Origin: Paenisporosarcina sp. FSL H8-0542
GTDB taxonomy: Bacteria; Bacillota; Bacilli; Bacillales_A; Planococcaceae
Assembly: GCF_038632915.1 (NCBI RefSeq)
Contig: NZ_CP152050.1
Coordinates: forward strand, 2,945,001 to 3,009,000
Length of the DNA: 64,000 bases
Direction of reading: 5' to 3'
Shown here: positions 1 to 64,000 of the stretch, one piece after another
Layout of the letters: the number at the start of each line of letters is the position of its first letter
Position numbering within the stretch: the first letter of the stretch is position 1
The notes under the pieces: generated by a model
Told to the model about the DNA's origin: nothing
Seen by the model: only the letters and a program-made list of their open reading frames with translations
Database searches by the model: none
Program-made: the position numbers and the translations under genes

Positions 1-45
1 AACTCTGAACTAATGTTGCGCTTTACACTTGTAAAAACAAAAAAA

Positions 46-78
46 GCGCCCTCCCTGCAGTGTTTGCAGGGGGAGCGC
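46..78 (-). terminator. Terminator after rpoE
   Basis: A GC-rich stem (GCGCTCCCCCTGCA with its complement, small bulge) is followed on the minus strand by a T-rich tract (complement of the A-run at 35-45). It lies about 80 bases beyond the rpoE stop codon and fits a Rho-independent terminator for that gene. Confidence 0.85.
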
Positions 79-156
79 ATTATATAAGCGTTCAATCTCC
101 CTTTTAGGGAGCCCAAGTAAAAGATTAATCTGAATGAACTAAGAAGTCAAGGGTTA

Positions 157-708
157 TTATACTTCGTCTTCTTCGTCTTCTTCATCTTCCTCATCTTCTT
201 CGTCCACGATTTCGAATTCATCGTCTGTATCAAGAAGTTCTTCAGCAGCCACTTCTTCGATTTCTTCTTCATCGTCGTCCTCGTCCAACTCGAAGTCTTC
301 TTCGCCATCTACGTCTTCAACAAATTCATCGAAGTCCTCTTCGAATGCGATTTCATCATCATCTGAATCATCTTCAAGATCGTCTTCATCCACATCAGCT
401 TTTGCTTTTTTCTTGCGAACTTTTACAGTAGGCGCTGTTTCTTCTTCAATTTGTTCAACAGGGTACCACTCGCGTAGACCCCAACGGTTTTCAGAAATCG
501 CCAGGAAGCGACCATCGATGTTCATATCTGTATAGTACTGAAGCATACGTTCTTTCATTTGAGCTTCAGTAAATTTATTTAATTTTTTGATCTCATCTAG
601 TAATTCTTGTAAAGTCAGAGATTCGTGTTTTTCTTCCAATATTGCATATCCCAAATCGATAAACGATTCTTCACTTAGTTGTTCTGTTGTCATTTCACGA
701 AATTTCAA
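157..708 (-). CDS. rpoE: DNA-directed RNA polymerase delta subunit
   Basis: Delta is a small accessory subunit of Gram-positive RNA polymerase that weakens non-specific nucleic-acid binding and speeds enzyme recycling. The N-terminal ~90 residues form the folded HARE-HTH-type domain (LLDEIKKL, YTDMNIDGRFLA and WGLREWYP match the family), followed by a Lys-rich linker (KVRKKKAKA) and a very acidic Asp/Glu tail, the hallmark of delta. The open frame extends further upstream, but the only good ribosome site (AAAGGA) is 10 bases before a TTG at 706-708, giving MKFREMTTEQ; the ATG at 691-693 is the alternative. In B. subtilis rpoE is also next to fadF/acdA, as here. Product very secure, start fairly secure. 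Confidence 0.95.
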   Translation of the reverse strand: MKFREMTTEQLSEESFIDLGYAILEEKHESLTLQELLDEIKKLNKFTEAQMKERMLQYYTDMNIDGRFLAISENRWGLREWYPVEQIEEETAPTVKVRKKKAKADVDEDDLEDDSDDDEIAFEEDFDEFVEDVDGEEDFELDEDDDEEEIEEVAAEELLDTDDEFEIVDEEDEEDEEDEEDEV

Positions 709-774
709 ATCGTGCACGTCCTTTCTACATACGTTGGCATAATAACCATTATATACAAACCTCATTGAAATATG

Positions 775-939
775 CTACCGTGATTTGTTGTTTTTTGTTT
801 CCCTTATCGTAGTCCACCCGAAATAAAACAAGTAAATCGATAATATCAGTAAGGGAATCGACCCCATTTGCTTGTTATACAAGAAAAATGTCCCGATAAG
901 GCATGCCAAAACCACGACAATATGTATGCTGTTTTTCAT
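775..939 (-). CDS. Small membrane protein, 54 aa
   Basis: A short open frame begins at an ATG preceded by a near-perfect ribosome site (GGAGGATGTCACA). It encodes MKNSIHIVVVLACLIGTFFL, a polar turn, then IPLLILSIYLFYFGWTTIR and a basic tail: two predicted membrane segments with short loops. It ends about 65 bases before the rpoE start on the same strand, so the two may be co-transcribed. I recognise no family. The strong ribosome site and the coherent two-helix hydropathy support a real gene; it is below usual gene-finder length cut-offs. Confidence 0.6.
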   Translation of the reverse strand: MKNSIHIVVVLACLIGTFFLYNKQMGSIPLLILSIYLFYFGWTTIRETKNNKSR

Positions 940-1292
940 TGTGACATCCTCCCAATTCCTCTTGTTCTATTATACCCAATTAAGTTAATAAGTTTATCTT
1001 TTTAAAATGGAATTTATGAATATTTTTAATTTTGGCATTGTAAACTTTTATTTGTACTTTTTTAATAAGAGTGGGTATCGGCTCTCATATAACATTACCT
1101 TTAAAAAAGAGTTTATGTTCATGAGACTCACAATTATACATTCTTACTAGTTGGCTCATACGAAACCTGCGGCTCTAGCGCAAATGCATGATAAATAGTT
1201 AGATTTTTTGAATAAGCCCAATTGTTAATATTTATCCGATTGGAAAACTATGCCATACTAGTAATAAATACATCTTTGATGCAAAGGACCCG
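940..1292. other. AT-rich intergenic region between divergent genes
   Basis: About 350 bases separate the divergent small membrane gene and the 511-aa gene. The stretch is AT-rich and must hold both promoters, but I see no convincing -35/-10 pair, no repeat and no strong hairpin. Confidence 0.5.
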
Positions 1293-2828
1293 ATGATGAC
1301 CAGAAAACTCAAATTATACACCTTAGGACTCTTACTCCTATTGATAGGTTCCCAATACTGGGTTAACTTGAATGAACAAAAAGCGCCACCTTCTCCTGAA
1401 TGGAGCCGATCATTTCCTACTGATGAACAGGCAAGTGATTATATAAAGCTTCAAAGTGTACCGACTAAAAATGGCTATGCAGTTAGCTTGCTTAATTTTA
1501 GACAACTGGATTTATATGAATGTTCATTGACTATGGATTGTGAGAAGGCATGGTCGAATTCAGATTTAAATGCCAAGAAAAATACATGGAGCGATGGAAA
1601 AACTTCTTATACTATCGTTGAAGATTCGCTAATCTACTCTACTGAATACGGTAATAATGAAATGATTGCTGACCAGGTTGAGGATTTCACAAAGTCCGAC
1701 GACACGCTTGTTTATTGGACAACTGATCAAAAAGTGTTCGTTCAGCAAGGTGATGGTGCGGTGATGCCTTTCACCACTGAGAAGCCAGTTTTCACAGCCA
1801 AAGTTTTGGATGATCATATTTTCATCGTGACTCGTGACATTCTCACTAACCGGTTCACACTTTACGAAGCTGGTAGTGAATTGGAAGAATTGTTCCAGTT
1901 CACCACGAATTCAAGTGAAATCATACAATCGATGACGCTTTTCTCGAAGCCAAACAATCTTTTCGGAATGCTGTTGGATATAGAAATCAATTCCGGTGGT
2001 TCTCGACAAAAGTCTATAAGAACGGCCACGTTTGAGTTAACGGAGCAAGAGACACCTTCTTTCTCACAACTTGCTTTTTTCGATAAGAATACCGGCATCA
2101 AACTGACAGATGTCCGTTTTCCAAGTATTTTTCTGAGTGAAGCCGATACATATATTTCTTTCACCGCTTCGCATTATGATTCAACTGGCAAAAAAGTGAA
2201 TCAGGCTTATGTTGGACTTGCTGACAATGAACACATTGAAGCGGCAGCTGCAACGAAAATTGGAGATCTTTATACCAATCCAATTTTACTTAATATAGAT
2301 ACCCTGGCTTATTTCCAGTCAAACGGAACCGTCCAAAAACTCATGTATTCTTCAACTACTGAAGAAAAACGCGCACAGAGTTTAGACGGTCTGGAAGGCG
2401 ACAATAAAGAAGCACTTTATACCATGTTAACGATCTTGTTTAACGGTTTCGTGATGATGTTGCTGTCTTTCGCCTGGCTTGTTCCGGCACTAAGTATTGG
2501 CTATGGCGCACTTGCTTTACTTCATAAATTGCGTAGATCCAATGCCTACTTCATTGCCTTATTGGTGAATACAGTCGCTTTGGTTGTCAGCCAACTTGTC
2601 TTGTTCGCAACCGTCTTCAATCCGGAAAAAATCGTTCAGAAAGCTCCTTATTTAACGGAGCTCTGGCAAGTATCGGCAGTAATTATTGTGGCAGGAATAG
2701 TATGTTTATTGCCAGTTTTCCTTTCGCGTACAAAAGTGTCGGAAGACAATGGTAATATGCTGATATTGTATACGACGGCTGTTAATTTCATGATTTTATT
2801 TTTCCTGATCGGTCCGTATTTTTTATAG
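1293..2828 (+). CDS. Unknown membrane protein, 511 aa, large extracytoplasmic domain
   Basis: I do not recognise this protein. Residues about 7-24 are a hydrophobic helix (LGLLLLLIGSQYWV) acting as signal anchor. Residues about 30-365 are polar, without Cys-rich or catalytic motifs, and likely lie outside the membrane, possibly as a beta-propeller-like fold (short repeating strands such as LVYWTTDQKVFVQ; inference). The C-terminal ~135 residues hold four hydrophobic segments, ending LILYTTAVNFMILFFLIG. Tandem ATGs at 1293 and 1296 follow AAAGGACCC. It stands alone, between a divergent upstream gene and a hairpin downstream. A sensor or envelope-assembly role is possible but unsupported. Confidence 0.75.
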   Translation: MMTRKLKLYTLGLLLLLIGSQYWVNLNEQKAPPSPEWSRSFPTDEQASDYIKLQSVPTKNGYAVSLLNFRQLDLYECSLTMDCEKAWSNSDLNAKKNTWSDGKTSYTIVEDSLIYSTEYGNNEMIADQVEDFTKSDDTLVYWTTDQKVFVQQGDGAVMPFTTEKPVFTAKVLDDHIFIVTRDILTNRFTLYEAGSELEELFQFTTNSSEIIQSMTLFSKPNNLFGMLLDIEINSGGSRQKSIRTATFELTEQETPSFSQLAFFDKNTGIKLTDVRFPSIFLSEADTYISFTASHYDSTGKKVNQAYVGLADNEHIEAAAATKIGDLYTNPILLNIDTLAYFQSNGTVQKLMYSSTTEEKRAQSLDGLEGDNKEALYTMLTILFNGFVMMLLSFAWLVPALSIGYGALALLHKLRRSNAYFIALLVNTVALVVSQLVLFATVFNPEKIVQKAPYLTELWQVSAVIIVAGIVCLLPVFLSRTKVSEDNGNMLILYTTAVNFMILFFLIGPYFL

Positions 2829-2860
2829 GTTATAGGTATGATTTATAAGAGTTAAATGAT

Positions 2861-2899
2861 AATCCCGCTTCCCTGGAGTTGTTCCATGGAACCGGGATT
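2861..2899 (+). terminator. Probable terminator of the 511-aa membrane protein gene
   Basis: AATCCCG and CGGGATT flank a partly paired centre (CTTCCCTGGA / TCCATGGAA) and a short TTTT follows. It sits 30 bases after the stop codon on the plus strand. The T-tract is short, so efficiency is uncertain. Confidence 0.55.
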
Positions 2900-3031
2900 T
2901 TCAAATATAGCAAGCTTCTTTCACAGAAAAGAGCCAATGCAGCGATTTAGCGAAATTGCTCCCATTCAGGTTTAAAGATTTAATGGTTTTGTTTTCGCTT
3001 CGCTCCTGTTGTGTATAACACTAGTTAGGAT

Positions 3032-3085
3032 GTTTATTCCTTTACGACGGCGGTTTATTCCCTCTCAACCATTTATCTCGACTTA
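3032..3085. repeat. Short 21-bp-period repeat (two to three degenerate units)
   Basis: GTTTATTCC at 3032 recurs at 3053, exactly 21 bases later, followed by a looser ATTTATCTC copy near 3071. The same GTTTATTCC word with a 21-base step occurs after pbpG at 33588. The rest of 2900-3150 shows no gene. Confidence 0.5.
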
Positions 3086-3150
3086 TACTCCTCGCAAAAT
3101 AAAGTGTGAGTCGCCGTAACACCCTATTCTTCATATTCCCAAACAGAAAA

Positions 3151-3172
3151 GCGACCCACCAAAGTGGGTCGC
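3151..3172 (-). terminator. Terminator after icmF
   Basis: Perfect stem GCGACCCAC-CAAA-GTGGGTCGC, ending just outside the icmF stop codon. T-rich sequence follows on both strands (TTTTTT on plus, TTTTCTGTTT on minus), so it may stop transcription from both directions. Confidence 0.85.
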
Positions 3173-3182
3173 TTTTTTCGGT

Positions 3183-6100
3183 TTACATATTACGACGGTA
3201 TTGGCCGCCTACTTCGTATAAAGCATTAGTAATTTGACCAAGTGAGGCCACTTTTACTGTGTCCATCAGTTGTTCGAAGATGTTGCCGCCTGTTACTGCT
3301 ACTTCTTTCAGGCGTTTCAGCGCAGCTTCTGCTTCTACAGAATTGAGTTGTTGGAAGGCACGCAAGTTGAGAATTTGCGTTTCTTTCTCCTCTGTTGTTG
3401 CACGTGCAATTTCCATGTTGTCAATGCTTTCCGCTGAAGGCGGGTTTGGGTTCAAGTATGTGTTCACACCGATAATCGGCAGTTCCCCCGTATGTTTCAG
3501 CATTTCGTAATGCATGGATTCTTCCTGAATTTTTCCACGTTGGTACTGTGTTTCCATGGCACCAAGTACGCCACCACGGTCGTTGATACGATCAAATTCA
3601 GAAAGTACCGCTTCTTCCACTAAGTCGGTCATTTCTTCAATAATAAATGCACCTTGTAGTGGGTTTTCATTTTTCGCAAGACCGTGTTCTTTTGTAATGA
3701 TCATTTGAATCGCCATTGCACGACGAACGGATTCTTCCGTCGGTGTTGTAATCGCTTCGTCATAAGCATTTGTGTGAAGTGAGTTACAGTTATCCTGCAA
3801 CGCCATCAATGCTTGAAGTGTTGTACGGATATCGTTGAAATCGATTTCTTGCGCATGCAAGCTTCGACCTGAAGTTTGTACATGGTACTTCAATTTTTGG
3901 CTACGGTCATTGGCACCGTATTTATCACGCATTACAACTGCCCAAATACGACGAGCCACACGGCCGATTACTGTATATTCAGGATCCAAACCATTCGAGA
4001 AGAAGAATGATAAGTTTGGTGCGAAATCATCGATGTTCATTCCGCGGCTCAAGTAATACTCAACATATGTGAAGCCGTTTGCAAGCGTAAACGCCAATTG
4101 CGAAATCGGGTTCGCTCCAGCTTCTGCAATATGGTAACCAGAAATCGATACTGAGTAATAGTTGCGTACTTTTGAATCGATAAAGTACTGTTGGATGTCA
4201 CCCATCATGCGAAGTGCGAATTCCGTTGAGAAAATACATGTATTTTGCCCTTGGTCTTCTTTTAAAATATCCGCTTGAACAGTCCCACGAACGACTTGCA
4301 TCGTTTTTTCGCGTACTTCGGTGAATTCTTCAACCGTTAACGTACGACCCAGTTTTTCTTCGTTCAACTTCACTTGCTGGTCAATTGCCGTGTTCATAAA
4401 CATCGCCAAAATGATTGGAGCAGGTCCATTGATTGTCATTGACACAGAAGTAGAAGGTGCGCATAAATCAAAGCCATCGTATAGTTTCTTCATATCATCA
4501 AGTGTACAAATGCTAACGCCTGATTCTCCGACTTTCCCGAAAATATCCGGACGCTCATCTGGGTCTTCTCCGTAAAGAGTTACCGAATCGAAAGCTGTTG
4601 ATAAACGTTTCGCATCGTCATCTTTTGATAAGTAATGGAAGCGGCGGTTTGTACGTTCCGGTGTTCCTTCACCAGCAAACTGACGTTTTGGATCTTCCCC
4701 TTCACGTTTGAATGGGAATACGCCCGCTGTATATGGGAATGAACCTGGTACGTTTTCTTTATAAACCCAGCGTAAAATTTCACCGTAATCCACGAACTTC
4801 GGCAATACGACTTTCGGAATTTTCAGACCGCTAAGGCTTTCTGTACGTAAGATCGTACGGATTTCTTTATCGCGTACTTGAGTGATGAACTCGTCGCCGG
4901 CATAAGCTTCTTTGAGCGCTTTCCAGTTGTCTAAAATGCGTTTTGATTCCGCAGTCAATTCGTCGCGAACACCTTGTGCAAGAGAAGTCAATGACTCGAC
5001 TAATGCATCGTTCGGTGCTTTTTCGTTAACCGCTTCAATCGCGCCTTCTAATTGGAATAAACGACGTGCAAATTCCACTTGTTGATTGGACTTTTTGTGG
5101 TAGCCACGTACCGCATCCGTGATTTCGCGCAAGTAGTAACGACGGTCATTCGGAATAATAACGTTTTGCTTTTGCGTTTTCACAAATTGCTCATACGAAG
5201 TTTCCCAGTTCGTTCCGCATACTTCATTTACGCGTGACACTAAAGCTGCGAATAATGAGTTAGTGCCTTTATCGTTGAATTGACTAGCAATCGTGCCGTA
5301 AACAGGCATTGTATCAATACTAGCATCCCATAAGCCGCGGCTGCGTTGGTATTGTTTTTGCACTTGGCGAAGCGCGTCTTCAGAACCTTTGCGCTCGTAT
5401 TTATTGATGACAATCAAGTCAGCGTAATCAATCATATCGATTTTTTCAAGTTGAGAAGGAGCTCCGAATTCACTAGTCATGACGTACATAGAAACGTCTG
5501 CTACGTTTGTGATTTCTGCATCCCCTTGCCCGATTCCACTCGTTTCCACGATGATTAAATCGTAGCCAGCCACTCTGACAACATCCAGTACGTCGCCAAT
5601 AGCACCTGATAATTCAGTACGAGAACCACGTGTTGCCAAACTGCGCATGAAGACACGTTTGTTGAAAATTGCATTCATACGAATACGGTCGCCAAGCAAT
5701 GCCCCACCTGTTTTTTGTTTTGTCGGATCTATTGATAGAACCGCAATTTTTTTATCCGGTAATTCCGATAAGAAACGACGAATCAATTCATCTGTCAAAG
5801 AAGACTTACCAGCTCCGCCTGTACCTGTGATCCCGAGTACTGGCGTTCCTTTAGAAAGTCCGCGCGCTTTTTCTACTAATGCTTTTGCTTCGGCATTTTC
5901 ATTGTTTGCGCCATCTTCAGCCACACTGATTAAATGTGCCAACACTTCAGGATGGTCCGTATCAACTTGAGCCAATTGCTCTACAGCGTTATTTGCTTCA
6001 ACAGCTTTATCACAGTCTTCTACCATGCGATTGATCATACCTTGAAGACCTAGTGTACGGCCGTCTTCTGGTGAGAAAATCCACGCGATGCCGTAATCAT

Positions 6101-6443
6101 GAAGTTCCTTGATTTCTTTTGGAATAATTACACCACCACCACCGCCGTAAATGCGGATATGTGGAGCTCCTCTTTCAGCAAGTAAATCGTACATGTATTT
6201 AAAGTATTCAACGTGTCCACCTTGATAAGATGAAATCGCAATACCGTGCGCATCTTCTTGAATTGCCGCGTTCACAACTTCTTCCACCGAGCGGTTGTGC
6301 CCTAAATGAATGACTTCAGCACCTGTTGATTGTAGGATGCGACGCATAATGTTGATTGACGCATCATGCCCATCAAATAGACTTGAAGCCGTCACGAAAC
6401 GTACGTGGTTTTTTGGACGATAAATTTCCACTGTTGCTGTCAT
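3183..6443 (-). CDS. icmF: Fused isobutyryl-CoA mutase with G-protein chaperone
   Basis: IcmF interconverts isobutyryl-CoA and n-butyryl-CoA (related enzymes also take pivalyl/isovaleryl-CoA) using adenosylcobalamin. The 1086-residue length and domain order are those of the fused family: B12-binding domain at about 15-145 (FDGHDAS, then GGGGGVI), a MeaB-like GTPase with P-loop GTGGAGKSS near residue 210 and the NKYE specificity motif, and the acyl-CoA mutase barrel from about 560 ([19 protein letters not shown]). The ATG overlaps the stop of the TetR gene (ATGA), so the two are translationally coupled. It ends the beta-oxidation gene cluster and depends on cofactor that the neighbouring cobalamin operon can supply. 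Confidence 0.96.
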
Positions 6444-7084
6444 GCTGTTCCCCCATTCCCTTGTATCCCTTGTAAGAAAAATGTTGTTTGCTGATCAATG
6501 AACTGTTCGATGGTCAGATCACGGTGGAGTCCCCAACGTCTGAAAGACCACATCTGACCTTGAACCACGATATGGTGCGCTGCCAATTTCACGGCATCTT
6601 GAGACAGTTGAAATTCCCCTGATTTGCGGCAAGCGTGAAGAATGTCTTCAAAGATGGCCACCATCTCGAGTTCTTTTTTCAATACATATTGCAATGCATC
6701 TTTTGGCAGTGATTTTGATTCCTGGTACATAACCATGAATTCATCCTGCATTTCATCAATAAGCAAGTAATAGTGACGGATGGCTGTTTTCAAGCCATCC
6801 AGTGTACCAGCTTGCGTTGGAAAAGCTGTAAGACGTTCCTGCACTTTTTCGTAAATGCTATCACACACTAAATACAATACGTCTTCTTTCGTACGGATGT
6901 ATTCATAAAGTGTGCCGATGCTAAATCCTGCTTCTTTTGCGATTTCACGAGTCGTGGTGCGATGAAAGCCCTTTTGTTTAAAGAGCGCGACAGCCCCCTG
7001 AATCATTTGATTCCGGCGTTTAGAAATTAGGCTTTCATCTTTCACTGACGACTGGACTTCGCGCTTGGGCTTCATTTGCGTCAC
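6440..7084 (-). CDS. TetR/AcrR-family regulator, FadR-like
   Basis: The N-terminal helix-turn-helix ([19 protein letters not shown], about residues 42-60) is typical TetR, and the C-terminal ~140 residues form a ligand-binding core. In Bacillales this position in a beta-oxidation cluster is occupied by FadR-type repressors that sense long-chain acyl-CoA. A matching operator (TGAATGAGCATTCAGTCA) overlaps the promoter of fadF at 14446-14463, consistent with local control. Start is GTG at 7084; an in-frame ATG four codons in is the alternative. It starts 3 bases after the preceding stop codon and overlaps icmF by four bases. The family is secure, the FadR role inferred. Confidence 0.88.
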
Positions 7085-7087
7085 GAC

Positions 7088-8227
7088 TTACTTCGTTAAC
7101 ATACGAGAAATAACAAGACGTTGAATCTCTTGTGTTCCCTCGTAGATTTGTGTGATTTTCGCGTCGCGCATGTAACGTTCCACTGGATAGTCTTTCGTAT
7201 ATCCGTAACCACCGAATACTTGAACAGCTTCCACTGTTACTTTCATCGCTGTATCCCCTGCCATTAATTTCGCCATCGCTGATTCTTTCCCGTACGAATG
7301 ACCGTTTGATTCCAACCAAGCTGCTTGGTACGTCAATAAACGTGAAGCTTCGATTGATGTTGCCATGTCAGCCAATTTGAAAGACACCCCTTGGTTCGCA
7401 GCGATTGATTTACCGAATTGAACGCGTTCTTTCGCATATTCTACTGAAGCGTCGAGTGCACCTTGAGCGATACCAACAGCTTGTGCTGCAATGCCGTTAC
7501 GTCCTCCATCAAGCGTCTTCATTGCGATGATGAATCCTTCGCCTTCTTCACCTAGCAAGTTTTCTTTCGGGATGCGGCAGTTGTCGAAAATGATTTCCGT
7601 TGTTGGTGATGAACGGATGCCGAGTTTCTTTTCTTTCTTCCCAACTGAGAAGCCTTCGAAATCAGCTTCAACGATGAATGCACTTGTACCTTTATGTTTT
7701 GAAGTCGGATCCGTTACTGCAAATACTACATAAATGTCAGCAATTCCACCGTTTGTGATGAAGATTTTCGAACCATTCAACACATAGTGATCACCATCGA
7801 GTTTAGCTGTTGTTTTCATGCCGCCAGCATCAGAACCCGAACTAGCTTCTGTTAAACCGTAGCCACCAATTTTTGTTCCTTCGGCCATTGGACGAAGGTA
7901 TTTTTGTTTTTGTTCTTCGTTTCCGTATTTGAAAATCGGCCATCCAGCTAAAGATGTATGAGCTGAAAGTGTTACACCCGTTGATGCACAAACGCGTGAA
8001 AGTTCTTCTACTGCGATACAGTAAGCAAGGTAATCCGAACCGATTCCGCCGTACTCTTCAGGCCAAGGAATCCCTGTTAATCCTAGCTCAGCCATTTTGT
8101 CGAAAATCTCACGGTCAAAGCGTTCTTCTTCATCACGCTCTGCAGCAGTTGGTGCTACTTCTTTCGTCGCGAAGTCACGCACCATTTTACGAATCATTTC
8201 ATGTTCTTCTGTTAGTTTGAAGTTCAT
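7088..8227 (-). CDS. Acyl-CoA dehydrogenase (second copy)
   Basis: FAD-dependent enzyme catalysing the first step of beta-oxidation, introducing a trans-2,3 double bond into acyl-CoA. At 379 residues it has the full family fold: [13 protein letters not shown] (acyl-CoA/FAD binding), [12 protein letters not shown], and near the C-terminus [36 protein letters not shown], which carries the catalytic glutamate of YEGT. It is clearly a paralogue of the 378-aa copy upstream (8512-9648), separated by a ~280-base spacer with a repeat. Chain-length preference cannot be read from sequence; short or branched chains are plausible beside icmF. Confidence 0.95.
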
Positions 8228-8289
8228 TTTCTATTCCCCTTTTAAGTGAAATTAATATATAAGATTTGTTAACTATAAGTTGATTTTTA

Positions 8290-8475
8290 TCAAAACGAGG
8301 GAATCTGCTCCCTTTCCGCGGACGAACTTCCTTGCCTCCTCGGGCCAACAGGATGTTGGTCACAAAGGCGTTGCCACACGAGGTGGCGTTCTTAGCCTTC
8401 GTTCCTTTGTCTTCGCTGTAGGGTCTTGGCAGTCCGTTTTCCCGCAGGAGCACAAGCTTGTCGCAGATTCCTTTA
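8290..8475. repeat. Degenerate hairpin-repeat unit between acyl-CoA dehydrogenase genes
   Basis: This spacer holds a diverged member of the hairpin family also found at 29.3 and 40.7 kb. CCAACA-GGA-TGTTGG at 8345-8359 corresponds to CCCACA-GGA-TGTGGG in the other two, and AAGGCGTTGCCACACGAGGTGGCGTT follows as a second hairpin (GCCAC/GTGGC). Its G+C content is higher than that of the flanking genes' ends. It interrupts an otherwise tightly packed operon, so it would be part of the transcript. Confidence 0.65.
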
Positions 8476-8511
8476 CTATCAACAAAATAATCGCCAATAT
8501 TTTAGTAGTCT

Positions 8512-9648
8512 TTATTTCAGTAAGTGTTTCCCGATTACTAGTCGCTGGATTTCAGATGTGCCTTCGTAAATTTCGGTAACTTTCGCGTCACGGAAATAGC
8601 GTTCTACTGGATAGTCTTCTGTGTAGCCATAACCACCAAATACTTGAACTGCTTCGATGGATGTTTCCACTGCGGTTTTAGAAGCGAATAGTTTTGCCAT
8701 TGACGCTTCTTTTCCACAATTTATGCCGCGTGAACGTAAATCTGCCGCGCGATAAACCAATAATTTAGATGCTTCGACAGCTGTAGCCATGTCCGCGATT
8801 TTAAAGCCTACACCTTGTTGTGCTGCAATCGGTTTACCAAATTGAACGCGCTCTTTTGCATATCCAACTGCAGCCTCGTATGCTGCTTCCGCAATTCCTA
8901 AAGCCTGTGCTGCAATTCCGATTCGACCAACATCCAAGTTTGCCAAGGCAATTTTAAAGCCTTCGCCTTCTTGACCTAATAAGTTTTCAACCGGAACTCT
9001 CATATCTTCAAATGTTAGCTGAACTGTACGTGAACCGTGCAAGCCCATTTTGTGTTCATCTTTACCGATAATCAAGCCCGGTGTGTCTTTATCGACGATG
9101 AAAGCAGATATCCCTCTCGAACCTTGCGTCGCATCCGTTGAAGCAAACACAATATAAACGTCAGCTTCTCCACCGTTTGTGATGAAAACTTTTGAACCGT
9201 TAATTTTATAATGTTCCCCGTCTTTAACTGCTTTTGTTTTCATAGAGCCTACGTCTGATCCTGCTGATGGTTCAGTTAAGCAAAATGCTCCTAAATATTC
9301 TCCAGCCGCTAATTTCGGAATATACTTTTGTTTTTGCTCTTCGTTTCCGAAATACAAAATCGGATTCGTCCCAACAGATGTATGTACTGATAAGATAACG
9401 CCAACTACAGCACTCACTTTTGATAATTCATGAATCGCAATTATGTAGCTTGTGAAGTCCATTTCAGATCCACCGTACTGCTCTGGAATGGTGATTCCCA
9501 TCAAGCCTAACTCCGCCATTTTATTTAAAACTTCACGTGGAAATTCACCTTGTTCCATTCTTTCAATGAATGGTTCAATTTCCGTTTTTGCAAAGTCACG
9601 TACCATATTGCGCATCATTAATTGTTCTTCTGTAAATTTCAATTCCAT
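8512..9648 (-). CDS. Acyl-CoA dehydrogenase (first copy)
   Basis: FAD-linked acyl-CoA dehydrogenase of beta-oxidation, 378 residues. Visible family motifs are FCLTEPSAGSDVGS, KVFITNGGEADVY, VQFGKPIAAQQG and FGGYGYTEDYPVERYFRDAK, with YEGTSEIQ containing the catalytic Glu. ATG start with AGGGGG eight bases upstream. It lies 12 bases after hbd and is probably co-transcribed from the fadF/thiolase promoters. The paralogue at 7088-8227 suggests two acyl chain classes or conditions. Confidence 0.95.
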   Translation of the reverse strand: MELKFTEEQLMMRNMVRDFAKTEIEPFIERMEQGEFPREVLNKMAELGLMGITIPEQYGGSEMDFTSYIIAIHELSKVSAVVGVILSVHTSVGTNPILYFGNEEQKQKYIPKLAAGEYLGAFCLTEPSAGSDVGSMKTKAVKDGEHYKINGSKVFITNGGEADVYIVFASTDATQGSRGISAFIVDKDTPGLIIGKDEHKMGLHGSRTVQLTFEDMRVPVENLLGQEGEGFKIALANLDVGRIGIAAQALGIAEAAYEAAVGYAKERVQFGKPIAAQQGVGFKIADMATAVEASKLLVYRAADLRSRGINCGKEASMAKLFASKTAVETSIEAVQVFGGYGYTEDYPVERYFRDAKVTEIYEGTSEIQRLVIGKHLLK

Positions 9649-9660
9649 TGATGAAACCCC

Positions 9661-10512
9661 CTATTCGTACTCGTAAAAACCGCGACCTGTTTTCTTACCT
9701 AACCAGCCAGCTTTTACATATTTTCGAAGCAATGGACACGGACGATATTTGCTGTCGCCGAAGCCGTCATGCAGGATTTCCATAATGTACAAACAAGTAT
9801 CCAGACCAATGAAATCAGCTAATTGCAGAGGTCCCATTGGATGATTCATTCCAAGTTTCATGACATCGTCAATGGCTTCTTTCGTAGCCACACCTTCGTA
9901 CAATGTATAAATCGCTTCGTTGATCATTGGCATAAGAATGCGGTTAGAAACGAATCCTGGGAAGTCGTTTACTTCAACAGGCACTTTATTAAGTTTTTTC
10001 GTCATTTCTTCGATGCTTGTGTAAACTTCGTCCGTAGTTGCAAGTCCACGAATGATTTCAACCAGTTTCATAACTGGTACCGGATTCATGAAGTGCATGC
10101 CGATTACTTGTGCCGGACGGTTTGTCGCTGCAGCGATTTCCGTGATTGGTAGAGATGATGTATTTGAAGCCAAAATTGTATGCTTCGGTGTAATTTCATC
10201 AAGTTGTTTGAAAATCTTTTGTTTGATTTCCATGTTTTCGACTGCCGCTTCAATCACTAAGTCAACGTCCGATGCATCGTTTAAGTCTAGTGACTTTGTG
10301 ATGCGAGAAAGTACTTGCTCCTTCTCACCTTCTGTCATGCGTCCTTTTTCAACATTGCGTGATAAGTTTTTCGTGATTGTCATAAGACCGCGTTGGAAAA
10401 ATTCTTCTTTCATGTCATTCAGTTTTACGTCGAAGCCAGCTTGTGCACACACTTGTGCAATTCCTGACCCCATTTGACCTGCTCCGATTACGAGTACTTT
10501 TTGAATTGTCAT
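9661..10512 (-). CDS. hbd: 3-hydroxybutyryl-CoA dehydrogenase
   Basis: NAD-dependent oxidation of 3-hydroxyacyl-CoA (short chain) to 3-ketoacyl-CoA. The N-terminal Rossmann motif is [19 protein letters not shown]; the catalytic His of the family lies in [13 protein letters not shown], and the C-terminal helical domain has [12 protein letters not shown]. 283 residues is the family length. A strong site GAGGAGGACAACAAG precedes the ATG. It lies between the thiolase and the acyl-CoA dehydrogenases. The B. subtilis relative is mmgB. Confidence 0.95.
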
Positions 10513-10548
10513 CTTGTTGTCCTCCTCTATACGTTCACACTGTTTAAA

Positions 10549-11742
10549 TTAAGCTTTAGGCACTTCAATCATGATGGCATCGCCTTGACCGCCACCAGAA
10601 CAGATAGCTGCGATTCCGATTCCGCCACCGCGGCGTTTCAACTCGTAAGCCAAAGTTAAGATAATACGAGCTCCACTCGCTCCGATTGGGTGTCCAAGTG
10701 CTACTGCTCCACCATTTACATTGACTTTCGTTTCATCCAGGTTCGCGATTTGTGCAGATGCCAAAGCTACTGCTGCAAATGCTTCGTTGATTTCGAACAA
10801 GTCGATGTCTTCTAATGTTTTGCCTGTTTTTTCTAAGATTGCATTGATAACAAGACCCGGTGTTTGTGGGAAGTTTTCTGGCTCAATTGCAACTTCCGCG
10901 TGACCGATGACATAAGCAAGAGGTGTCTTGCCTTCTGCCTTCGCTTTATCTTCGCTCATCAACACAAGTGCCGCAGCTCCATCATTTACACCAGGTGCGT
11001 TACCTGCTGTGATGCTACCCTCTTTGCCAAATACCGGTCTTAATTTTGATAAAGATTCGACTGATGTATCACGACGGGGTGCTTCGTCTTGTTCAATTTT
11101 CAATGTGTCACCTTTACGTTGTGGAACTTCCACTGGCGTAATTTCTTCAGCGAAGGTTCCGTTGTCGATTGCTTTCAACGCTAAATCATGACTGCGGAAT
11201 GACCATGCATCTTGCGCTTCGCGAGACAACGCGAATTGCTCAGCTGTTGTATTGCCGTAGGTGCCCATGTGTACACGTTTCGGGTTGAATGAACATGAAA
11301 GTCCGTCATAAATCATGCCGTCTATCATTTGTGCATCGCCCATGCGTAACCCGAATCGACCTTTAGGCAAATAATACGGAGCGTTTGACATGGATTCCAT
11401 GCCGCCTGCAACGATTGTTTCTTCTTCACCTAAACGGATTAATTGATCTGCTAACGTTACTGCGCGCATACCTGATGCACACACTTTGTTGATTGTTTCT
11501 GTTTTAACGCTCCAAGGAAGGCCTGCTTTTGTAGCTGCCTGACGAGAAGGAATTTGCCCTTGCCCAGCTTGCAAAACCGTACCCATGATGACTTCATCCA
11601 CTGATTCTGGTGCAACGCCTGCACGGTTCAATGCTTCTTTGATGGCTACTCCACCTAAATCGCTTGCAGTAAGTGAAGAGAGTGCACCTCCCATTTTCCC
11701 GAATGCTGTACGTGCGCCATCTAAAATAACTGTTTTTGTCAT
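10549..11742 (-). CDS. thl: Acetyl-CoA C-acetyltransferase (thiolase)
   Basis: Thiolase II: cleaves or condenses acetoacetyl-CoA. Catalytic residues are visible: nucleophilic Cys in NKVCASGMRAV, His in GGAVALGHPIGASGAR and the second Cys in AAICSGGGQGD near the end. The frame is open 165 bases further upstream, but the ATG at 11740-11742 gives the proper MTKTVILDGARTAFGK start behind TCAAAGGAGGCAACA; the upstream part is a translation of the 21-bp array. Resulting length is 397 residues, as for the family. First gene of the thl-hbd-acd-acd-tetR-icmF run. Confidence 0.96.
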   Translation of the reverse strand: MTKTVILDGARTAFGKMGGALSSLTASDLGGVAIKEALNRAGVAPESVDEVIMGTVLQAGQGQIPSRQAATKAGLPWSVKTETINKVCASGMRAVTLADQLIRLGEEETIVAGGMESMSNAPYYLPKGRFGLRMGDAQMIDGMIYDGLSCSFNPKRVHMGTYGNTTAEQFALSREAQDAWSFRSHDLALKAIDNGTFAEEITPVEVPQRKGDTLKIEQDEAPRRDTSVESLSKLRPVFGKEGSITAGNAPGVNDGAAALVLMSEDKAKAEGKTPLAYVIGHAEVAIEPENFPQTPGLVINAILEKTGKTLEDIDLFEINEAFAAVALASAQIANLDETKVNVNGGAVALGHPIGASGARIILTLAYELKRRGGGIGIAAICSGGGQGDAIMIEVPKA

Positions 11743-11838
11743 GATTGTTGCCTCCTTTGAATGTATACGCTTACAGTTTTGTTTTTTTAAAGAATTGCGA
11801 CAATTTATTATGTGGATCTGTTGGTTATTTTTGGTTTC

Positions 11839-11964
11839 GTCCACTCGTGATGAGTTTCTGTCCATTCGGTGAGTGTTTTCGTCCACTCGTGATGATTTTT
11901 TGATCACTCACGGAGTGTTTATGACCGTTCGCGATCGGTTTCTATCCATTCGGCTTTTTCTGGT
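11839..11964. repeat. Six-unit tandem array, exact 21-bp period
   Basis: GTCCACTCG-like nonamers start at 11839, 11860, 11881, 11902, 11923 and 11944, every 21 bases. The cores vary (GTCCACTCG, GTCCATTCG, GATCACTCA, GACCGTTCG, ATCCATTCG) but spacing does not. The tract lies between thl and fadF. It is open in one frame upstream of thl, giving seven-residue repeats such as DENTHR/SRVDETK, but carries no start signal. Confidence 0.85.
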
Positions 11965-11972
11965 ATTGTCGC

Positions 11973-12069
11973 AGTAACCATTTGCTCCTGCGGTTACTCG
12001 TCGCAGAAACTATTTGCTCCTGCGGTTACTCGTCGCAGAAACTATTTGCTCCTGCGGTTACTCGTCGCA
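11973..12069. repeat. Three copies of a 32-bp direct repeat
   Basis: TTTGCTCCTGCGGTTACTCG recurs with CTCCTG at 11985, 12017 and 12049, a 32-base step, nearly identical each time. Copies are contiguous without unique spacers, so this is not CRISPR. The core TTGCTCCTGCGGTTACTCGT also appears inside the hairpin repeat near 40.87 kb, linking the two repeat types. Confidence 0.8.
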
Positions 12070-12131
12070 AATAAAAAACTCTTCGAGTTTTTTATTGACT
12101 GAACGCTCGCTCGACTTTACTTCAAACGAAA

Positions 12132-12151
12132 AGGGAGTGCTACGACTCCCT
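12132..12151 (-). terminator. Probable terminator after fadF
   Basis: AGGGAGT-GCTACG-ACTCCCT stem about 50 bases past the fadF stop; TTTTCGTTT follows on the minus strand. It suggests fadF is at least partly separated from thl, which then needs its own promoter or read-through across the repeat tract. Confidence 0.6.
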
Positions 12152-12196
12152 CTTTGATTTGATTTTATTGTATCGAATATTTACTAATTTATCAAT

Positions 12197-14344
12197 CTAT
12201 TGAAGGATTGGTTCTTCTTCTTCCACTTCTACTGGAGGCATGTAGTCTCCGAGTACAGAACGTTCTAGTAATTCTGCGATGTCGTATGTGCCTACTGTTT
12301 CTTCTACTTCTTTAGCTTTCGTTCCATCGGATAGCATTGTTAAGCAGTAAGGACATCCGGATGAAATCATGGTTGGGTTGACGGCAAGTGCTTGCTCTGT
12401 ACGTGCTACGTTCACACGGTTCCCTACATGTTCTTCCATCCACATCATGCCGCCTCCAGCTCCACAGCACATGCCTGTTTCGCGGTTACGTTCCATTTCC
12501 ACAAGTTTGACGCCTGGGATTGCTCGCAGGATTTCACGTGGTGGATCGTATACGTCGTTGTAACGTCCTAAGTAACATGAATCATGGAACGTGATGGTTT
12601 CATTGATTGTATGCTGCGGTTTCAAGCGACCTTGTTGTACAAGGTCAAACAGCATTTCGGTATGGTGAAGGACTTCTCCATTCCATCCGAAGTCTGGGTA
12701 TTCGTTTTTAAAGATATTGTATGCATGCGGATCGATTGTGACAATCTTCGTTACGCCTGCTTTTTCGAACTCGGAAATATTTGATCCGGCAAGTTCCTGG
12801 AATAGGAATTCATTTCCTAAACGACGTGGTGTATCGCCAGAGTTCTTTTCTTTGTTTCCTAGAATAGCGAATTTCACGCCTGCTTCGTTCATTAAACGAG
12901 CGAAGGCCAAGGCGATTTTTTGTGAACGGTTGTCAAATGAACCCATCGAGCCCACCCAGAACAAGTATTCAAATTCTTCACCAGCTTTAGAAACTTCTTT
13001 CACTGTTGGAATGTGCACGTCTGGACGTGCGTCACGCCAGTTTTCTTTTTCTTTACGGTTAAGCCCCCAAGGATTTCCTTGGCGTTCGATGTTTGTCATC
13101 GCACGTTGAGCATCTCCGTCCATACGTCCTTCTGTCATGACTAAGTAACGGCGAAGGTCGATGATGTGGGATACGTGTTCGATCATTACTGGACATTGGT
13201 CTTCACAGTTACGACAAGTAGTACACGCCCAAAGCTCTTCTTCTGTAATAACGTCCCCGATTAATGCTGGGTTATAAATATCTTCGATGACTGCTCCATC
13301 CACACGAGCTGCCACTGCCAATTGATTTCCTTGCGTATTGGCGAAGGCCATTGCAGGAACCCATGGTTTTTGTTGCGTCAATACAGCACCTGTATTTGTT
13401 AAATGGTTACGTAGTTTTGTAATTAAGTCCATCGGTGACAGCATTTTGCCTGTTCCTGTAGCTGGACACATATTCGTACAACGTCCACATTCTACACAAG
13501 CATATAAGTCGATCAATTGCTTTTGTGATAAATCTTGAATTTTACCAACACCGAATGACGCTTCTTCTTCCGATTCTTCATCTTCAGCTTCTTCAAAATT
13601 AATTGGACGAAGTTTTCCGACGTTATCCGTACGGTTGAAGTACGTATTTGCAGGTCCTGTAATCAAGTGGAAATGCTTCGATTGAGGCACGTACACTAAG
13701 AATGTAAGCAGGAATAGCAAATGAACCCACCACATGATATAGAAAATCGTAATGGCTGCTGTTTCAGGCAGGAATCCAAAAATCGTTGCGATAGAAGATG
13801 CAACTGGCTCCGCCCATGTCGCTGCGTGATCATGCCAGATCATTCCCATGCCGTTTCCGACTAATACGGAAACCATCAAACCGCCGATGAATATAAGAAC
13901 TAGTCCTGATTTCCATCCACGTTTCAAACGCACCAATTTTTCTATGTAGCGACGGTAGAATGCCCACACGACCGCAACAAGAATCATCAGTGTGACGACT
14001 TCCTGGAAGAATGTGAATGCAGGATACAATGGCCCTAAAGGTAAATGTGACCCAGGCTTCAAGCCTTTCCAGATGAAATCGATTGCCCCAAATTGTACAA
14101 GAAGAAATCCGTAGAAGAACATCACATGGATGATTCCGCTTTTCTTATCCTTCAATAATTTCTTTTGACCAAATACATTGACCATAATTTTTCGCATACG
14201 CTCTTTGAAGTTATCTTCAAACTCCTCTTTCTTGCCGAGTTTGATGTATTCATAGCGTGTCTTCAGCAAATAAGTAAAAAGACCAACTGCGTAAGCGGTT
14301 ACAACTAAGAATAAAAACCAGTTTGCAATTAATAACGGGTTCAT
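12197..14344 (-). CDS. fadF: Fe-S oxidoreductase linked to fatty acid oxidation
   Basis: 715-residue membrane-bound protein of the heterodisulfide-reductase/GlcF-like type, thought to pass electrons from acyl-CoA oxidation (ETF) to the quinone pool. Residues ~1-230 contain about five or six membrane helices (nitrate-reductase gamma-like). Two [4Fe-4S] motifs follow: CVECGRCTNMCPATG near 290 and CTTCRNCEDQCPV near 380. Two cysteine-rich CCG domains are at the C-terminus (DSCYLGRYNDVYDPPRE ... CCGAGGGMMW, then SGCPYCLTML). Homologous to B. subtilis FadF (YwjF), which also neighbours acdA and rpoE. Ribosome site AGGGAAGGGGAGAG before the ATG. Confidence 0.93.
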   Translation of the reverse strand: MNPLLIANWFLFLVVTAYAVGLFTYLLKTRYEYIKLGKKEEFEDNFKERMRKIMVNVFGQKKLLKDKKSGIIHVMFFYGFLLVQFGAIDFIWKGLKPGSHLPLGPLYPAFTFFQEVVTLMILVAVVWAFYRRYIEKLVRLKRGWKSGLVLIFIGGLMVSVLVGNGMGMIWHDHAATWAEPVASSIATIFGFLPETAAITIFYIMWWVHLLFLLTFLVYVPQSKHFHLITGPANTYFNRTDNVGKLRPINFEEAEDEESEEEASFGVGKIQDLSQKQLIDLYACVECGRCTNMCPATGTGKMLSPMDLITKLRNHLTNTGAVLTQQKPWVPAMAFANTQGNQLAVAARVDGAVIEDIYNPALIGDVITEEELWACTTCRNCEDQCPVMIEHVSHIIDLRRYLVMTEGRMDGDAQRAMTNIERQGNPWGLNRKEKENWRDARPDVHIPTVKEVSKAGEEFEYLFWVGSMGSFDNRSQKIALAFARLMNEAGVKFAILGNKEKNSGDTPRRLGNEFLFQELAGSNISEFEKAGVTKIVTIDPHAYNIFKNEYPDFGWNGEVLHHTEMLFDLVQQGRLKPQHTINETITFHDSCYLGRYNDVYDPPREILRAIPGVKLVEMERNRETGMCCGAGGGMMWMEEHVGNRVNVARTEQALAVNPTMISSGCPYCLTMLSDGTKAKEVEETVGTYDIAELLERSVLGDYMPPVEVEEEEPILQ

Positions 14345-14435
14345 CGCTCTCTCCCCTTCCCTTTGTTAAACAATAGTTAATCTTTCTAATGACATAGTTT
14401 AGTAGATTGATGGATTATTGTCGATGTTAAGTTAT

Positions 14436-14464
14436 AGTTTAAAACTGAATGAGCATTCAGTCAA
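14436..14464 (-). promoter_or_regulatory. fadF promoter
   Basis: On the minus strand TTGACT (14459-14464) and TAAACT (14436-14441) are separated by exactly 17 bases, a good sigma-A promoter about 90 bases upstream of the fadF start. The FadR-like operator fills the spacer. Confidence 0.7.
14446..14463. promoter_or_regulatory. FadR-like operator in fadF promoter
   Basis: TGAATGAGCATTCAGTCA is an imperfect inverted repeat close to the Bacillus FadR consensus (TGAATGA-N4-TCATTCA type). It covers the promoter spacer and part of the -35 box, where a bound TetR-family repressor would block RNA polymerase. The likely ligand-responsive regulator is the TetR gene at 6440-7084. No second copy was seen upstream of thl. 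Confidence 0.7.
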
Positions 14465-14595
14465 TAGGAAATATTAGAAGTTTTCAGTGAAATGAATATC
14501 CTCCAAATCTAAAAATGAGGTGTCACCATTCATTAGCAGAACATACTAAGTAGCTATATCTTAGCTTCCTTTTACTAAAAACTGGAAAGAAAAAA

Positions 14596-14620
14596 ATCCT
14601 TCAGCTGTGTCTGAAGGATT
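14596..14620 (-). terminator. Terminator of the cobalamin operon
   Basis: ATCCTTCAG-loop-CTGAAGGAT with a run of T on the minus strand (complement of 14589-14596). It overlaps the cblS stop codon and closes the operon that starts at the riboswitch near 25.2 kb. Confidence 0.85.
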
Positions 14621-15299
14621 AATGATTTATCGTTAATTCTCTCAATTCATTACCAAAATGAATTGATGCTCGCTCGATTGATTCTTTTTTGACACCAACT
14701 AAAACGACAGTACAAGGTCCAGCTGACTTTTCGACATCCACATCCGAATGAACAAATAGTTTATCATTTGCAAACAGAATCCTGACCTCTTCCTGAATCC
14801 CTTTTGATCCGACTGGCCAGATAGACGTCACAAAACCACCATCTATTGCTAACTTCACTTTTTTCAAGTCAGCTATGACTTTAGAATTCTCAAGTACTTC
14901 ATTACCCACAAAGGGTTGGCCATAAATAAACCAAGTAACATCACTCTTAAAAACTTCTCTGCAATGACCAATCATTGTAACTGACATAGCGGATTGTAAA
15001 AGGTCCATATTAGTTTCACTACTGCCTGTTACTAAAATACGCTCTAAATCTAAGTCTTTCAGGATTCGATTAACACCTTGAACATAACCTTGCCATGCAG
15101 CTTCACCTGAAAAGTTGTGGATAATTACAGATTCCACTTGGGCATTTGCAGCCCACTGTTCGAGTAATGCTACACGAGCTGCAAAATAACTGACGACATC
15201 ATTTGGTGCAAATACAAGATCGGCTTGTTTTTCACCTATACCTCCAGAGTTATCAGTTGTAACGACAAATCCGTTAGCCAATTTCAGCGCATTTCTCAT
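14619..15299 (-). CDS. cblS: Alpha-ribazole kinase, CblS-type
   Basis: In Listeria/Geobacillus, CblS phosphorylates alpha-ribazole so it can serve as the lower-ligand precursor of B12 when no DMB phosphoribosyltransferase (CobT) is present. The protein shows AIR-synthase/ThiL-like features: TTDNSGGIGEK at the N-terminus, a TGSSETNMD motif, and SAGPCTVVLVGVKK near the end. At 226 residues it is compact. Start ATG overlaps the cblT stop (ATGA), so transporter and kinase are coupled. Pairing with cblT and absence of cobT from the operon support the call; I cannot verify identity by alignment. Confidence 0.7.
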   Translation of the reverse strand: MRNALKLANGFVVTTDNSGGIGEKQADLVFAPNDVVSYFAARVALLEQWAANAQVESVIIHNFSGEAAWQGYVQGVNRILKDLDLERILVTGSSETNMDLLQSAMSVTMIGHCREVFKSDVTWFIYGQPFVGNEVLENSKVIADLKKVKLAIDGGFVTSIWPVGSKGIQEEVRILFANDKLFVHSDVDVEKSAGPCTVVLVGVKKESIERASIHFGNELRELTINH

Positions 15300-15775
15300 T
15301 TAACAACGACTCTCTGAAATAGTCGCTTCATTACTGGTTCTAATAAAAATGCAATGACTGCATTTAAACATGAAGCAAGTAATAATGATGGCACAGCTCC
15401 ATAGAAAAAAGCAGGACTAATCAAAAAGTAAAATGGTAGCGGAGCAATTACGCTATTAGCTAAAATGAAAAAAAGCCATTTCCATCTAATCCATCCTTTT
15501 TGATGAAGTACTGCAAAAATCCACAGTATCCCAAACATTTCTACTGCAATTAATGCATGAAATGGTCCTAATGGCATTCCTATTGATAAAGCAGACACTA
15601 AATGACCGACCGATGCCGCTATTCCTGAAAATACAGGTGGTAAAATTGCAATGGAAACTAACGCAGGCACTGCGTCTAAAGCTGCCGAACCGATTCCCAC
15701 AGGTAATTTGACGAGCGCACCAATCGCACATAAAGTTGCAACCATAGCGGTTACTGTTATTAAACGAACATTCAT
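15296..15775 (-). CDS. cblT: Alpha-ribazole ECF transporter S component
   Basis: A 159-residue, very hydrophobic protein with about five or six membrane helices (ITVTAMVATLCAIGALVKLP; GIAASVGHLVSALSIGMPLG). The N-terminal helix followed by LPVGIG...DAVPAL resembles substrate-binding S components of energy-coupling-factor transporters. Linked to cblS inside a cobalamin operon it is best read as CblT, the alpha-ribazole transporter. The general ECF ATPase/T subunits are not in the window. Confidence 0.72.
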   Translation of the reverse strand: MNVRLITVTAMVATLCAIGALVKLPVGIGSAALDAVPALVSIAILPPVFSGIAASVGHLVSALSIGMPLGPFHALIAVEMFGILWIFAVLHQKGWIRWKWLFFILANSVIAPLPFYFLISPAFFYGAVPSLLLASCLNAVIAFLLEPVMKRLFQRVVVK

Positions 15776-15778
15776 CGA

Positions 15779-16369
15779 TTATTCCTCCACTTTTTTCGCT
15801 CGTCCACCATTTCTAAAAACTTTTGCAGAACGCACGTATTCGTTGTCTGGTACGTTGACCCGCGAGTTGGCTACTCGTGAAGCAGCAAACAAATAGTCTG
15901 ACAAGCGATTCAAATAACGTTGCACTACAGTAGGTATGTCTTCTTCTACTTTCATCAAGGTCACCATTTGTCTTTCAGCACGACGTGTTACAGTTCTCGC
16001 GATATGCAGAGTTGCGGCAGCTGGTGATCCTCCTGGTAAAATAAATCGTTCGAGCATTGGCGGTTCTTCCATTAGTTCATCAATTCGTTTCTCTAATACT
16101 TCTACTGGCTCTTCTGTCATTTTATATGTCCGATTTGGCTTGACGTTTGCTAAATCTCCGCCACAATCGAATAATTCATTTTGAATTGCTTCTAAGTCTG
16201 TAAGCAAGTCCGTGAAAATGGTTGGATCTAGTTCTGTCATTGCTTTGCCAATAAACGAATTCACTTCATCAATTGTTCCATAAGTTTCAACTCGTGGATC
16301 ATCTTTATCTGCGCGTGCCCCAATTAAACTTGTTTGTCCTTTGTCTCCAGTTCGTGTATATATTCTCAA
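15779..16369 (-). CDS. pduO: Corrinoid adenosyltransferase, PduO type
   Basis: Transfers adenosyl from ATP to cob(I)alamin/cobinamide, giving the form that both nucleotide-loop assembly and IcmF need. The N-terminal IYTRTGDKGQTSLIG ATP-binding motif and the C-terminal RYLNRLSDYLFAASRVAN helix are diagnostic for the PduO/MMAB trimeric family; 196 residues is normal. Start is TTG preceded by AGGGGGACAATCAAG. Only 3 bases separate it from cblT. Confidence 0.95.
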   Translation of the reverse strand: MRIYTRTGDKGQTSLIGARADKDDPRVETYGTIDEVNSFIGKAMTELDPTIFTDLLTDLEAIQNELFDCGGDLANVKPNRTYKMTEEPVEVLEKRIDELMEEPPMLERFILPGGSPAAATLHIARTVTRRAERQMVTLMKVEEDIPTVVQRYLNRLSDYLFAASRVANSRVNVPDNEYVRSAKVFRNGGRAKKVEE

Positions 16370-16401
16370 CTTGATTGTCCCCCTTGAAGTGATTTGAAGT
16401 G

Positions 16402-16800
16402 CTATTTTAATGATTCAGTTAAGCCATACCAAATACGTGTAACGTTTGTTGCTTCTTTGAAAATCTGTTGGCATAACCTGCCAAATCGATCTCGAAGTTC
16501 ACGTGTTTCGGCTTCGATTGGTACTATTCCACGTCCGTTTTCTGTCACAATCAATATGACATCACTTTGTGCGCGATATGTATTTAATGTTTTCATGAAA
16601 TCTTGAATGACCCGTTCTTCTGGACTGTTTATATGATGCTCAACAAAAGCTTCCACCCCAGCAAGAACGATTGTCTGAGCGTTCGCTTTTGGCAAGTCCT
16701 TATTATCTGCACATTCAATCCATTGCACTTCTTGTTCAACTACTAGTTGTCTGACATACGCTCGCTTGCCGTTATTCGCTCCACCGATATAGACTTGCAT
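16402..16800 (-). CDS. Short CobU-like protein
   Basis: 132 residues with the outline of CobU (adenosylcobinamide kinase/guanylyltransferase, usually ~180 aa). The N-terminus has a P-loop-like GGANNGKRAY and the C-terminal part keeps VTENGRGIVP and RELRDRFGRLCQQ, matching the CobU NEVGMGIVP...FRDLAGRVNQ region. The middle, including the guanylylated His region, is shortened. A complete-length CobU-type gene lies upstream (18919-19485) but is diverged in exactly this C-terminal motif. Good ribosome site GAGGAGGAAAGAAG; overlaps the phosphatase gene by 58 bases. Enzymatic role uncertain. Confidence 0.7.
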   Translation of the reverse strand: MQVYIGGANNGKRAYVRQLVVEQEVQWIECADNKDLPKANAQTIVLAGVEAFVEHHINSPEERVIQDFMKTLNTYRAQSDVILIVTENGRGIVPIEAETRELRDRFGRLCQQIFKEATNVTRIWYGLTESLK

Positions 16801-17348
16801 CTTCTTTCCTCCTCAAAGCTCTTACGACTGTCCCAGTGTAATGTCCATTTGTCCCCGTGTTTGACATCCCTTGACCAAAAATCACGCACATCTGGTGCAA
16901 ACTTATGGAGCACAATACGAATAGGTCCACCATGTGTTACTACAACTGGATGATTGCAAGGAATACTTTTTAGACCAATTAGAACGCGTGTAGCCATCTG
17001 GTGTAAAAACTCACCGTTTGGAGGGGATATTTCATCTGGATTAGACACCCACTTTTGATAGTTGGCATCTTCCTTTAAGTCCTCATAAGTCTTTAGCTCC
17101 CAGTCACCAAAGGACATCTCACGAAAAGCTGGTGAACTTTGGTAGGATGATTTAGGATAAAAAATGGAAGCTGTTTGATGGCACCGTATTAGGTCACTTC
17201 CGTAAATAATCTCCGGGGACAAAATCCCTTGAATATCTACATATGACAACTGGTTAATTGATTCGTCACTCCAACCGATGTAGCGTCTTTCAACATTCGC
17301 TAAGGTCGGCAGATGCCGTATTAAAGTAAGACGAAAATCAACAGCCAT
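16743..17348 (-). CDS. cobC: Histidine phosphatase, probable alpha-ribazole-5'-phosphate phosphatase
   Basis: Histidine phosphatase superfamily: the LIRHLPT motif at residues 9-15 carries the phospho-acceptor His, and VVTHGGPIR near 140 the second catalytic His. Within a nucleotide-loop operon the expected substrate is the 5'-phosphate of alpha-ribazole or of cobalamin. Overlaps the cobS stop by 28 bases and the short CobU-like gene by 58, showing tight packing. 201 residues. Function assigned by context. Confidence 0.82.
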   Translation of the reverse strand: MAVDFRLTLIRHLPTLANVERRYIGWSDESINQLSYVDIQGILSPEIIYGSDLIRCHQTASIFYPKSSYQSSPAFREMSFGDWELKTYEDLKEDANYQKWVSNPDEISPPNGEFLHQMATRVLIGLKSIPCNHPVVVTHGGPIRIVLHKFAPDVRDFWSRDVKHGDKWTLHWDSRKSFEEERRCKSISVERITASERMSDN

Positions 17349-18076
17349 AATATCACTTCCATCCCTTCAACGAAAGCACCTGAGACATCTCCCGTGACTC
17401 CTCCGAAATGTTTTTTCGTCCAAAGTTTATATGCATGTGCACAAATTAACAGAGCAACAAGTGTGGTGATGGCAAATAACATTTCCACACCGACAATAAC
17501 GATAAATCCAAGGCCTATAGCAATTGAAATGAATGTCGCTGTGAGTAACATTCTGTGGTCATAACGTTTTTTAAAGAAAGCTGCCAATCCTTTATCCTTT
17601 GCTTCAGGTGTAATGAGAAAGTAGTAAACCATTGTTGCTCTCGCTAAAAACGGGTTAACCACTAACCACTCCCACTTCATCCCGTTTTGCGTAATTATCT
17701 CTGCAAGCAAAACGATTTTTCCCACAATAAGGAATAGTAAAGCCATTGTGCCAAAAGCACCAATCCGTGGATCGTCTAATATTTCATGGCGTTTATCTTG
17801 GTTACGATAAGAAAAAAAGGCATCACTCGTATCAGCAAATCCATCCAGATGCAGTCCACCTGAAAGCACAATACCGATTAACACGATGGTAAATGCTAAA
17901 AAAAGAGGACTTACATCAAGATACAACCAAACAATTGAAGTGATCAGCCCGAATGCCCCCCCTATCCAGGGGAGAGTGGCAAACATCATCGTTACTGATT
18001 TCCGATTCATATTCAGTTCTTTATTAATTGGGATAATGGTAAAAAATTGTAGAGCAAGCAATACCCCGCGTATCAT
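17321..18076 (-). CDS. cobS: Adenosylcobinamide-GDP ribazoletransferase
   Basis: Membrane enzyme joining alpha-ribazole(-phosphate) to adenosylcobinamide-GDP, the last assembly step of cobalamin. The diagnostic [17 protein letters not shown] acidic motif is at about residues 60-76, followed by RIGAFG (as [11 protein letters not shown]); five to seven hydrophobic helices. The ATG at 18074-18076 overlaps the CobQ-like stop by four bases (ATGA); the open frame continues upstream but only as overlap with that gene. Confidence 0.94.
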
Positions 18077-18906
18077 GGTAGCTTCACCATATTCTTTATT
18101 TTTTCCCAATCTAAATGGGATGCAACATGAAGAGCCCATTCATCATATTTATCTTCACCAGACTTGTTTGAAATTGAATCATGTTGAGTAATATAAGAAT
18201 CTTCCTCTTCAATTTCGTGGTTATCCATAAATGGAATAACGCCGAGAACTGGAATTCCTGTGTAGGACTCAATAAATGATACGCCCTCCTGAAACAATTC
18301 CTTATCTCCACGAAACTTATTAATAATGATCCCCTTTACTCGATCCCGATGATTTGAAGACAATAATTCCAGAGTCCCAACGATTGTTGCAAAAACTCCA
18401 CCACGTTCAATATCAGCAACAAGCAATACTGGCACATCCGCTAAATCAGCAATTTTCATATTGACAAGTTCTCGGTCAGTTAAGTTTACTTCTACTGGAC
18501 TTCCAGCTCCTTCTAACACAACTACATCATAGTGCTCACTCACAAACGAAAGCGATTGTTTGATAACTGTCAAACCATGATCATAAAAAGATTCACGATA
18601 CGCTACCCCGGACATTTCCTCCACTTTTTCACCTAACAACCATACTTCAGAAGACATATGTCCAGAGGGCTTTAATAAAATAGGGTTCATTTGTGGAAGA
18701 GGTTGAACTTTCGCCGCTTCTGCCTGTGCAAATTGAGCGGTACTGATTTCTAATCCATTACCTATTTTTGTAGAAAAGGTCGACATATTTTGAGATTTAA
18801 ATGGTGCTACATGAAAACCCTCATTTGCAAATAACCGGCAAAGTGCTGTACAGATCATGCTCTTTCCGACGTTAGAAGCTGTCCCTTGTATCATAATACC
18901 GTGCAT
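18073..18906 (-). CDS. CobQ-like protein lacking the amidotransferase domain
   Basis: Residues 1-235 are the ATP-dependent synthetase half of cobyric acid synthase: [10 protein letters not shown]-loop, [37 protein letters not shown] and INKFRGD. Normal CobQ/CbiP is ~500 residues with a C-terminal class I glutamine amidotransferase; here the chain jumps from [16 protein letters not shown] through a short linker to [18 protein letters not shown], which resembles the extreme C-terminal tail of full CobQ. It looks like an in-frame internal loss, not a frameshift. Good ribosome site AAGGGGGAATACAT. It may use ammonia, act on partly amidated corrinoids, or have another role. Confidence 0.8.
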
Positions 18907-18918
18907 ATGTATTCCCCC

Positions 18919-19485
18919 TTACTTCCACTTCTTTGCTAGTCCATATGTAAGTTCATATGCATAATCACTCTCTTTGACGAGCCACTGGTGGAGCATTCCC
19001 AGCCATTGCTGATAGATTACTACATCTGGAATTTTCGAAATAGGCTCATCTAATACTTCATTAGAAATGACGACTACGGTTGTCCCGTTTTTCAGCAACG
19101 AACTAATCGTTTCATGGAAACGTCTCTCTTTTTCATGCATGCAGTTTTCACGTTTAAAGCATGGGTCATCCATTGCCCATCCTTCGTACAATTCATTAGC
19201 TAACCACGTAGTGATGCAGTCAATCAGAACCCCATCACCAGGTTGGATGGATGGCAGAACTTCTTCTATTTGACGAGGTTGTTCAATCGTCAGCCAGTTG
19301 TTTTTATAGTCTTTTCGATCCTGTTGATGTCGTTTGATTCGTTGTTCCATTTCACTGTCGTTGGCAACGCCCGTCGCGAGATAGATTAGTCGCGAACAAG
19401 ATTGATTCATTAGCCATTCTTCAGCAAAACCCGTTTTTCCACTTCGTACACCGCCAGAGATAAATGTTAGCGTGCCTCGAACCAT
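18919..19485 (-). CDS. cobU: Adenosylcobinamide kinase/guanylyltransferase-like protein
   Basis: 188 residues, CobU-type. P-loop FISGGVRSGKTGFAE at the N-terminus, YLATGVANDSEMEQRIKRHQ with the region of the guanylylated His, and LIDCITTWLANEL are clear. The C-terminal motif, normally NEVGMGIVP, reads SNEVLDEPISKIPD, so part of the usual nucleotide site is missing. Overlaps the cobD 3' end by 19 bases. Expected to phosphorylate and guanylylate adenosylcobinamide, perhaps together with the short CobU-like protein at 16402-16800. Confidence 0.85.
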   Translation of the reverse strand: MVRGTLTFISGGVRSGKTGFAEEWLMNQSCSRLIYLATGVANDSEMEQRIKRHQQDRKDYKNNWLTIEQPRQIEEVLPSIQPGDGVLIDCITTWLANELYEGWAMDDPCFKRENCMHEKERRFHETISSLLKNGTTVVVISNEVLDEPISKIPDVVIYQQWLGMLHQWLVKESDYAYELTYGLAKKWK

Positions 19486-20537
19486 ACTGTTAACTCCTTT
19501 TTAAGGATTTCCATATCTTCTGCGGTCTTCATACCAATTCTGTACCATTGACCGTCAAGTCCTTGAAAATTCTCGGTATGTCTTAAAACCAACCCTTGTC
19601 TTAAAAAGTATTGGAAAAATTCACTGTCTGGTTGTTGTAACTTAAACAATAAAAAGTTGGCTTGTGATTGTGTTACTTCGCAACCTTTTGCTTTTAGAAA
19701 AGCACTCATGTCGAGCAGCATGTTTTTGCTATGAAGAATTGTTTTCTGCCGGAACTCTTCATCTTTTAATACGAGAGAGCCAATTTCAGTTGCTATCCTA
19801 TTTACATTCCAATGTGGTGCCAGTTGTCGAATTTCTTTGACTATGGAAGGGGCTGCTGCCATGTATCCTAGCCTTAGACCAGGCATTGCGTACATTTTTG
19901 TCATTGAGCGAACAATAATCAAATGACTAAAATTTATGTCAGAAATTAATGATGATTGTTCTGAAATGAAATCAATGAAGGCTTCGTCCAATACGATGTC
20001 ACAGTTTACTTTTTTCGCGTATTCTACTAAATCCACTAACACTTTGCGTTTTAGCAATGTGCCAGTTGGGTTATTCGGTGTACATAAGTATAGGACTTCG
20101 GCTTGTTGCATATGCATTTTCATTTCATCAATCGGGTATTCACCCGTAATGATATCAGTCATGTGCAAGTTCACAATTTCCACTTCGCGTGCTCTTAAAG
20201 TCGTTTCATATTCAGAGAAAGTTGGGTGAACGATTATCGCTCGTTTGCCTCTGTACCTTTGTGCAAGCAATGAAAATATTTCTGCGGCTCCATTTGCAAC
20301 GAAAATGGAGTAAGGCGAGATGTTGTGATACTCAGCGATTGCTGTTCGAAAAGGTTCACCAAGTGGATCTGGATACCCCATCATAAACGGTTGGAATTTG
20401 TACCAGTCAGTTTGTATTGAGGTAGGGGGACCGAATGGATTGACGTTTTCACTAAAGTCTATCATTCGTTCGGGAGGATTAATTCCCAAACTTTTATATA
20501 GATGATGTGGATTTGCACCATGGTTAGGTAATGCCAC
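19467..20537 (-). CDS. cobD: Threonine-phosphate decarboxylase
   Basis: PLP-dependent aminotransferase-fold enzyme making (R)-1-amino-2-propanol O-2-phosphate, the linker of the nucleotide loop. Visible are GANPHH and DFSENVNPFGPP at the N-terminus, CTPNNPTG, DEAFIDF and VRSMTKMYAMPGLRLGY, where the Lys of SMTK is the Schiff-base lysine. 356 residues, GTG start after GGGGGTGTTTTAA. Overlaps cbiB by 14 bases. Histidinol-phosphate aminotransferase is the related alternative, but context decides. Confidence 0.92.
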   Translation of the reverse strand: MALPNHGANPHHLYKSLGINPPERMIDFSENVNPFGPPTSIQTDWYKFQPFMMGYPDPLGEPFRTAIAEYHNISPYSIFVANGAAEIFSLLAQRYRGKRAIIVHPTFSEYETTLRAREVEIVNLHMTDIITGEYPIDEMKMHMQQAEVLYLCTPNNPTGTLLKRKVLVDLVEYAKKVNCDIVLDEAFIDFISEQSSLISDINFSHLIIVRSMTKMYAMPGLRLGYMAAAPSIVKEIRQLAPHWNVNRIATEIGSLVLKDEEFRQKTILHSKNMLLDMSAFLKAKGCEVTQSQANFLLFKLQQPDSEFFQYFLRQGLVLRHTENFQGLDGQWYRIGMKTAEDMEILKKELTVWFEAR

Positions 20538-21480
20538 TTAAAACACCCCCGATAACCATCATCATTATCCAAAACAGAAATATAGCGATATGCATTTGAC
20601 GGATTGTATATAAAATATGAATTGCTCGAAGCGGGTTTTCTGAAATTCCCATACGTGGACGGTTAGAAGGAATTCCTTTATACATATTAAGACCTCCCAG
20701 TTGCACGCCAAGTTGATAGGCAGTCGCAGCTTCCAAGTACCCACTATTTGGGCTTGGATGCTTTTTGGCATCTTTCCACCAATTAGCTAATCGAGTGCGA
20801 AGGGTTTGTTTACTAAAATTTTTTGTCCATGTAAGAATGATATAGCCTGTGACTCTGCTCGGGATATAGTTCAACACATCATCCATTTTGGCAGAAGCAT
20901 AACCAAAGTCTTGAAACTTCTCATTTTCGTGACCCACCATCGAATCTAAGGTATTCACTGCTTTATATAACCAAAGCCCAGGTGCCCCGAAAAGAAATGC
21001 GAAGAAAAGTGGAGCTGTTATCCCGTCACTTGTATTTTCTGAGACAGTTTCTACCACAGCTCGTGTAATTTCTGATTCAGATAACTTTTCAGTATCGCGA
21101 CCGACAATCCATGATAGTTTCATTCTAGCTTCTTTCAAGTCACCATTAACTAGTGGTTGATAAACGGACATCGCGGCGTCTTTCAAGCTTTTTTGGGCAA
21201 ACCCTATTGCACACAAAATACTTTCAACAACGATGCCAAAAACAAAGTGAATCTTGTATGCTGTGAACACCAAGGCAAATACGCTAGCGAATGTAACCGC
21301 AACAACCGATATCAAAAGGATTATTCCTTTGATTTTTCGATGACGGCCTTTATTCAACAAAGTAGTTAAATTTGTTATTAATCTACCAATCCATCGAACC
21401 GGGTGTGTCCAATTGGGTGGATCACCTATTATTCGATCAAGGAGTAAGCCGAAAGTAAGCGCGATGATATGAGCAGACAT
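20524..21480 (-). CDS. cbiB: Adenosylcobinamide-phosphate synthase
   Basis: Membrane enzyme attaching aminopropanol (phosphate) to adenosylcobyric acid. Family signatures are LDRIIGDPPNWTHPVRWIG at the N-terminus, ETVSENTSDGITAPLFF, and NTLDSMVGH; 318 residues with several membrane helices. ATG preceded by AAAGGACTTTAAGT. With the CbiZ domain encoded just upstream, this pair converts salvaged cobinamide to cobyric acid and back to phosphorylated cobinamide. Confidence 0.95.
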   Translation of the reverse strand: MSAHIIALTFGLLLDRIIGDPPNWTHPVRWIGRLITNLTTLLNKGRHRKIKGIILLISVVAVTFASVFALVFTAYKIHFVFGIVVESILCAIGFAQKSLKDAAMSVYQPLVNGDLKEARMKLSWIVGRDTEKLSESEITRAVVETVSENTSDGITAPLFFAFLFGAPGLWLYKAVNTLDSMVGHENEKFQDFGYASAKMDDVLNYIPSRVTGYIILTWTKNFSKQTLRTRLANWWKDAKKHPSPNSGYLEAATAYQLGVQLGGLNMYKGIPSNRPRMGISENPLRAIHILYTIRQMHIAIFLFWIMMMVIGGVLSGIT

Positions 21481-21482
21481 AC

Positions 21483-22949
21483 TTAAAGTCCTTTCGCTAC
21501 TTTATAACGTTTGATAGCTAGTGTAGTACACTCAAAAACGCCTCGCCCAATGCATTTCCCTAGCTCTGTAATAGGTCCAGCATACGGTAAAAGATCCCCT
21601 TTTTGGGTAGCCGCTATAAGTAAACTGTCCGTGGAGGTTCCAGTTGCAAGTGTATTTGTTATAGAGTCTCTTACATCTTCGTTTTGAAGAGCTTTTGTTT
21701 TTGCTTCTGTCGCTGTAATCATAGCTTGAATGAATGCTTCGTCAGATAATTTCCCATTGACAATTATCCAGGTATTAATCGTACCTACATAAAGTTCGTC
21801 TTCGCGGTCAAATGCTTTTGACACATCCACTGCATTTCCTACGCCCGCTGTAACGGCAATGATAATGGATCCAAAAGTTCCACCATACTCTTCAATGACC
21901 ACATGTTTCGTTTGAACAGCCGTCATCATTCCCACTGTATCTGTTGTCGGAAATCCTTGTGCTTGCAGATAATCAAACATCTCGTTTGTGCTATCGTCAC
22001 ATTCATAATCAGCTTTCACATGACGATTAACAAACGTACGGTACCAACCAAACCCCGGATTTACAACTGCTGATGATACTGTTTTTAATGGGAAGTTTGC
22101 TTGCATGACCACATACTCATTTGACACAGCAAAATGGTCTTTCTTAATGATGTGCTCTTCCTGCAATTCACTCAAATTTGGCAATAATGTAATTTGTGGT
22201 TTCGGTTGTTCTGGATGTGGGTGGCTTCTTACCCGAGCTTTGTAGACACTTTCTAGCTGTTTTTGTTTTAGTACCGCATGCGGTTCACCAATTATTTTCA
22301 CTTCGCCATCTTCCATTAATAACAACCGATCGCAATACAAGGAAGCTAAATTTATGTCATGAAATACTGAGATGATTGTTAATCCATTCTTAGTGGCTTG
22401 CATTCTAATCGTGTCCAACAATTGTTGTTGATGTGCAATGTCTAAATGGTTTGTTGGCTCATCCAGTAATAACACTTTTGCTTGCTGTGCAAGTGCTTGC
22501 GCCACAAAAACACGTTGTTGTTCTCCTCCAGAAAGCTGATCGAGATAGACATGCTCATACATTTTCACGTCGGTTAGCTGCATTGCATCTTGAATTGCTT
22601 GCTCGTCTTTCTCAGACCAAGATGAAAAGAATCCACTTTGATGAGGGTATCTCCCCAGAGAAATCGTGTCTCGCACTGTATATGAAAAAGCATTTGCGTG
22701 TAATTGAGGTAACACAGCCATATGCTTAGCGAGTTCTTTTGTAGTATATGTTTCGATTGGTTTGCTACCTAATTTGACCGTACCTGCTTTCAAAGGAAGT
22801 ACACCACTAATGATTTTCAGTAAGGTCGACTTTCCACTCCCATTTGGACCTAATATCCCAAGAACTTCCCCTTTAACAACATGAAAAGACACGTCTTTTA
22901 CAACCGGTGAGTCGTGATAACCACCTGTTAATCCTTCGACTTTTAGCAT
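21483..22949 (-). CDS. btuD-cbiZ: Corrinoid ABC transporter ATPase fused to CbiZ amidohydrolase
   Basis: Two enzymes in one chain. Residues ~1-255 are a BtuD/FecE-type ABC ATPase: GPNGSGKST Walker A, LSGGEQQRVFVAQALAQ signature, LLLDEPTNHLD Walker B, SVFHDINLA switch His. Residues ~265-488 are CbiZ, adenosylcobinamide amidohydrolase: ITVTAGVGNA-type core (IIIAVTAGVGNAVDV), TINTWIIVN and TGTSTDSLLIAA...YAGPITELGKCIG. CbiZ removes aminopropanol so imported (pseudo)cobamides are remodelled. Start chosen at ATG 22947-22949 (MLKVEGLTGGY) after AAAGGTGG; the 11 upstream codons overlap btuC. Confidence 0.93.
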   Translation of the reverse strand: MLKVEGLTGGYHDSPVVKDVSFHVVKGEVLGILGPNGSGKSTLLKIISGVLPLKAGTVKLGSKPIETYTTKELAKHMAVLPQLHANAFSYTVRDTISLGRYPHQSGFFSSWSEKDEQAIQDAMQLTDVKMYEHVYLDQLSGGEQQRVFVAQALAQQAKVLLLDEPTNHLDIAHQQQLLDTIRMQATKNGLTIISVFHDINLASLYCDRLLLMEDGEVKIIGEPHAVLKQKQLESVYKARVRSHPHPEQPKPQITLLPNLSELQEEHIIKKDHFAVSNEYVVMQANFPLKTVSSAVVNPGFGWYRTFVNRHVKADYECDDSTNEMFDYLQAQGFPTTDTVGMMTAVQTKHVVIEEYGGTFGSIIIAVTAGVGNAVDVSKAFDREDELYVGTINTWIIVNGKLSDEAFIQAMITATEAKTKALQNEDVRDSITNTLATGTSTDSLLIAATQKGDLLPYAGPITELGKCIGRGVFECTTLAIKRYKVAKGL

Positions 22950-22951
22950 GA

Positions 22952-23947
22952 TTACGCACCCACCTTTCTTCGTTGTTTCCAAAAAATAAACGCAAACACT
23001 GGTGCACCAATGAAGGCTGTAATTACGCCTATTGGTAGCTCAGACGGTGAAATTATGGTTCGCGACACTAAGTCACAAATAATGAGTAATGAAGCACCAT
23101 TTATAAATGATAAGGGTAATACATGACGATGATCCGATCCCCACAACATACGTGTCATATGTGGAACGACGAGACCAACAAAGCCAATGGTTCCAGAAAC
23201 CGATACCGCAGCACCAGTTAAAATCGAACCTCCTGTTAAAATCATCATTTTACGTCGTTTCACATTTACACCTAAATGCATGGCACGTTCCTCGCCAAAA
23301 ACTAATGCATTAAGCTCGCGTCGATTTAGCCATAATAGTAAAAAACCGATCGTCATAAACGGTAATGCCATTGTGACATAGGGCCAACCTCGCATTGACA
23401 CACTACCAAGCAACCAGCCAATAATTTGACGGAGCTCTTCACCTGAAAGTGAAATCATAAGAGAGATGACAGATCCCAAAAATGCACTAAATATTATTCC
23501 TGTGAGAATGATCGTTTCCATCTTCATCGCGCGGTCTATGAGCTTGGCAAAACTCATAACAGTAACCATAGTTAAAAAAGCACCGAGCATACTGAAAACT
23601 GGCAATGTGAACAAGCCTAGAAAGGGTACAGAAATTCCGAAAAAGAGTGTCACCACGGCGCCAACTGAGGCACCGGACGACACTCCTAACGTATATGGAT
23701 CCGCTAATGGATTTTTCAACAATCCTTGGAAAGCTGCTCCCGCTATAGCAAGTGATGCACCAACTAAACCAGCTAGCACAACACGAGGTATGCGAATATT
23801 CCAAAGTATGTTTGATGCAGCTTCATCCATGTCAGGATTCCACAAGACTTGCACAGGAATCGAAACCGATCCAGCCGTTACCCCAACCAGCACAGCAGCA
23901 ATCAGTACGAATACAGAAGCTACATAGGCAAACCAGGTTTTATTCAC
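22952..23947 (-). CDS. btuC: Corrinoid ABC transporter permease
   Basis: FecCD-family permease, 331 residues, about ten membrane helices. Typical segments are RIPRVVLAGLVGASLAIAG, FQGLLKNPLADPYTLGVSSG and GLVVPHMTRMLWGSDHR (coupling-helix region). Overlaps the btuF stop by eight bases. FecCD permeases also serve siderophores, but the btuF-btuCD-cbiZ context and riboswitch indicate corrinoids. Confidence 0.94.
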   Translation of the reverse strand: MNKTWFAYVASVFVLIAAVLVGVTAGSVSIPVQVLWNPDMDEAASNILWNIRIPRVVLAGLVGASLAIAGAAFQGLLKNPLADPYTLGVSSGASVGAVVTLFFGISVPFLGLFTLPVFSMLGAFLTMVTVMSFAKLIDRAMKMETIILTGIIFSAFLGSVISLMISLSGEELRQIIGWLLGSVSMRGWPYVTMALPFMTIGFLLLWLNRRELNALVFGEERAMHLGVNVKRRKMMILTGGSILTGAAVSVSGTIGFVGLVVPHMTRMLWGSDHRHVLPLSFINGASLLIICDLVSRTIISPSELPIGVITAFIGAPVFAFIFWKQRRKVGA

Positions 23948-24908
23948 TGAAGACCTCAGGATGAATTGCTTTTGCCAATTCTAATAAGCCTTCTGTTAAA
24001 CGAGGACCTTGACGACTTGTCGTATCACCATCCACATCCATTACTGCCTTGTTTTTCACAGCTGTAACTGTACCAAAACCTTCACGAGCCAAAACTTGCT
24101 CCGCTGCATCTGGTACATAGTTTCCGTAAGTTGTTAATATTACATCCGGATTACGCTTTACAATTTCTTCAGGGTCCATCATGATCCAACCTTCTAGATC
24201 TGATGCAATATTTTCTGCGTTCAATATTTCGATCATTTCGTTCATAAATGTGTTTTTACCTGCTGTATAAATTTCTGGAGCTGGAGATATTTCCGCAAAT
24301 ACTTTTTTCTTCGTTTCAATGGTTGAAGCCTTTTCTTGAATCGTTGCTACTTCATCCTTCATTGTTTGTACCATTTCTTCAGCTTCTTTAATCTTACCTG
24401 TCGCTTGGCCAATAGTAGCCATCGTGTCATACACTTCATCAAAACTTACTGCAGATTTCACAACATACACGTTTAACCCTGCATCACGCAATTGTTTAAT
24501 TCCAGCCTCACCTACTCCGAGACCTGATTCATGTGCAAGTACTAAATCTGGATTTAAAGAAATAATTTTTTCTACATTAAATTCTTGTCCACCAATTTTT
24601 TCTTTAGAAGCAACTTCTTCTGGGTAGTTATCGTAATCCGAAACTCCCACTACTTCTTCTTCTAAGCCAAGAGCATACAAAATTTCTGTATTGCTTGGAA
24701 TCATTGAAACGATTGCTTTTGGTGCTTCTTCCAATGTGATTTCATTATCAGTGACATCCTTAATTGTTAGAGGAAATTGGGAAGCCTCTTGTCCAACTTC
24801 TGTCTCTTGTGTTTTGCTGTCTGCAGGTTTTGCTTCTTCCTGCCCACATGCTGTTAATAATATCGCTGCAAGCGCAGTTGCGAGCCATAATTGCCAAATC
24901 TTTTTCAT
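23940..24908 (-). CDS. btuF: Corrinoid-binding lipoprotein
   Basis: Extracellular substrate-binding lipoprotein, 322 residues. Lipobox LLTACGQ places the lipidated Cys near residue 21. The remainder is a type III periplasmic-binding fold: PKAIVSMIPSNTEILYALGL, VVGVSDYDNYPEEV and DLVLAHESG match BtuF. First gene of the operon; translation starts about 45 bases after the riboswitch terminator. Confidence 0.94.
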   Translation of the reverse strand: MKKIWQLWLATALAAILLTACGQEEAKPADSKTQETEVGQEASQFPLTIKDVTDNEITLEEAPKAIVSMIPSNTEILYALGLEEEVVGVSDYDNYPEEVASKEKIGGQEFNVEKIISLNPDLVLAHESGLGVGEAGIKQLRDAGLNVYVVKSAVSFDEVYDTMATIGQATGKIKEAEEMVQTMKDEVATIQEKASTIETKKKVFAEISPAPEIYTAGKNTFMNEMIEILNAENIASDLEGWIMMDPEEIVKRNPDVILTTYGNYVPDAAEQVLAREGFGTVTAVKNKAVMDVDGDTTSRQGPRLTEGLLELAKAIHPEVFSE

Positions 24909-24951
24909 TGTTGATTTCCTCCTTGATGTTTATGTTTATGTTTTTGGACAC

Positions 24952-24981
24952 AAAAAAATCCTCCGCTTTTTGTCGGAAGAT
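24952..24981 (-). terminator. Intrinsic terminator of the riboswitch expression platform
   Basis: On the minus strand ATCTTCCG-loop-CGGAGGAT followed by TTTTTT lies between the cobalamin aptamer and btuF. Position and T-run suit transcription attenuation when the ligand is bound. Confidence 0.8.
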
Positions 24982-25065
24982 GGTTGGTTGAATTTAGGCT
25001 TTTGCTAAAATGAGCACGAGCTGATTCACACCATTCCTATCCTCGTAGGGTTGCGGGTGTTGCGC

Positions 25066-25240
25066 ACGTAGGCAGGTCTCCTGGCTTGTGATCAGTGGTT
25101 GGCGCGTCTTCCCAAAGCTAAGTTTGCTTCAGTGACTTGATGCGCTTCCTCTCACATACAGTGGCGGGACCGCGTCGGATTTGAACCGACTTCCCTTTTA
25201 ACTCTGCGATTGAAGCAGAGCACCTTCGTGTTGGGGCTAT
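25066..25240 (-). promoter_or_regulatory. Cobalamin riboswitch
   Basis: The minus strand holds the B12-box region GCCACTGTATGTGAGAGG (complement of 25147-25164), the preceding GGTTCAAATCCGACGCGG-type arm, the upstream ACACGAAGGTGCTCTGC arm and the closing AGGAGACCTGCCTACGTG. Together these are the conserved core of the adenosylcobalamin-type aptamer. It lies about 160 bases before btuF and presumably represses all 13 genes down to cblS when cobalamin is plentiful. Confidence 0.93.
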
Positions 25241-25322
25241 GTAATTCATTTTTCATTATACAGGATTTCTGATGGGTGTCGAGAAGGTTTTTGTGGGTGA
25301 CTCGGATTGCGTGAAATTGAAG

Positions 25323-25444
25323 ATTTCTCCATTTCGAGGGTGGAAATCTGGAATTCAAGTTGCGTTATCTGCATTTCATGAGGCTTTATCTCGAATTCGA
25401 ATACGTTTATCTAGATTTCGCATTCACTTATCTGAATTTCGTTA
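25323..25444. repeat. Six-unit tandem array, exact 21-bp period
   Basis: Hexamers of the form (A/T)(T/A)ATCT start at 25323, 25344, 25365, 25386, 25407 and 25428, each 21 bases apart, and each is followed two bases later by (A)TTTC or AATTC. The eight-base linkers vary freely. It lies between the riboswitch and the argS terminator. Different in sequence from the 11.8-kb array but the same period. Confidence 0.85.
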
Positions 25445-25472
25445 AATTTGCATGCGGTGCCGGGCACCAAAA

Positions 25473-25505
25473 AAGCCATTCCACATCTTTCGAGTGAAAT
25501 GGCTT
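25473..25505 (-). terminator. Terminator after argS
   Basis: AGCCATTtca...AATGGCT stem with A-run on its left (T-run on the minus strand), immediately downstream of the argS stop. Next to it, GGTGCCGGGCACC at 25456-25468 is a separate small palindrome. Confidence 0.8.
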
Positions 25506-25517
25506 TGGTTATTAAAA

Positions 25518-27185
25518 TTACATTTTTTCAGGTGCGCTTACACCAATCAGACGTAGGGCATTTGCGATAGTTGTGCGGACTGCCGTAATAAGGGCAAGAC
25601 GTGCACGTGTCATGTCTTCGTTCGTTGCATCCAATACTTTTTCTGCATTGTAGAAACTATGGAAGGTTGCTGCAAGTTCTTGGATGTATGTCGCAACGCG
25701 GTGTGGTGAGCGGATTTTCGCTGCATCAGCCACAACTTGCGGGAAGTCACCCATTTTCTTCAGAACATCTATTTCTTTTTCAGCTTGCAATAAATCCAAT
25801 TGAGCATCCGAAGCACTGAATCCTTGCTCTTCAGCAGAACGTAAAATCGAGCTGATACGCGCGTGTGCATACTGTGCATAATACACAGGATTTTCATTTG
25901 ATTGTGAGACAGCTAAATCTAAATCGAAGTCCATATGTGAATCGCCAGAACGCATCGCGAAGAAGTAACGAACAGCATCCAAACCAACTTCTTCAACAAG
26001 TTCACGCATCGTGACGGCTTTACCAGTACGTTTACTCATCTTCATTTTTTCGCCGTCTTTATACAATTGAACCATTTGAATAATGCTTACTTCAAGCGTA
26101 TCGCGATCATATCCAAGTGCTTGGATTGCCGCTTTCATACGTGGGATGTAACCATGGTGGTCCGCTCCCCAAATGTTGATTAATTTATCAAAACCGCGTG
26201 CAATTTTGTCTTCATGATATGCAACATCAGGTGTTAAGTAAGTGAATGAACCGTCGTTTTTAATCAGCACGCGGTCTTTGTCATCGCCAAATGTTGTCGA
26301 ACGGAACCAAGTTGCGCCTTCTTCTTCAAATACGTGACCATTCGCACGTAATTTATCCAAAGCGACTTCAATCTTGCCGTTTTCGTATAGAGAAGTTTCT
26401 GAATACCACTCATCAAAGTTAACACGGAAATCAGCTAAATCTTTTTGAAGTTTTGCAAGTTCCACTTTTAGACCATGTGAACGGAAGAATGCAAAGCGTT
26501 CTTCAGCAGACATCTGAAGCAATGCATCGCCATGCTCGCTTGCCATCTCTTTTGCGATATCAATGATATCTTGACCGTGATAGCCATCTTCAGGCATGTC
26601 AGCATCTTGACCCAATGCTTGCTTGTAGCGCGCTTCCAATGAATGTGCCAAGTTGTTGATTTGGTTCCCGGCGTCATTGATATAGTATTCACGTGACACG
26701 TCATAGCCTGCAAAATCCAATACATTACATAATGAATCTCCGACTGATGCACCACGGGCATGCCCTAAATGCAAATCACCTGTTGGATTCGCCGAAACGA
26801 ACTCCACTTGAATTTTTTCACCAGCGCCAGCTTTTGAACGGCCATAATCAGCACCTTGTTCCAAGACAGCTTTCACCACGTCCGCCAAGTAATCTTTGCG
26901 AATTGAGATGTTAATAAATCCTGGACCGGCAATTTCGATTTTCTCGATAACTGTGCCAGTTGTATCAAGGTTTTCCAAAATAGCTTCAGCAATAGCACGA
27001 GGTGGCTTCTTCGCAAGCTTCGTCAGCTGCATCGCAATGTTTGTAGCGTAATCACCATTCGCTTTATCACGTGGGGATTCCAAATGAATGCCAGGCATTC
27101 CTTCTGAATCAGTTAATTCGGCTTTCAATATAGCTTTCTGTAATGCTTCTTTAATGGATTGTTGAACTTGTTCTACTGCGTTCAT
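25518..27185 (-). CDS. argS: Arginyl-tRNA synthetase
   Basis: Class I aminoacyl-tRNA synthetase charging tRNA-Arg. 555 residues with the N-terminal additional domain, the HIGH-type motif HLGHARGAS in [21 protein letters not shown]-like [13 protein letters not shown], and a C-terminal DALR anticodon domain ([13 protein letters not shown] at the end). Overlaps the ywiB stop by four bases, the same gene pair as in B. subtilis. No T-box leader is visible. Confidence 0.98.
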
Positions 27186-27604
27186 TGCGATCCCTCCGTG
27201 TAATGAAATTCAAGTGTGTATTCGCCAACGGGTTGCCCGCTCACGTCTAAATCATATTGAACGACAAAATGGCCGTCGTGTTCATTTTGCTCAAACGTCA
27301 TCTGCCGTGTATTGGTTGTCACCATCAACATGCCATATTCGCTATCGTAACTGCCTGTCTGCTCTGAGTCCTTAATAAAAGGGAGACGCATATTAATTCC
27401 GCCGCTTCGCAGTACCAGGGCTTCGGTTTCACCCATTTTGACAGTGGTGTTCACATCTTTGTCATCTTGAACTTCCGCATATTTTAAATAGGATGTCTCA
27501 TCTTTTTCAATCAAAGTGCCATTTGCCCATAATTCATAGATTTCCGGTTCTTCATTAGGTTGCCGGATGGTCGTTTTTAACCTTACTTTTACTTTTGTAT
27601 TCAT
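27182..27604 (-). CDS. ywiB: YwiB family beta-barrel protein (DUF1934)
   Basis: 140-residue calycin-like protein of unknown role, always found with argS in Bacillales. Typical features are the N-terminal [22 protein letters not shown], and the closing [17 protein letters not shown]. Stop overlaps the argS start, so the pair is one transcript. Confidence 0.9.
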
Positions 27605-27660
27605 AACAAGTCCACCCGCTTCCTTGTGATTTTGTTTAATTTCCTTACCAAGGAAATGCT

Positions 27661-28025
27661 TTTACGCTTTTCTATGTCTAGCTTCAAGCGCCAGGCCGCA
27701 CCTAAGCTTCAGTTCCTCAGGCGAAAGTGAACTTTCGCATCGAACCTTCCAGCGCCGGCGTCGACCTAAAACGGCGCTTTACGCTTTTCTATGTCTAGCT
27801 TCAAGCGCCAGGCCGCACCTAAGCTTCAGTTCCTCAGCGAAAGTGAACTTTCGCATCGGACCTTCCTGCGCCGGCGTCGACCTAAAACGGCGCTTTACGC
27901 TTTTCTATGTCTAGCTTCAAGCGCCAGGCCGCACCTAAGCTTCAGTTCCTCAGGCGAAAGTGAACTTTCGCATCGGACCTTCCAGCACCGGCGTCGACCT
28001 AAAACGGCGCTTTACGCTTTTCTAT
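27661..28025. repeat. Three tandem hairpin-repeat units of 116-117 bp
   Basis: Units begin with TTTACGCTTTTCTATGTCTA at 27661, 27778 and 27894, with a partial fourth from 28011. Each has an outer stem AAGCGCC/GGCGCTT and an inner perfect hairpin GCGAAAGT-GA-ACTTTCGC. Copies differ at only a few bases, so this is a recent tandem expansion. It fills the gap between ywiB and the diguanylate cyclase promoter. Open frames running through it are repeat artefacts. Confidence 0.92.
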
Positions 28026-28112
28026 AACCTTTTTATTATAAGTGATTTATATACTTTATTTCAAATGTCGTTTTAAAGGACATCGATATTGTAATAATTT
28101 GTTAAAATTTAC

Positions 28113-28140
28113 TTAATCGTTTTTTTAGGTATGTTATACT
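28113..28140 (+). promoter_or_regulatory. Candidate promoter of the GGDEF gene
   Basis: Extended -10 TGTTATACT at 28132-28140 with a weak -35 TTAATC 16 bases upstream, 30 bases before the ATG, just outside the repeat array. Confidence 0.45.
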
Positions 28141-28170
28141 AACGCTAGAATTTCTCACGGAGGAAAAGTC

Positions 28171-29262
28171 ATGCTTTTCGAATTACTTATTAACTTTTGT
28201 ATTTTATTCACTTTCGCGGTTTTGTCCTATTGGCCCTTCCAAGATGTTGTGCGATCGAATTTCCCTTTCCCGAAAACACATCCTTATATCATTGGAATTA
28301 TTGCTGGATTGGCTGGTTTTATCTTAATGGAATCCGCTGTCAATCTGTCTGATTTGATTATACTTGATGCAAGACACGTAGTAATTGTGATTTCTGGAAT
28401 TTTTGGCGGACCGATTGCTCCTATCATCAGCGGACTGATTATTGGTGTGACACGGATGTTTATCCTGGAGGAATTCACTACGACTGGAATTCTTGCAGGA
28501 TTGAACGTTATCCTCATGGGAATTGTGATTGGGGCGTTCAGTTTTAAATATAGGATGACATTTAGAAATGCTCATCTTTATTTTTATTATGCAACTGCTC
28601 AAACTGCTCTTTTAATCGTCTATATCATGTATCCAGCATTGAATAACGTTCACGAAGTCCTGTACTATATCATTTATTCCGCCTTTTCATTCTTTACTGT
28701 ACTGTTCATTTTAATCGAATTAAACGAGCATTTTAAGAAAATCCGTCATACTGAATTATTATCAGAGACCGATTATCTGACTGGTCTTTATAATAATCGC
28801 AAATTCCATCAGCTGACACATTCTTACATTACAGAATCAACCAAGCCTTTCAGCATGATTTCCATCGATATCGATTCTTTCAAAAAAGTGAATGATATTT
28901 ACGGTCATCCAGCGGGCGATGAAATATTAAGGGAACTTGGCAAGCGTCTGAAGGATCTCGTTTCGGAAAATGAGGGATACGTCACACGAAATGGCGGCGA
29001 ACAATTTGCCGTATTGATTGCTAATTCCCCTCCTGCAATGGGACTTTATCTAGGTGAACGCATACGCTCCTGTGTGGCAAGCACCCCATTCCTCGTTTCA
29101 GATAACCTGGAAGTCTCAATTACGGTATCCGTGGGAGTCAGTTCCTATCCGGATAATGGCTCAACGATTCAGGAACTTTATAGTGCTGCTGATTCAGCTA
29201 TGTATGAGGCGAAAGCGAACGGACGTAATCGCGTCATTCATTTCACAAATAAAAAAGCGTGA
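28171..29262 (+). CDS. Membrane diguanylate cyclase (5TMR-LYT + GGDEF)
   Basis: 363 residues. The first ~190 form five to six membrane helices of the 5TM-LYT sensor type (FPKTHPYIIGIIAGLAGF, ISGIFGGPIAPIISGLIIG). The C-terminal ~165 are a GGDEF domain: TDYLTGLYNNRKF, ISIDIDSFKKVND, GHPAGDEIL and signature NGGEQF. The signature is GGEQF, with Gln instead of Glu at the fourth position; the metal-binding Asp (DIDSFK) and third-position Glu are present, so activity is likely but unproven. No RxxD inhibitory site seen five residues upstream of the signature. Ribosome site ACGGAGGAAAAGTC. Confidence 0.92.
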   Translation: MLFELLINFCILFTFAVLSYWPFQDVVRSNFPFPKTHPYIIGIIAGLAGFILMESAVNLSDLIILDARHVVIVISGIFGGPIAPIISGLIIGVTRMFILEEFTTTGILAGLNVILMGIVIGAFSFKYRMTFRNAHLYFYYATAQTALLIVYIMYPALNNVHEVLYYIIYSAFSFFTVLFILIELNEHFKKIRHTELLSETDYLTGLYNNRKFHQLTHSYITESTKPFSMISIDIDSFKKVNDIYGHPAGDEILRELGKRLKDLVSENEGYVTRNGGEQFAVLIANSPPAMGLYLGERIRSCVASTPFLVSDNLEVSITVSVGVSSYPDNGSTIQELYSAADSAMYEAKANGRNRVIHFTNKKA

Positions 29263-29297
29263 TGCTTCTCAGAAATGAGAGCATCACGCTTTTATTA
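29257..29297 (+). terminator. Terminator of the GGDEF gene
   Basis: GCGTGATGC...GCATCACGC stem with an imperfect inner extension, followed by TTTTATT; it overlaps the stop codon. Confidence 0.85.
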
Positions 29298-29470
29298 TTG
29301 TCTAGCTCCAAGCGCCAGGTCGCACCTCCGCTTAGGCCCACAGGATGTGGGTCATGAAGGCGCTCCGACACGAGGCTAGGAACTTAGCCTCCCGGTGTGC
29401 CTGCAGTTACTTGGCACACAGTAAACTTTGCTTCCAACTTCGGAGTCGAGCTAGAGTGGCGCTTTACGCA
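29298..29470. repeat. Hairpin-repeat unit, long variant
   Basis: One unit with ends GTCTAGCTCCAAGCGCC and AGAGTGGCGCTTTACGC (outer stem AAGCGCC/GGCGCTT) and three internal hairpins: CCCACA-GGA-TGTGGG (29337-29351), GAGGCTA...TAGCCTC and GTGTGCC...GGCACAC. It fills the convergent space between the GGDEF gene and speB. Confidence 0.85.
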
Positions 29471-29471
29471 T

Positions 29472-30344
29472 TTATTTTACCCAGCCTAAAAGCATTTCAC
29501 GGATGAGTTTGCTTGCAGTGTTTGCAGTTTGTTCAGATGAATCGTAAATTGGCGCTACTTCCACTAAGTCGAAGCCAACGACGTTTACGTCTGAACCTGC
29601 AATCGCATGGATAGACGCCAGTAATTCACGAGATGTAATACCTCCGCAGTCGACTGTTCCAGTACCTGGTGCGTGTGCAGGATCAAGTACATCAATGTCG
29701 ATTGTTACGTATACTGGACGCCCTGCCAATGTTGGCAACACTTCTTTTAACGGCTCCAGCACTTCAAATTTTGAAATGTGCATGCCGTTTTCTTTTGCCC
29801 AGACAAATTCTTCTTTCATGCCTGAACGAATACCGAATGAGTAAACATTTTTTGGACCGATGTGATCGGCGATTTTACGAATTGGTGTGGAGTGTGAAAG
29901 TGCTTCTCCTTCGTAAGATTCACGTAAATCAGTATGTGCGTCCATGTGAATGATTGCCAAATCCGGATACTTTGCAGCGACAGCTTTCATAACTGGCCAA
30001 GACACTAAGTGCTCGCCACCCATTCCGACTGGAACTTTTCCGTCAGCTAACAATTTTGTCACGAACGTTTCGATTTCGTCCAAACTTTTTTGCGGGTTCC
30101 CGAAAGGTAACGGAATATCCCCTGCATCGAAGTAATTTACTTCGTCAAGGTCACGATCCAAATACGGACTGTATTCTTCAAGGCCGATTGACACTTCACG
30201 AATACGTTGTGGACCGAATCGTGAACCTGGACGGTAGGAAACTGTCCAGTCCATCGGCATGCCGTAAATGACAGCTTGTGATTCGTCGTAATTTGGATGA
30301 CTTTTAATAAACACATTGCCTGAATAGGCTTCATCAAATCTCAT
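29472..30344 (-). CDS. speB: Agmatinase
   Basis: Ureohydrolase converting agmatine to putrescine plus urea. 290 residues; manganese ligands are visible in MGGEHL, HMDAHTDL and TIDIDVLDPAHAPG. Three bases separate it from speE, so putrescine and spermidine formation are co-expressed, as in B. subtilis. Confidence 0.96.
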   Translation of the reverse strand: MRFDEAYSGNVFIKSHPNYDESQAVIYGMPMDWTVSYRPGSRFGPQRIREVSIGLEEYSPYLDRDLDEVNYFDAGDIPLPFGNPQKSLDEIETFVTKLLADGKVPVGMGGEHLVSWPVMKAVAAKYPDLAIIHMDAHTDLRESYEGEALSHSTPIRKIADHIGPKNVYSFGIRSGMKEEFVWAKENGMHISKFEVLEPLKEVLPTLAGRPVYVTIDIDVLDPAHAPGTGTVDCGGITSRELLASIHAIAGSDVNVVGFDLVEVAPIYDSSEQTANTASKLIREMLLGWVK

Positions 30345-30347
30345 TAA

Positions 30348-31181
30348 TTATTCCCCCGCTAAATCTTTCACGAACTTCGGTAACACGAATGCTGCTTTAT
30401 GCAATTCTTTCGTGTAGTATTTCGTGTCGATTTCGTGGAAACGTGCATCTTCTACTGTCAAAGGATCGTATTTTTTCGATCCAAGTGTGAAGCACCAAAG
30501 ACCACTTGGGTACGTAGGGATGTTTGCCGTATATAAACGAGTGATAGGGAAAATTTCTTTCACGTCTTTTTGAACTTGCTTGATTAAATCTGGTGTGAAC
30601 CAAGGGTTGTCCGACTGTGCAACGAAAATTCCATCTTCTTTTAGCGCTTTTGAAATACCTGCATAGAAGCCTTTTGTGAACAAGTTCACTGCTGGACCTA
30701 CAGGTTCTGTTGAATCTACCATGATGACATCGTATTGGTTCTCAGATTCAGCAATGTGCATGAAACCGTCTCCTACTTGTACATCGACACGTGGGTTTTC
30801 CAATTCTGATGCGATTGTTGGTAAATATTTTTTCGAGTACTCAATAACTTTGCCATCGATGTCTACAAGTGTCGCTTTTTTCACTTGTGGGTGTTTCATG
30901 ATTTCACGAATTACCCCACCGTCTCCGCCACCGACAACTAAAACGTTCTCTGGGTTTGGATGTGTGAATAAAGGCACGTGTGCCACCATTTCATGGTATA
31001 CGAATTCGTCTTTTTCCGAAGTCATTACCATGCCGTCCAGGAATAACATATTGCCCCATTCAGCCGTTTCCGCCATTTCGAGCAATTGGAAATCCGTTTG
31101 CTCCGTATGCAAGGTACGGTTCACCTTCATCGTAATGCCAAAGTTCTCGGTTTGTTTTTCTGTAAACCAAAATCCAGCCAT
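30348..31181 (-). CDS. speE: Spermidine synthase
   Basis: Transfers aminopropyl from decarboxylated S-adenosylmethionine to putrescine. Motifs [16 protein letters not shown] (nucleotide binding) and [11 protein letters not shown] (catalytic Asp region) are clear. The start at 31179-31181 ([10 protein letters not shown]) follows AAAGGAG; 37 further upstream codons are open but unlike the family. 277 residues. Confidence 0.96.
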
Positions 31182-31468
31182 AATGCATTCTCCTTTACTT
31201 ACGAGGTTAGTGGATCCGTTCCCGGCATGTAGCGAAAGTGAACGCGGTCTGCCGAAAAACAAATACAGAAAAAGTATAGATGTTTTTGACAAAAGTGCAA
31301 CTATTATTTCTTAACAGTTCTATTTTTGATTTGGTAACTGAATCATTTAGCTGCCTAAAAATGATATACTACTCGTTTTTGCATTTGTCATTTTCTCTAT
31401 TCACGCGTTTAATCCTCCCATGAATTTACCATACTACTAAAAAGCATGGATGAACGGAGTGAAAGCAA
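31182..31468. other. Divergent intergenic region speE/pbpG
   Basis: About 290 bases between divergent genes. TATACT at 31363-31368 could be a -10 for pbpG, but no matching -35 is seen. No repeat or hairpin of note. Confidence 0.4.
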
Positions 31469-33586
31469 TTGCGACGAGCTGACTTACAACAAAAAAAACG
31501 AAAGCACCAAAAGCTTCGATCCGTTATCTGGTACTCCATTGTGTCAATCAGTGCATTGTGCACTATTCTTTTGGCATTGCGTATATATGCACAAATTCTT
31601 GGTCCACCATCTCTTGCCGTCCCTCAGGCAACCGTGTTTTTAGATCGCAACGGCCATTCCATCGGGGACCGTTTTGCCGAGCAAAGACGCTACTGGGTGA
31701 AGTTAGAGGAGATGTCCCCTTTTATAAGTGACGCCATTTTGGCAGTTGAAGATCAGGAATTTTACGAGCATCATGGTTTCGATTACACACGAATTGCGAC
31801 GGCTTTATTAAAAGATGTAAAAGCCATGAAAAAAGTGGAGGGCGCGAGTACCATTACTCAGCAGTATGCCCGAAATCTATATTTAACCCATGATAAAACT
31901 TGGACTCGTAAAGCGAAAGAAGCCCTGTTTGCTTACCGTATGGAAACCTTTTATGAGAAAGATGAATTGTTGGAAGGTTATTTAAACACGGTGTACTTCG
32001 GTCATGGCATGTACGGAGTGGAAGCCGCAAGCCGCTTTTATTTTGGCAAGCCAAGTAAGGACCTGACGTTGGCTGAATCAGCTTTGCTCATTTCGATTCC
32101 AAAAGGGCCGAGTATTTATTCACCGTTGATCAATGAAGAGAACGCCTACAAACGCCAAAACATAGTCCTTGGCTTAATGGAATCACAGGAAATGGTATCA
32201 ACAGAAGCCGTGCGACGTGCACGTGATGAGCAAATTGTTTTGAAAAATGAGGAATGGAAGGGAACTAAATCGGTAGCACCTTACTTCCTCGACGAAGCAT
32301 GGGCTGAAGCGGATCGTATTTTAGCCAAAAAAGGACGCGCCATCGCTGAAGGTGGCTGGACAATCGAAACCACTTTGAACACCCAACATCAAAAAGTCGC
32401 AGAAGAAGTAGTCGCTGACTGGATGCCGAAAGACAGCCTGGAAGTAGGATTTGTCAGTATGGAACCTGAAACAGGTTATGTAACGGCATTAATCGGTGGG
32501 CGCAATTATTCGGAAAGTTCATTTAACCGTGTGACTCAGGCAAAACGCCAACCTGGATCCACCATCAAACCACTGTTATATGCAGCGGCTCTTGAAGAAG
32601 GGTTCTCCCCTTTGACATTCCTTGAGAGCGAGCGCACCATTTTCACCTATGACAATGGCCGTTCGCAATACGAGCCTAAAAATGTTAACGGCGAGTTTGC
32701 GAATCATCCGATTTCATTGGCACAGGCAATAGCCATTTCAGATAATATATATGCCGTAAAAACACTTGAGAAGGTAGGCTATAAACCGTTTGAATCGTTA
32801 TTAAAGCGCTTAGGAGTTGAAACCTCCGTGCAGGAAACGCCAGCAATGGCACTCGGCACGTCCGAAGTGACGTTGAAAAACTTGACTGGCGCTTTTAATA
32901 AAATAGCGAATGGCGGCATCGATCAACCGTTTCGGACCGTGCTATCAATTAGAGACAGTCATGGCGAAGTCGTTTTTGAAGCAGACCCGAAAGAACGGGA
33001 TGATGATGACCGTGTCATGTCAGCTCAAGATGCGTTTATTTTAACGCACTTAATGACCGGCATGTTTGACCCCGTTTTCAACGATTATGCGCCGGCAACC
33101 GGATTGTCGATTCGCGGAAAACAAACGCGACCATATGCGGCCAAATCGGGAACGACGATTTCCGATCAAGTACTCGTTGGATATACCCCAACTTTAACAA
33201 CGGGTGTTTGGAATGGATATGACGCCGGCAAGCAGCTCCAGCTAGCAGAAGACAAACAAGCAACGAAAAATATTTGGATTGATTACATGGAGAGAGTTCA
33301 TCAAGGCGTAACCGCCGAACCATTCTTGCCTCCTAAAGGTGTGACCGGTGTCATTGTGGATATCGAAACTGGCGGTCTGGCAGTTTCAGCCTGTACGAAA
33401 CAGCGCTTAATGTATGTAAAAAAAGAAGACATACCAAAACGGCTTTGTACCGATCCGAAGCTACAGAAACAATTGTTGGAAGATGTGAAAACAAATGAGG
33501 ATGCCGATGAAGTTATTGAAATGGATAGCGACGATCCATGGTCACTGTTCCCGTTTTCTTTCTTTAGAAACGATGATGACGATTAA
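31469..33586 (+). CDS. pbpG: Class A penicillin-binding protein, PbpG-like
   Basis: Bifunctional peptidoglycan synthase (glycosyltransferase plus DD-transpeptidase), 705 residues. Membrane anchor at about 18-45; GT51 motifs EDQEFYEHHGFD, GASTITQQYARN and RKAKEALFAYRME; transpeptidase motifs STIK (in QPGSTIKPLLYAA), SDN and KSGTT. TTG start behind CGGAGTGAAAGCAA. Gene order with speE and ywhD matches B. subtilis pbpG (PBP2d), a sporulation-expressed enzyme of spore germ-cell-wall synthesis, so that role is likely. Acidic C-terminal tail. Confidence 0.92.
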   Translation: MRRADLQQKKRKHQKLRSVIWYSIVSISALCTILLALRIYAQILGPPSLAVPQATVFLDRNGHSIGDRFAEQRRYWVKLEEMSPFISDAILAVEDQEFYEHHGFDYTRIATALLKDVKAMKKVEGASTITQQYARNLYLTHDKTWTRKAKEALFAYRMETFYEKDELLEGYLNTVYFGHGMYGVEAASRFYFGKPSKDLTLAESALLISIPKGPSIYSPLINEENAYKRQNIVLGLMESQEMVSTEAVRRARDEQIVLKNEEWKGTKSVAPYFLDEAWAEADRILAKKGRAIAEGGWTIETTLNTQHQKVAEEVVADWMPKDSLEVGFVSMEPETGYVTALIGGRNYSESSFNRVTQAKRQPGSTIKPLLYAAALEEGFSPLTFLESERTIFTYDNGRSQYEPKNVNGEFANHPISLAQAIAISDNIYAVKTLEKVGYKPFESLLKRLGVETSVQETPAMALGTSEVTLKNLTGAFNKIANGGIDQPFRTVLSIRDSHGEVVFEADPKERDDDDRVMSAQDAFILTHLMTGMFDPVFNDYAPATGLSIRGKQTRPYAAKSGTTISDQVLVGYTPTLTTGVWNGYDAGKQLQLAEDKQATKNIWIDYMERVHQGVTAEPFLPPKGVTGVIVDIETGGLAVSACTKQRLMYVKKEDIPKRLCTDPKLQKQLLEDVKTNEDADEVIEMDSDDPWSLFPFSFFRNDDDD

Positions 33587-33587
33587 G

Positions 33588-33640
33588 GTTTATTCCCTTT
33601 CAATCAGAGTTTATTTCTTTACAGCCATTTTCCCCCAACA
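33588..33640. repeat. Short 21-bp-period repeat after pbpG
   Basis: GTTTATTCC at 33588 and GTTTATTTC at 33609, 21 bases apart, with a faded third copy after 33627. Same key word as the array at 3032. Confidence 0.5.
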
Positions 33641-33647
33641 AAAATAC

Positions 33648-33671
33648 CCCTCGAATGAACTTTTCGAGGGG
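33648..33671. terminator. Hairpin after pbpG
   Basis: CCCCTCGAA-TGAAC-TTTTCGAGGGG. T-tract is only on the minus-strand side (ATTTTTG), so as a terminator it would act on leftward transcription; it may only protect the pbpG mRNA end. Confidence 0.5.
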
Positions 33672-33720
33672 ACCAATAAGGCTTTTCCAATAACTATTAA
33701 AAACAAATAAAAACAAATAA

Positions 33721-33771
33721 AAAAGCTTTCTCTTTCTCGGAAATGATTATCCGATGAAACAGAAAGCTTTT
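33721..33771. terminator. Bidirectional terminator pbpG/ywhD
   Basis: AAAAGCTTTCT...AGAAAGCTTTT with an inner TCGG/CCGA stem, flanked by A on the left and T on the right, between the convergent pbpG and ywhD genes. The 200 bases from here to ywhD contain no gene. Confidence 0.75.
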
Positions 33772-33980
33772 TTCTTGGTTGGCGCTGACATGAGAAACAT
33801 GAGGCATTTGGCTTGGGTTTGACACAAATGTCTCACGGCGCTCATGTACAGACGCGTTTCCAATTGTCCTAGCTCACTTTTTGTCAGCTATGTTTCAAGT
33901 GTACTTGCTTTTTTCGACATATTCAACCATTGAACAGAGGTGCATGAAAATGTCACATTTTGTACAACTGTTTGACAATA

Positions 33981-34496
33981 TTAGGAATTCAATTCATGAT
34001 GAAGTTTTTCTTCACTACGTGCCCACATTTCTGGGTTATGCGATTGTAAAAAGTCCCGCAATATTTCCTTAGATGAATCGTCCATTTGGTCAACAATGAT
34101 ATGACGTTTCATTGATTTGTCCATCTTGTTTACGTGGTCAGCCAGAATCTTGAATCCTCTGCGCTTTTCACGGTTGATGACCATTTCACATCCGGTCACA
34201 CCTGCATAGTAGGGTCCTGTTGCTTTGTGGTCAATGGTAACCCATACAAGCCAAAATAATTTACCACCTTCAGAATCTTCACGATTCGTTGTGAATTTGA
34301 TCCCGCGTTCCGTATCGCTTCTTGCATGCATGGCACCAATTTCAACTTTGGCGGTTTTTTCTTCGACGTCAATGATGACCGGTGATACATGTTCAAGTGT
34401 CAAAGAACCTACACCGAAACCACCGTGACCATCTGTTGGATCATTTTTTATGATTGTGAATCCAAGCTTTTGTTTTGGTTTTTCTTCATTTGTCAT
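33981..34496 (-). CDS. ywhD: YwhD family protein
   Basis: 171 residues, conserved Bacillales protein of unknown function next to pbpG and ywhB. Recognised by the N-terminal LGFTIIKNDPTDGHGGFGVGS and central FWLVWVTIDHK. No catalytic motif known. ATG preceded by CGGAGGGGACTAGC; divergent from ywhB. Confidence 0.88.
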   Translation of the reverse strand: MTNEEKPKQKLGFTIIKNDPTDGHGGFGVGSLTLEHVSPVIIDVEEKTAKVEIGAMHARSDTERGIKFTTNREDSEGGKLFWLVWVTIDHKATGPYYAGVTGCEMVINREKRRGFKILADHVNKMDKSMKRHIIVDQMDDSSKEILRDFLQSHNPEMWARSEEKLHHELNS

Positions 34497-34563
34497 ACGC
34501 TAGTCCCCTCCGTTCTGTTATTATAACGAATAGATAAACTTTTGTGAAAGAGGAGGAACTCCA

Positions 34564-34749
34564 GTGCCATACGTAACTGTAAAAATGCTTGAAGGTCGCA
34601 CAGACGATCAAAAACGCGCGCTTGTAGAAAAAGTAACCGCTGCTGTTGCTGAAACAACAAATGCTCCTGTTGAAAACGTAGTTGTCTTTATCGAAGATAT
34701 GCCAAAAAATCATTACGCAGTAGCTGGAAAGCTGTTTAGCGATAAATAA
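34564..34749 (+). CDS. ywhB: 4-oxalocrotonate tautomerase family protein
   Basis: 61-residue tautomerase. After Met removal the catalytic Pro-1 is exposed (PYVTVKMLEGRT), and the hexamer-forming VVVFIEDMPKNHYAVAGKL follows. Very close to B. subtilis YwhB, whose natural substrate is not established. Ribosome site AAAGAGGAGGAACTCC. Confidence 0.94.
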   Translation: MPYVTVKMLEGRTDDQKRALVEKVTAAVAETTNAPVENVVVFIEDMPKNHYAVAGKLFSDK

Positions 34750-34788
34750 GTTAATAATGTGGATTCCCACTTTATTATGATTGACCTA

Positions 34789-34818
34789 AGCTGATTACAT
34801 TAGACCATGTAATTAGCT
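34789..34818 (+). terminator. Terminator of ywhB
   Basis: AGCTGATTACAT-TAGACC-ATGTAATTAGCT followed by TTTTT. Confidence 0.8.
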
Positions 34819-34901
34819 TTTTTCATTGGCCAATTTATGTACGCAAACGTTTGGGATAACGGACAAAGTGTTTATATTAAAGTTCATTATTTTTATAAGT
34901 T

Positions 34902-35453
34902 TCAAATCGGGGAAGCGACCTCATAGTCTGTTTTATTAATACAATAATATAGGCAGGTGACTTCTTTTCCATCTAACCTTTCCAATATCAATTTTTTATT
35001 GAATTTGTATTGGAATCCACATTTCTCATTGACCCTTTTAGAATTAAGATTGAAATCATAATGTCCACACCAAATGATATCTAGGTTTAATTCTTCAAAT
35101 CCGTATTTAAGTAAGCCATTTACAGCTTCAGGGACAAATCCATTCCCCCAATAATTAGGATTTAAGACATATCCTATTTCTTTTTGACTTAAGTGTGATA
35201 ATAGTTCATCTGGCTTTCTGTCATGAAGTCCTATTCCGCCGATCACCTTATTTTCAGAAATAAGTTCTATTGCATACGTATCTTTACTTGCAATAAACAT
35301 TTGAATAATATCTTTGCTTTCTTTCTCATCTTTATGAGGTTTCCAACCTGCGTTTGGTCCAACCAAATCACTTTTTGCATACTCATATAAATCTTTATAG
35401 TCGGTCTCTTGCCATTCTCTCAATAATAATCTTTTGGTAAAAATTCTTTGCAT
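34902..35453 (-). CDS. GNAT acetyltransferase, RimJ/RimL-like
   Basis: Acetyl-CoA-dependent N-acetyltransferase of the type modifying ribosomal-protein N-termini or small amines. TKRLLLREWQETDY start, IGGIGLHDR, EIGYVLNPNYWGNGFVPEAVNGLL (acetyl-CoA loop) and NLNSKRVNEKCGFQY are diagnostic. ATG at 35451-35453 chosen because AAAGGGGT sits six to eight bases upstream; the six earlier codons contain the ribosome site. 183 residues. Substrate unknown. Confidence 0.88.
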   Translation of the reverse strand: MQRIFTKRLLLREWQETDYKDLYEYAKSDLVGPNAGWKPHKDEKESKDIIQMFIASKDTYAIELISENKVIGGIGLHDRKPDELLSHLSQKEIGYVLNPNYWGNGFVPEAVNGLLKYGFEELNLDIIWCGHYDFNLNSKRVNEKCGFQYKFNKKLILERLDGKEVTCLYYCINKTDYEVASPI

Positions 35454-35527
35454 ATTATTACCCCTTTTCATTTTTTACAATTATAGGATAAAACCCTATT
35501 AAAAGGTGCATTTTTAGAAAAAGAAAA

Positions 35528-35561
35528 AGCAGAGCGAATTCATATGTGAATTGCTCTGCTT
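35528..35561 (-). terminator. Terminator of ywgA
   Basis: AGCAGAGC(G)AATTCA...TGAATT(G)CTCTGCT, A-run left and T-run right, just beyond the ywgA stop. Confidence 0.8.
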
Positions 35562-35580
35562 TTATATGTTTTCATATGTA

Positions 35581-36093
35581 TTACTGAATACACATTTGAA
35601 GATTCTTGATAAAGTCAAACGCCGCTTCAATTTCTGTTTCCGTAAAATTCAATTTCCCTTTAACGACATGCAATTTCTCTACTTGTTCTGTGCGTTCTAG
35701 ATGGTCGAAGTATAACAAAGTTGAGACCATTTCAAGAAAGCGTGAACTTTTATCATTCAAGCGCTCTATACATAAATCGAGCTTTGGATGATTGCCATCC
35801 ACTGTTGATAAAAACTGACTTCCTTCTTCGGTACATGCGTACGTATATTGCACGTAAGAGCCTTTGTCTTCTTTTTTCTCAGACAAGAACGCCATATTGC
35901 ATAATTCCTCTACACGTAAAGTCAGCTCTTCTGAATAAGGCCCATACATGTGGAATTGGTATTTTTCCTGGAATGGAAAGTTCATTTTCTTCGCAATGTA
36001 CACCATTTTTTGGAGCTTCTTACGCCCCGTTACTTCTCCCGCCAGCGTGATGAACTGGACAATTTTCGCATGTTCCTCTAACAATTCATGCAA
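35581..36093 (-). CDS. ywgA: YwgA family protein
   Basis: 170-residue protein of unknown function, conserved beside ywfO in Bacillales. Features: LITLAGEVTGRKKLQK-like helix (ITLAGEVTGRKKLQKMVYI) and QFHMYGPYSEEL, a pattern shared with winged-helix antitoxin-like (SocA/GepA-type) domains; that relationship is an inference. Nine bases downstream of ywfO. Confidence 0.85.
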   Translation of the reverse strand: MHELLEEHAKIVQFITLAGEVTGRKKLQKMVYIAKKMNFPFQEKYQFHMYGPYSEELTLRVEELCNMAFLSEKKEDKGSYVQYTYACTEEGSQFLSTVDGNHPKLDLCIERLNDKSSRFLEMVSTLLYFDHLERTEQVEKLHVVKGKLNFTETEIEAAFDFIKNLQMCIQ

Positions 36094-36102
36094 CCTCCTA
36101 TT

Positions 36103-37407
36103 CTATGCTTGTCCGTAAAGCAACTCTAAAATTTTCTTCTTCACGGCTTTTTTCTTTGTATCTTCTGTCAGTAAATCTTCGGGGAAATACAATTTATGAT
36201 CCGTTCTTCGTTTGCCTGAAATGGCTTCAACGATTTCAGAAGACCTCGATAGCTCACGTAGTTCGTTGTTTGGCATCAATAAATGAATCGGCACACGTTC
36301 GCCCTCCTCACCTGGTCGATAAAAATCATATGGCAAGTCTGATGACGAATCGAATACCAAATAGTAAGCAGGGCTGATGCCCGCTTTATTAAACAATTTC
36401 TCGAGTTCAGCCAGTTTCCTGTAATCCTTTGCCGGGTCAAATTCAATGTATTGGAATAAACGACGATTCACAAAGCGGTCGCATAGATCAGCGAGAATGT
36501 CATCTTCTTCGTGCACCCATTCCTGGAAGTACGTCATAACAATGCCTTCGTCGAGTGCAATGTAATCAGTCAATGAAAATGTTTGATCAAAGAACGTCTT
36601 GAAATGACGCGGTTCATACGCAAAAGTGTAACCACTCTCACTCAGTTCTTTGGCACGGTGAAGTGCTTTCGTTAGAATTACTTCCGCACTGCGGGACACC
36701 GGATGGAAATACACTTGCCAGTACATTTGGTAGCGACTCATGATGTAATCTTCTACCGCATGCATGCCGCTTTGTTTAATGACGACTTGATCTTCGCGCG
36801 GGCGCATGACACGTAAAATACGCTCCATATCAAAATGCCCGTAACTTACGCCTGTAAAATACGCATCACGTTGTAAATAATCCATGCGATCTGCATCGAT
36901 CTGGCTTGAAATTAAACTTACCGCTTGTTTATTGCCGTATGTTTTGGCAATGACATCGGACACATGTTGGGGAAATTCCGGAGCCACACGTTTTAGTATT
37001 TCATTTACTTCAGTGTCTCCAAGTAGAATAGCCTGCGTGAATTTCTCATGGTCCAGATCAAACACATGTTCAAACGCATGTGAAAATGGACCATGACCGA
37101 GATCATGAAGAAGTGCTGCACAAAGAACCACCAGTCTCTCAGATTCATCCCATTCAGGTCGGCCTGTAAATATATCGTCAATGATGCGTCTTACAACCTC
37201 GTAAACGCCCAGTGAGTGGTTGAAGCGGCTATGTTCAGCCCCGTGGAAAACGAGATACGTTGTGCCGAGTTGTTTGATACGTCGCAATCTCTGAAATTCT
37301 CTCGCGCCAATCAAATCCCAAATCACTTGATCGCGGACATGTATGTAGCGGTGTACCGGGTCTTTAAATACTTTTTCTTCAGCCAACTTTTGCGTTGCAT
37401 AACTCAC
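36103..37407 (-). CDS. ywfO: HD-domain phosphohydrolase YwfO
   Basis: Metal-dependent HD hydrolase resembling dGTP triphosphohydrolases. Motifs: EEKVFKDPVHRYIHV, RIKQLGTTYLVFHGAEHSRFNHSLG, and ALLHDLGHGPFSHAFEHVF with the HD pair, then DADRMDYLQRDAY. Enterococcal homologues hydrolyse several dNTPs. GTG at 37405-37407 is chosen, behind AGAGGTGTCC; ATG six codons upstream would have no ribosome site. 434 residues. Confidence 0.92.
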   Translation of the reverse strand: MSYATQKLAEEKVFKDPVHRYIHVRDQVIWDLIGAREFQRLRRIKQLGTTYLVFHGAEHSRFNHSLGVYEVVRRIIDDIFTGRPEWDESERLVVLCAALLHDLGHGPFSHAFEHVFDLDHEKFTQAILLGDTEVNEILKRVAPEFPQHVSDVIAKTYGNKQAVSLISSQIDADRMDYLQRDAYFTGVSYGHFDMERILRVMRPREDQVVIKQSGMHAVEDYIMSRYQMYWQVYFHPVSRSAEVILTKALHRAKELSESGYTFAYEPRHFKTFFDQTFSLTDYIALDEGIVMTYFQEWVHEEDDILADLCDRFVNRRLFQYIEFDPAKDYRKLAELEKLFNKAGISPAYYLVFDSSSDLPYDFYRPGEEGERVPIHLLMPNNELRELSRSSEIVEAISGKRRTDHKLYFPEDLLTEDTKKKAVKKKILELLYGQA

Positions 37408-37428
37408 ATGGACACCTCTTCTCATTAG

Positions 37429-37540
37429 AAAAGCGAAAAGCGCAACTCTAGCTCGACGCCGGCGCTGGAAGAATGAAAGGCGAATTTTTCGCCTTTCCGC
37501 CCCCTATAGGGGCCAGCGAGCTGGCGCATATAGCTAGACA
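37429..37540. repeat. Hairpin-repeat unit, reverse orientation
   Basis: Read on the minus strand it starts GTCTAGCTATATGCGCC and ends AGAGTTGCGCTTTTCGC. Second stem AGCTCG/CGAGCT, inner hairpins CCCCTATAGGGG and AAAGGCGAA-AAA-TTCGCCTTT. Only copy inverted relative to the others; it lies upstream of ywfO. Confidence 0.85.
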
Positions 37541-37665
37541 AAATGACACTTTTATATTAATTTCTTCTCTTATATTTACCTTTTATTATAAAGAAAAAGC
37601 CTCCTTCAGGGAAGGCGGCGAAAGTATGAATAGCTATTTTTAAACTTTTAATCGAAGTAGCGAGA

Positions 37666-37890
37666 TTATGCCTTTAGCTTGGCGCGTACCTTATCCATTA
37701 ATTCGTCTTCAGAAAGCGCTGCTACAGGTCGGTTGTTTACAAACGCGAATGTTTTTTTACGTCCTGGACCGCAGTAAGACTGACACGCAATATCAATCGA
37801 TGCGTTAGGATCGATTTCTTTTAACTTAGGAATTAATGTTTTTAAATTTACGGCCTGACAATCATCGCAAACTCTGAATTCGTTTGCCAT
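37666..37890 (-). CDS. DUF1450 family small protein
   Basis: 74 residues, start [15 protein letters not shown] at ATG 37888-37890 with AAAGGG upstream. Cysteines at CDDC and in [18 protein letters not shown] resemble YuzB-type DUF1450 (thioredoxin-like) proteins. Function unknown; single gene. Confidence 0.82.
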
Positions 37891-38055
37891 TTGCCAACAA
37901 CCCTTTCTTTTTGAGAGTAGAAGTCTACAGGTCATTGTATCTTATTTTTCCATACTGATTCAAGTGAATCTAAATGTTGAATGAATAAAACCTGCGAATC
38001 TTGTACAAGCTTGAAGTAGAACAGCAAAACTATTAACAATTCAGGAGGGACATTT

Positions 38056-38688
38056 ATGGTAAAAATTAGACAAGATGCTTGGTTAGATGAAAATGATGAA
38101 TTATTGGCAGAAACCGTGCTGCGACACGTTCGCGAAGGAAGTACGCAATTAAATGCATTTGAAGAAGCAGGAGATGCCTTGAATCGAACAGCAGCGGCTT
38201 GTGGATTTCGTTGGAATGCAGTTGTAAGAAGAGAATACGAGAAAGACTTGCGTGAAGCAAAAAAAGATCGCAAGCAAAAAATGCGTGTGCTTGGGAAAGA
38301 ATACCGTCGCAGAGGGCAATCTCTGTTTCTCGTAGGCAGCGAAGAACAACCACAGGAACGCGTCCAAATTCCGTTATCGGCACTATCACTTGACGTGGTC
38401 ATCGCCTACTTGTTACGTCTGCAACAAAATGGCACTGGCGAAGGCGAATCTCATCGCTGGCGCGCACTACTATCTCATTCTCAAGAAAAAATCAAACAAT
38501 TAGAACGTGATATCGCGAGATTGGAAAATGAGAACTCGACGATACGCGAAGATTACGAACAGTTTGTTCACATCATGAACCGAGCTCGCCGTTTAGTGAC
38601 TTTGAATGATGATGCTGAAAACATCTCACCTGTATTCCAAATGGAACGCAATGGTAATCTAGTAGCGAAAGAACCACCAATCAACTGA
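38056..38688 (+). CDS. rsfA: RsfA family prespore-specific regulator
   Basis: RsfA fine-tunes the sigma-F regulon in the forespore of B. subtilis. 210 residues: an N-terminal Myb/SANT-like DNA-binding domain ([40 protein letters not shown]) and a C-terminal coiled coil (about 140-180, [19 protein letters not shown]). ATG follows CAGGAGGGACATTT. Adjacent lipL and pta match the B. subtilis order. Confidence 0.9.
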
Positions 38689-38697
38689 TTGGTGGTT
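38672..38697 (+). terminator. Terminator of rsfA
   Basis: AACCACCAATCA-AC-TGATTGGTGGTT then TTCTGTTTT; includes the stop codon. The 130 bases that follow, up to lipL, contain TCTATC/TCTATT words at 38714, 38725, 38746 and 38757 with 11- and 21-base steps, a possible faint relative of the 21-bp arrays. Confidence 0.85.
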
Positions 38698-38828
38698 TTC
38701 TGTTTTGTAGTGTTCTATCGAGTGTCTATTCACGGTTTTGTTGACTCTATCGTTTACTATTTCCAGTCAGTACATCAAAAAAACTACTACAGCGAATAGT
38801 CATGGACGTTCATATATATCTAGTAGGC

Positions 38829-39677
38829 TTATGCCTCTATTTTAGCCAACATTTTTTGATTGCGTTCAACAACTCGGGTTAAGTAGTACATATATAAATC
38901 CGTTTCGTCTGGCTGCAGTGATTGCATGTGAACATTTCGCATCAAATGGTTCATTAATCGTTGCGCATGTATGACTGTATCTTGAACGGTGACAGTTTCT
39001 CCGATGATTTCGCTGACCGAAGCCATAACTTCTGGCACAATCATCGGATAAACAAATTTAGTTTGTTCACCTTTCAATCCCGCTTCGTAAAAGTCACGAA
39101 TCAAAGCTGCCCGCTCTGCTCCGCTCCCTTCAATACATAAATAAATTTGAACCGCTATGCCATGACGTAATCGTCTTTGTGAAATGCCAGCGAATTTCTT
39201 GCCCCCCACACTCAAATCATAAGAACCTGGACAGTATGAACCTACAATTTCATATGCCTCTATCGAATCAGCTATTTGCGGAAACAGATGTCGAACGAAT
39301 TCGAGCATGATATCATATCCCGCATTGATATCTATTGCATTATTCTTTTCAGAAACAACGATCGAGATATTCAGAACCCCACTGTCTAACACAACGGCAA
39401 GTCCACCCGAGTTTCGGACGATGGATTGAAAACCATGTTCCTGCAATACATCACGCCCATCTCCTATATGAGGTAAGCGGTGATCCTGTATCCCGAGAAC
39501 TACTGTATTTTCGTGTACCCACGTTCGGATGGTCGGAAGGGATTCGCCTTTTCCAACTCGTTCACACAACATATCGTCCGCTGCAAACGATTCAAGAGCG
39601 GATTTCGATCTACCGCTCATGGACTGATCCCAAAATCGCCATTCTTTATTTACAAATAAGTCATTAAACCCAGACAT
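38829..39677 (-). CDS. lipL: Octanoyl-[GcvH]:protein N-octanoyltransferase
   Basis: Amidotransferase moving octanoyl from GcvH to E2 subunits in Bacillus-type lipoate synthesis. BPL_LplA_LipB fold: RNSGGLAVVLDSGVLNISIV, and the catalytic Cys in VGSYCPGSYDLSVGGKKFAGISQRR; 282 residues. Two bases after pta, so co-transcribed; acetate metabolism and lipoylation are grouped as in B. subtilis. Confidence 0.93.
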   Translation of the reverse strand: MSGFNDLFVNKEWRFWDQSMSGRSKSALESFAADDMLCERVGKGESLPTIRTWVHENTVVLGIQDHRLPHIGDGRDVLQEHGFQSIVRNSGGLAVVLDSGVLNISIVVSEKNNAIDINAGYDIMLEFVRHLFPQIADSIEAYEIVGSYCPGSYDLSVGGKKFAGISQRRLRHGIAVQIYLCIEGSGAERAALIRDFYEAGLKGEQTKFVYPMIVPEVMASVSEIIGETVTVQDTVIHAQRLMNHLMRNVHMQSLQPDETDLYMYYLTRVVERNQKMLAKIEA

Positions 39678-39679
39678 CT

Positions 39680-40663
39680 TTATTCCCCTGCCATAACGCT
39701 TTGAGCTGCGGTCATTAATACTAATTTATATACATCATCAGACGAACAGCCACGAGACAAGTCATTCACGGGCATATTCAATCCTTGTAATATCGGACCT
39801 ATCGCTTCAAATCCGCCAAGTCTTTCCGTTAGTTTGTAGCCAATATTCCCTGCTTCAAGTGAAGGGAAAACAAAAACATTCGCATCGCCTTGAATACTCG
39901 AACCGGGTGCTTTCTTCTTCGCAACAGCAGGTACAAATGCTGCGTCAAATTGAAATTCTCCATCAATAATGACTGAAGGTGCTTTTTCTTGCGCGAGCTT
40001 CGTGGCTTCGACTACTTTTTGGGTTTCTGGTGAAACGGCAGACCCTTTTGTCGAGAAGGACAGCATCGCTACTTTCGGCTCGATTCCGAACGCTTTCGCC
40101 GTTTTGGCACTTTCCACAGCGATTTCAGCTAAGTCTTCACTTGTCGGTGCAATCGTAATGGCACAGTCCGCAAATATATAACGCTCGTCCCCACGCACCA
40201 TAATAAATGCCCCACTTGTTTTGGACACGCCCGGTTTTGTTTTGATAATTTGCAATGCAGGGCGTACTGTTTCAGCTGTCGTATGCGCTGCACCACTTAC
40301 CAAGCCATGGGCATAACCTGTGTAAACAAGCATTGTGCCAAATGAATTGACGTCTTTCAGTTGAATGCGCGCTTGTTCTGGCGAAGATTTACCATTACGG
40401 CGTTCCACGAATTTCTCAATGAGTTCATCAAGCTTTTCGAAATAAACAGGATCGATTACTTCGATTCCCGTCAAATCAATCCCAGCTTGCGTCGCTGCTA
40501 CTTTCACCAAATCATGTGAACCCACTAAAATAGGCGTCACAATTCCTTCGTTATGCAATTTAATTGCGGCTTGAAGTATACGCTCGTCCGTTCCTTCAGG
40601 CAAAACAATTCTTATCTGCTTATCGGTAATGTTTTTTTTGATTTCATCAAATAAGTTCGTCAC
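39680..40663 (-). CDS. pta: Phosphate acetyltransferase
   Basis: Interconverts acetyl-CoA and acetyl phosphate (overflow metabolism with acetate kinase). 327 residues with RIVLPEGTDERIL at the N-terminus, GAAHTTAETVRPALQII, and VFPSLEAGNIGYKLTERLGG near the end, all typical of the short single-domain Pta. Confidence 0.97.
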   Translation of the reverse strand: MTNLFDEIKKNITDKQIRIVLPEGTDERILQAAIKLHNEGIVTPILVGSHDLVKVAATQAGIDLTGIEVIDPVYFEKLDELIEKFVERRNGKSSPEQARIQLKDVNSFGTMLVYTGYAHGLVSGAAHTTAETVRPALQIIKTKPGVSKTSGAFIMVRGDERYIFADCAITIAPTSEDLAEIAVESAKTAKAFGIEPKVAMLSFSTKGSAVSPETQKVVEATKLAQEKAPSVIIDGEFQFDAAFVPAVAKKKAPGSSIQGDANVFVFPSLEAGNIGYKLTERLGGFEAIGPILQGLNMPVNDLSRGCSSDDVYKLVLMTAAQSVMAGE

Positions 40664-40732
40664 ACGGCATCCGTCCTTTCGGTATGTTAAGGCTGTTTTT
40701 TAGTTAAGTTAATTGTGTTTCTTCGCTTATGT

Positions 40733-41066
40733 TGGTGTCTAGCTGCGCAGGGTAGGCATCACCTAAGCTTAGGCCCACAGGATGTGGGTCATGAAGGCGT
40801 TCCGACACGATGTCGGGATTTTAGCCTTCCTTCCATTTCTCATGCGAATGCAGGCATTCGAATCGGTTGCTCCTGCGGTTACTCGTCGCAAAGAAAATCT
40901 TCTTTCCAGCGCCGGTGTAGGTCTTTCACACCCTGCTCCGCTTTTCTTGTTGTCTAGCTACAAGCGCCAGCCTGCACCTAAGCTTCAGTCTCTCTTGCGA
41001 AAGCGGGCTTTCGCATCGAGCCTTCCAGCGCCGGAGTCAGGCTAGATTGGCGCTTTCCGCTTTTCC
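40733..41066. repeat. Two adjacent hairpin-repeat units (long and short type)
   Basis: The first unit (about 40733-40945) has outer stem GCAGGGT/ACCCTGC and internal hairpins CCCACA-GGA-TGTGGG (40774-40788), CCGACA-CGA-TGTCGG and CGAATGC-AG-GCATTCG, plus the TTGCTCCTGCGGTTACTCGT word shared with 12.0 kb. The second (about 40946-41066) is of the 117-bp type: AAGCGCC/GGCGCTT, AGCCTG/CAGGCT and GCGAAAGC-GG-GCTTTCGC. They fill the divergent pta/hemQ region. Confidence 0.88.
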
Positions 41067-41187
41067 CTTCATAATAACACGAATTTGTCATATCTCATCA
41101 TGTGTGAATGGTGAGAATATAGGTTTCTTAAAGGCTTTATGCTAAACTTAACTTGAATATTTAATTAGATGAAGGAGTGTCCCATAC

Positions 41188-41937
41188 ATGAATGAAGCAG
41201 CGCAAACTTTAGATGGTTGGTACGCATTACATGATTTTCGCACGATGGATTGGACATCTTGGAAACAATTATCAGCTGAGGATCGTACAGCAGCTGTTAA
41301 TGAGTTTTTAGGATTTTTAGAAGAATTAAATGTTGCACATGAAGCGAAAACTGGCAGCCATGCTTTCTACACAGTTATTGGTCAAAAAGCAGATTTCATG
41401 CTGATGACATTACGCGAAACGATGGATGAGCTTCAACAAATTGAAGCGAAATTCAACAAATTAACAATTGCTGAATACACTGTTCCTTCGTATTCTTACG
41501 TTTCTGTTGTTGAGCTTTCAAACTACTTGGCAGGCGAATCCAGTGAAGATCCTTATCAAAATCCGCATGTTCGTAGTCGCCTATATCCAGAGCTTCCACG
41601 TTCTCAATATGTTTGTTTCTACCCAATGGACAAGCGTCGTGAAGGCAATGACAACTGGTATATGCTATCGATGGAAGACCGTAAATCGATGATGCGCAGC
41701 CATGGCATGATTGGCCGTGGATACGCTGGAAAAGTGAAACAAATCATCAGTGGTTCTATCGGATTTGACGACTTTGAATGGGGTGTTACGTTGTTCTCGG
41801 ATGACGTCCTTCAATTCAAAAAATTAATTTACGAAATGCGTTTTGACGAAGTAAGTGCACGTTTTGGTGAGTTTGGCTCATTCTTCGTTGGAACATTGCT
41901 AGATGCAGACAAAACTACTGAATTTTTAACTGTATAA
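41188..41937 (+). CDS. hemQ: Coproheme decarboxylase (chlorite dismutase-like)
   Basis: HemQ makes protoheme from coproheme in Gram-positive bacteria. 249 residues; [31 protein letters not shown] (with the reactive-Tyr region [13 protein letters not shown]) and [21 protein letters not shown] containing the heme-ligating His region are diagnostic. Same position as B. subtilis ywfI next to pta. Confidence 0.96.
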
Positions 41938-41944
41938 AACACAG

Positions 41945-41973
41945 GGCTACGCAAAAATGCGTAGCCTTTTTTG
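41945..41973 (+). terminator. Terminator of hemQ
   Basis: GGCTACGC-AAAAAT-GCGTAGCC followed by TTTTTTG. Confidence 0.92.
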
Positions 41974-42022
41974 TTCTAAATTCCCAAGTGCTACGTATAA
42001 TAAGTTGCGAGGAGGTTGTGCT

Positions 42023-42442
42023 GTGGCGGTAATCCAGGCAACTGAAAAAGATATTGAAACTCTTGCCCGTTTAATGCGTGCAGAGGCAGAGGGTGAAGGC
42101 AAGGAAGGGATGCTTATGGTCGGTAACGTCGGTGTGAATCGAGTGCTTGCGACTTGTCTTGATTTCAATGATATTCGCAACGTGCAGCAAATGGTTTTTC
42201 AGAGTCCAGGTGGATTTGAAGCGACGACCAAATCTTATTTCTACCAACGTGCCCGTGAACAAGACAAGGCACTTGCCCGTCGTGTGATTGCTGGTGAACG
42301 TTTCCACCCTGCTACACGTTCTTTATGGTTTTTCGAACCACCGGGGGGATGTCCTCCCACATGGTATAACCAAGCGAACACAGGTCGTTATAAATCTCAT
42401 TGCTTCTTTTCGCCTAGCCCCTCCGATTGCCCAAATCTTTAA
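42023..42442 (+). CDS. cwlJ: Spore cortex-lytic enzyme CwlJ
   Basis: Cortex hydrolase acting during germination, activated by Ca-dipicolinate. The hydrolase_2 domain is clear: DIETLARLMRAEAEGEGKEGMLMVG with the catalytic Glu, ending LWFFEPPGGCPPTWYNQ. GTG start at 42023 after GAGGAGGTTGTGCT; the longer open frame upstream starts inside the hemQ terminator. 139 residues, as for the family. Precedes gerQ, which it needs for spore-coat placement. A sigma-E-like -10 (CGTATAAT near 41995) is possible. Confidence 0.93.
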   Translation: MAVIQATEKDIETLARLMRAEAEGEGKEGMLMVGNVGVNRVLATCLDFNDIRNVQQMVFQSPGGFEATTKSYFYQRAREQDKALARRVIAGERFHPATRSLWFFEPPGGCPPTWYNQANTGRYKSHCFFSPSPSDCPNL

Positions 42443-42460
42443 AATGGAAAGGATGATTTC

Positions 42461-42823
42461 TTGGTACAATATTATTGGAATCCTGCTTATGCTCAACAAA
42501 TGCAACAACCGCAACAACAAATGATGCCTCAACAACAAATGCAACCTTCTACATTACCCGCAGGAGGACGCCCTACTTCTCCACCGGCTGGTGAAGAATC
42601 CTACATCGAAAACATTTTACGTTTAAACAAAGGCAAACTTGCGACTGTCTATTTAACATTCGAAAACAATCGTGAATGGAATGCCAAAGTTGTGAAAGGC
42701 ATCATCGAAGCAGCAGGCCGTGATCATTTAATTGTCAGTGAGCCAGGGACAGGAAAACGTTATTTAATTCCATTGATTTATTTGGATTACGTAACGTTTG
42801 ATGAAGAAATCAATTACTTTTAA
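42461..42823 (+). CDS. gerQ: Spore coat protein GerQ
   Basis: Coat protein needed for CwlJ localisation, cross-linked by transglutaminase. N-terminal YYWNPAYAQQMQQPQQ is Gln/Met/Pro rich, then the conserved SYIENILRLNKGKLATVYLTF and ending YVTFDEEINYF. TTG start, with GGAAAGGATGATTTC upstream. 120 residues here is shorter than B. subtilis GerQ in the low-complexity part. Confidence 0.94.
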   Translation: MVQYYWNPAYAQQMQQPQQQMMPQQQMQPSTLPAGGRPTSPPAGEESYIENILRLNKGKLATVYLTFENNREWNAKVVKGIIEAAGRDHLIVSEPGTGKRYLIPLIYLDYVTFDEEINYF

Positions 42824-42897
42824 TCTTCGGTGAAAGAAAGTGGAACTAGGTCTCTAACTTGGAACTTATTTTTCAAATATTCATTTGCTTATAAAAA

Positions 42898-42929
42898 ATG
42901 CCCTTCCACTTTGTTTTGTGAAAGGGCAT
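42898..42929. terminator. Terminator between gerQ and the lipoprotein gene
   Basis: ATGCCCTT(C)CAC...GTG(A)AAGGGCAT, A-run on the left, TTTT on the right; suits convergent transcription from both sides. The 145 bases after it hold no gene. Confidence 0.65.
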
Positions 42930-43074
42930 TTTGATGTTCACGGATTATGTTTATCAGGCAACCACTTTTCCATTTGTTCTTCGAATTTGATTCTGAATTT
43001 TCCTGGTTCTTCCAATCGTATATGGGGGTTTTAGAAAGATTCGTTTTTTGAACGAATGATGAATCATCCTATCC

Positions 43075-43587
43075 TTAAAGTGGAGTCACTTCATATTCGA
43101 ACGTTTCCAAATCAATCGTTGCCGTATAGGCTTTTTCATTATCAGCGTAATCCGTAAACTCAATGATGAGCAAATCATTCTGAAGTGCTACAAGTTTGTA
43201 ACCGATTGTTGCGTTAATGGCATCTTCAGTTAAGAAATGGGCAATTCCCTTTTCGATTTTCCTACTGAGCTGATCGTCATATAAAGTAACTGACTTGATT
43301 GTCCCCTGACTCGGATAGGACTCCAATACCACCCCTGTATCCTCATATTCAATTAAGCTCCCTGCTTGAATATCAGATGGTTCAATTTTATCTCCTTGTT
43401 TGGTTCTCAATTTCACATTTTCTTTATATTGATAAGTTGTGTGATTTACGAACAGACCTTTATCGGTAGCACTTTTTACAATATGTACATGATTTTTCAA
43501 ATCTTCGAATGTTGGTTCCTGAATGCTGTCTTGATTGCATGCACTAAGGAGTACGATTAAAGTGATAAATATAATGATTTTTTTCAA
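43075..43587 (-). CDS. Hypothetical lipoprotein
   Basis: 170 residues. Signal peptide with lipobox LLSACNQ places the lipidated Cys at about residue 17; the mature part is soluble, charged and without known motif (VNHTTYQYKENVKLRTKQGD; DLLIIEFTDYADNEKAYTATIDLETFEYEV). Membrane-anchored on the outer face of the cell membrane. Family not recognised. Confidence 0.75.
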   Translation of the reverse strand: MKKIIIFITLIVLLSACNQDSIQEPTFEDLKNHVHIVKSATDKGLFVNHTTYQYKENVKLRTKQGDKIEPSDIQAGSLIEYEDTGVVLESYPSQGTIKSVTLYDDQLSRKIEKGIAHFLTEDAINATIGYKLVALQNDLLIIEFTDYADNEKAYTATIDLETFEYEVTPL

Positions 43588-43662
43588 AGCTATTCCCCCT
43601 ATCTCTAAAACATTAGACCGTTTCGTCGGAATTTTCGTTACAATATTTATCCAACAAAAAAA

Positions 43663-43683
43663 CGTCCTTCACTTGGAAGGACG
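43663..43683 (-). terminator. Terminator of ywdK
   Basis: CGTCCTTC-loop-GAAGGACG with A-run on its left (T-run on minus), next to the ywdK stop. Confidence 0.85.
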
Positions 43684-43690
43684 CAAAATT

Positions 43691-44071
43691 TCAATTCATA
43701 TGTTTGACTGCAGAGACAATCACGAGTACCCAGGCTGCAAGAAATGCTACGCCTCCTATTGGTGTGATGGCACCCAAAATGCCGATGCCACTTAGACTCA
43801 ATACATAAAGTGAGCCAGAGAAAATCACGATGCCTGCTAACATTAAATAGCCTGCCCAGCTAAGTTGCGACACATTGCCAATGATATTCGAGCTCATCAA
43901 AATCCCAATGACGATTAATCCAATCGCATGATACATCTGGTATTGGACTGCTGTATCCCAAATCGCTAAGTATTTCTCGGATAGTTTTTCTTTCAGTGCA
44001 TGTGCACCAAAAGCTCCAAATGCAACGGCCAAAAATGCATTAACGGCACCTGCGATGATAAAAAATGGCAT
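43691..44071 (-). CDS. ywdK: DUF423 membrane protein YwdK
   Basis: 126 residues, four membrane helices. AFGAFGAHALKEKL at residues ~18-31 and TAVQYQMYHAIGL are the DUF423 signature. Start ATG at 44069-44071 behind AAGGAATAATT. Role unknown. Confidence 0.9.
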   Translation of the reverse strand: MPFFIIAGAVNAFLAVAFGAFGAHALKEKLSEKYLAIWDTAVQYQMYHAIGLIVIGILMSSNIIGNVSQLSWAGYLMLAGIVIFSGSLYVLSLSGIGILGAITPIGGVAFLAAWVLVIVSAVKHMN

Positions 44072-44089
44072 AATTATTCCTTCTTTCAT

Positions 44090-44240
44090 ATGAGTTGTTG
44101 AAACGTCCTCAATTAATAGTTGTCGGATTTCTTCAATGCTTGCGGCTCAGCTGCTCACGTATAAAATATACGTTCCGCTGCCCACTGATTCCGTTGATCT
44201 CCCCGGCTCTTTTTGTACTCTTTATAAAATTCTTATTCAG
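44090..44240. other. Spacer between ywdI and ywdK
   Basis: 150 bases. A palindrome ACGTATA-AAA-TATACGT lies at about 44158-44175 within locally GC-richer sequence. Two minus-strand frames read as protein-like (KRAGEINGISGQRNVYFI... and EFYKEYKKSRGDQRNQW...), but neither has a start codon with ribosome site; possibly a gene remnant. Confidence 0.35.
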
Positions 44241-44528
44241 TTAAAAATCAAATAAAGAATCACCGTTCGCGTCGTCTTCCTTCATACGTTCGCCAGCTGA
44301 AATGGAAGGTACAGATGAAGTAGATTGTACCGTGTGCACTGGTTGAACTGGTTGTGCATATTGAATCGGCATGACTTGTAGTTTGACTTCAGGCTGTTCA
44401 CTTAATGCAACATCACATAAAGCTCGAATCGCGACCAAGGATTCACGGATGCTTTGCTCGTCACCTTTACCTTTTGCCACTGCGACATGTTTCTCGATTT
44501 CGGTGACAACTCGACTTAATGGAATCAC
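44241..44528 (-). CDS. ywdI: YwdI family protein (DUF5327)
   Basis: 95 residues. Helical N-terminus (LSRVVTEIEKHVAVAKGKGDEQSIRESLVAIRALCD) and a low-complexity Val/Gln/Ser linker ending in GDSLFDF, typical of DUF5327. GTG start with AAAGGAG 11 bases upstream. Next to ung as in B. subtilis. Function unknown. Confidence 0.85.
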   Translation of the reverse strand: MIPLSRVVTEIEKHVAVAKGKGDEQSIRESLVAIRALCDVALSEQPEVKLQVMPIQYAQPVQPVHTVQSTSSVPSISAGERMKEDDANGDSLFDF

Positions 44529-44585
44529 GTTCGGTCACTCTCCTTTTACTGATTGTTCTTGTCAGACTACACTTTACCATGAAAT

Positions 44586-45269
44586 CTACTTCAAACAAAA
44601 GTCTATCGGGTCTAATCCCCATTGTGATAGTTGTTCATTTATTTTGGAATAGGGTTTACTACCGAAAAATCCTCTATGGGCACTGAGGGGGCTTGGGTGA
44701 ACGGATTCAATGATTGCATGCTTGGACGTATCAATTAGCTTTCGTTTCAATTGCGCAGGTCTTCCCCATAATACAAATACCACTGGCTCTTCTCTCAAAG
44801 AAAGTTTGCGGATAACTTCATCCGTAAAGAGTTCCCACCCTTGTCCTTTATGTGAATGTGCATCACCTGCTCGCACGGTGAGAACCGTGTTTAACATGAA
44901 AACGCCTTGCCTTGCCCATTTCGTCAACATGCCATCTGGCGGAATCTCGCATCCAAGGTCTTCATGAAGTTCTTTTAACATATTTCGTAAACTCGGAGGA
45001 TGCTTGATCCCTGGTTTGACAGAAAAGCTCATGCCGTGGGCTTGTCCCGGACCATGATAAGGATCTTGCCCGACAATCACCACTTTAACATCGGTAAAAG
45101 AAGTTTCTTTAAAAGCGTTCCACATTTCATCCAATGGTGGATAAACGGTTTCATGTGCATATTGCTCTTTCAAAAACTCCCGTAATTTCAAGTAGTACGG
45201 TTGGTCGAATTCATGTTCAAGTACTTGTTGCCAGTCGTTATCAAATATCTCTTTTTCCAAGATACTCAC
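44586..45269 (-). CDS. ung: Uracil-DNA glycosylase
   Basis: Family 1 UDG removing uracil from DNA. Active-site [13 protein letters not shown] with the catalytic Asp, and the [11 protein letters not shown] loop with the catalytic His. 227 residues. Overlaps the stop of the DUF4230 gene by four bases. Confidence 0.98.
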
Positions 45270-46012
45270 TCCTCAAATTCAACGGTTACATTATACTCCA
45301 CCAAGGAAAACATTTCAGAAACGGACCGAGCGGCATTTTCTTCAGCAATTTGCAAAACTCCTTGTTCAGTTGTTTCTTCAATCATCAATTTTTCCGCTTC
45401 TGCAGCCAATTCGTAAGCCTCGGTAATGTCAGCTTTCTCGCGGAACAATCCTTCATATGAAAATACTTCGACTTGATCGAATAATATTTCGGGTCTACCT
45501 AAAAATTCTGCTTTCGGTAAAGTTAGCGTTGCAGTTTTTGCTTCTTCATCCAGTACAATATCTTCCGCTTCGACTTTTGAGAAATCAATGCCCGCTTTCA
45601 CTGAACCAGGAATAACGACCAATAACTGACGTTTTGTCCCTGGCAGTTCGAGGCCGATTTCTTGTCCAAAAATCTTATTGTCCTGTCTTTTAATTATAGC
45701 TTTCGTGTAAGCCTCTGCTGTTGCGAGTTCATTTATCGATTGAATTTGCTCCAAAAAAGCCCCTTTATTTTCCGTGAACGTACTGCCTTTAATCATCCAA
45801 AAAGTTATAACTGGAACTGCAATAATCAGTACAATCATAACTGTAATAAACCATAGCATTTTCCGTTTCCACATGGACTTAAAAAGTGAGCCAAGTTGCC
45901 AAAATCCAGATGAACGTGGCTGAACACTTTCCAGCGTAACGGCTGTTTCGTCCTGAGCTTTTAATTCTTCAAGCAATCGTTCAATATCCTTAATTCGCTG
46001 ATCTTTTGACAT
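45266..46012 (-). CDS. DUF4230 membrane protein
   Basis: Cytoplasmic N-terminus with a short coiled coil ([18 protein letters not shown]), one membrane helix at about 58-78 ([21 protein letters not shown]), then an extracellular DUF4230 domain ([31 protein letters not shown]). Start at ATG 46010-46012 behind GGGGAGAACG; the 68 upstream open codons lack a start signal. 248 residues. Function of the family is unknown. Confidence 0.85.
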
Positions 46013-46128
46013 CGTTCTCCCCGTTTCTACTATATTAGTCAATGATTCTAGTACGTTTACGATAATGGAAAGTTTCAAATTGTACAACCTCGAGGCGAAT
46101 GATAGGATATTTTTAGAGGTGATGTGAA

Positions 46129-46389
46129 ATGGCGGATTACCAGTGGCGAGAGAAAATACGAAACGTAGAGCGTTCGACAAAAGAAAAAAGCCAAGTGCCC
46201 GAACGTGCAAAATCACTTGGATTTGGTTGCTTTACTATCGGGATGTTGCTTGTTGTATTGTTATTTGCTTTTATTAGTTTCGGACTCCTTTCACAGAATT
46301 ACTGGATTGCCGGAGGATTTTCGCTGATTTTCACGATTGGATTAGCCTTTATTTCCATCCAACTACTGCGGGCGGATAAGCTCCAATAA
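46129..46389 (+). CDS. Small two-helix membrane protein, 86 aa
   Basis: Charged N-terminus (RNVERSTKEKSQVPERAKS), then two hydrophobic helices (about 32-52 and 58-78) and a short tail. ATG preceded by AGAGGTGATGTGAA. Unrecognised; divergent from the DUF4230 gene and 64 bases before pdxK. Confidence 0.72.
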   Translation: MADYQWREKIRNVERSTKEKSQVPERAKSLGFGCFTIGMLLVVLLFAFISFGLLSQNYWIAGGFSLIFTIGLAFISIQLLRADKLQ

Positions 46390-46453
46390 TTGAATTATTG
46401 TGAGTTTTTGGTACGATAGAACACAGAAACTTATTGAAAAGAGGAATCCATTC

Positions 46454-47287
46454 ATGTCTTTGAAAAAAACATTAACCATCGCTGGTTCTGATACTTCTGG
46501 TGGTGCAGGCATACAAGCAGATTTAAAAACATTCCAAGAGCACGGTACTTACGGCATGAATGCCCTGACAGTTATCGTGACAATGGATCCTGATAAAGGC
46601 TGGAGCCACGGAATTCATCCGATTCCTGTTGAAACATTACAAGCACAGTTGAAAACAGCTCTTTCTACTGGCGTTGATGCCATCAAAACAGGGATGCTGC
46701 CAACTGTTGACATTATTAAAACAGCAGCGGAAGCAATCGATCGCTCTGGTTTAGAAAAAGTAGTTATTGACCCGGTTCTTGTGTGTAAAGGTGAAGACGA
46801 AGCCCTTTTCCCTGAAAATGTGGAAGCAATGGTCGCATCATTATTGCCTCGTGCACTGGTTGTCACTCCTAACTTGTTTGAAGCTGGACAACTTTCAGGT
46901 CTTGGAACATTAACAACAATTGACGATATGAAACGTGCTGCTGAAAAGATTCATGAAGCAGGCGCTACAAATGTAGTTATCAAAGGCGGCAAGCAGTTGA
47001 AGCATGAAAAAGCCGTTGATTTATTCTTTGATGGTTCAACATTTACTCTACTTGAATCAGAAAAAACGGATACGTCTTACAATCACGGAGCTGGTTGTAC
47101 ATTCGCAGCTGCAGTGACAGCAAACTTAGCAAACGGTCTTCCAGTAAATGAAGCTGTTTTGGAAGCGAAGAAATTCGTATCCGCTGCAATCGCTAACGGC
47201 TGGAAATTAAACGAATACGTCGGTCCGGTTATGCACGGAGCTAAAAACCGTTTCGGCGCACCAGAAGTTACAACATCAGAAATTTAA
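46454..47287 (+). CDS. pdxK: Pyridoxal/hydroxymethylpyrimidine kinase
   Basis: Ribokinase-fold enzyme phosphorylating pyridoxine vitamers (and HMP). TIAGSDTSGGAGIQADLKTF, VIDPVLVCKG, TPNLFEAGQLSG and NHGAGCTFAAAVTANLANG (anion hole and catalytic Asp position occupied as in GAGC-type PdxK) are visible. GAGC instead of the GTGC of ThiD favours the B. subtilis PdxK (YwdB) type. Start ATG at 46454 after AAAAGAGGAATCC. 277 residues. Confidence 0.93.
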   Translation: MSLKKTLTIAGSDTSGGAGIQADLKTFQEHGTYGMNALTVIVTMDPDKGWSHGIHPIPVETLQAQLKTALSTGVDAIKTGMLPTVDIIKTAAEAIDRSGLEKVVIDPVLVCKGEDEALFPENVEAMVASLLPRALVVTPNLFEAGQLSGLGTLTTIDDMKRAAEKIHEAGATNVVIKGGKQLKHEKAVDLFFDGSTFTLLESEKTDTSYNHGAGCTFAAAVTANLANGLPVNEAVLEAKKFVSAAIANGWKLNEYVGPVMHGAKNRFGAPEVTTSEI

Positions 47288-47297
47288 GTATCAATCT

Positions 47298-47330
47298 AGC
47301 CACTCTTTCATAAAGAAAGAGTGGCTTTTT
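47298..47330 (+). terminator. Terminator of pdxK
   Basis: AGCCACTCTTTC...GAAAGAGTGGCT followed by TTTTTTA. Confidence 0.92.
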
Positions 47331-47639
47331 TATGGAGTTTTTGTGGTTATTTGGAAAAATCACAGGTTTAGTTGGAATAGGTTACTTATAGAAGTGAAAG
47401 AGGTATCTCTTGAATAAAGTTTGATTAAAAATAACACACGAACCTGCTTTATTGCGGCAAATTCAAAGAATCCATTTTGAAAAAAGATCGATCAAAATGG
47501 ATTCTACAGTTTAGAATACATATGGAATTTTCATAAAAAAGTTTGATCATTTTTGGGTAAGCTTCTTGAACATTGGCATCCGTTCGTAATATAAGGTTAG
47601 TCAGATATTTAAAATGTATCGGTCCTTTTCTGTTACCAT
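47331..47639. other. AT-rich gap, no gene seen
   Basis: Convergent space between pdxK and the anti-sigma gene. No repeat of either family and no strong hairpin for the minus-strand cassette is evident. Confidence 0.5.
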
Positions 47640-48362
47640 CTATGTCCCGGCTATTTTTTCTCCCCTTGGCTGGCTGCTGTTGGCGTCCGGTTCGACGGTG
47701 ATGCCGATTTGATCAAAAGTCTGCCCTTCGGCGAGCTGGTAGGTCAATATTCCGGATCCGTTTTCGTCCGGCTTGAATATGCCGCTATTTTCCCTCGTGC
47801 CGTTTTTCAGCAACCAAACCTGGTAAACCTGTGAACCTTCGACGCCGGGTAATTCGTGAACCTGCAACACCAAATTTTTCTCTGATCCCTGCTGGACAAT
47901 ATATGCGATGCCGTTTGTTCCCGGGTGACTTTGATTGGCTGCTTTTAAGGGAATGGCCGTTAATATCTCAATGGGTATATTTTCGGCATGGCGATTTTTT
48001 TCCTGTACATTCGCTATTCCAAGGCCAATAATCGCGAGCAACAATACGGCCACGATACTGGTTGAAACTGGGGTGAAATGACTTTTGAGCATCATGGCGA
48101 GCTTGCTCATCTTAGCCATGAATGTTTCCGTACCGCTTTTCGTTTTGTGATCAAAAACAAACCCCATCACCTCGCCTTTTAGCGATTCAGGCACCTCGAT
48201 TTCGGTATAATCAAACGGCATAGCATGCCAGGCCTGGGACAATTCCTGATATTCTTTCTTACACTCCGTACAATTCTTTAAATGTTCAACAAAGGACATA
48301 CATTCGCTCTCCTTGAGCTCATTTGCTATATATGGAATTAAATGTTCACAATCCCTTCTCAT
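47640..48362 (-). CDS. Anti-sigma factor with zinc-finger and RskA domain
   Basis: 240 residues. N-terminal anti-sigma zinc-binding domain (FVEHLKNCTECKKEY, an H-x3-C-x2-C pattern), one membrane helix at about 99-117 (SIVAVLLLAIIGLGIANV), then an extracellular RskA-like beta domain (VYQVWLLKNGTRENSGIF; FDQIGITVEPDAN...SQPRGEKI). Overlaps the sigma-factor stop by four bases, so it holds that sigma inactive at the membrane. Activating signal unknown. Confidence 0.9.
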   Translation of the reverse strand: MRRDCEHLIPYIANELKESECMSFVEHLKNCTECKKEYQELSQAWHAMPFDYTEIEVPESLKGEVMGFVFDHKTKSGTETFMAKMSKLAMMLKSHFTPVSTSIVAVLLLAIIGLGIANVQEKNRHAENIPIEILTAIPLKAANQSHPGTNGIAYIVQQGSEKNLVLQVHELPGVEGSQVYQVWLLKNGTRENSGIFKPDENGSGILTYQLAEGQTFDQIGITVEPDANSSQPRGEKIAGT

Positions 48363-48904
48363 TTTATATCCTCCAATTCCAGATGCTTCCTCAAACCTTT
48401 AAGAGCTTGGTGCAGCCTACTTTTAATCGTGCCGAGCGGCTCTTGTTCCAGCTTGGCGATCTCTGAAAGAGAATACCCTTTCCAATATAGCAAATCGATT
48501 AATTTTCTTTGCGCTGTCGGCAATTTGTTTTTCGCCATCTCAATATTATTCGTATTTACTCGTTGCTCGATTGCATTGGCAAGGTCGGCGATCTCTTCAT
48601 GTTCCTCTTGATAGTGTTGCGTATGTCTCTTCTCTTTGCGGTGGTAGTCAATGCAAATATTGCGAGTAATCGTGAGGAGCCAATTTACAAAGTTGCCTTG
48701 AGCGGGATCGTAATGGCTGTTTGTTGTCCATAGCCTCAAAAAGACCACCTGAATAATCTCTTTCGTTTTTTCCTCATTCCCATTACAAAACTTCATAACA
48801 AAGCCGTAAACAAGCTTGATATATCGATCATAAAGCTCCTCTAATGCGTGACCGTGTTTTTCGTTTACCAATCTCATTAATTCCGCATCGTAATTTTCTT
48901 TCAT
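48359..48904 (-). CDS. ECF-type RNA polymerase sigma factor
   Basis: 181 residues. Region 2 (ALEELYDRYIKLVYGFVMKF, FLRLWTTNSHYDPAQGNFVNWLLTITRNICID) and region 4 (LPTAQRKLIDLLYWKGYSLSEIAKLEQEPLGTIKSRLHQALKGLR) are typical of SigK/RpoE-like ECF sigma factors paired with RskA anti-sigmas. GGGAG ribosome site; TATAAT at 48943-48948 on the minus strand may be its own -10. Confidence 0.93.
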   Translation of the reverse strand: MKENYDAELMRLVNEKHGHALEELYDRYIKLVYGFVMKFCNGNEEKTKEIIQVVFLRLWTTNSHYDPAQGNFVNWLLTITRNICIDYHRKEKRHTQHYQEEHEEIADLANAIEQRVNTNNIEMAKNKLPTAQRKLIDLLYWKGYSLSEIAKLEQEPLGTIKSRLHQALKGLRKHLELEDIK

Positions 48905-48965
48905 GTGGCACTCCCTGCTATTGGAAAAAAATATATTGCCATTATACTATTTTAAAAATAAGGAT

Positions 48966-48991
48966 GGGAACGACCGCGACTGATCGTTCCC
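48966..48991 (-). terminator. Terminator of the lipoprotein gene upstream of the sigma gene
   Basis: GGGAACGA...TCGTTCCC, 10 bases from the lipoprotein stop codon; AT-rich with TTATTTTT on the minus side. Confidence 0.75.
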
Positions 48992-49000
48992 TGGACAGGC

Positions 49001-49474
49001 TTATTCAAATTCTGTTTCGCTGTTTACGACAAACCATACATCTTTTACTCCTTGTCCGTTTACATCCCCTTCTTGCTGGTCTTTTGCAAAATAATAGAGA
49101 GGAAAGCCTTTGTACGTGACCTGCTTCTCCCCGTTGTCTTCTCTTGTAATTGTATCGAAATCCTTTTTGTCAAAACCTTCCGGTACGGCGAAATCCTCTT
49201 GGGTAAATGATGGCCAGTTTGCTAGGCAGTCTCCGCCGCAATTGCTTTTTCCTGCTTGGTCCTTTTTAAAGTAATACAGGGCCATTCCCTGTGGATCCGC
49301 CAGGTACTCTCCAGCTTTCTCATTCTCCAAAAGCTGAAGGCTGTCAGCCGGGGCTTGTTCCGTTTGGGCTTGATCGGGTTGATCCGTCTCTTTTTTTTCC
49401 TCAGTGCTATTTCCACAGGCAGCCAAAGCAAAAATAATCGAAAGTATCGTGAGCGTAAAAATTCCTTTTTTCAT
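49001..49474 (-). CDS. Lipoprotein with repeated Y-x-F/Y-x-x-D motif (COG4315-like)
   Basis: 157 residues. Lipobox LAACGN, an acidic Glu/Gln linker, then two repeats of the secreted YxYFxxD type: GMALYYFKKDQAGKSNCGGDC and GFPLYYFAKDQQEGDV, with LANWPSF between. Family function is unclear; members often accompany ECF sigma/RskA pairs. ATG at 49472-49474 after TTGGAGGAACAAAC. Probably a target of the neighbouring sigma. Confidence 0.88.
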   Translation of the reverse strand: MKKGIFTLTILSIIFALAACGNSTEEKKETDQPDQAQTEQAPADSLQLLENEKAGEYLADPQGMALYYFKKDQAGKSNCGGDCLANWPSFTQEDFAVPEGFDKKDFDTITREDNGEKQVTYKGFPLYYFAKDQQEGDVNGQGVKDVWFVVNSETEFE

Positions 49475-49512
49475 GTTTGTTCCTCCAAGTTTTTTAGATT
49501 TAAGGCTTACCC

Positions 49513-50316
49513 TTACTTCCAGCCCCATTTTTGAAAGATTTGGTGAGACTCTTCCGTTTTTAAATAATCAATAAATTGCTGTGCCTCTTTTTTCTGATCG
49601 GTGATTTTCGTCAGGACGATCGGCGTTCCACGATAGAGCTTTTCTTCTTCGGGCAGTTCGATCAGGTCGGTCACATCCTGGAGCCGGTAATGCCATGATT
49701 CATAGGTAATCCAGGCGTCTAGACTGGAATTCGAATTCCATCGTTCAATGGCTTCGGCACTCGACTTTACAGAAAGGTTAATATTTTGGGAAATGCCTTC
49801 GATTAGCCCTTTTCTGCCTGCCATATCTTCCCAAAGTCCAAGCTGGCCAGCCCCATTCACATCAATTATTTTTACTCCATTTTTCGTTAAATCCTCCAGG
49901 CTTTCAATCTTCTTAGGATTTCCTTTCCTCACCAATATTCCTGCAGCACGCGGGTAAAGCTCCGTACGTGATGTAGTGTCGATCATTTCGGGGTGGTTAA
50001 AGATGAAGTCCTGCAGCATATATTCGGAGCCACCGAAAATAATATCTGCATCTTCCTTTGCCTGGCTGATCCACTTGCCTTCTGGTCCAGCTGTTACTTC
50101 CACCTTGATTCCCGTTTCAGCTGAAAAATGTTCAGCAGCTTCCTTAATCGGTCCAAGTGGTCCGCCTGGTCCGTACACCCGGATGACATGATCACTTTGG
50201 CTGGAATTTGGTGTTTCCTGGGACGTCGGCTTACGGTCCATATTTGCATAGGCTGACAATCCGGTAGCCGTAATGACAAAGAGCAGTAAAGCTGATAGAA
50301 ATACGGTCTTCTTCAT
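49513..50316 (-). CDS. AcfC-like extracellular substrate-binding protein
   Basis: 267 residues, N-terminal signal or anchor (FLSALLLFVITATGLSAYA), then a solute-binding fold resembling accessory colonisation factor AcfC: VIRVYGPGGPLGPIKEAAE, DADIIFGGSEYM, ILVRKGNPKKIESLEDL, GAGQLGLWEDMAGR, AWITYESW. Related to molybdate/sulphate-type binding proteins; ligand unknown. No permease or ATPase of that class is adjacent. Lies 38 bases before the lipoprotein gene and likely shares its transcript. Confidence 0.85.
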   Translation of the reverse strand: MKKTVFLSALLLFVITATGLSAYANMDRKPTSQETPNSSQSDHVIRVYGPGGPLGPIKEAAEHFSAETGIKVEVTAGPEGKWISQAKEDADIIFGGSEYMLQDFIFNHPEMIDTTSRTELYPRAAGILVRKGNPKKIESLEDLTKNGVKIIDVNGAGQLGLWEDMAGRKGLIEGISQNINLSVKSSAEAIERWNSNSSLDAWITYESWHYRLQDVTDLIELPEEEKLYRGTPIVLTKITDQKKEAQQFIDYLKTEESHQIFQKWGWK

Positions 50317-50467
50317 GATTCTCCCTCCATTTTATATATATTTTTTAACGGTACTATCAGAGGAAACGAAGGGAGTTCGTAAACGGTTTGATTATAATTG
50401 CAAAATAGTTAGAAAGTTTCATTTAAATCATTATCCCTATTCCTCTTCGCTCCTGTTTGTAACCAAA

Positions 50468-50511
50468 AACACCACAACGACTGCTTGGATTCCAGCAAAC
50501 GTTGTGGTGTT
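50468..50511 (-). terminator. Terminator of the permease pair
   Basis: AACACCACAACG...CGTTGTGGTGTT, A-run to its left (T-run on minus), directly past the stop of the second permease gene. Confidence 0.85.
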
Positions 50512-50519
50512 CATTATTA

Positions 50520-51542
50520 TCATTTAGCGGTTTTTTGAAGAAAATTCATTTTTTCTTTGAGCTGTTGTTGGTTCCACTCGATGGTTTCTTCTGAAACAAA
50601 GGCCATTCGCTTGCGTTTCGGCAATTTGACTTGACCGTTCGTTGCCCGAGTATAGCCTTCAATCATGGCTGCGATTGCCAAAATAACGAGAGCAAAGCTG
50701 ATGGCTGGACCCAGGGGCAACCAAGGAGCGCCTTGCAGGTAGCGGAAAGAGTTACCGAAAAGCCCTGCCCATTCGTATGAAATGGATCTAGGGGGATCGC
50801 CGAACATAGCGTCATAATCAACGTCTGTTCCACCTAAAAACAATTGAAGCATCCCTAAATGGGCAAAGACGATCAGCGATTCCACCACTTGTTGTCCGTA
50901 AAGAACCAACAATTTTTCACGCATTTGGGGGAATAAGTGACGGATGATCAGACGTCTGCGACTGGCTCCCAGTGTACGTGCCGCCAATATATATTCCTGG
51001 TGGTACAGTAGGTTGGCTTCATTGCCTACCAATGCTGCCACAATCGGAACCGTCATGAAAGCCATAATGACGACCTGAATGACTAACCTTTCTGTAATGG
51101 TCGTCGAGAATCCTTCTGGCGGCATCCAAAGAACTGGTGACAACAATAGCACGGCAAATATGGTCATGGGTACATAATGAATCGGATCAATTAATCCATT
51201 AATCCATGAGCGCTGACGTTGCAAATAAGTCCCAAGTGCAAAGCCTAATGGAATGGCAATCAACATTCGCAAAAATGCCACTGCCATGGCTGCAATAATC
51301 GTGTATTTGGCACCAATCATGATTTTTGCCAACATATCGTAGCCAAATTGGTCCGTTCCGAGCGGATGCATCCATTTTGGTGAAATTGGTGGTCCTTCCA
51401 CTGCACGACCATTTTCTTCAATGAAAAACGTTTGCTTTGGAACACTTCCGAAAATCCATTCAAACACAAAACTGCCGACTAAAAAGAAAGCGATGATGCT
51501 GAATCCAATGAGAAATAAAGGTTGTCTCCAAACGGATTTCAT
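50520..51542 (-). CDS. ABC transporter permease, OppC/DppC-like
   Basis: 340 residues, about six membrane helices. HPLGTDQFGYDMLAKIMIGAKYTI is the OppC N-terminal signature and EYILAARTLGASRRRLIIRHLFPQM the EAA-type coupling loop. Start ATG 51540-51542 behind GAGGAGGTGTTGTTGG, overlapping the OppB-like stop (ATGA). No ATPase or binding protein is encoded nearby. Confidence 0.88.
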   Translation of the reverse strand: MKSVWRQPLFLIGFSIIAFFLVGSFVFEWIFGSVPKQTFFIEENGRAVEGPPISPKWMHPLGTDQFGYDMLAKIMIGAKYTIIAAMAVAFLRMLIAIPLGFALGTYLQRQRSWINGLIDPIHYVPMTIFAVLLLSPVLWMPPEGFSTTITERLVIQVVIMAFMTVPIVAALVGNEANLLYHQEYILAARTLGASRRRLIIRHLFPQMREKLLVLYGQQVVESLIVFAHLGMLQLFLGGTDVDYDAMFGDPPRSISYEWAGLFGNSFRYLQGAPWLPLGPAISFALVILAIAAMIEGYTRATNGQVKLPKRKRMAFVSEETIEWNQQQLKEKMNFLQKTAK

Positions 51543-52426
51543 CCAACAACACCTCCTCTTTTTAATCGATGAATAAAGTACCATTCCCCAAGGCTATACA
51601 AAAGGAAAATTGGCAGGAAGAAACTTATGATTGTCACTAAGAACAATGTGCCGCTCAAGTTTTCATACATGTACAACATAACGCCAGGAATATTGAACAT
51701 CAGTTCGAGAATGAAGAGATTGGATAGCATAAACCACATCGTTTTTTTCGATTGGAAAAACACACTGATGATGGCATTGCGGAAAATGTGCATGAATAAG
51801 ATGAATGCTTTTCCGAAGCCTAAAGATTTTGCCAGTTCAACATACATGTTCCGCTCTTCTGCTTCGAATGTCAGCATGCTCAATCGGTACAATTGAATCA
51901 TCGGTAAAATCATCAGACATAGAACCGGTAGCCAATATATGCGATCGTCACCAATCACTGCAATTTTGGACACGAGTACCCCTGTATTCTGGAAAATAAT
52001 TACGACAAGCAATTGGGCAAGCACGATGATTAGTATGTCAGGCATTGATTCCAGGAAATAAAAGAAAAGTTTGACACGTGCGCGTGCCTTTTCGCGCAAT
52101 AGCATCGTGATGAAAGTGCCGATTAATGCGAACACCACAGCTACAACCAGTGCCAAAAATAATATTTGAAGTGAATAAGTGATATTTTCCAGAAGCTGTG
52201 GGAATATTGGGACTTCCCGTATTTCGCCACGCCCAACGAAATGGGCCACACTTAACTCACTAATATTCATTAGAGATGTTGCATGCAATTGAATCGTTTC
52301 TATGTATTCTTTCCATAATAATTCCCCCTGCTGTAAGCCGGCAATCAGCACAGGTGCTCCACTTATGAGCAAAATACTCACCAATGCAGCTACGAGCTGG
52401 ATAACCCACTTGAGAAATCCTTTCAT
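51539..52426 (-). CDS. ABC transporter permease, OppB/DppB-like
   Basis: 295 residues, five to six membrane helices. Diverged OppB-type permease: ENITYSLQILFLALVVAVV, SMPDILIIVLAQLLVVIIF, and EERNMYVELAKSLGFGKAFILFMHIFRNAI as the EAA-like loop. Together with the next gene it would form a heterodimeric channel for peptides or similar solutes; partner ATPases must be encoded elsewhere. Confidence 0.85.
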   Translation of the reverse strand: MKGFLKWVIQLVAALVSILLISGAPVLIAGLQQGELLWKEYIETIQLHATSLMNISELSVAHFVGRGEIREVPIFPQLLENITYSLQILFLALVVAVVFALIGTFITMLLREKARARVKLFFYFLESMPDILIIVLAQLLVVIIFQNTGVLVSKIAVIGDDRIYWLPVLCLMILPMIQLYRLSMLTFEAEERNMYVELAKSLGFGKAFILFMHIFRNAIISVFFQSKKTMWFMLSNLFILELMFNIPGVMLYMYENLSGTLFLVTIISFFLPIFLLYSLGEWYFIHRLKRGGVVG

Positions 52427-52499
52427 ATTACCTTCCTCCTGTTCTCTAAAAAATCAGATAGTTTAATAATACCATATTTTTCTATTTCGTGGAACGAAG

Positions 52500-52941
52500 A
52501 AATTTTAGACGATCCTTATTCTTTCACGATTGTCTTCGTTCTTCCACCGTCGGAGTCGGGTTAGAGTGGCGTTTTCCACTTTTCCTACTGTCTAGTTCCA
52601 AACGCCAGCCCGCACCTACGCTTCAGAAACTCAATCGAAAACAAGTTTTCGTTTCGTTTCTTCCACCGTCAGAGTCGGGTTAGAGTGGCGTTTTCCACTT
52701 TTCTTACTGTCTAGTTCCAAACGCCAGCCCGCACCTCCGCTTCAGAAACTCAATCGAAAACAAGTTTTCGTTTCGTTTCTTCCACCGTCGGAGTCGGGCT
52801 AGAGTGACGTTTTCCACTTTTCCTACTGTCTAGTTCCAAACGCCAGCCCGCACCTCCGCTTCAGAAACTCAATCGAAAACAAGTTTTCGTTTCGTTTCTT
52901 CCACCGTCGGAGTCGGGCTAGAGTGGCGTTTTCCACTTTTC
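52500..52941. repeat. Tandem hairpin-repeat array, ~119-bp units
   Basis: Three full units (starting TGTCTAGTTCCAAACGCC near 52589, 52708 and 52827) preceded by a partial one. Stems: outer AAACGCC/GGCGTTT, second AGCCCG/CGGGCT, inner CGAAAAC-AA-GTTTTCG. Same architecture as the 27.7-kb array but with different paired bases. Fills the divergent space before yojF. Confidence 0.92.
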
Positions 52942-53023
52942 CATGAGCATGCTAATCGCATTAATCAGCAAAATTCACTATACTTATGTCTAGAAGTTTT
53001 GTTGTTAAGAGGGGGATAAAAAA

Positions 53024-53374
53024 GTGGACGTAGTACATGTAGCAAAGTTACAGGAATTGTTAAATTCCTTTGCAGATAAAGATGTTTATCTTCATTTGGA
53101 AACGACGAATGGTGCTTATGCATCTCATTTTGACGAGACTGTGTTTAATGCAGGGGCATTCATACGTAATATTGTCGTGAAGTATGAATTAGGAAAAGTC
53201 GCGGGTGACAGCCCTCACCGTGTTGGCTTAAAATTGCCACATGGCTGGGTGTATGCACAGGGGATCACTCATTTTGAATTGGATGAGTACGGTCGTTTGT
53301 TGATGGCTGGACACGATCAATCAGGAAAATTGGCAGTTGCGCTTCAAATCAGCGAAACGCCATTTACGTATTAA
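53024..53374 (+). CDS. yojF: YojF family protein (DUF1806)
   Basis: 116 residues, small protein always encoded before bshB2 in Bacillales. VHVAKLQELLNSFADKDVYLHLETTNGAYA and VGLKLPHGWVYAQGITHFE are family features. GTG start after GAGGGGGATAAAAAA. Function not known; probably linked to bacillithiol metabolism by context. Confidence 0.9.
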   Translation: MDVVHVAKLQELLNSFADKDVYLHLETTNGAYASHFDETVFNAGAFIRNIVVKYELGKVAGDSPHRVGLKLPHGWVYAQGITHFELDEYGRLLMAGHDQSGKLAVALQISETPFTY

Positions 53375-53389
53375 GAAGGAGGAAATCAT

Positions 53390-54085
53390 ATGACTTTAAC
53401 ACAAGAAAGACACGTACTCGTTGTATTTCCTCACCCAGATGACGAAGCATTTGGCGTTTCCGGTACCATCTCCATGTATATCAAACAGGGAACTCCGGTT
53501 ACATATGCTTGTTTAACATTAGGCGAGATGGGACGTAATTTAGGAAATCCACCTTTTGCGACACGTGAGTCTTTACCACATATCCGTAAAGATGAATTGA
53601 TTGCTTCCGCACAAGCGATGGGCTTGACCGATTTACGCATGATGGGTTTGCGGGATAAAACTGTAGAGTTTGAAGATGATGAAAAAATGGTTCAAATGAT
53701 GACGAAGCTGATTGAAGAAACGAACCCATCACTCATCATTACGTTTTATCCGAACTACGCAGTGCATCCAGATCATGAAGCGACGGCTCGTGCGGTCGTA
53801 CGTGCTGTTCGCCGTATGGATGAGAATCTGCGTCCGAAATTGTATGCGGTGGCGTTTGCAAATAATACAAAGGATGATCTTGGAGAACCTGATGTCGTTC
53901 ATGATATTCAGGAAGTACGAGATCAAAAGATGGGCGCAATGCGTGCACATATTTCCCAGACAGCTTGGATGTTGGCGGAAATGGAGAAACGCTTGGCAGA
54001 AGGAGAACCTGAAGCTGAGAACTGGTTTACCTATGAGCGGTTCTATAATTACCGCTGGCATGAAGATTTTGAAGAAACATTCTAA
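53390..54085 (+). CDS. bshB2: Bacillithiol biosynthesis deacetylase BshB2
   Basis: Zinc-dependent LmbE/PIG-L deacetylase removing acetate from GlcNAc-malate (or bacillithiol conjugates). Zn motif PHPDDEAFG at residues ~14-22 and the downstream YPNYAVHPDHEA supply the His/Asp ligands; GEMGRNLG is typical for BshB2. 231 residues. Fifteen bases after yojF with AAGGAGGAAAT. Confidence 0.95.
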   Translation: MTLTQERHVLVVFPHPDDEAFGVSGTISMYIKQGTPVTYACLTLGEMGRNLGNPPFATRESLPHIRKDELIASAQAMGLTDLRMMGLRDKTVEFEDDEKMVQMMTKLIEETNPSLIITFYPNYAVHPDHEATARAVVRAVRRMDENLRPKLYAVAFANNTKDDLGEPDVVHDIQEVRDQKMGAMRAHISQTAWMLAEMEKRLAEGEPEAENWFTYERFYNYRWHEDFEETF

Positions 54086-54114
54086 CTCTACAAGTAAATG
54101 ATTATTTCCTAATG

Positions 54115-54157
54115 AAATCCTGGAGATTCCACATAAAATGGGTCTTTCAGGATTTTT
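54115..54157 (+). terminator. Terminator of yojF-bshB2
   Basis: AAATCCTG...CAGGATTT with a partly paired interior, followed by TTATTG. Confidence 0.7.
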
Positions 54158-54270
54158 ATTGTTTAAGTTGTGGAATTATAAGGAATACATACAAATGTGG
54201 ACTTTTTGAGCTTCGGCAAGTATCATTACTAGAGAAGTTGAATAATTATACATCTTAGGAGGACCCATTT

Positions 54271-55626
54271 TTGAAGAAGTTTTCACTTTCCACATGGTTA
54301 TTGTTTCTAATACCATCAATTATTGGAATATTATTATTCATGATTCCATTCAAAATCGAGGGCGAATGGAAGATTCCTGTAGCCATATTGGCAAATATGG
54401 TCGCTGGAGTAGTAGAGCCAATCATGCCTTGGACCGTTACCGTTGTCATGATTATGGCAGCGATTGGATCGCTCGTATATCAATTTAAAAAAGATTCGAA
54501 CCCTGAAGATCAGGCATTTTTCGATAAACTATTCCAAGTGAATTGGTTCTGGACGATCGTCCGTGTCATTGGGGCAATTTTTGCTGTCATGGTCGTTGCG
54601 AATATCGGACCAGAAGCAATAAGAAGTGAAGATACTGGTGGAATGTTGCTGTCACCTACTGGTTTACTATCATTCTTGTTCACTATTTTCCTATTTGCCG
54701 GATTACTATTACCACTTCTTCTAAACTTCGGATTGCTGGAGTTTTTCGGAACGATGATGGTAAAAGTCATGCGTCCTCTATTCAAATTGCCTGGCCGTTC
54801 TTCGATTGACGCGCTTGCTTCTTGGATTGGCGATGGCACAATTGGTGTTTTATTGACAAGTAAGCAGTATGAAGATGGTTTTTATACGAAAAAAGAAGCA
54901 GCAATCATTGGAACTACGTTCTCAGTGGTGTCGATTACTTTCTCGATTGTCGTTCTTGAAGAGCTTGGACTGGGTAGCTATTTCCTTCCATTTTATGCGA
55001 CAGTTCTTGGAGCTGGAGTTGTTTTGGCATTCATCATGCCTCGAATTTACCCTTTATCACGCAAACCTGAAGAATACGTAGATGGACGTCCATACGATGA
55101 GCATGCAGAAACATTGCCTGAGGGCTATAATGTTGTAAGTCATGGGCTGGAAAACGCTTTGACAACGGCAGATAAAAACCGTTCATTCACTAAATTCATG
55201 TCCGACGGCTTAAAAAACGTATTGGATATGTGGATGGGTGTTGCACCAGTCGTGATGGCATTTGGTACGATTGCGTTGATGCTTGCGACTTACACAGATA
55301 TATTTGTTTGGTTAGGCAAACCGTTTGAACCGTTGCTAATGGTTCTTGGTGTTCCAGAAGCCGCAGAAGCAGCACAAACAATGGTCGTTGGTTTTGCAGA
55401 CATGTTCCTCCCAGCTATTTTGGGCGGACAAATGATTGAATCTGAAATGACCCGTTTCGTTATTGCGGCAACATCGGTTACTCAGTTGATCTACATGTCT
55501 GAAGTCGGCGGATTGTTACTTGGTTCAAAAATCCCTGTCAACTTCCTGGATTTGATTGTGATTTTCTTGTTGCGCACTGTGATTGCATTACCTATCATCG
55601 CAGGTGTCGCTCATTTATTGTTCTAA
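54271..55626 (+). CDS. YjiH-family gate-domain membrane protein
   Basis: 451 residues with ten or more membrane helices and two nucleoside-recognition (Gate) regions: MVKVMRPLFKLPGRSSIDALASWIGDGTIGVLLTSKQYEDGFYTKKEA and MVVGFADMFLPAILGGQMI. Similar to SpoIIM/YjiH-like gate proteins. Substrate unknown. TTG start behind AGGAGGACCCATTT. Stand-alone gene with its own terminator. Confidence 0.85.
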   Translation: MKKFSLSTWLLFLIPSIIGILLFMIPFKIEGEWKIPVAILANMVAGVVEPIMPWTVTVVMIMAAIGSLVYQFKKDSNPEDQAFFDKLFQVNWFWTIVRVIGAIFAVMVVANIGPEAIRSEDTGGMLLSPTGLLSFLFTIFLFAGLLLPLLLNFGLLEFFGTMMVKVMRPLFKLPGRSSIDALASWIGDGTIGVLLTSKQYEDGFYTKKEAAIIGTTFSVVSITFSIVVLEELGLGSYFLPFYATVLGAGVVLAFIMPRIYPLSRKPEEYVDGRPYDEHAETLPEGYNVVSHGLENALTTADKNRSFTKFMSDGLKNVLDMWMGVAPVVMAFGTIALMLATYTDIFVWLGKPFEPLLMVLGVPEAAEAAQTMVVGFADMFLPAILGGQMIESEMTRFVIAATSVTQLIYMSEVGGLLLGSKIPVNFLDLIVIFLLRTVIALPIIAGVAHLLF

Positions 55627-55634
55627 ATTAAATT

Positions 55635-55678
55635 AAGCTGTCTCCAATGCCGCAATATCGCGGAGTTGGAGACAGCTT
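55635..55678 (+). terminator. Terminator of the gate-domain gene
   Basis: AAGCTGTCTCCAA...TTGGAGACAGCTT with inner CCGC/GCGG, then TTTTTCG. Confidence 0.93.
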
Positions 55679-55727
55679 TTTCGTTTTTCTAAACATCTGG
55701 CCCAATTGGAAATCAAAAGTCTTTCTT

Positions 55728-55885
55728 TCAATAGCTTAGAAGTTCTTCTTCATTCATTGTTTCGCCAGTTTTAGAAACAATCATTGCCGCGACCATTTCT
55801 CCCCACTTCTCGTCAGGCATACCAATAGTGGATATTCAAACAACTTCAAAGCAAGAAGGCTCAATCAGTTCGTTTACGTACTCTA
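55728..55885 (-). pseudogene. Relic of an acyl-CoA synthetase (AMP-binding ligase) C-terminus
   Basis: Minus-strand reading gives EYVNELIEPSCFEVV, a TGA stop, then ISTIGMPDEKWGEMVAAMIV and SKTGETMNEEELLSY before another stop. IGMPDEKWGEMVAA is the classic C-terminal subdomain motif of AMP-dependent acyl-CoA ligases (V-G-V-P-D-x-x-W-G-E). Only ~50 of about 500 residues remain and an internal stop interrupts it, so this is a decayed gene end. The rest of 55.68-55.98 kb shows no further recognisable coding. Confidence 0.75.
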
Positions 55886-55986
55886 TCTTATTTTTAGGAT
55901 GCCATGCACGTTATGGACAAGTATATGCTCGGTTTAGAAATATCTAATCGTGTTTGGTTCCATCGACTATTTCTTATCACGAAAAA

Positions 55987-56018
55987 GCTGATGTTTCCAT
56001 TTAACAGGAAACATCAGC
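55987..56018 (-). terminator. Terminator of tdh
   Basis: GCTGATGTTTCC-loop-GGAAACATCAGC with AAAAA to its left (T-run on minus). Confidence 0.92.
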
Positions 56019-56033
56019 CATTCTAAATTCGTT

Positions 56034-56975
56034 TTATTTTTCCGCTAATTTCGCCAGCATGTCCGCTGTCATTGCGTCTAAATCGTATTTTGCTTTGAAG
56101 CCCCACTCATTTTTAGCTGCCGTTGCATCAATGCTATCCGGCCAGCTGTTGGCAATTTCCTGACGCACTGAATCTACGTCATAAGATAATTCGAACGTAG
56201 GAATGTGCTTGCGAATCGATGCTGCAATTTCTTCAGGTTCAAAGCTCATAGCCGTAACGTTGAAGGCATTGCGATGCTGAAGTTTCGATGCATCCGCTTC
56301 CATTAAATCGACGATTGCTTGTAGTGCATCTGGCATATACATCATATCCATATATGTACCTTGTTCGATGTACGACGTGTATTTCCCTTCAGACAATGCT
56401 TTGTAATATATATCTACTGCATAGTCTGTCGTTCCGCCACCTGGAGGCGTAACATATGAAATCAACCCAGGGAATCGGACACCACGCGTATCTACCCCGA
56501 ATTTTTGGAAATAGTAATCACATAGCAATTCACCTGACACTTTGTTCACGCCGTACATGGTGGTTGGACGTTGCAATGTATCTTGTGGCGTATTTTTCTT
56601 AGGTGTTGAAGGACCAAATGCGCCGATAGAACTTGGGGTAAAGAATTGAAGTCCTAGTTCGCGAGATGTTTCAAGTGCATTCACCAAACCGCCCATATTT
56701 AAATTCCAAGCAAGTAGCGGCTTAGCCTCAGCAGTAGCTGATAGCAATGCTGCCATGTGCATCATTGTATCTGCGCCGAAATCCTTCGCTAGCGTGTGCA
56801 TGCGTTCTGCATCCATTACGTCCAGCAATTCAAACGGCCCGTTTTCTACAACCGGCGAATCTGTTTTGCGGATATCTGTCGCCAAAACATTATCTGCCCC
56901 ATAAATTTCACGTAGTTTTGTAATTAGTTCCGATCCAATTTGACCTAAAGCACCGGTTATCATAATTTTTTTCAA
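56034..56975 (-). CDS. tdh: NAD-dependent L-threonine 3-dehydrogenase (SDR type)
   Basis: Extended short-chain dehydrogenase, 313 residues. [16 protein letters not shown] Rossmann motif, [11 protein letters not shown], and the YGVNK catalytic pair ([16 protein letters not shown]). [20 protein letters not shown] is characteristic of threonine dehydrogenases of this class, which oxidise threonine to 2-amino-3-ketobutyrate. Its partner kbl is encoded 1.8 kb upstream, separated by two genes. Confidence 0.92.
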
Positions 56976-57210
56976 TTGAATTTCCTCCTCGTCAAATAAA
57001 CACTTGTACTTTTCAGGGATACATATTATTTCAATACAACGTTGATATGATTACATTTTAATCAGTATTCATTATAGTGTGTTCATCATGAAAGTACAAT
57101 ACACATCATTGGTAAGTGTTTTTTCGCCGGCCCTTCCAATTCCCCCTATTTTTTTCCATTCAGCTCTTATCAATCGTTTGGTATAGTAATAGAAAAAAGG
57201 AAGTTTTATT

Positions 57211-57831
57211 ATGAACATCAAATCACTGGCCATTACATACAGTTTGGTTTTTATCGTGACACTTGTGCTGTCCTTTCTACAATTCCCATTTGGGGCAATT
57301 TTATTGATTGTTTTTTTTACCATCATTCTCCCTTCTATATTGTGGCCACTCCATGCCATTTACTGGTCTAATGATCTGAATAGAATCGAAAAGTTTTTGC
57401 AAAAAAACCGTAAAAAGGCCGTTTTTGCCTTTCCTCTTGCTTTGGCCCATGGGAACCGTCAAGAAGTCGAAGAGAGCCTGCAGACCATCTTAACTAAGTA
57501 CAAACAGCCCTCAATGCAGCAAGTCTATACGACTATTCTGGACATATTCCTCGGTGACTATGATGCTGCTCGAATCAGTGCAGAAAAAATCAAGAAAAAG
57601 TCATTGCGTACCTATTATTTAGCTAATATAGCCGCTAAAAGAGGGGACATTGAAGAAGTGATGCCACATATAGGATCGTTCGAAAAACCTTGGATGAACC
57701 ATGTCATGAACTCATTCATCGCTCATCATGAAGGGAACGAGACTTTGGCAAAAACCGAATATCAAAAAGCGATTGACTCGTCACGTGGTTTACAAAAATA
57801 TGTTGTCGTCCACTCACACAAGCATATGTAA
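57211..57831 (+). CDS. Hypothetical membrane protein, 206 aa
   Basis: Two membrane helices in the first ~55 residues (SLAITYSLVFIVTLVLSF, FGAILLIVFFTIILPSILWPLHAIYW), then a cytoplasmic all-helical region resembling tetratricopeptide-like repeats (FAFPLALAHGNRQEVEESLQTIL; ARISAEKIKKKSLRTYYLANIAAKRGDIEEVM). ATG behind AAGGAAGTTTTATT. Divergent from tdh. Family not recognised. Confidence 0.78.
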   Translation: MNIKSLAITYSLVFIVTLVLSFLQFPFGAILLIVFFTIILPSILWPLHAIYWSNDLNRIEKFLQKNRKKAVFAFPLALAHGNRQEVEESLQTILTKYKQPSMQQVYTTILDIFLGDYDAARISAEKIKKKSLRTYYLANIAAKRGDIEEVMPHIGSFEKPWMNHVMNSFIAHHEGNETLAKTEYQKAIDSSRGLQKYVVVHSHKHM

Positions 57832-57841
57832 CTATGATTTG

Positions 57842-57868
57842 CCCACGCGAAACGTTCATTCGCGTGGG
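57842..57868 (+). terminator. Terminator of the 206-aa protein gene
   Basis: CCCACGCGAA-ACGTTCA-TTCGCGTGGG followed by TTTTTTT. Confidence 0.95.
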
Positions 57869-57951
57869 TTTTTTTGTGAAAATTAGAAGGTAAATGATTA
57901 GTTGCAACGACGAAATTCTATTGAAACCTACTATTCAGCCTTCAACAAAAA

Positions 57952-57979
57952 ACCTCGACGCATCTTACCACGTCGAGGT
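57952..57979 (-). terminator. Terminator of the AlkD-like gene
   Basis: ACCTCGACG...CGTCGAGGT with AAAAAA to its left (T-run on minus). Confidence 0.9.
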
Positions 57980-58001
57980 CCATCTAGTTTTCTAACTCTT
58001 C

Positions 58002-58706
58002 TTAACATCTCACTGTTTTTTTCTTTTTTGGTTCACCACGCGCAATAACTTTTTCGATGTAATCGAAAGCAAGTGGGACTTTACAGGCGGTGCCTCCCAT
58101 ATCCACATGTACTTTGCCGATTTCAGTTGCCACGTGTTGAGCATCTTCCCGTAATTCCGGTACGTATCCACCAACGGAGATAACAAAAGCATTCATATTG
58201 TAACGTACCCGGTTCGGTGCCTGGTGAATGCCTACTCTTATTACTTCCAGCAATCGAGAAATTTCCTGCAAGTCTAACTCACTGGCTCCTGCATAGGTCA
58301 AGTAGTTCGTATATGTGCTCCACCCCGCACAAGCAACCATTTCATTGTCGGATTGCATCCACTCTCTAGCCAGTTCCATAGCAAACTGGCTTTCAGACGC
58401 TACCCAAGCGACCGAGTACTCAGATAGCATAGACCAATAGGCTGCCTTCACCCAATTTTGTAATTGATCTTTCGTCATCAGTTTTGGATCGATAGCTAGG
58501 GCCGCCAAGTACATGGCATCCGAAACTCCTGAGTCGTATAACTTCAATGCCAACTCCTGATCTTTCTTTACATGCTTCAAGATCTTCTTCATGTCACCTA
58601 CCTTGACTCCGTAAAATTCACCAGTCGCTCCATGATTGACAAATGTCTTCTTTGTTTGCTCCGTACCAACTTCCTTTAGATAATTCATTACTTCTTCATA
58701 TGTCAC
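58002..58706 (-). CDS. DNA alkylation repair protein, AlkD-like
   Basis: HEAT-repeat DNA glycosylase-like fold. 234 residues of antiparallel helices; YGVKVGDMKKILKHVKKDQELALKLYDSGVSDAMYLAALAI and SMLSEYSVAWVASES are typical for the group related to AlkD/AlkC. GTG at 58704-58706 is preferred (GGGGGATGGGCTT ribosome site); codons up to 58724 are an alternative. Base-excision activity is not certain because many of these relatives lack tested activity. Confidence 0.85.
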   Translation of the reverse strand: MTYEEVMNYLKEVGTEQTKKTFVNHGATGEFYGVKVGDMKKILKHVKKDQELALKLYDSGVSDAMYLAALAIDPKLMTKDQLQNWVKAAYWSMLSEYSVAWVASESQFAMELAREWMQSDNEMVACAGWSTYTNYLTYAGASELDLQEISRLLEVIRVGIHQAPNRVRYNMNAFVISVGGYVPELREDAQHVATEIGKVHVDMGGTACKVPLAFDYIEKVIARGEPKKKKTVRC

Positions 58707-58766
58707 AAGCCCATCCCCCATCACCGAGTCATTTTCTAAAGATAATTCATCACTTCATATAAAAAA

Positions 58767-58797
58767 ACACCCGAACGCTTTTACACATTCGAGTGTT
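58767..58797 (-). terminator. Terminator of kbl
   Basis: AACACTCGAA...TTCGGGTGTT (with G-U pairs) followed by TTTTTT on the minus strand. Confidence 0.8.
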
Positions 58798-58805
58798 CAT
58801 CTGTC

Positions 58806-59996
58806 TTACTTAATTACGCCAAGTTCTTTACCGACTTTTTCATAGATGGCAAGTGCATCATCCAACATTTCTTTCGTATGGACTGCAGTAGGCATGTTAC
58901 GAACACGGCCTGTCCCTTTTTGTACAGTTGGGAAGACAATCGCTTTCGCATAAACGCCTTCTTCAAACAGTCGTTTGGAGAATTGTTGCGTCAGTTTTTC
59001 ATCGCCGATGATACAAGGAGTAATCGGTGTTTCAGAAGCACCGATATCGAATCCTAATTTCTTAAGACCTGCTTTTAAATAATCGCCATTATCCCAAAGC
59101 TTGTCGTGAAGCTCTGTTGAGTCGATAATCATTTGCAATGCTGCCGTAATTGCCGCAACATCACCTGGTGGCACGGCTGTTGAGAATAGGAATGGACGTG
59201 AACGAACTTTCAACCAATCGATTAATGATTGTTTACCAGCAACATATCCGCCTACTACACCCACGGCTTTAGATAATGTTCCCATTTGGAAGTCGATATC
59301 TTTTTCCAATCCGAAATGTTTAACTGTTCCTTTTCCTTTACCAGTAACACCTGATCCGTGTGCATCATCCACGTATGTGATCAAATCAAATTCCTTCGCG
59401 ATTTCCACGATTTCCGGAAGTTTCGCAATGTCTCCATCCATTGAGAATACTCCGTCCGTGATCACCATGACTTTATTATAAAGACCTGATTCTTGTGCTT
59501 CTTTTGCTTTCGCACGTAAATCTTCCATATCAGAGTGCTTAAACGCAATGATTTTGGCTTTCGATAGTCGGCAGCCGTCAATAATGGATGCATGGTTCAA
59601 CTGATCTGAAAGAATAGCGTCATTTTTATCCATAACGGCTGAAATAGCAGCCATGTTACAGTTGAAGCCTGATTGATAAGAAATTGCCGCTTCCGTTCCT
59701 TTGAATTCCGCCAGCTTTTCTTCTAACTTCACATGAAGGTCAAGTGTTCCATTAATCGAGCGGACCGCACCTGCTCCAACACCGTATTTATCAATTGTTT
59801 CTTTTGCAATGCGTTTCAATTCTTCATTTGTTGCCAATCCCAAATAGTTATTTGAAGATAAATTGATAAGTTCTTTACCGCGAACTTGGATTTTTGCTCC
59901 GTTCGGGCCTTCTACTGGATCGACTTCATTGTATAAACCTTGATCACGTAATTCTTGTAAATTTTCTTGTAAAAAAGCATCTAATACTTTAGACAA
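58806..59996 (-). CDS. kbl: Glycine C-acetyltransferase (2-amino-3-ketobutyrate CoA ligase)
   Basis: PLP enzyme of the alpha-oxoamine synthase family, 396 residues. [39 protein letters not shown] and [19 protein letters not shown] (PLP lysine in TLSK) are clear. Splits 2-amino-3-ketobutyrate with CoA into glycine and acetyl-CoA; with tdh it degrades threonine. BioF/KBL-type ambiguity remains, but tdh nearby favours Kbl. TTG at 59994-59996 follows GAGAGGAAG; another in-frame TTG is six codons upstream. Confidence 0.92.
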
Positions 59997-60131
59997 AAAA
60001 CATCTTCCTCTCAAGCGAATTTATGTGCCACACCACTATCATTGGCAAATCGCTGGTGTATTATAATCTATTACATTTTAACATAAGCGCATTAGAAAAG
60101 TGCAAAGCTCCATTCTGTTACGACAAAAGGA

Positions 60132-60226
60132 ATTTATATTGGCTTGTAAAAAATTTAACGTTCAAATTAATGGATTTATCAATCAAACTGGAGATTTATC
60201 GCTCAAAGTCAGCTATTTATTAATCA
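60132..60226. repeat. Five-unit array, 20/21-bp period
   Basis: ATTTAT(C) words start at 60132, 60153 (ATTTAAC), 60174, 60194 and 60215: steps of 21, 21, 20 and 21. Between them the word (A/C)TCAAA recurs. It lies upstream of kbl. No gene in 60000-60300 otherwise. Confidence 0.75.
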
Positions 60227-60274
60227 AACAAGTCTCATAACCAAGTTAACTTTTTGAACCACGGACACAAAAAA

Positions 60275-60296
60275 ACGAGCTCAATTTGAGCCCGCG
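60275..60296 (-). terminator. Terminator of the P-loop protein gene
   Basis: CGGGCTCAAATTGAGCTCG (near-perfect inverted repeat) followed by TTTTTTT on the minus strand, about 15 bases beyond the stop. Confidence 0.8.
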
Positions 60297-60309
60297 TTCA
60301 TTTAAAAAA

Positions 60310-61398
60310 TCATTTATATATAGAAGAATTATCTAACTTTTGGAAGAGATCATCCTCAATTTCCTGCCATTTAAAATTATTTACACACGCATCCAATGTC
60401 TCTTTTATTGTTTCGTCATCCGTACAATATACTTGTAGATATTCGGTTGCATGCAAAATTTCTTCTTTGTATCGAGCAACAATTCCATCTACTAATTTCT
60501 GATCTTCTTCATTTAATTCGCGGAATTTTTTAACGTCGTAAATTTCGTCTCCAGATCGTTCAGGCTCATATTCATGCGGAGCGGTGCTATCGAACAGTAT
60601 AGTTTGCAGCTCAGGTAACCACACATAATCAATGCTGTTGCAGTCGAGTCCACACCAGCCCCACTGGGTATCAAGCCCTAAGCTCTCTGCTTTCTCGGCA
60701 AAGCTTTTCATCAATGTCGATTTTCCGCCACCTGGATACCCTTTGATGAATATGCGCCTTTTTACTCCTTTTGTTAAGGAAGCGAAATGATCTTTTGCGC
60801 CTTCAGGAGTTAACGTGCCCATCAATCGATGAGTTCGATGAGGGGTTTTATTGAATTTAAGCGTGGTGAAGGTTTCATCGAACAGTGTGTTCGCTTGCTC
60901 ATCAAAGCCACTCCAGTCCATCCCATTTACATATGGAATTTCCCATTCGTCGTGAATCTTTTTCGCATTTGTTAATGTTTGCAATGCTTTTGCCAGCCAC
61001 TGCTCACTGTGCAACGTCTTTTCCCGTAAAAAGCCACCGTGTTCACGCAACTTGTTTTCGTCATAAGCCTCATAGAATGAAATAACGTGATGGGTACTGC
61101 CATAATATTTAGGTTCAAAAGAAACTGGATGTGCAGCCTGTATAAATAGGATTCGATTGCCTCTTACAAAAGTGGCTTCAAGTGTATCTGCATGCAAAGG
61201 ATCGTAAAACCACTCAATATCGTAGCCTCTTTTTACGTAGTGATAGCCAACTTGTCTGAATAATTCCGACAGTTTGAATGTCGGGGGAGATTTAATAAAA
61301 TAGACTTTCCGTGCTTCGTTGATCAAATCGGCATAAATATTTTTTTCACCTTGTCCTGTAAAAGCACGTCCAAACTGATGCGTGATTGTTCCGTTCAT
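60310..61398 (-). CDS. P-loop NTPase-like protein (PRK06851-type)
   Basis: 362 residues. The C-terminal half has Walker A GYPGGGKSTLMKSF near residue 215. The N-terminal half resembles the same fold (GRAFTGQGEKNIYADLINEARKVYFIKS), but its P-loop lacks the GKS/T, suggesting an old duplication with one dead site. Start ATG 61396-61398 after AAAGGGATGAGTCG; longer frame has no signal. Biological role unknown; homologues occur in spore-forming Firmicutes as far as I recall. Confidence 0.75.
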   Translation of the reverse strand: MNGTITHQFGRAFTGQGEKNIYADLINEARKVYFIKSPPTFKLSELFRQVGYHYVKRGYDIEWFYDPLHADTLEATFVRGNRILFIQAAHPVSFEPKYYGSTHHVISFYEAYDENKLREHGGFLREKTLHSEQWLAKALQTLTNAKKIHDEWEIPYVNGMDWSGFDEQANTLFDETFTTLKFNKTPHRTHRLMGTLTPEGAKDHFASLTKGVKRRIFIKGYPGGGKSTLMKSFAEKAESLGLDTQWGWCGLDCNSIDYVWLPELQTILFDSTAPHEYEPERSGDEIYDVKKFRELNEEDQKLVDGIVARYKEEILHATEYLQVYCTDDETIKETLDACVNNFKWQEIEDDLFQKLDNSSIYK

Positions 61399-61496
61399 CG
61401 ACTCATCCCTTTCATTGTGTTGACTGCATCTACTATATGAAATGGGATGACAAAACATGAAAAAAAGCAGCCACTAAGAGTGCCCGCTTTCCTTGA

Positions 61497-62114
61497 TTAT
61501 TTAGAAACTGTCGTTAGTTTTTCAATCCATTTTTGTGATAGTGGCAATGTAAAATGCACGATATAACCGAGTGTCAACGCAATGATTACAGTCCCTACCC
61601 CTACAGGTCCTCCGAGAAGCCAGCCAATGACTGCAACAATCAACTCAAGTAACGTACGGACACGTTTGACTGTCCACCCCGTCTTCTCAATAAGAATCAA
61701 CATGAGTGAATCGCGAGGCCCAGCCCCAATATTTGGCGCAATATACATCCCAACCCCGAACCCCATGATTGCTACACCTGCAATGAATAATCCGATTTCG
61801 GCAATTGGATTGTCTACAATCGGCAATAACCAAAGAAACATATCGATAAAAACTCCGATTAATATCATATTGAGCCATGTGCCTATTGGTGGCCAGCGCT
61901 TGGAATAGAGGGAAGTGGCAAGTACGATCAATAAACCGGTTACAATAGACCAAATGCCAATCGATAAGCCAAAGTTAATGAAAAGTCCTACATGCATAAC
62001 ATCCCATGGTGCTATACCAAGTATTTCTCCTCTAATGGTCATCGCAATGCCAAGAGACAGCACTACTAACCCGACTAGAAAGAAACTCCATCGTATGTAA
62101 ATTGTGTTTGTCAT
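61497..62114 (-). CDS. YczE/YitT-type membrane protein
   Basis: 205 residues, five or six membrane helices. LGIAMTIRGEILGIAPWDVMHVGL and GVGMYIAPNIGAGPRDSLMLIL match the YczE family (IGAGPRD motif). B. subtilis YczE affects lipopeptide production; here the role is unknown. A weak imperfect hairpin with a T-run follows at about 61465-61490. Confidence 0.85.
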   Translation of the reverse strand: MTNTIYIRWSFFLVGLVVLSLGIAMTIRGEILGIAPWDVMHVGLFINFGLSIGIWSIVTGLLIVLATSLYSKRWPPIGTWLNMILIGVFIDMFLWLLPIVDNPIAEIGLFIAGVAIMGFGVGMYIAPNIGAGPRDSLMLILIEKTGWTVKRVRTLLELIVAVIGWLLGGPVGVGTVIIALTLGYIVHFTLPLSQKWIEKLTTVSK

Positions 62115-62226
62115 CTAAAAGTGCCTTCTTTCCGTAAAAAATCCACTCATGCTTCGCATGAATGGATTCGAATCAATACTGAAAAGTATATCAGCATTAT
62201 GTTTTAAGTGTTATATAAATTTATTC

Positions 62227-62715
62227 CTATTTGGTCAAAGAAGCAAATACCCCTTTGGTGCAGTATGCTAAATCAGTTGGATGCAAATGAATCTGCATTC
62301 CGATTTTGCCGGCACTGACAATCATCGTATCAAGTTCTTTCGCAGTTTCATCGATGAACGTGGGAAATAGCTTTTTCATTCCAAGCGGTGAACAGCCTCC
62401 GCGTATATAGCCAGTCACCCCTAGCAGATCTTTTACCGGAAGCATTTCAACTTTCTTTTCTCCGGCAGCTTTAGCGGCTGCTTTTAAATTTAGTTCCTGA
62501 TCTACTGGCACCAGGAAAACGGATACTTTCCCTGGACCTGCAGTAGCAACCAGTGTCTTAAATACTTTTTCAACCGGCTGTGCAATTTTATGCGCAACAG
62601 AAACACCATCGATTTGTCCGTCGGATACTTCATATTCAAATAAGTCATAGCTGATTTTTTGTTGATCCAGTAAGCGGACTGCATTTGTTTTTGTTGGTTT
62701 GGAAGACTTGGCCAT
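62227..62715 (-). CDS. ybaK: Cys-tRNA(Pro)/Cys-tRNA(Cys) deacylase YbaK
   Basis: Editing protein that hydrolyses mischarged Cys-tRNA-Pro. 162 residues; KTNAVRLLDQQKISYDLFEYE, VEKVFKTLVA, and GYIRGGCSPLGMKK are the YbaK signature. ATG at 62713-62715 fits the GAGGAA site seven bases upstream; the ATG two codons earlier overlaps it. Confidence 0.94.
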   Translation of the reverse strand: MAKSSKPTKTNAVRLLDQQKISYDLFEYEVSDGQIDGVSVAHKIAQPVEKVFKTLVATAGPGKVSVFLVPVDQELNLKAAAKAAGEKKVEMLPVKDLLGVTGYIRGGCSPLGMKKLFPTFIDETAKELDTMIVSAGKIGMQIHLHPTDLAYCTKGVFASLTK

Positions 62716-62742
62716 AGACATTTCCTCGCTTTACAAAAATCT

Positions 62743-64000
62743 TTATTCCTGATTCAATAATTTCTTCAGTGCTTCAGCCATTGCTGTATTTTGAGGTTCA
62801 TCTTGTTGTTTCAAGAATTTCTGTACATCTTTCTTATTGGCTTTTGCTCCACCTGAAGATTCACGACGTTTTTCAAAGGCCGACAATTTTTCTCGATGAC
62901 CACATTTACAAACAAACAGTTTGCCATCTCCTTCACCACGCATTTCCATCCGTTTGTGACACACTGGACAACGTGCATTGGTTTGCATGGACACCGATTT
63001 TTTGTAGCCACATTCACGATCTTGGCATACAAGCATTTTGCCACGTTTGCCGTTTACTTCAAGCAAATTCTTTCCACAAGTCGGACAGGTCTTACCCGTG
63101 ACATTGTCATGTTTGAACTTTTGATCGCTTTGTTTGATTTGCGTCACAACCGTTTTTGAAAAGGTTACCATGTCTTTCATGAATTGTTCCTTTTTCATCG
63201 TACCCTTTGCAATTTTCGTCAATCGCTGTTCCCACTCACCCGTTAAGGACGGGGATTTTAAATCTTCAGGGACCAATTCAAGCAACTGTCTTCCTTTGGA
63301 AGTCGTGTAGATATCTTTGCCTTTCTTTTCAATGACAAAGCTATTGAATAATTTCTCAATAATATCAGCGCGTGTTGCCACTGTTCCAAGTCCACCCGTT
63401 TCGACTGCTGTCTGGATAATGTCTTTAGACTCCCCAGCCATAAATGACGAAGGATTCTCCATCGCAGAAAGTAATGTCCCTTCATTGAATCGGGCAGGTG
63501 GTTTCGTTTCACCTTGTGTCATGGAGATAGCACGAATTTCAATCGTGTCTCCTTTTTGTACAGGAGGCAACGTGCTTTCTGTGTCGTCTTCTTTGTCTTG
63601 ATAGACACGTTTCCATCCTTCATCCCGGACGGTTTTTCCTTTTGCCGTAAATGTTTCTCCAAGCACTTCCAGTGTAATGACTGTTTGATCATATGCATAA
63701 GGAGGCAGGAAAACGGCTAAAAATCGCTTAACGATTAAGTCATATAATTTTCGTTCTTTGTCTGATAGATTTTGCATGACCGGCGATTCCTCAGTCGGAA
63801 TAATCGCGTGGTGATCGCTCACTCTTGCATCGTCAATTACTCCTTTTTGCGGTTGGATATTCGCTGAACGCAAAATACTGTTCGTCGCAGCTCTGTAAGG
63901 TTGCAAATCTACTGCTTTAATACGTTCTTTCAAGGTCGACTTCATGTCGCTTGATAAATGCTTCGAATCCGTCCGTGGATACGTCACGATTTTATGGCGT
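62743..64000 (-). CDS. topB: DNA topoisomerase III, C-terminal part
   Basis: Type IA topoisomerase, open at the right edge of the window, so the N-terminal TOPRIM half is missing here. The active-site region TYPRTDSKHL with the catalytic Tyr is near the edge; GLGTVATRADIIEKL and the toprim-distal gate domains follow, and the C-terminus has two zinc-finger-like modules (CPTCGKNLLEV...CQDREC; CPVCHKRMEMRGEG...CKCGHRE). About 419 residues are visible. Confidence 0.95.
   Translation of the reverse strand, partial: RHKIVTYPRTDSKHLSSDMKSTLKERIKAVDLQPYRAATNSILRSANIQPQKGVIDDARVSDHHAIIPTEESPVMQNLSDKERKLYDLIVKRFLAVFLPPYAYDQTVITLEVLGETFTAKGKTVRDEGWKRVYQDKEDDTESTLPPVQKGDTIEIRAISMTQGETKPPARFNEGTLLSAMENPSSFMAGESKDIIQTAVETGGLGTVATRADIIEKLFNSFVIEKKGKDIYTTSKGRQLLELVPEDLKSPSLTGEWEQRLTKIAKGTMKKEQFMKDMVTFSKTVVTQIKQSDQKFKHDNVTGKTCPTCGKNLLEVNGKRGKMLVCQDRECGYKKSVSMQTNARCPVCHKRMEMRGEGDGKLFVCKCGHREKLSAFEKRRESSGGAKANKKDVQKFLKQQDEPQNTAMAEALKKLLNQE

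Follow-up and report, generated by a model that had tools for sequence, protein, structure and literature searches.

A widespread, mobile-looking DNA hairpin family of Bacilli with stems kept by compensatory change

Does a hairpin whose two strands change in step mark an RNA, or can it also mark a mobile piece of DNA? The question was raised by positions 27661-28025 of the window, the whole stretch of 64,000 nucleotides analyzed from Paenisporosarcina sp. FSL H8-0542. The initial annotation had described this locus as a tandem hairpin repeat with compensatory stem change between sites, and had read it as either a structured RNA or a cruciform mobile, REP-like element. We use E1 as a working name for the ∼116-nt hairpin element of this 27.6 kb array. 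As set out below, E1 is a real, widespread, and mobile-looking DNA hairpin family whose structure is kept by compensatory change.

The array, its fold, and its distribution

We denote by G000 the genome that carries the window (one contig, 3,629,232 bases). The best named matches to a protein of the window were in Paenisporosarcina sp. HGH0030 (L040; 99%), used here as the same-species genome G011, and then in P. quisquiliarum (L041; 87%). The tandem repeat was confirmed as an array at 27676-28024, made up of three short-form E1 units of 115-116 nt on the plus strand, arranged head-to-tail with spacings of 117 and 116: 27676-27791 (120.8 bits), 27793-27907 (114 bits), and 27909-28024, which is also a covariance model match. 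Immediately left of the first unit, 27661-27675 (+) is an E1-like 3′ end, TTTACGCTTTTCTAT, and the identical string closes every unit. The annotation had named duplicates with identical stems as the pattern that would speak against its reading. Within the array the units are near-identical copies of one another, so the covariation lies between sites.

All of the stems that the annotation listed at 29.3, 37.4, 40.7, 41.0, and 52.6 kb were found. At 29.3 kb, a long form (29300-29476, +) follows directly on a terminator-like hairpin with a T-run (29253-29293, no strand assigned), and its 3′ end touches the stop codon of the convergent gene at 29472-30344 (-). The short form at 37426-37539 (-) has its 3′ end adjoining the region where ORF 36103-37425, on the same strand, starts. 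A second long form, with the outer stem GCAGGGT/ACCCTGC, occupies 40737-40949 (+; ends placed by eye) and is followed after 2 nt, in the same orientation, by a short form at 40952-41067 (+; 128.2 bits). At 52.6 kb, a truncated E1 consisting of the 3′ part alone (52540-52589, +) precedes three short-form units that match the covariance model (52590-52705, 52709-52824, and 52828-52943, all +). The ends of E1 are nearly constant, GTCTAGCT ... CGCTTTTCT, and the unpaired segments are largely constant; the window contains GTCTAGCT 7 times, where shuffling predicts 0.9.

RNAalifold, applied to 9 short copies aligned by plain MAFFT, predicted one long hairpin of 34 pairs; for 16 of these, one or more sequences had both partners changed and the pairing retained. 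Pairing starts 5 nt into the element with 3 pairs, which are followed by 3-nt gaps and then by 7 pairs. The outermost helix pairs AG[CT], close to the 5′ end, with [GA]CT, close to the 3′ end; it covaries and was absent from the annotation's list. The covariance model and genome-wide search that the annotation had proposed as a check were then available as model R1, built from this alignment and fold. R1 gave 73 matches in G000 at E≤1, 51 of them below 2e-6, the weakest being short or partial; it leaves the 40.7 kb long form unscored. In an alignment of 112 matches (96 distinct rows), 33 of the 34 pairs showed two-sided change and 91.9% of cells were paired, compared to 69.9% after shuffling, with none of 500 shuffles reaching the observed values; when the partner was slid by 1-3 columns, pairing fell to 31-49%. 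Among 85 matches from other genera and families, 94.7% of cells were paired (66.4% shuffled; 0/500 shuffles as high) and 29 of 30 pairs showed two-sided change, a count equaled by 3 of 500 shuffles. Both alignments were fitted to models and so lean towards the structure. RNAalifold on a structure-free alignment of 22 copies left the fold plan unchanged. C-G/G-C flips are frequent in the stems. Thus, the compensatory change that the annotation saw between sites was borne out: the helices of E1 are stacked, and the stem sequence is free provided that both sides match.

The family is not confined to this genome. R1 found matches in 60 of 121 family genomes (G000 included), spread over 14 of 19 genera. 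Of 200 genomes from the order scanned with a broader model, R2, 159 had matches, and the listed ones all fell within the same family. At class level R2 matched 54 of 348 genomes, and 29 of these 54 lie outside the family. Since these family, order, and class scans score 10-30 candidates per genome, copy numbers from them are lower bounds. E1 was also seen inside the 16S-23S rRNA spacers of two genomes (L161:1501-1617 and L165:1501-1614). By blastn, which detects DNA similarity and would let diverged copies escape, two E1 copies had no match among 72,556 plasmid records and one copy had none among 50,697 phage records.

Position beside genes and turnover between genomes

For gene context we took the best 51 of the 73 R1 matches, merged to 39 sites. 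The downstream gene is encoded opposite to E1 at 20 of the 38 sites counted for stop distance (962497, with no downstream ORF called, is omitted), and in 17 of the 20 cases its stop codon lies no more than 6 nt from the 3′ end of E1; a slide null gave a mean of 3.5 and a maximum of 10 such sites in 20,000 runs. By the same measure, the 5′ end was close to the stop of a same-strand gene at 1 of 16 sites. The polarity recurred in other genera, where 18 of 26 3′ ends and 2 of 33 5′ ends were within 8 nt of a stop; the 6-nt and 8-nt limits were set once the distances were known, and the gene ends are those of called ORFs. The stop codon is the host gene's own: when 16 of the 17 abutting sites (29.3 kb was excluded) were compared with relatives, the C-terminal length was equal in 60 of the 64 comparisons. 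The four exceptions were two longer open frames and two that ended one or two residues earlier.

The left flank has a signature of its own. A strong terminator-like hairpin with a T-run stood there at 8 of 38 sites (2697793 is omitted), compared to 15 of 3000 random positions, a control that is generous to the signal because E1 lies where terminators are common. An E1-like 3′ end was present at 6 of the 38, and one or the other at 13. Neighboring copies had the same orientation in all 13 cases in G000 and all 36 in other genera. When the gene downstream shares the strand of E1, the element can stop just short of the ribosome-binding region (63783 and 1161526). At G000:C1:1161526 it lies between a leader terminator and the ribosome-binding site, and the relatives' leader at this site resembles a T-box.

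E1 does not look like an ordinary intrinsic terminator. A scan of both strands at 27.5-29.6 kb called none in E1, although its loop sizes were restricted to 3-8 and the clear hairpin at 29253-29293 escaped it as well. A sub-threshold match to mir-553 on that hairpin (29.25-29.3 kb) was taken as chance.

Comparison of close genomes showed that E1 copies differ as those of a mobile element would, in presence, in unit number, and by replacement at the same site. The 27.6 kb array has 3 units in G000, 2 in G011, and none in L041; the 52.6 kb array has 3 units in G000 versus 5 full units in G011; and L041 is without E1 at 29.3 and 37.4 kb. One unit was gained or lost between TTTCCGCTTTTC repeats. 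Recombination between repeats could account for gain and loss. At 3444201, G000 and G011 are identical up to GTCTAGCT and from CGCTTTTCT on, bar two bases, and the interior is a long Bacillaceae-1 form (described below) in one genome and a short form with different stems in the other. At 1501946 and, less strongly, at 852928, the interior likewise differs between near-identical flanks of the same-species genomes. Of 18 sites chosen as gene-abutting, and hence not a random sample of the 39, 17 had E1 in both G000 and G011; two pairs of elements were 76-77% identical and the rest 91-100%. This presence comparison was used for G011 alone, as the crude 5′-end search misses copies such as that of G072 at 68140.

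Between strains at 1501946, two-sided change affected only 3 pairs and one-sided change 8, and 6 pairs of the G000 copy are broken, so that change there was not mainly compensatory. At three sites compared with G030, 8, 9, and 13 of 34 pairs had changed on both sides, with 2 one-sided changes each. E1 was absent from G030 and G072 at 1161526 and from G030 at 3613459. More generally, across species an E1 site may hold an E1 with different stems, a free Bacillaceae-1 module, a degenerate copy, a plain terminator-like hairpin (as in G030 and G047 at 2629828, where G000 has E1), or nothing. Several E1-free alleles retain the last ∼10 nt of E1; some are probably losses, marking an old deletion and not a never-filled site. 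MITEs are characterized by a target-site duplication when filled and empty sites are compared. At the E1-free sites at 27.6, 29.3, and 37.4 kb, 1161526, and 3613459, there was no clear target-site duplication, and some of these sites keep the last bases of E1.

Pairing balance and the Bacillaceae-1 module

Structured RNA tolerates G-U pairs and does not tolerate A-C. On the 31 well-defined pairs of the 112-match alignment (A3) we counted 66 G-U and 62 A-C cells, and on the 28 well-defined pairs of the 85-match alignment (A5) 40 and 31; these counts omit three doubtful pairs in A3 and two in A5, an omission made after the all-pair counts were known. Over all modeled pairs, the counts were 89 and 70 in A3 and 90 and 35 in A5, where 50 of the 90 G-U cells come from two poorly kept pairs (82% of cells). 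As a control, the acceptor and T stems of 36 tRNAs gave 27 G-U and 3 A-C, the latter lowered because tRNAs forming fewer than 6 of the 7 acceptor pairs were dropped. The share of G-U among standard pairs was 1.9-3.9% for E1 compared to 6.4% for the tRNAs. All of these are counts of cells, not of events, in copies that are related. Pairing in E1 is thus near-strictly Watson-Crick: G-U and A-C are about equally rare among the well-defined pairs, unlike in tRNA, and this weakens the RNA half of the annotation's reading. Without being settled, the matter reads as that of a palindrome kept at the DNA level. An RNA gene as the first explanation is disfavored by these near strand-symmetric mismatches, with the all-pair counts less clear.

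Bacillaceae-1 appears in a table of candidate RNAs (PMC2864571). Its Rfam model, RF01690, gave 30 matches in G000, 28 over the cut-off. Ten of the 30 lie inside an E1 match and 4 within 60 nt of one, all 14 antisense to E1; the other 16 are away from any scored E1, including one at 8345-8411 in another palindrome. The match at 2985774 lies inside the 40.7 kb element that R1 passes over. E1 as a whole is not an RF01690 member: only the inner module of the long forms matches (29337-29403 and 40774-40840, both on the minus strand), and the 27.6 kb units had no Rfam match even at E≤1, RF01690 included. At Rfam cut-offs, E1 had no match beyond this module in the window and at 14 further loci. In long forms of ∼177 nt, the module is placed after the CTT that precedes the apex.

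The module also occurs apart from E1. At a gene stop codon where G000 (1074750) has E1, it was found in L346 (G061; 47.0 bits) and L319 (G072; 68.4 bits), and at a stop where G000 (2324681) has E1, in L298 (G030; 57.8 bits) and L329 (G047; 39.6 bits). In long E1 forms, the Bacillaceae-1 'RNA' is an apex module that can be exchanged. A different palindromic element at 8300-8471 of the window, with ends GGAATCTGC ... GCAGATTCC, carries the same module (8345-8411, -), which therefore has at least two host elements. A third module, GCTCCTGCGGTTACTCGTCGCAAAG, is present at 40869-40893 (+) and forms tandem runs inside other elements. One such run lies in a chimeric element of G011 at C1:1769463 (L202), where the assembly has Ns; two copies are found at 2724949 in G000 and none there in G011. 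A run similar to the GCTCCTGCGGTTACTCGTCGCAAAG tandem run was seen in G030 at the site of G000:C1:2314061. Elsewhere in the window, a cobalamin riboswitch (RF00174, 115 bits) was detected at 25054-25242 (-).

E1 could instead be a functional RNA element, either a 3′-UTR hairpin that protects or ends the mRNA of the gene behind whose stop codon it lies, or a 5′-leader element at sites ahead of a ribosome-binding site, spread by duplication and kept for its RNA structure. Its exact location after stop codons, the position at 1161526 between leader terminator and ribosome-binding region, the conserved unpaired bases, the Rfam assignment of the Bacillaceae-1 module as RNA, the copies in rRNA spacers, and the excess of G-U in the all-pair count of A5 are consistent with such a function. 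Set against these are the near equality of G-U and A-C on well-defined pairs, the presence, absence, and swapping of elements at the same gene in close genomes, and the lack of a terminator call in E1 on either strand at 27.5-29.6 kb, within the limits of the scan given above. We consider the functional-RNA reading unlikely, though it is the strongest of the competing accounts. For the DNA reading, the broader caution is that strong covariation alone is no proof of RNA, and that the balance of G-U and A-C needs checking.

A proposed mobile hairpin and its closest known kinds

From the placement, turnover, and pairing observed in these genomes we infer transposition as the cause of the turnover, together with shape recognition, a target rule, and an enzyme. 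We give a probability of about 0.6 to the proposal that E1 is a mobile palindromic DNA element, non-coding and non-autonomous, recognized by shape, moved in trans, and targeted to a T-rich stretch 3′ of a hairpin. Recognition would depend on the shape of a folded single strand or cruciform together with the constant ends and bulges, and would leave the stem sequence free to vary. The enzyme that moves E1 in trans would belong to the host or to an element, and a Y1 transposase is an improbable candidate. The target would be the T-rich stretch 3′ of a hairpin, belonging either to an ordinary terminator or to the 3′ end of another E1. Insertion behind another E1 would build a tandem array of one orientation, and insertion into a terminator shared by convergent genes, which lies right next to the stop of the second gene, would bring the 3′ end of E1 against this stop. 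A single hairpin and T-run target would thus yield one-way arrays, a terminator left of the 5′ end, and a 3′ end at a stop. The target signature was present in only 13 of 38 left flanks, so this rule is not general. Replacement in place may proceed by insertion beside a resident copy followed by loss between repeated ends, or by template switching in the hairpin; such renewal would change both sides of a stem together and could produce the compensatory pattern.

We found no autonomous partner or enzyme for E1 in G000. We also looked for an autonomous copy, in the form of a gene flanked by E1 ends: 38 of 41 matches to the 5′-end pattern overlap R1 matches, and the other 3 lie 3, 6, and 128 nt away, which leaves no such copy.

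The same turnover might have come about without any transposition, if E1 sites were old palindromes that expand and contract by slippage and whose pairing is kept by template switching (quasi-palindrome correction) and ectopic gene conversion. Near-identical tandem units in differing numbers, loss between short repeats, near-strict Watson-Crick pairing with frequent C-G/G-C flips, and the long persistence of sites across species fit this account. Yet unpaired segments and ends that stay constant across a class need selection or a recognizer, the interior at 3444201 was replaced between shared ends of ∼8-9 nt, which is short for homologous recombination, and the polarity at gene ends is left unexplained. 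We rate it somewhat below the functional-RNA reading.

Movement as a REP by a RAYT or IS200-IS605 type Y1 transposase would suit a small, extragenic, high-copy palindrome, and Y1 families occur in 75 of 121 family genomes. However, PF01797 (Y1_Tnp) had 0 matches in G000 and G011, both among the genomes richest in E1, the unit length is 116 nt, and neighboring copies are oriented alike. Because no Y1 transposase was found in the genome that carries the window, this variant is highly improbable. Of the annotation's alternatives, then, the mobile, structure-keeping repeat is the part that held up, through differences in copy number, absences, and swaps, while the REP/RAYT form, like the structured RNA, is disfavored.

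The mobile-element proposal can be carried further, to a tentative form that we hold as a good deal less probable: E1 may be a class-wide, shape-recognized DNA element, such that an enzyme of Bacilli reads the bulges and ends of the folded strand, attaches copies to the T-run that follows a hairpin, whether a terminator or another E1, and replaces residents in place, which would let stem sequences turn over under a fixed shape, with the Bacillaceae-1 'RNA' as its apex module and not an independent RNA gene. If true, a common and, within the literature searched, apparently unnamed repeat of Bacillus relatives would have a single explanation, and an Rfam RNA family would become a module of a mobile DNA hairpin. 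E1 would also offer a natural system with an element apparently recognized by its shape. Our literature search, to which most subscription journals did not belong, found no name for E1, so this is not proof that E1 is undescribed.

Among known systems, the integron attC site is thought to be recognized by its folded shape and conserved bulges and not by its stem sequence, and has the core boxes RYYYAAC and GTTRRRY. E1 lacks the attC core consensus (ends of 32 aligned copies, by eye), and its array units are directly adjacent, with no cassette genes between them. BOX of pneumococcus is a modular interspersed hairpin with exchangeable middle parts; going by this description, E1 differs in having its modules at the apex of one long hairpin. 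EFAR of Enterococcus faecalis, attributed to Venditti et al. 2007, reportedly comprises modular palindromic mini-elements of several sequence types that integrate into stem-loops, with part of the stem kept. By that description, E1 resembles EFAR as a modular palindromic mini-element, whereas its own constant ends, polar position at stop codons, and spread over many families of Bacilli set it apart. Judged by their descriptions, modular hairpin mini-elements such as EFAR, BOX, and bcr1 would be the nearest kind.

Published definitions separate E1 from other classes. REPs are described as 20-40 bp palindromes with a GTAG or CGTC tag (PMC3733652), and E1, with units of ∼116 nt that start with GTCTAGCT, has neither that palindrome nor that tag. 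MITEs are described there as having 15-30 bp terminal inverted repeats, and the E1 ends GTCTAGCT and CGCTTTTCT are not inverted repeats of each other; the same passage names EFAR among the MITEs. The analogy that the annotation drew to bcr1 proved loose. By the title of Okstad et al. 2004, with a table row in PMC2267715 and a passage in PMC3733652, bcr1 is a repeat limited to the B. cereus group; it is like E1 in being interspersed, extragenic, and structured with mobile features, but E1 is distributed across Bacilli and is without long (15-30 bp) terminal inverted repeats. Other rows of the table in PMC2267715 list the E. faecalis stem-loop family Efa-1 (163 bp) and Bhal-1 (74 bp) of B. halodurans, which, going by its description, could be a relative of E1.
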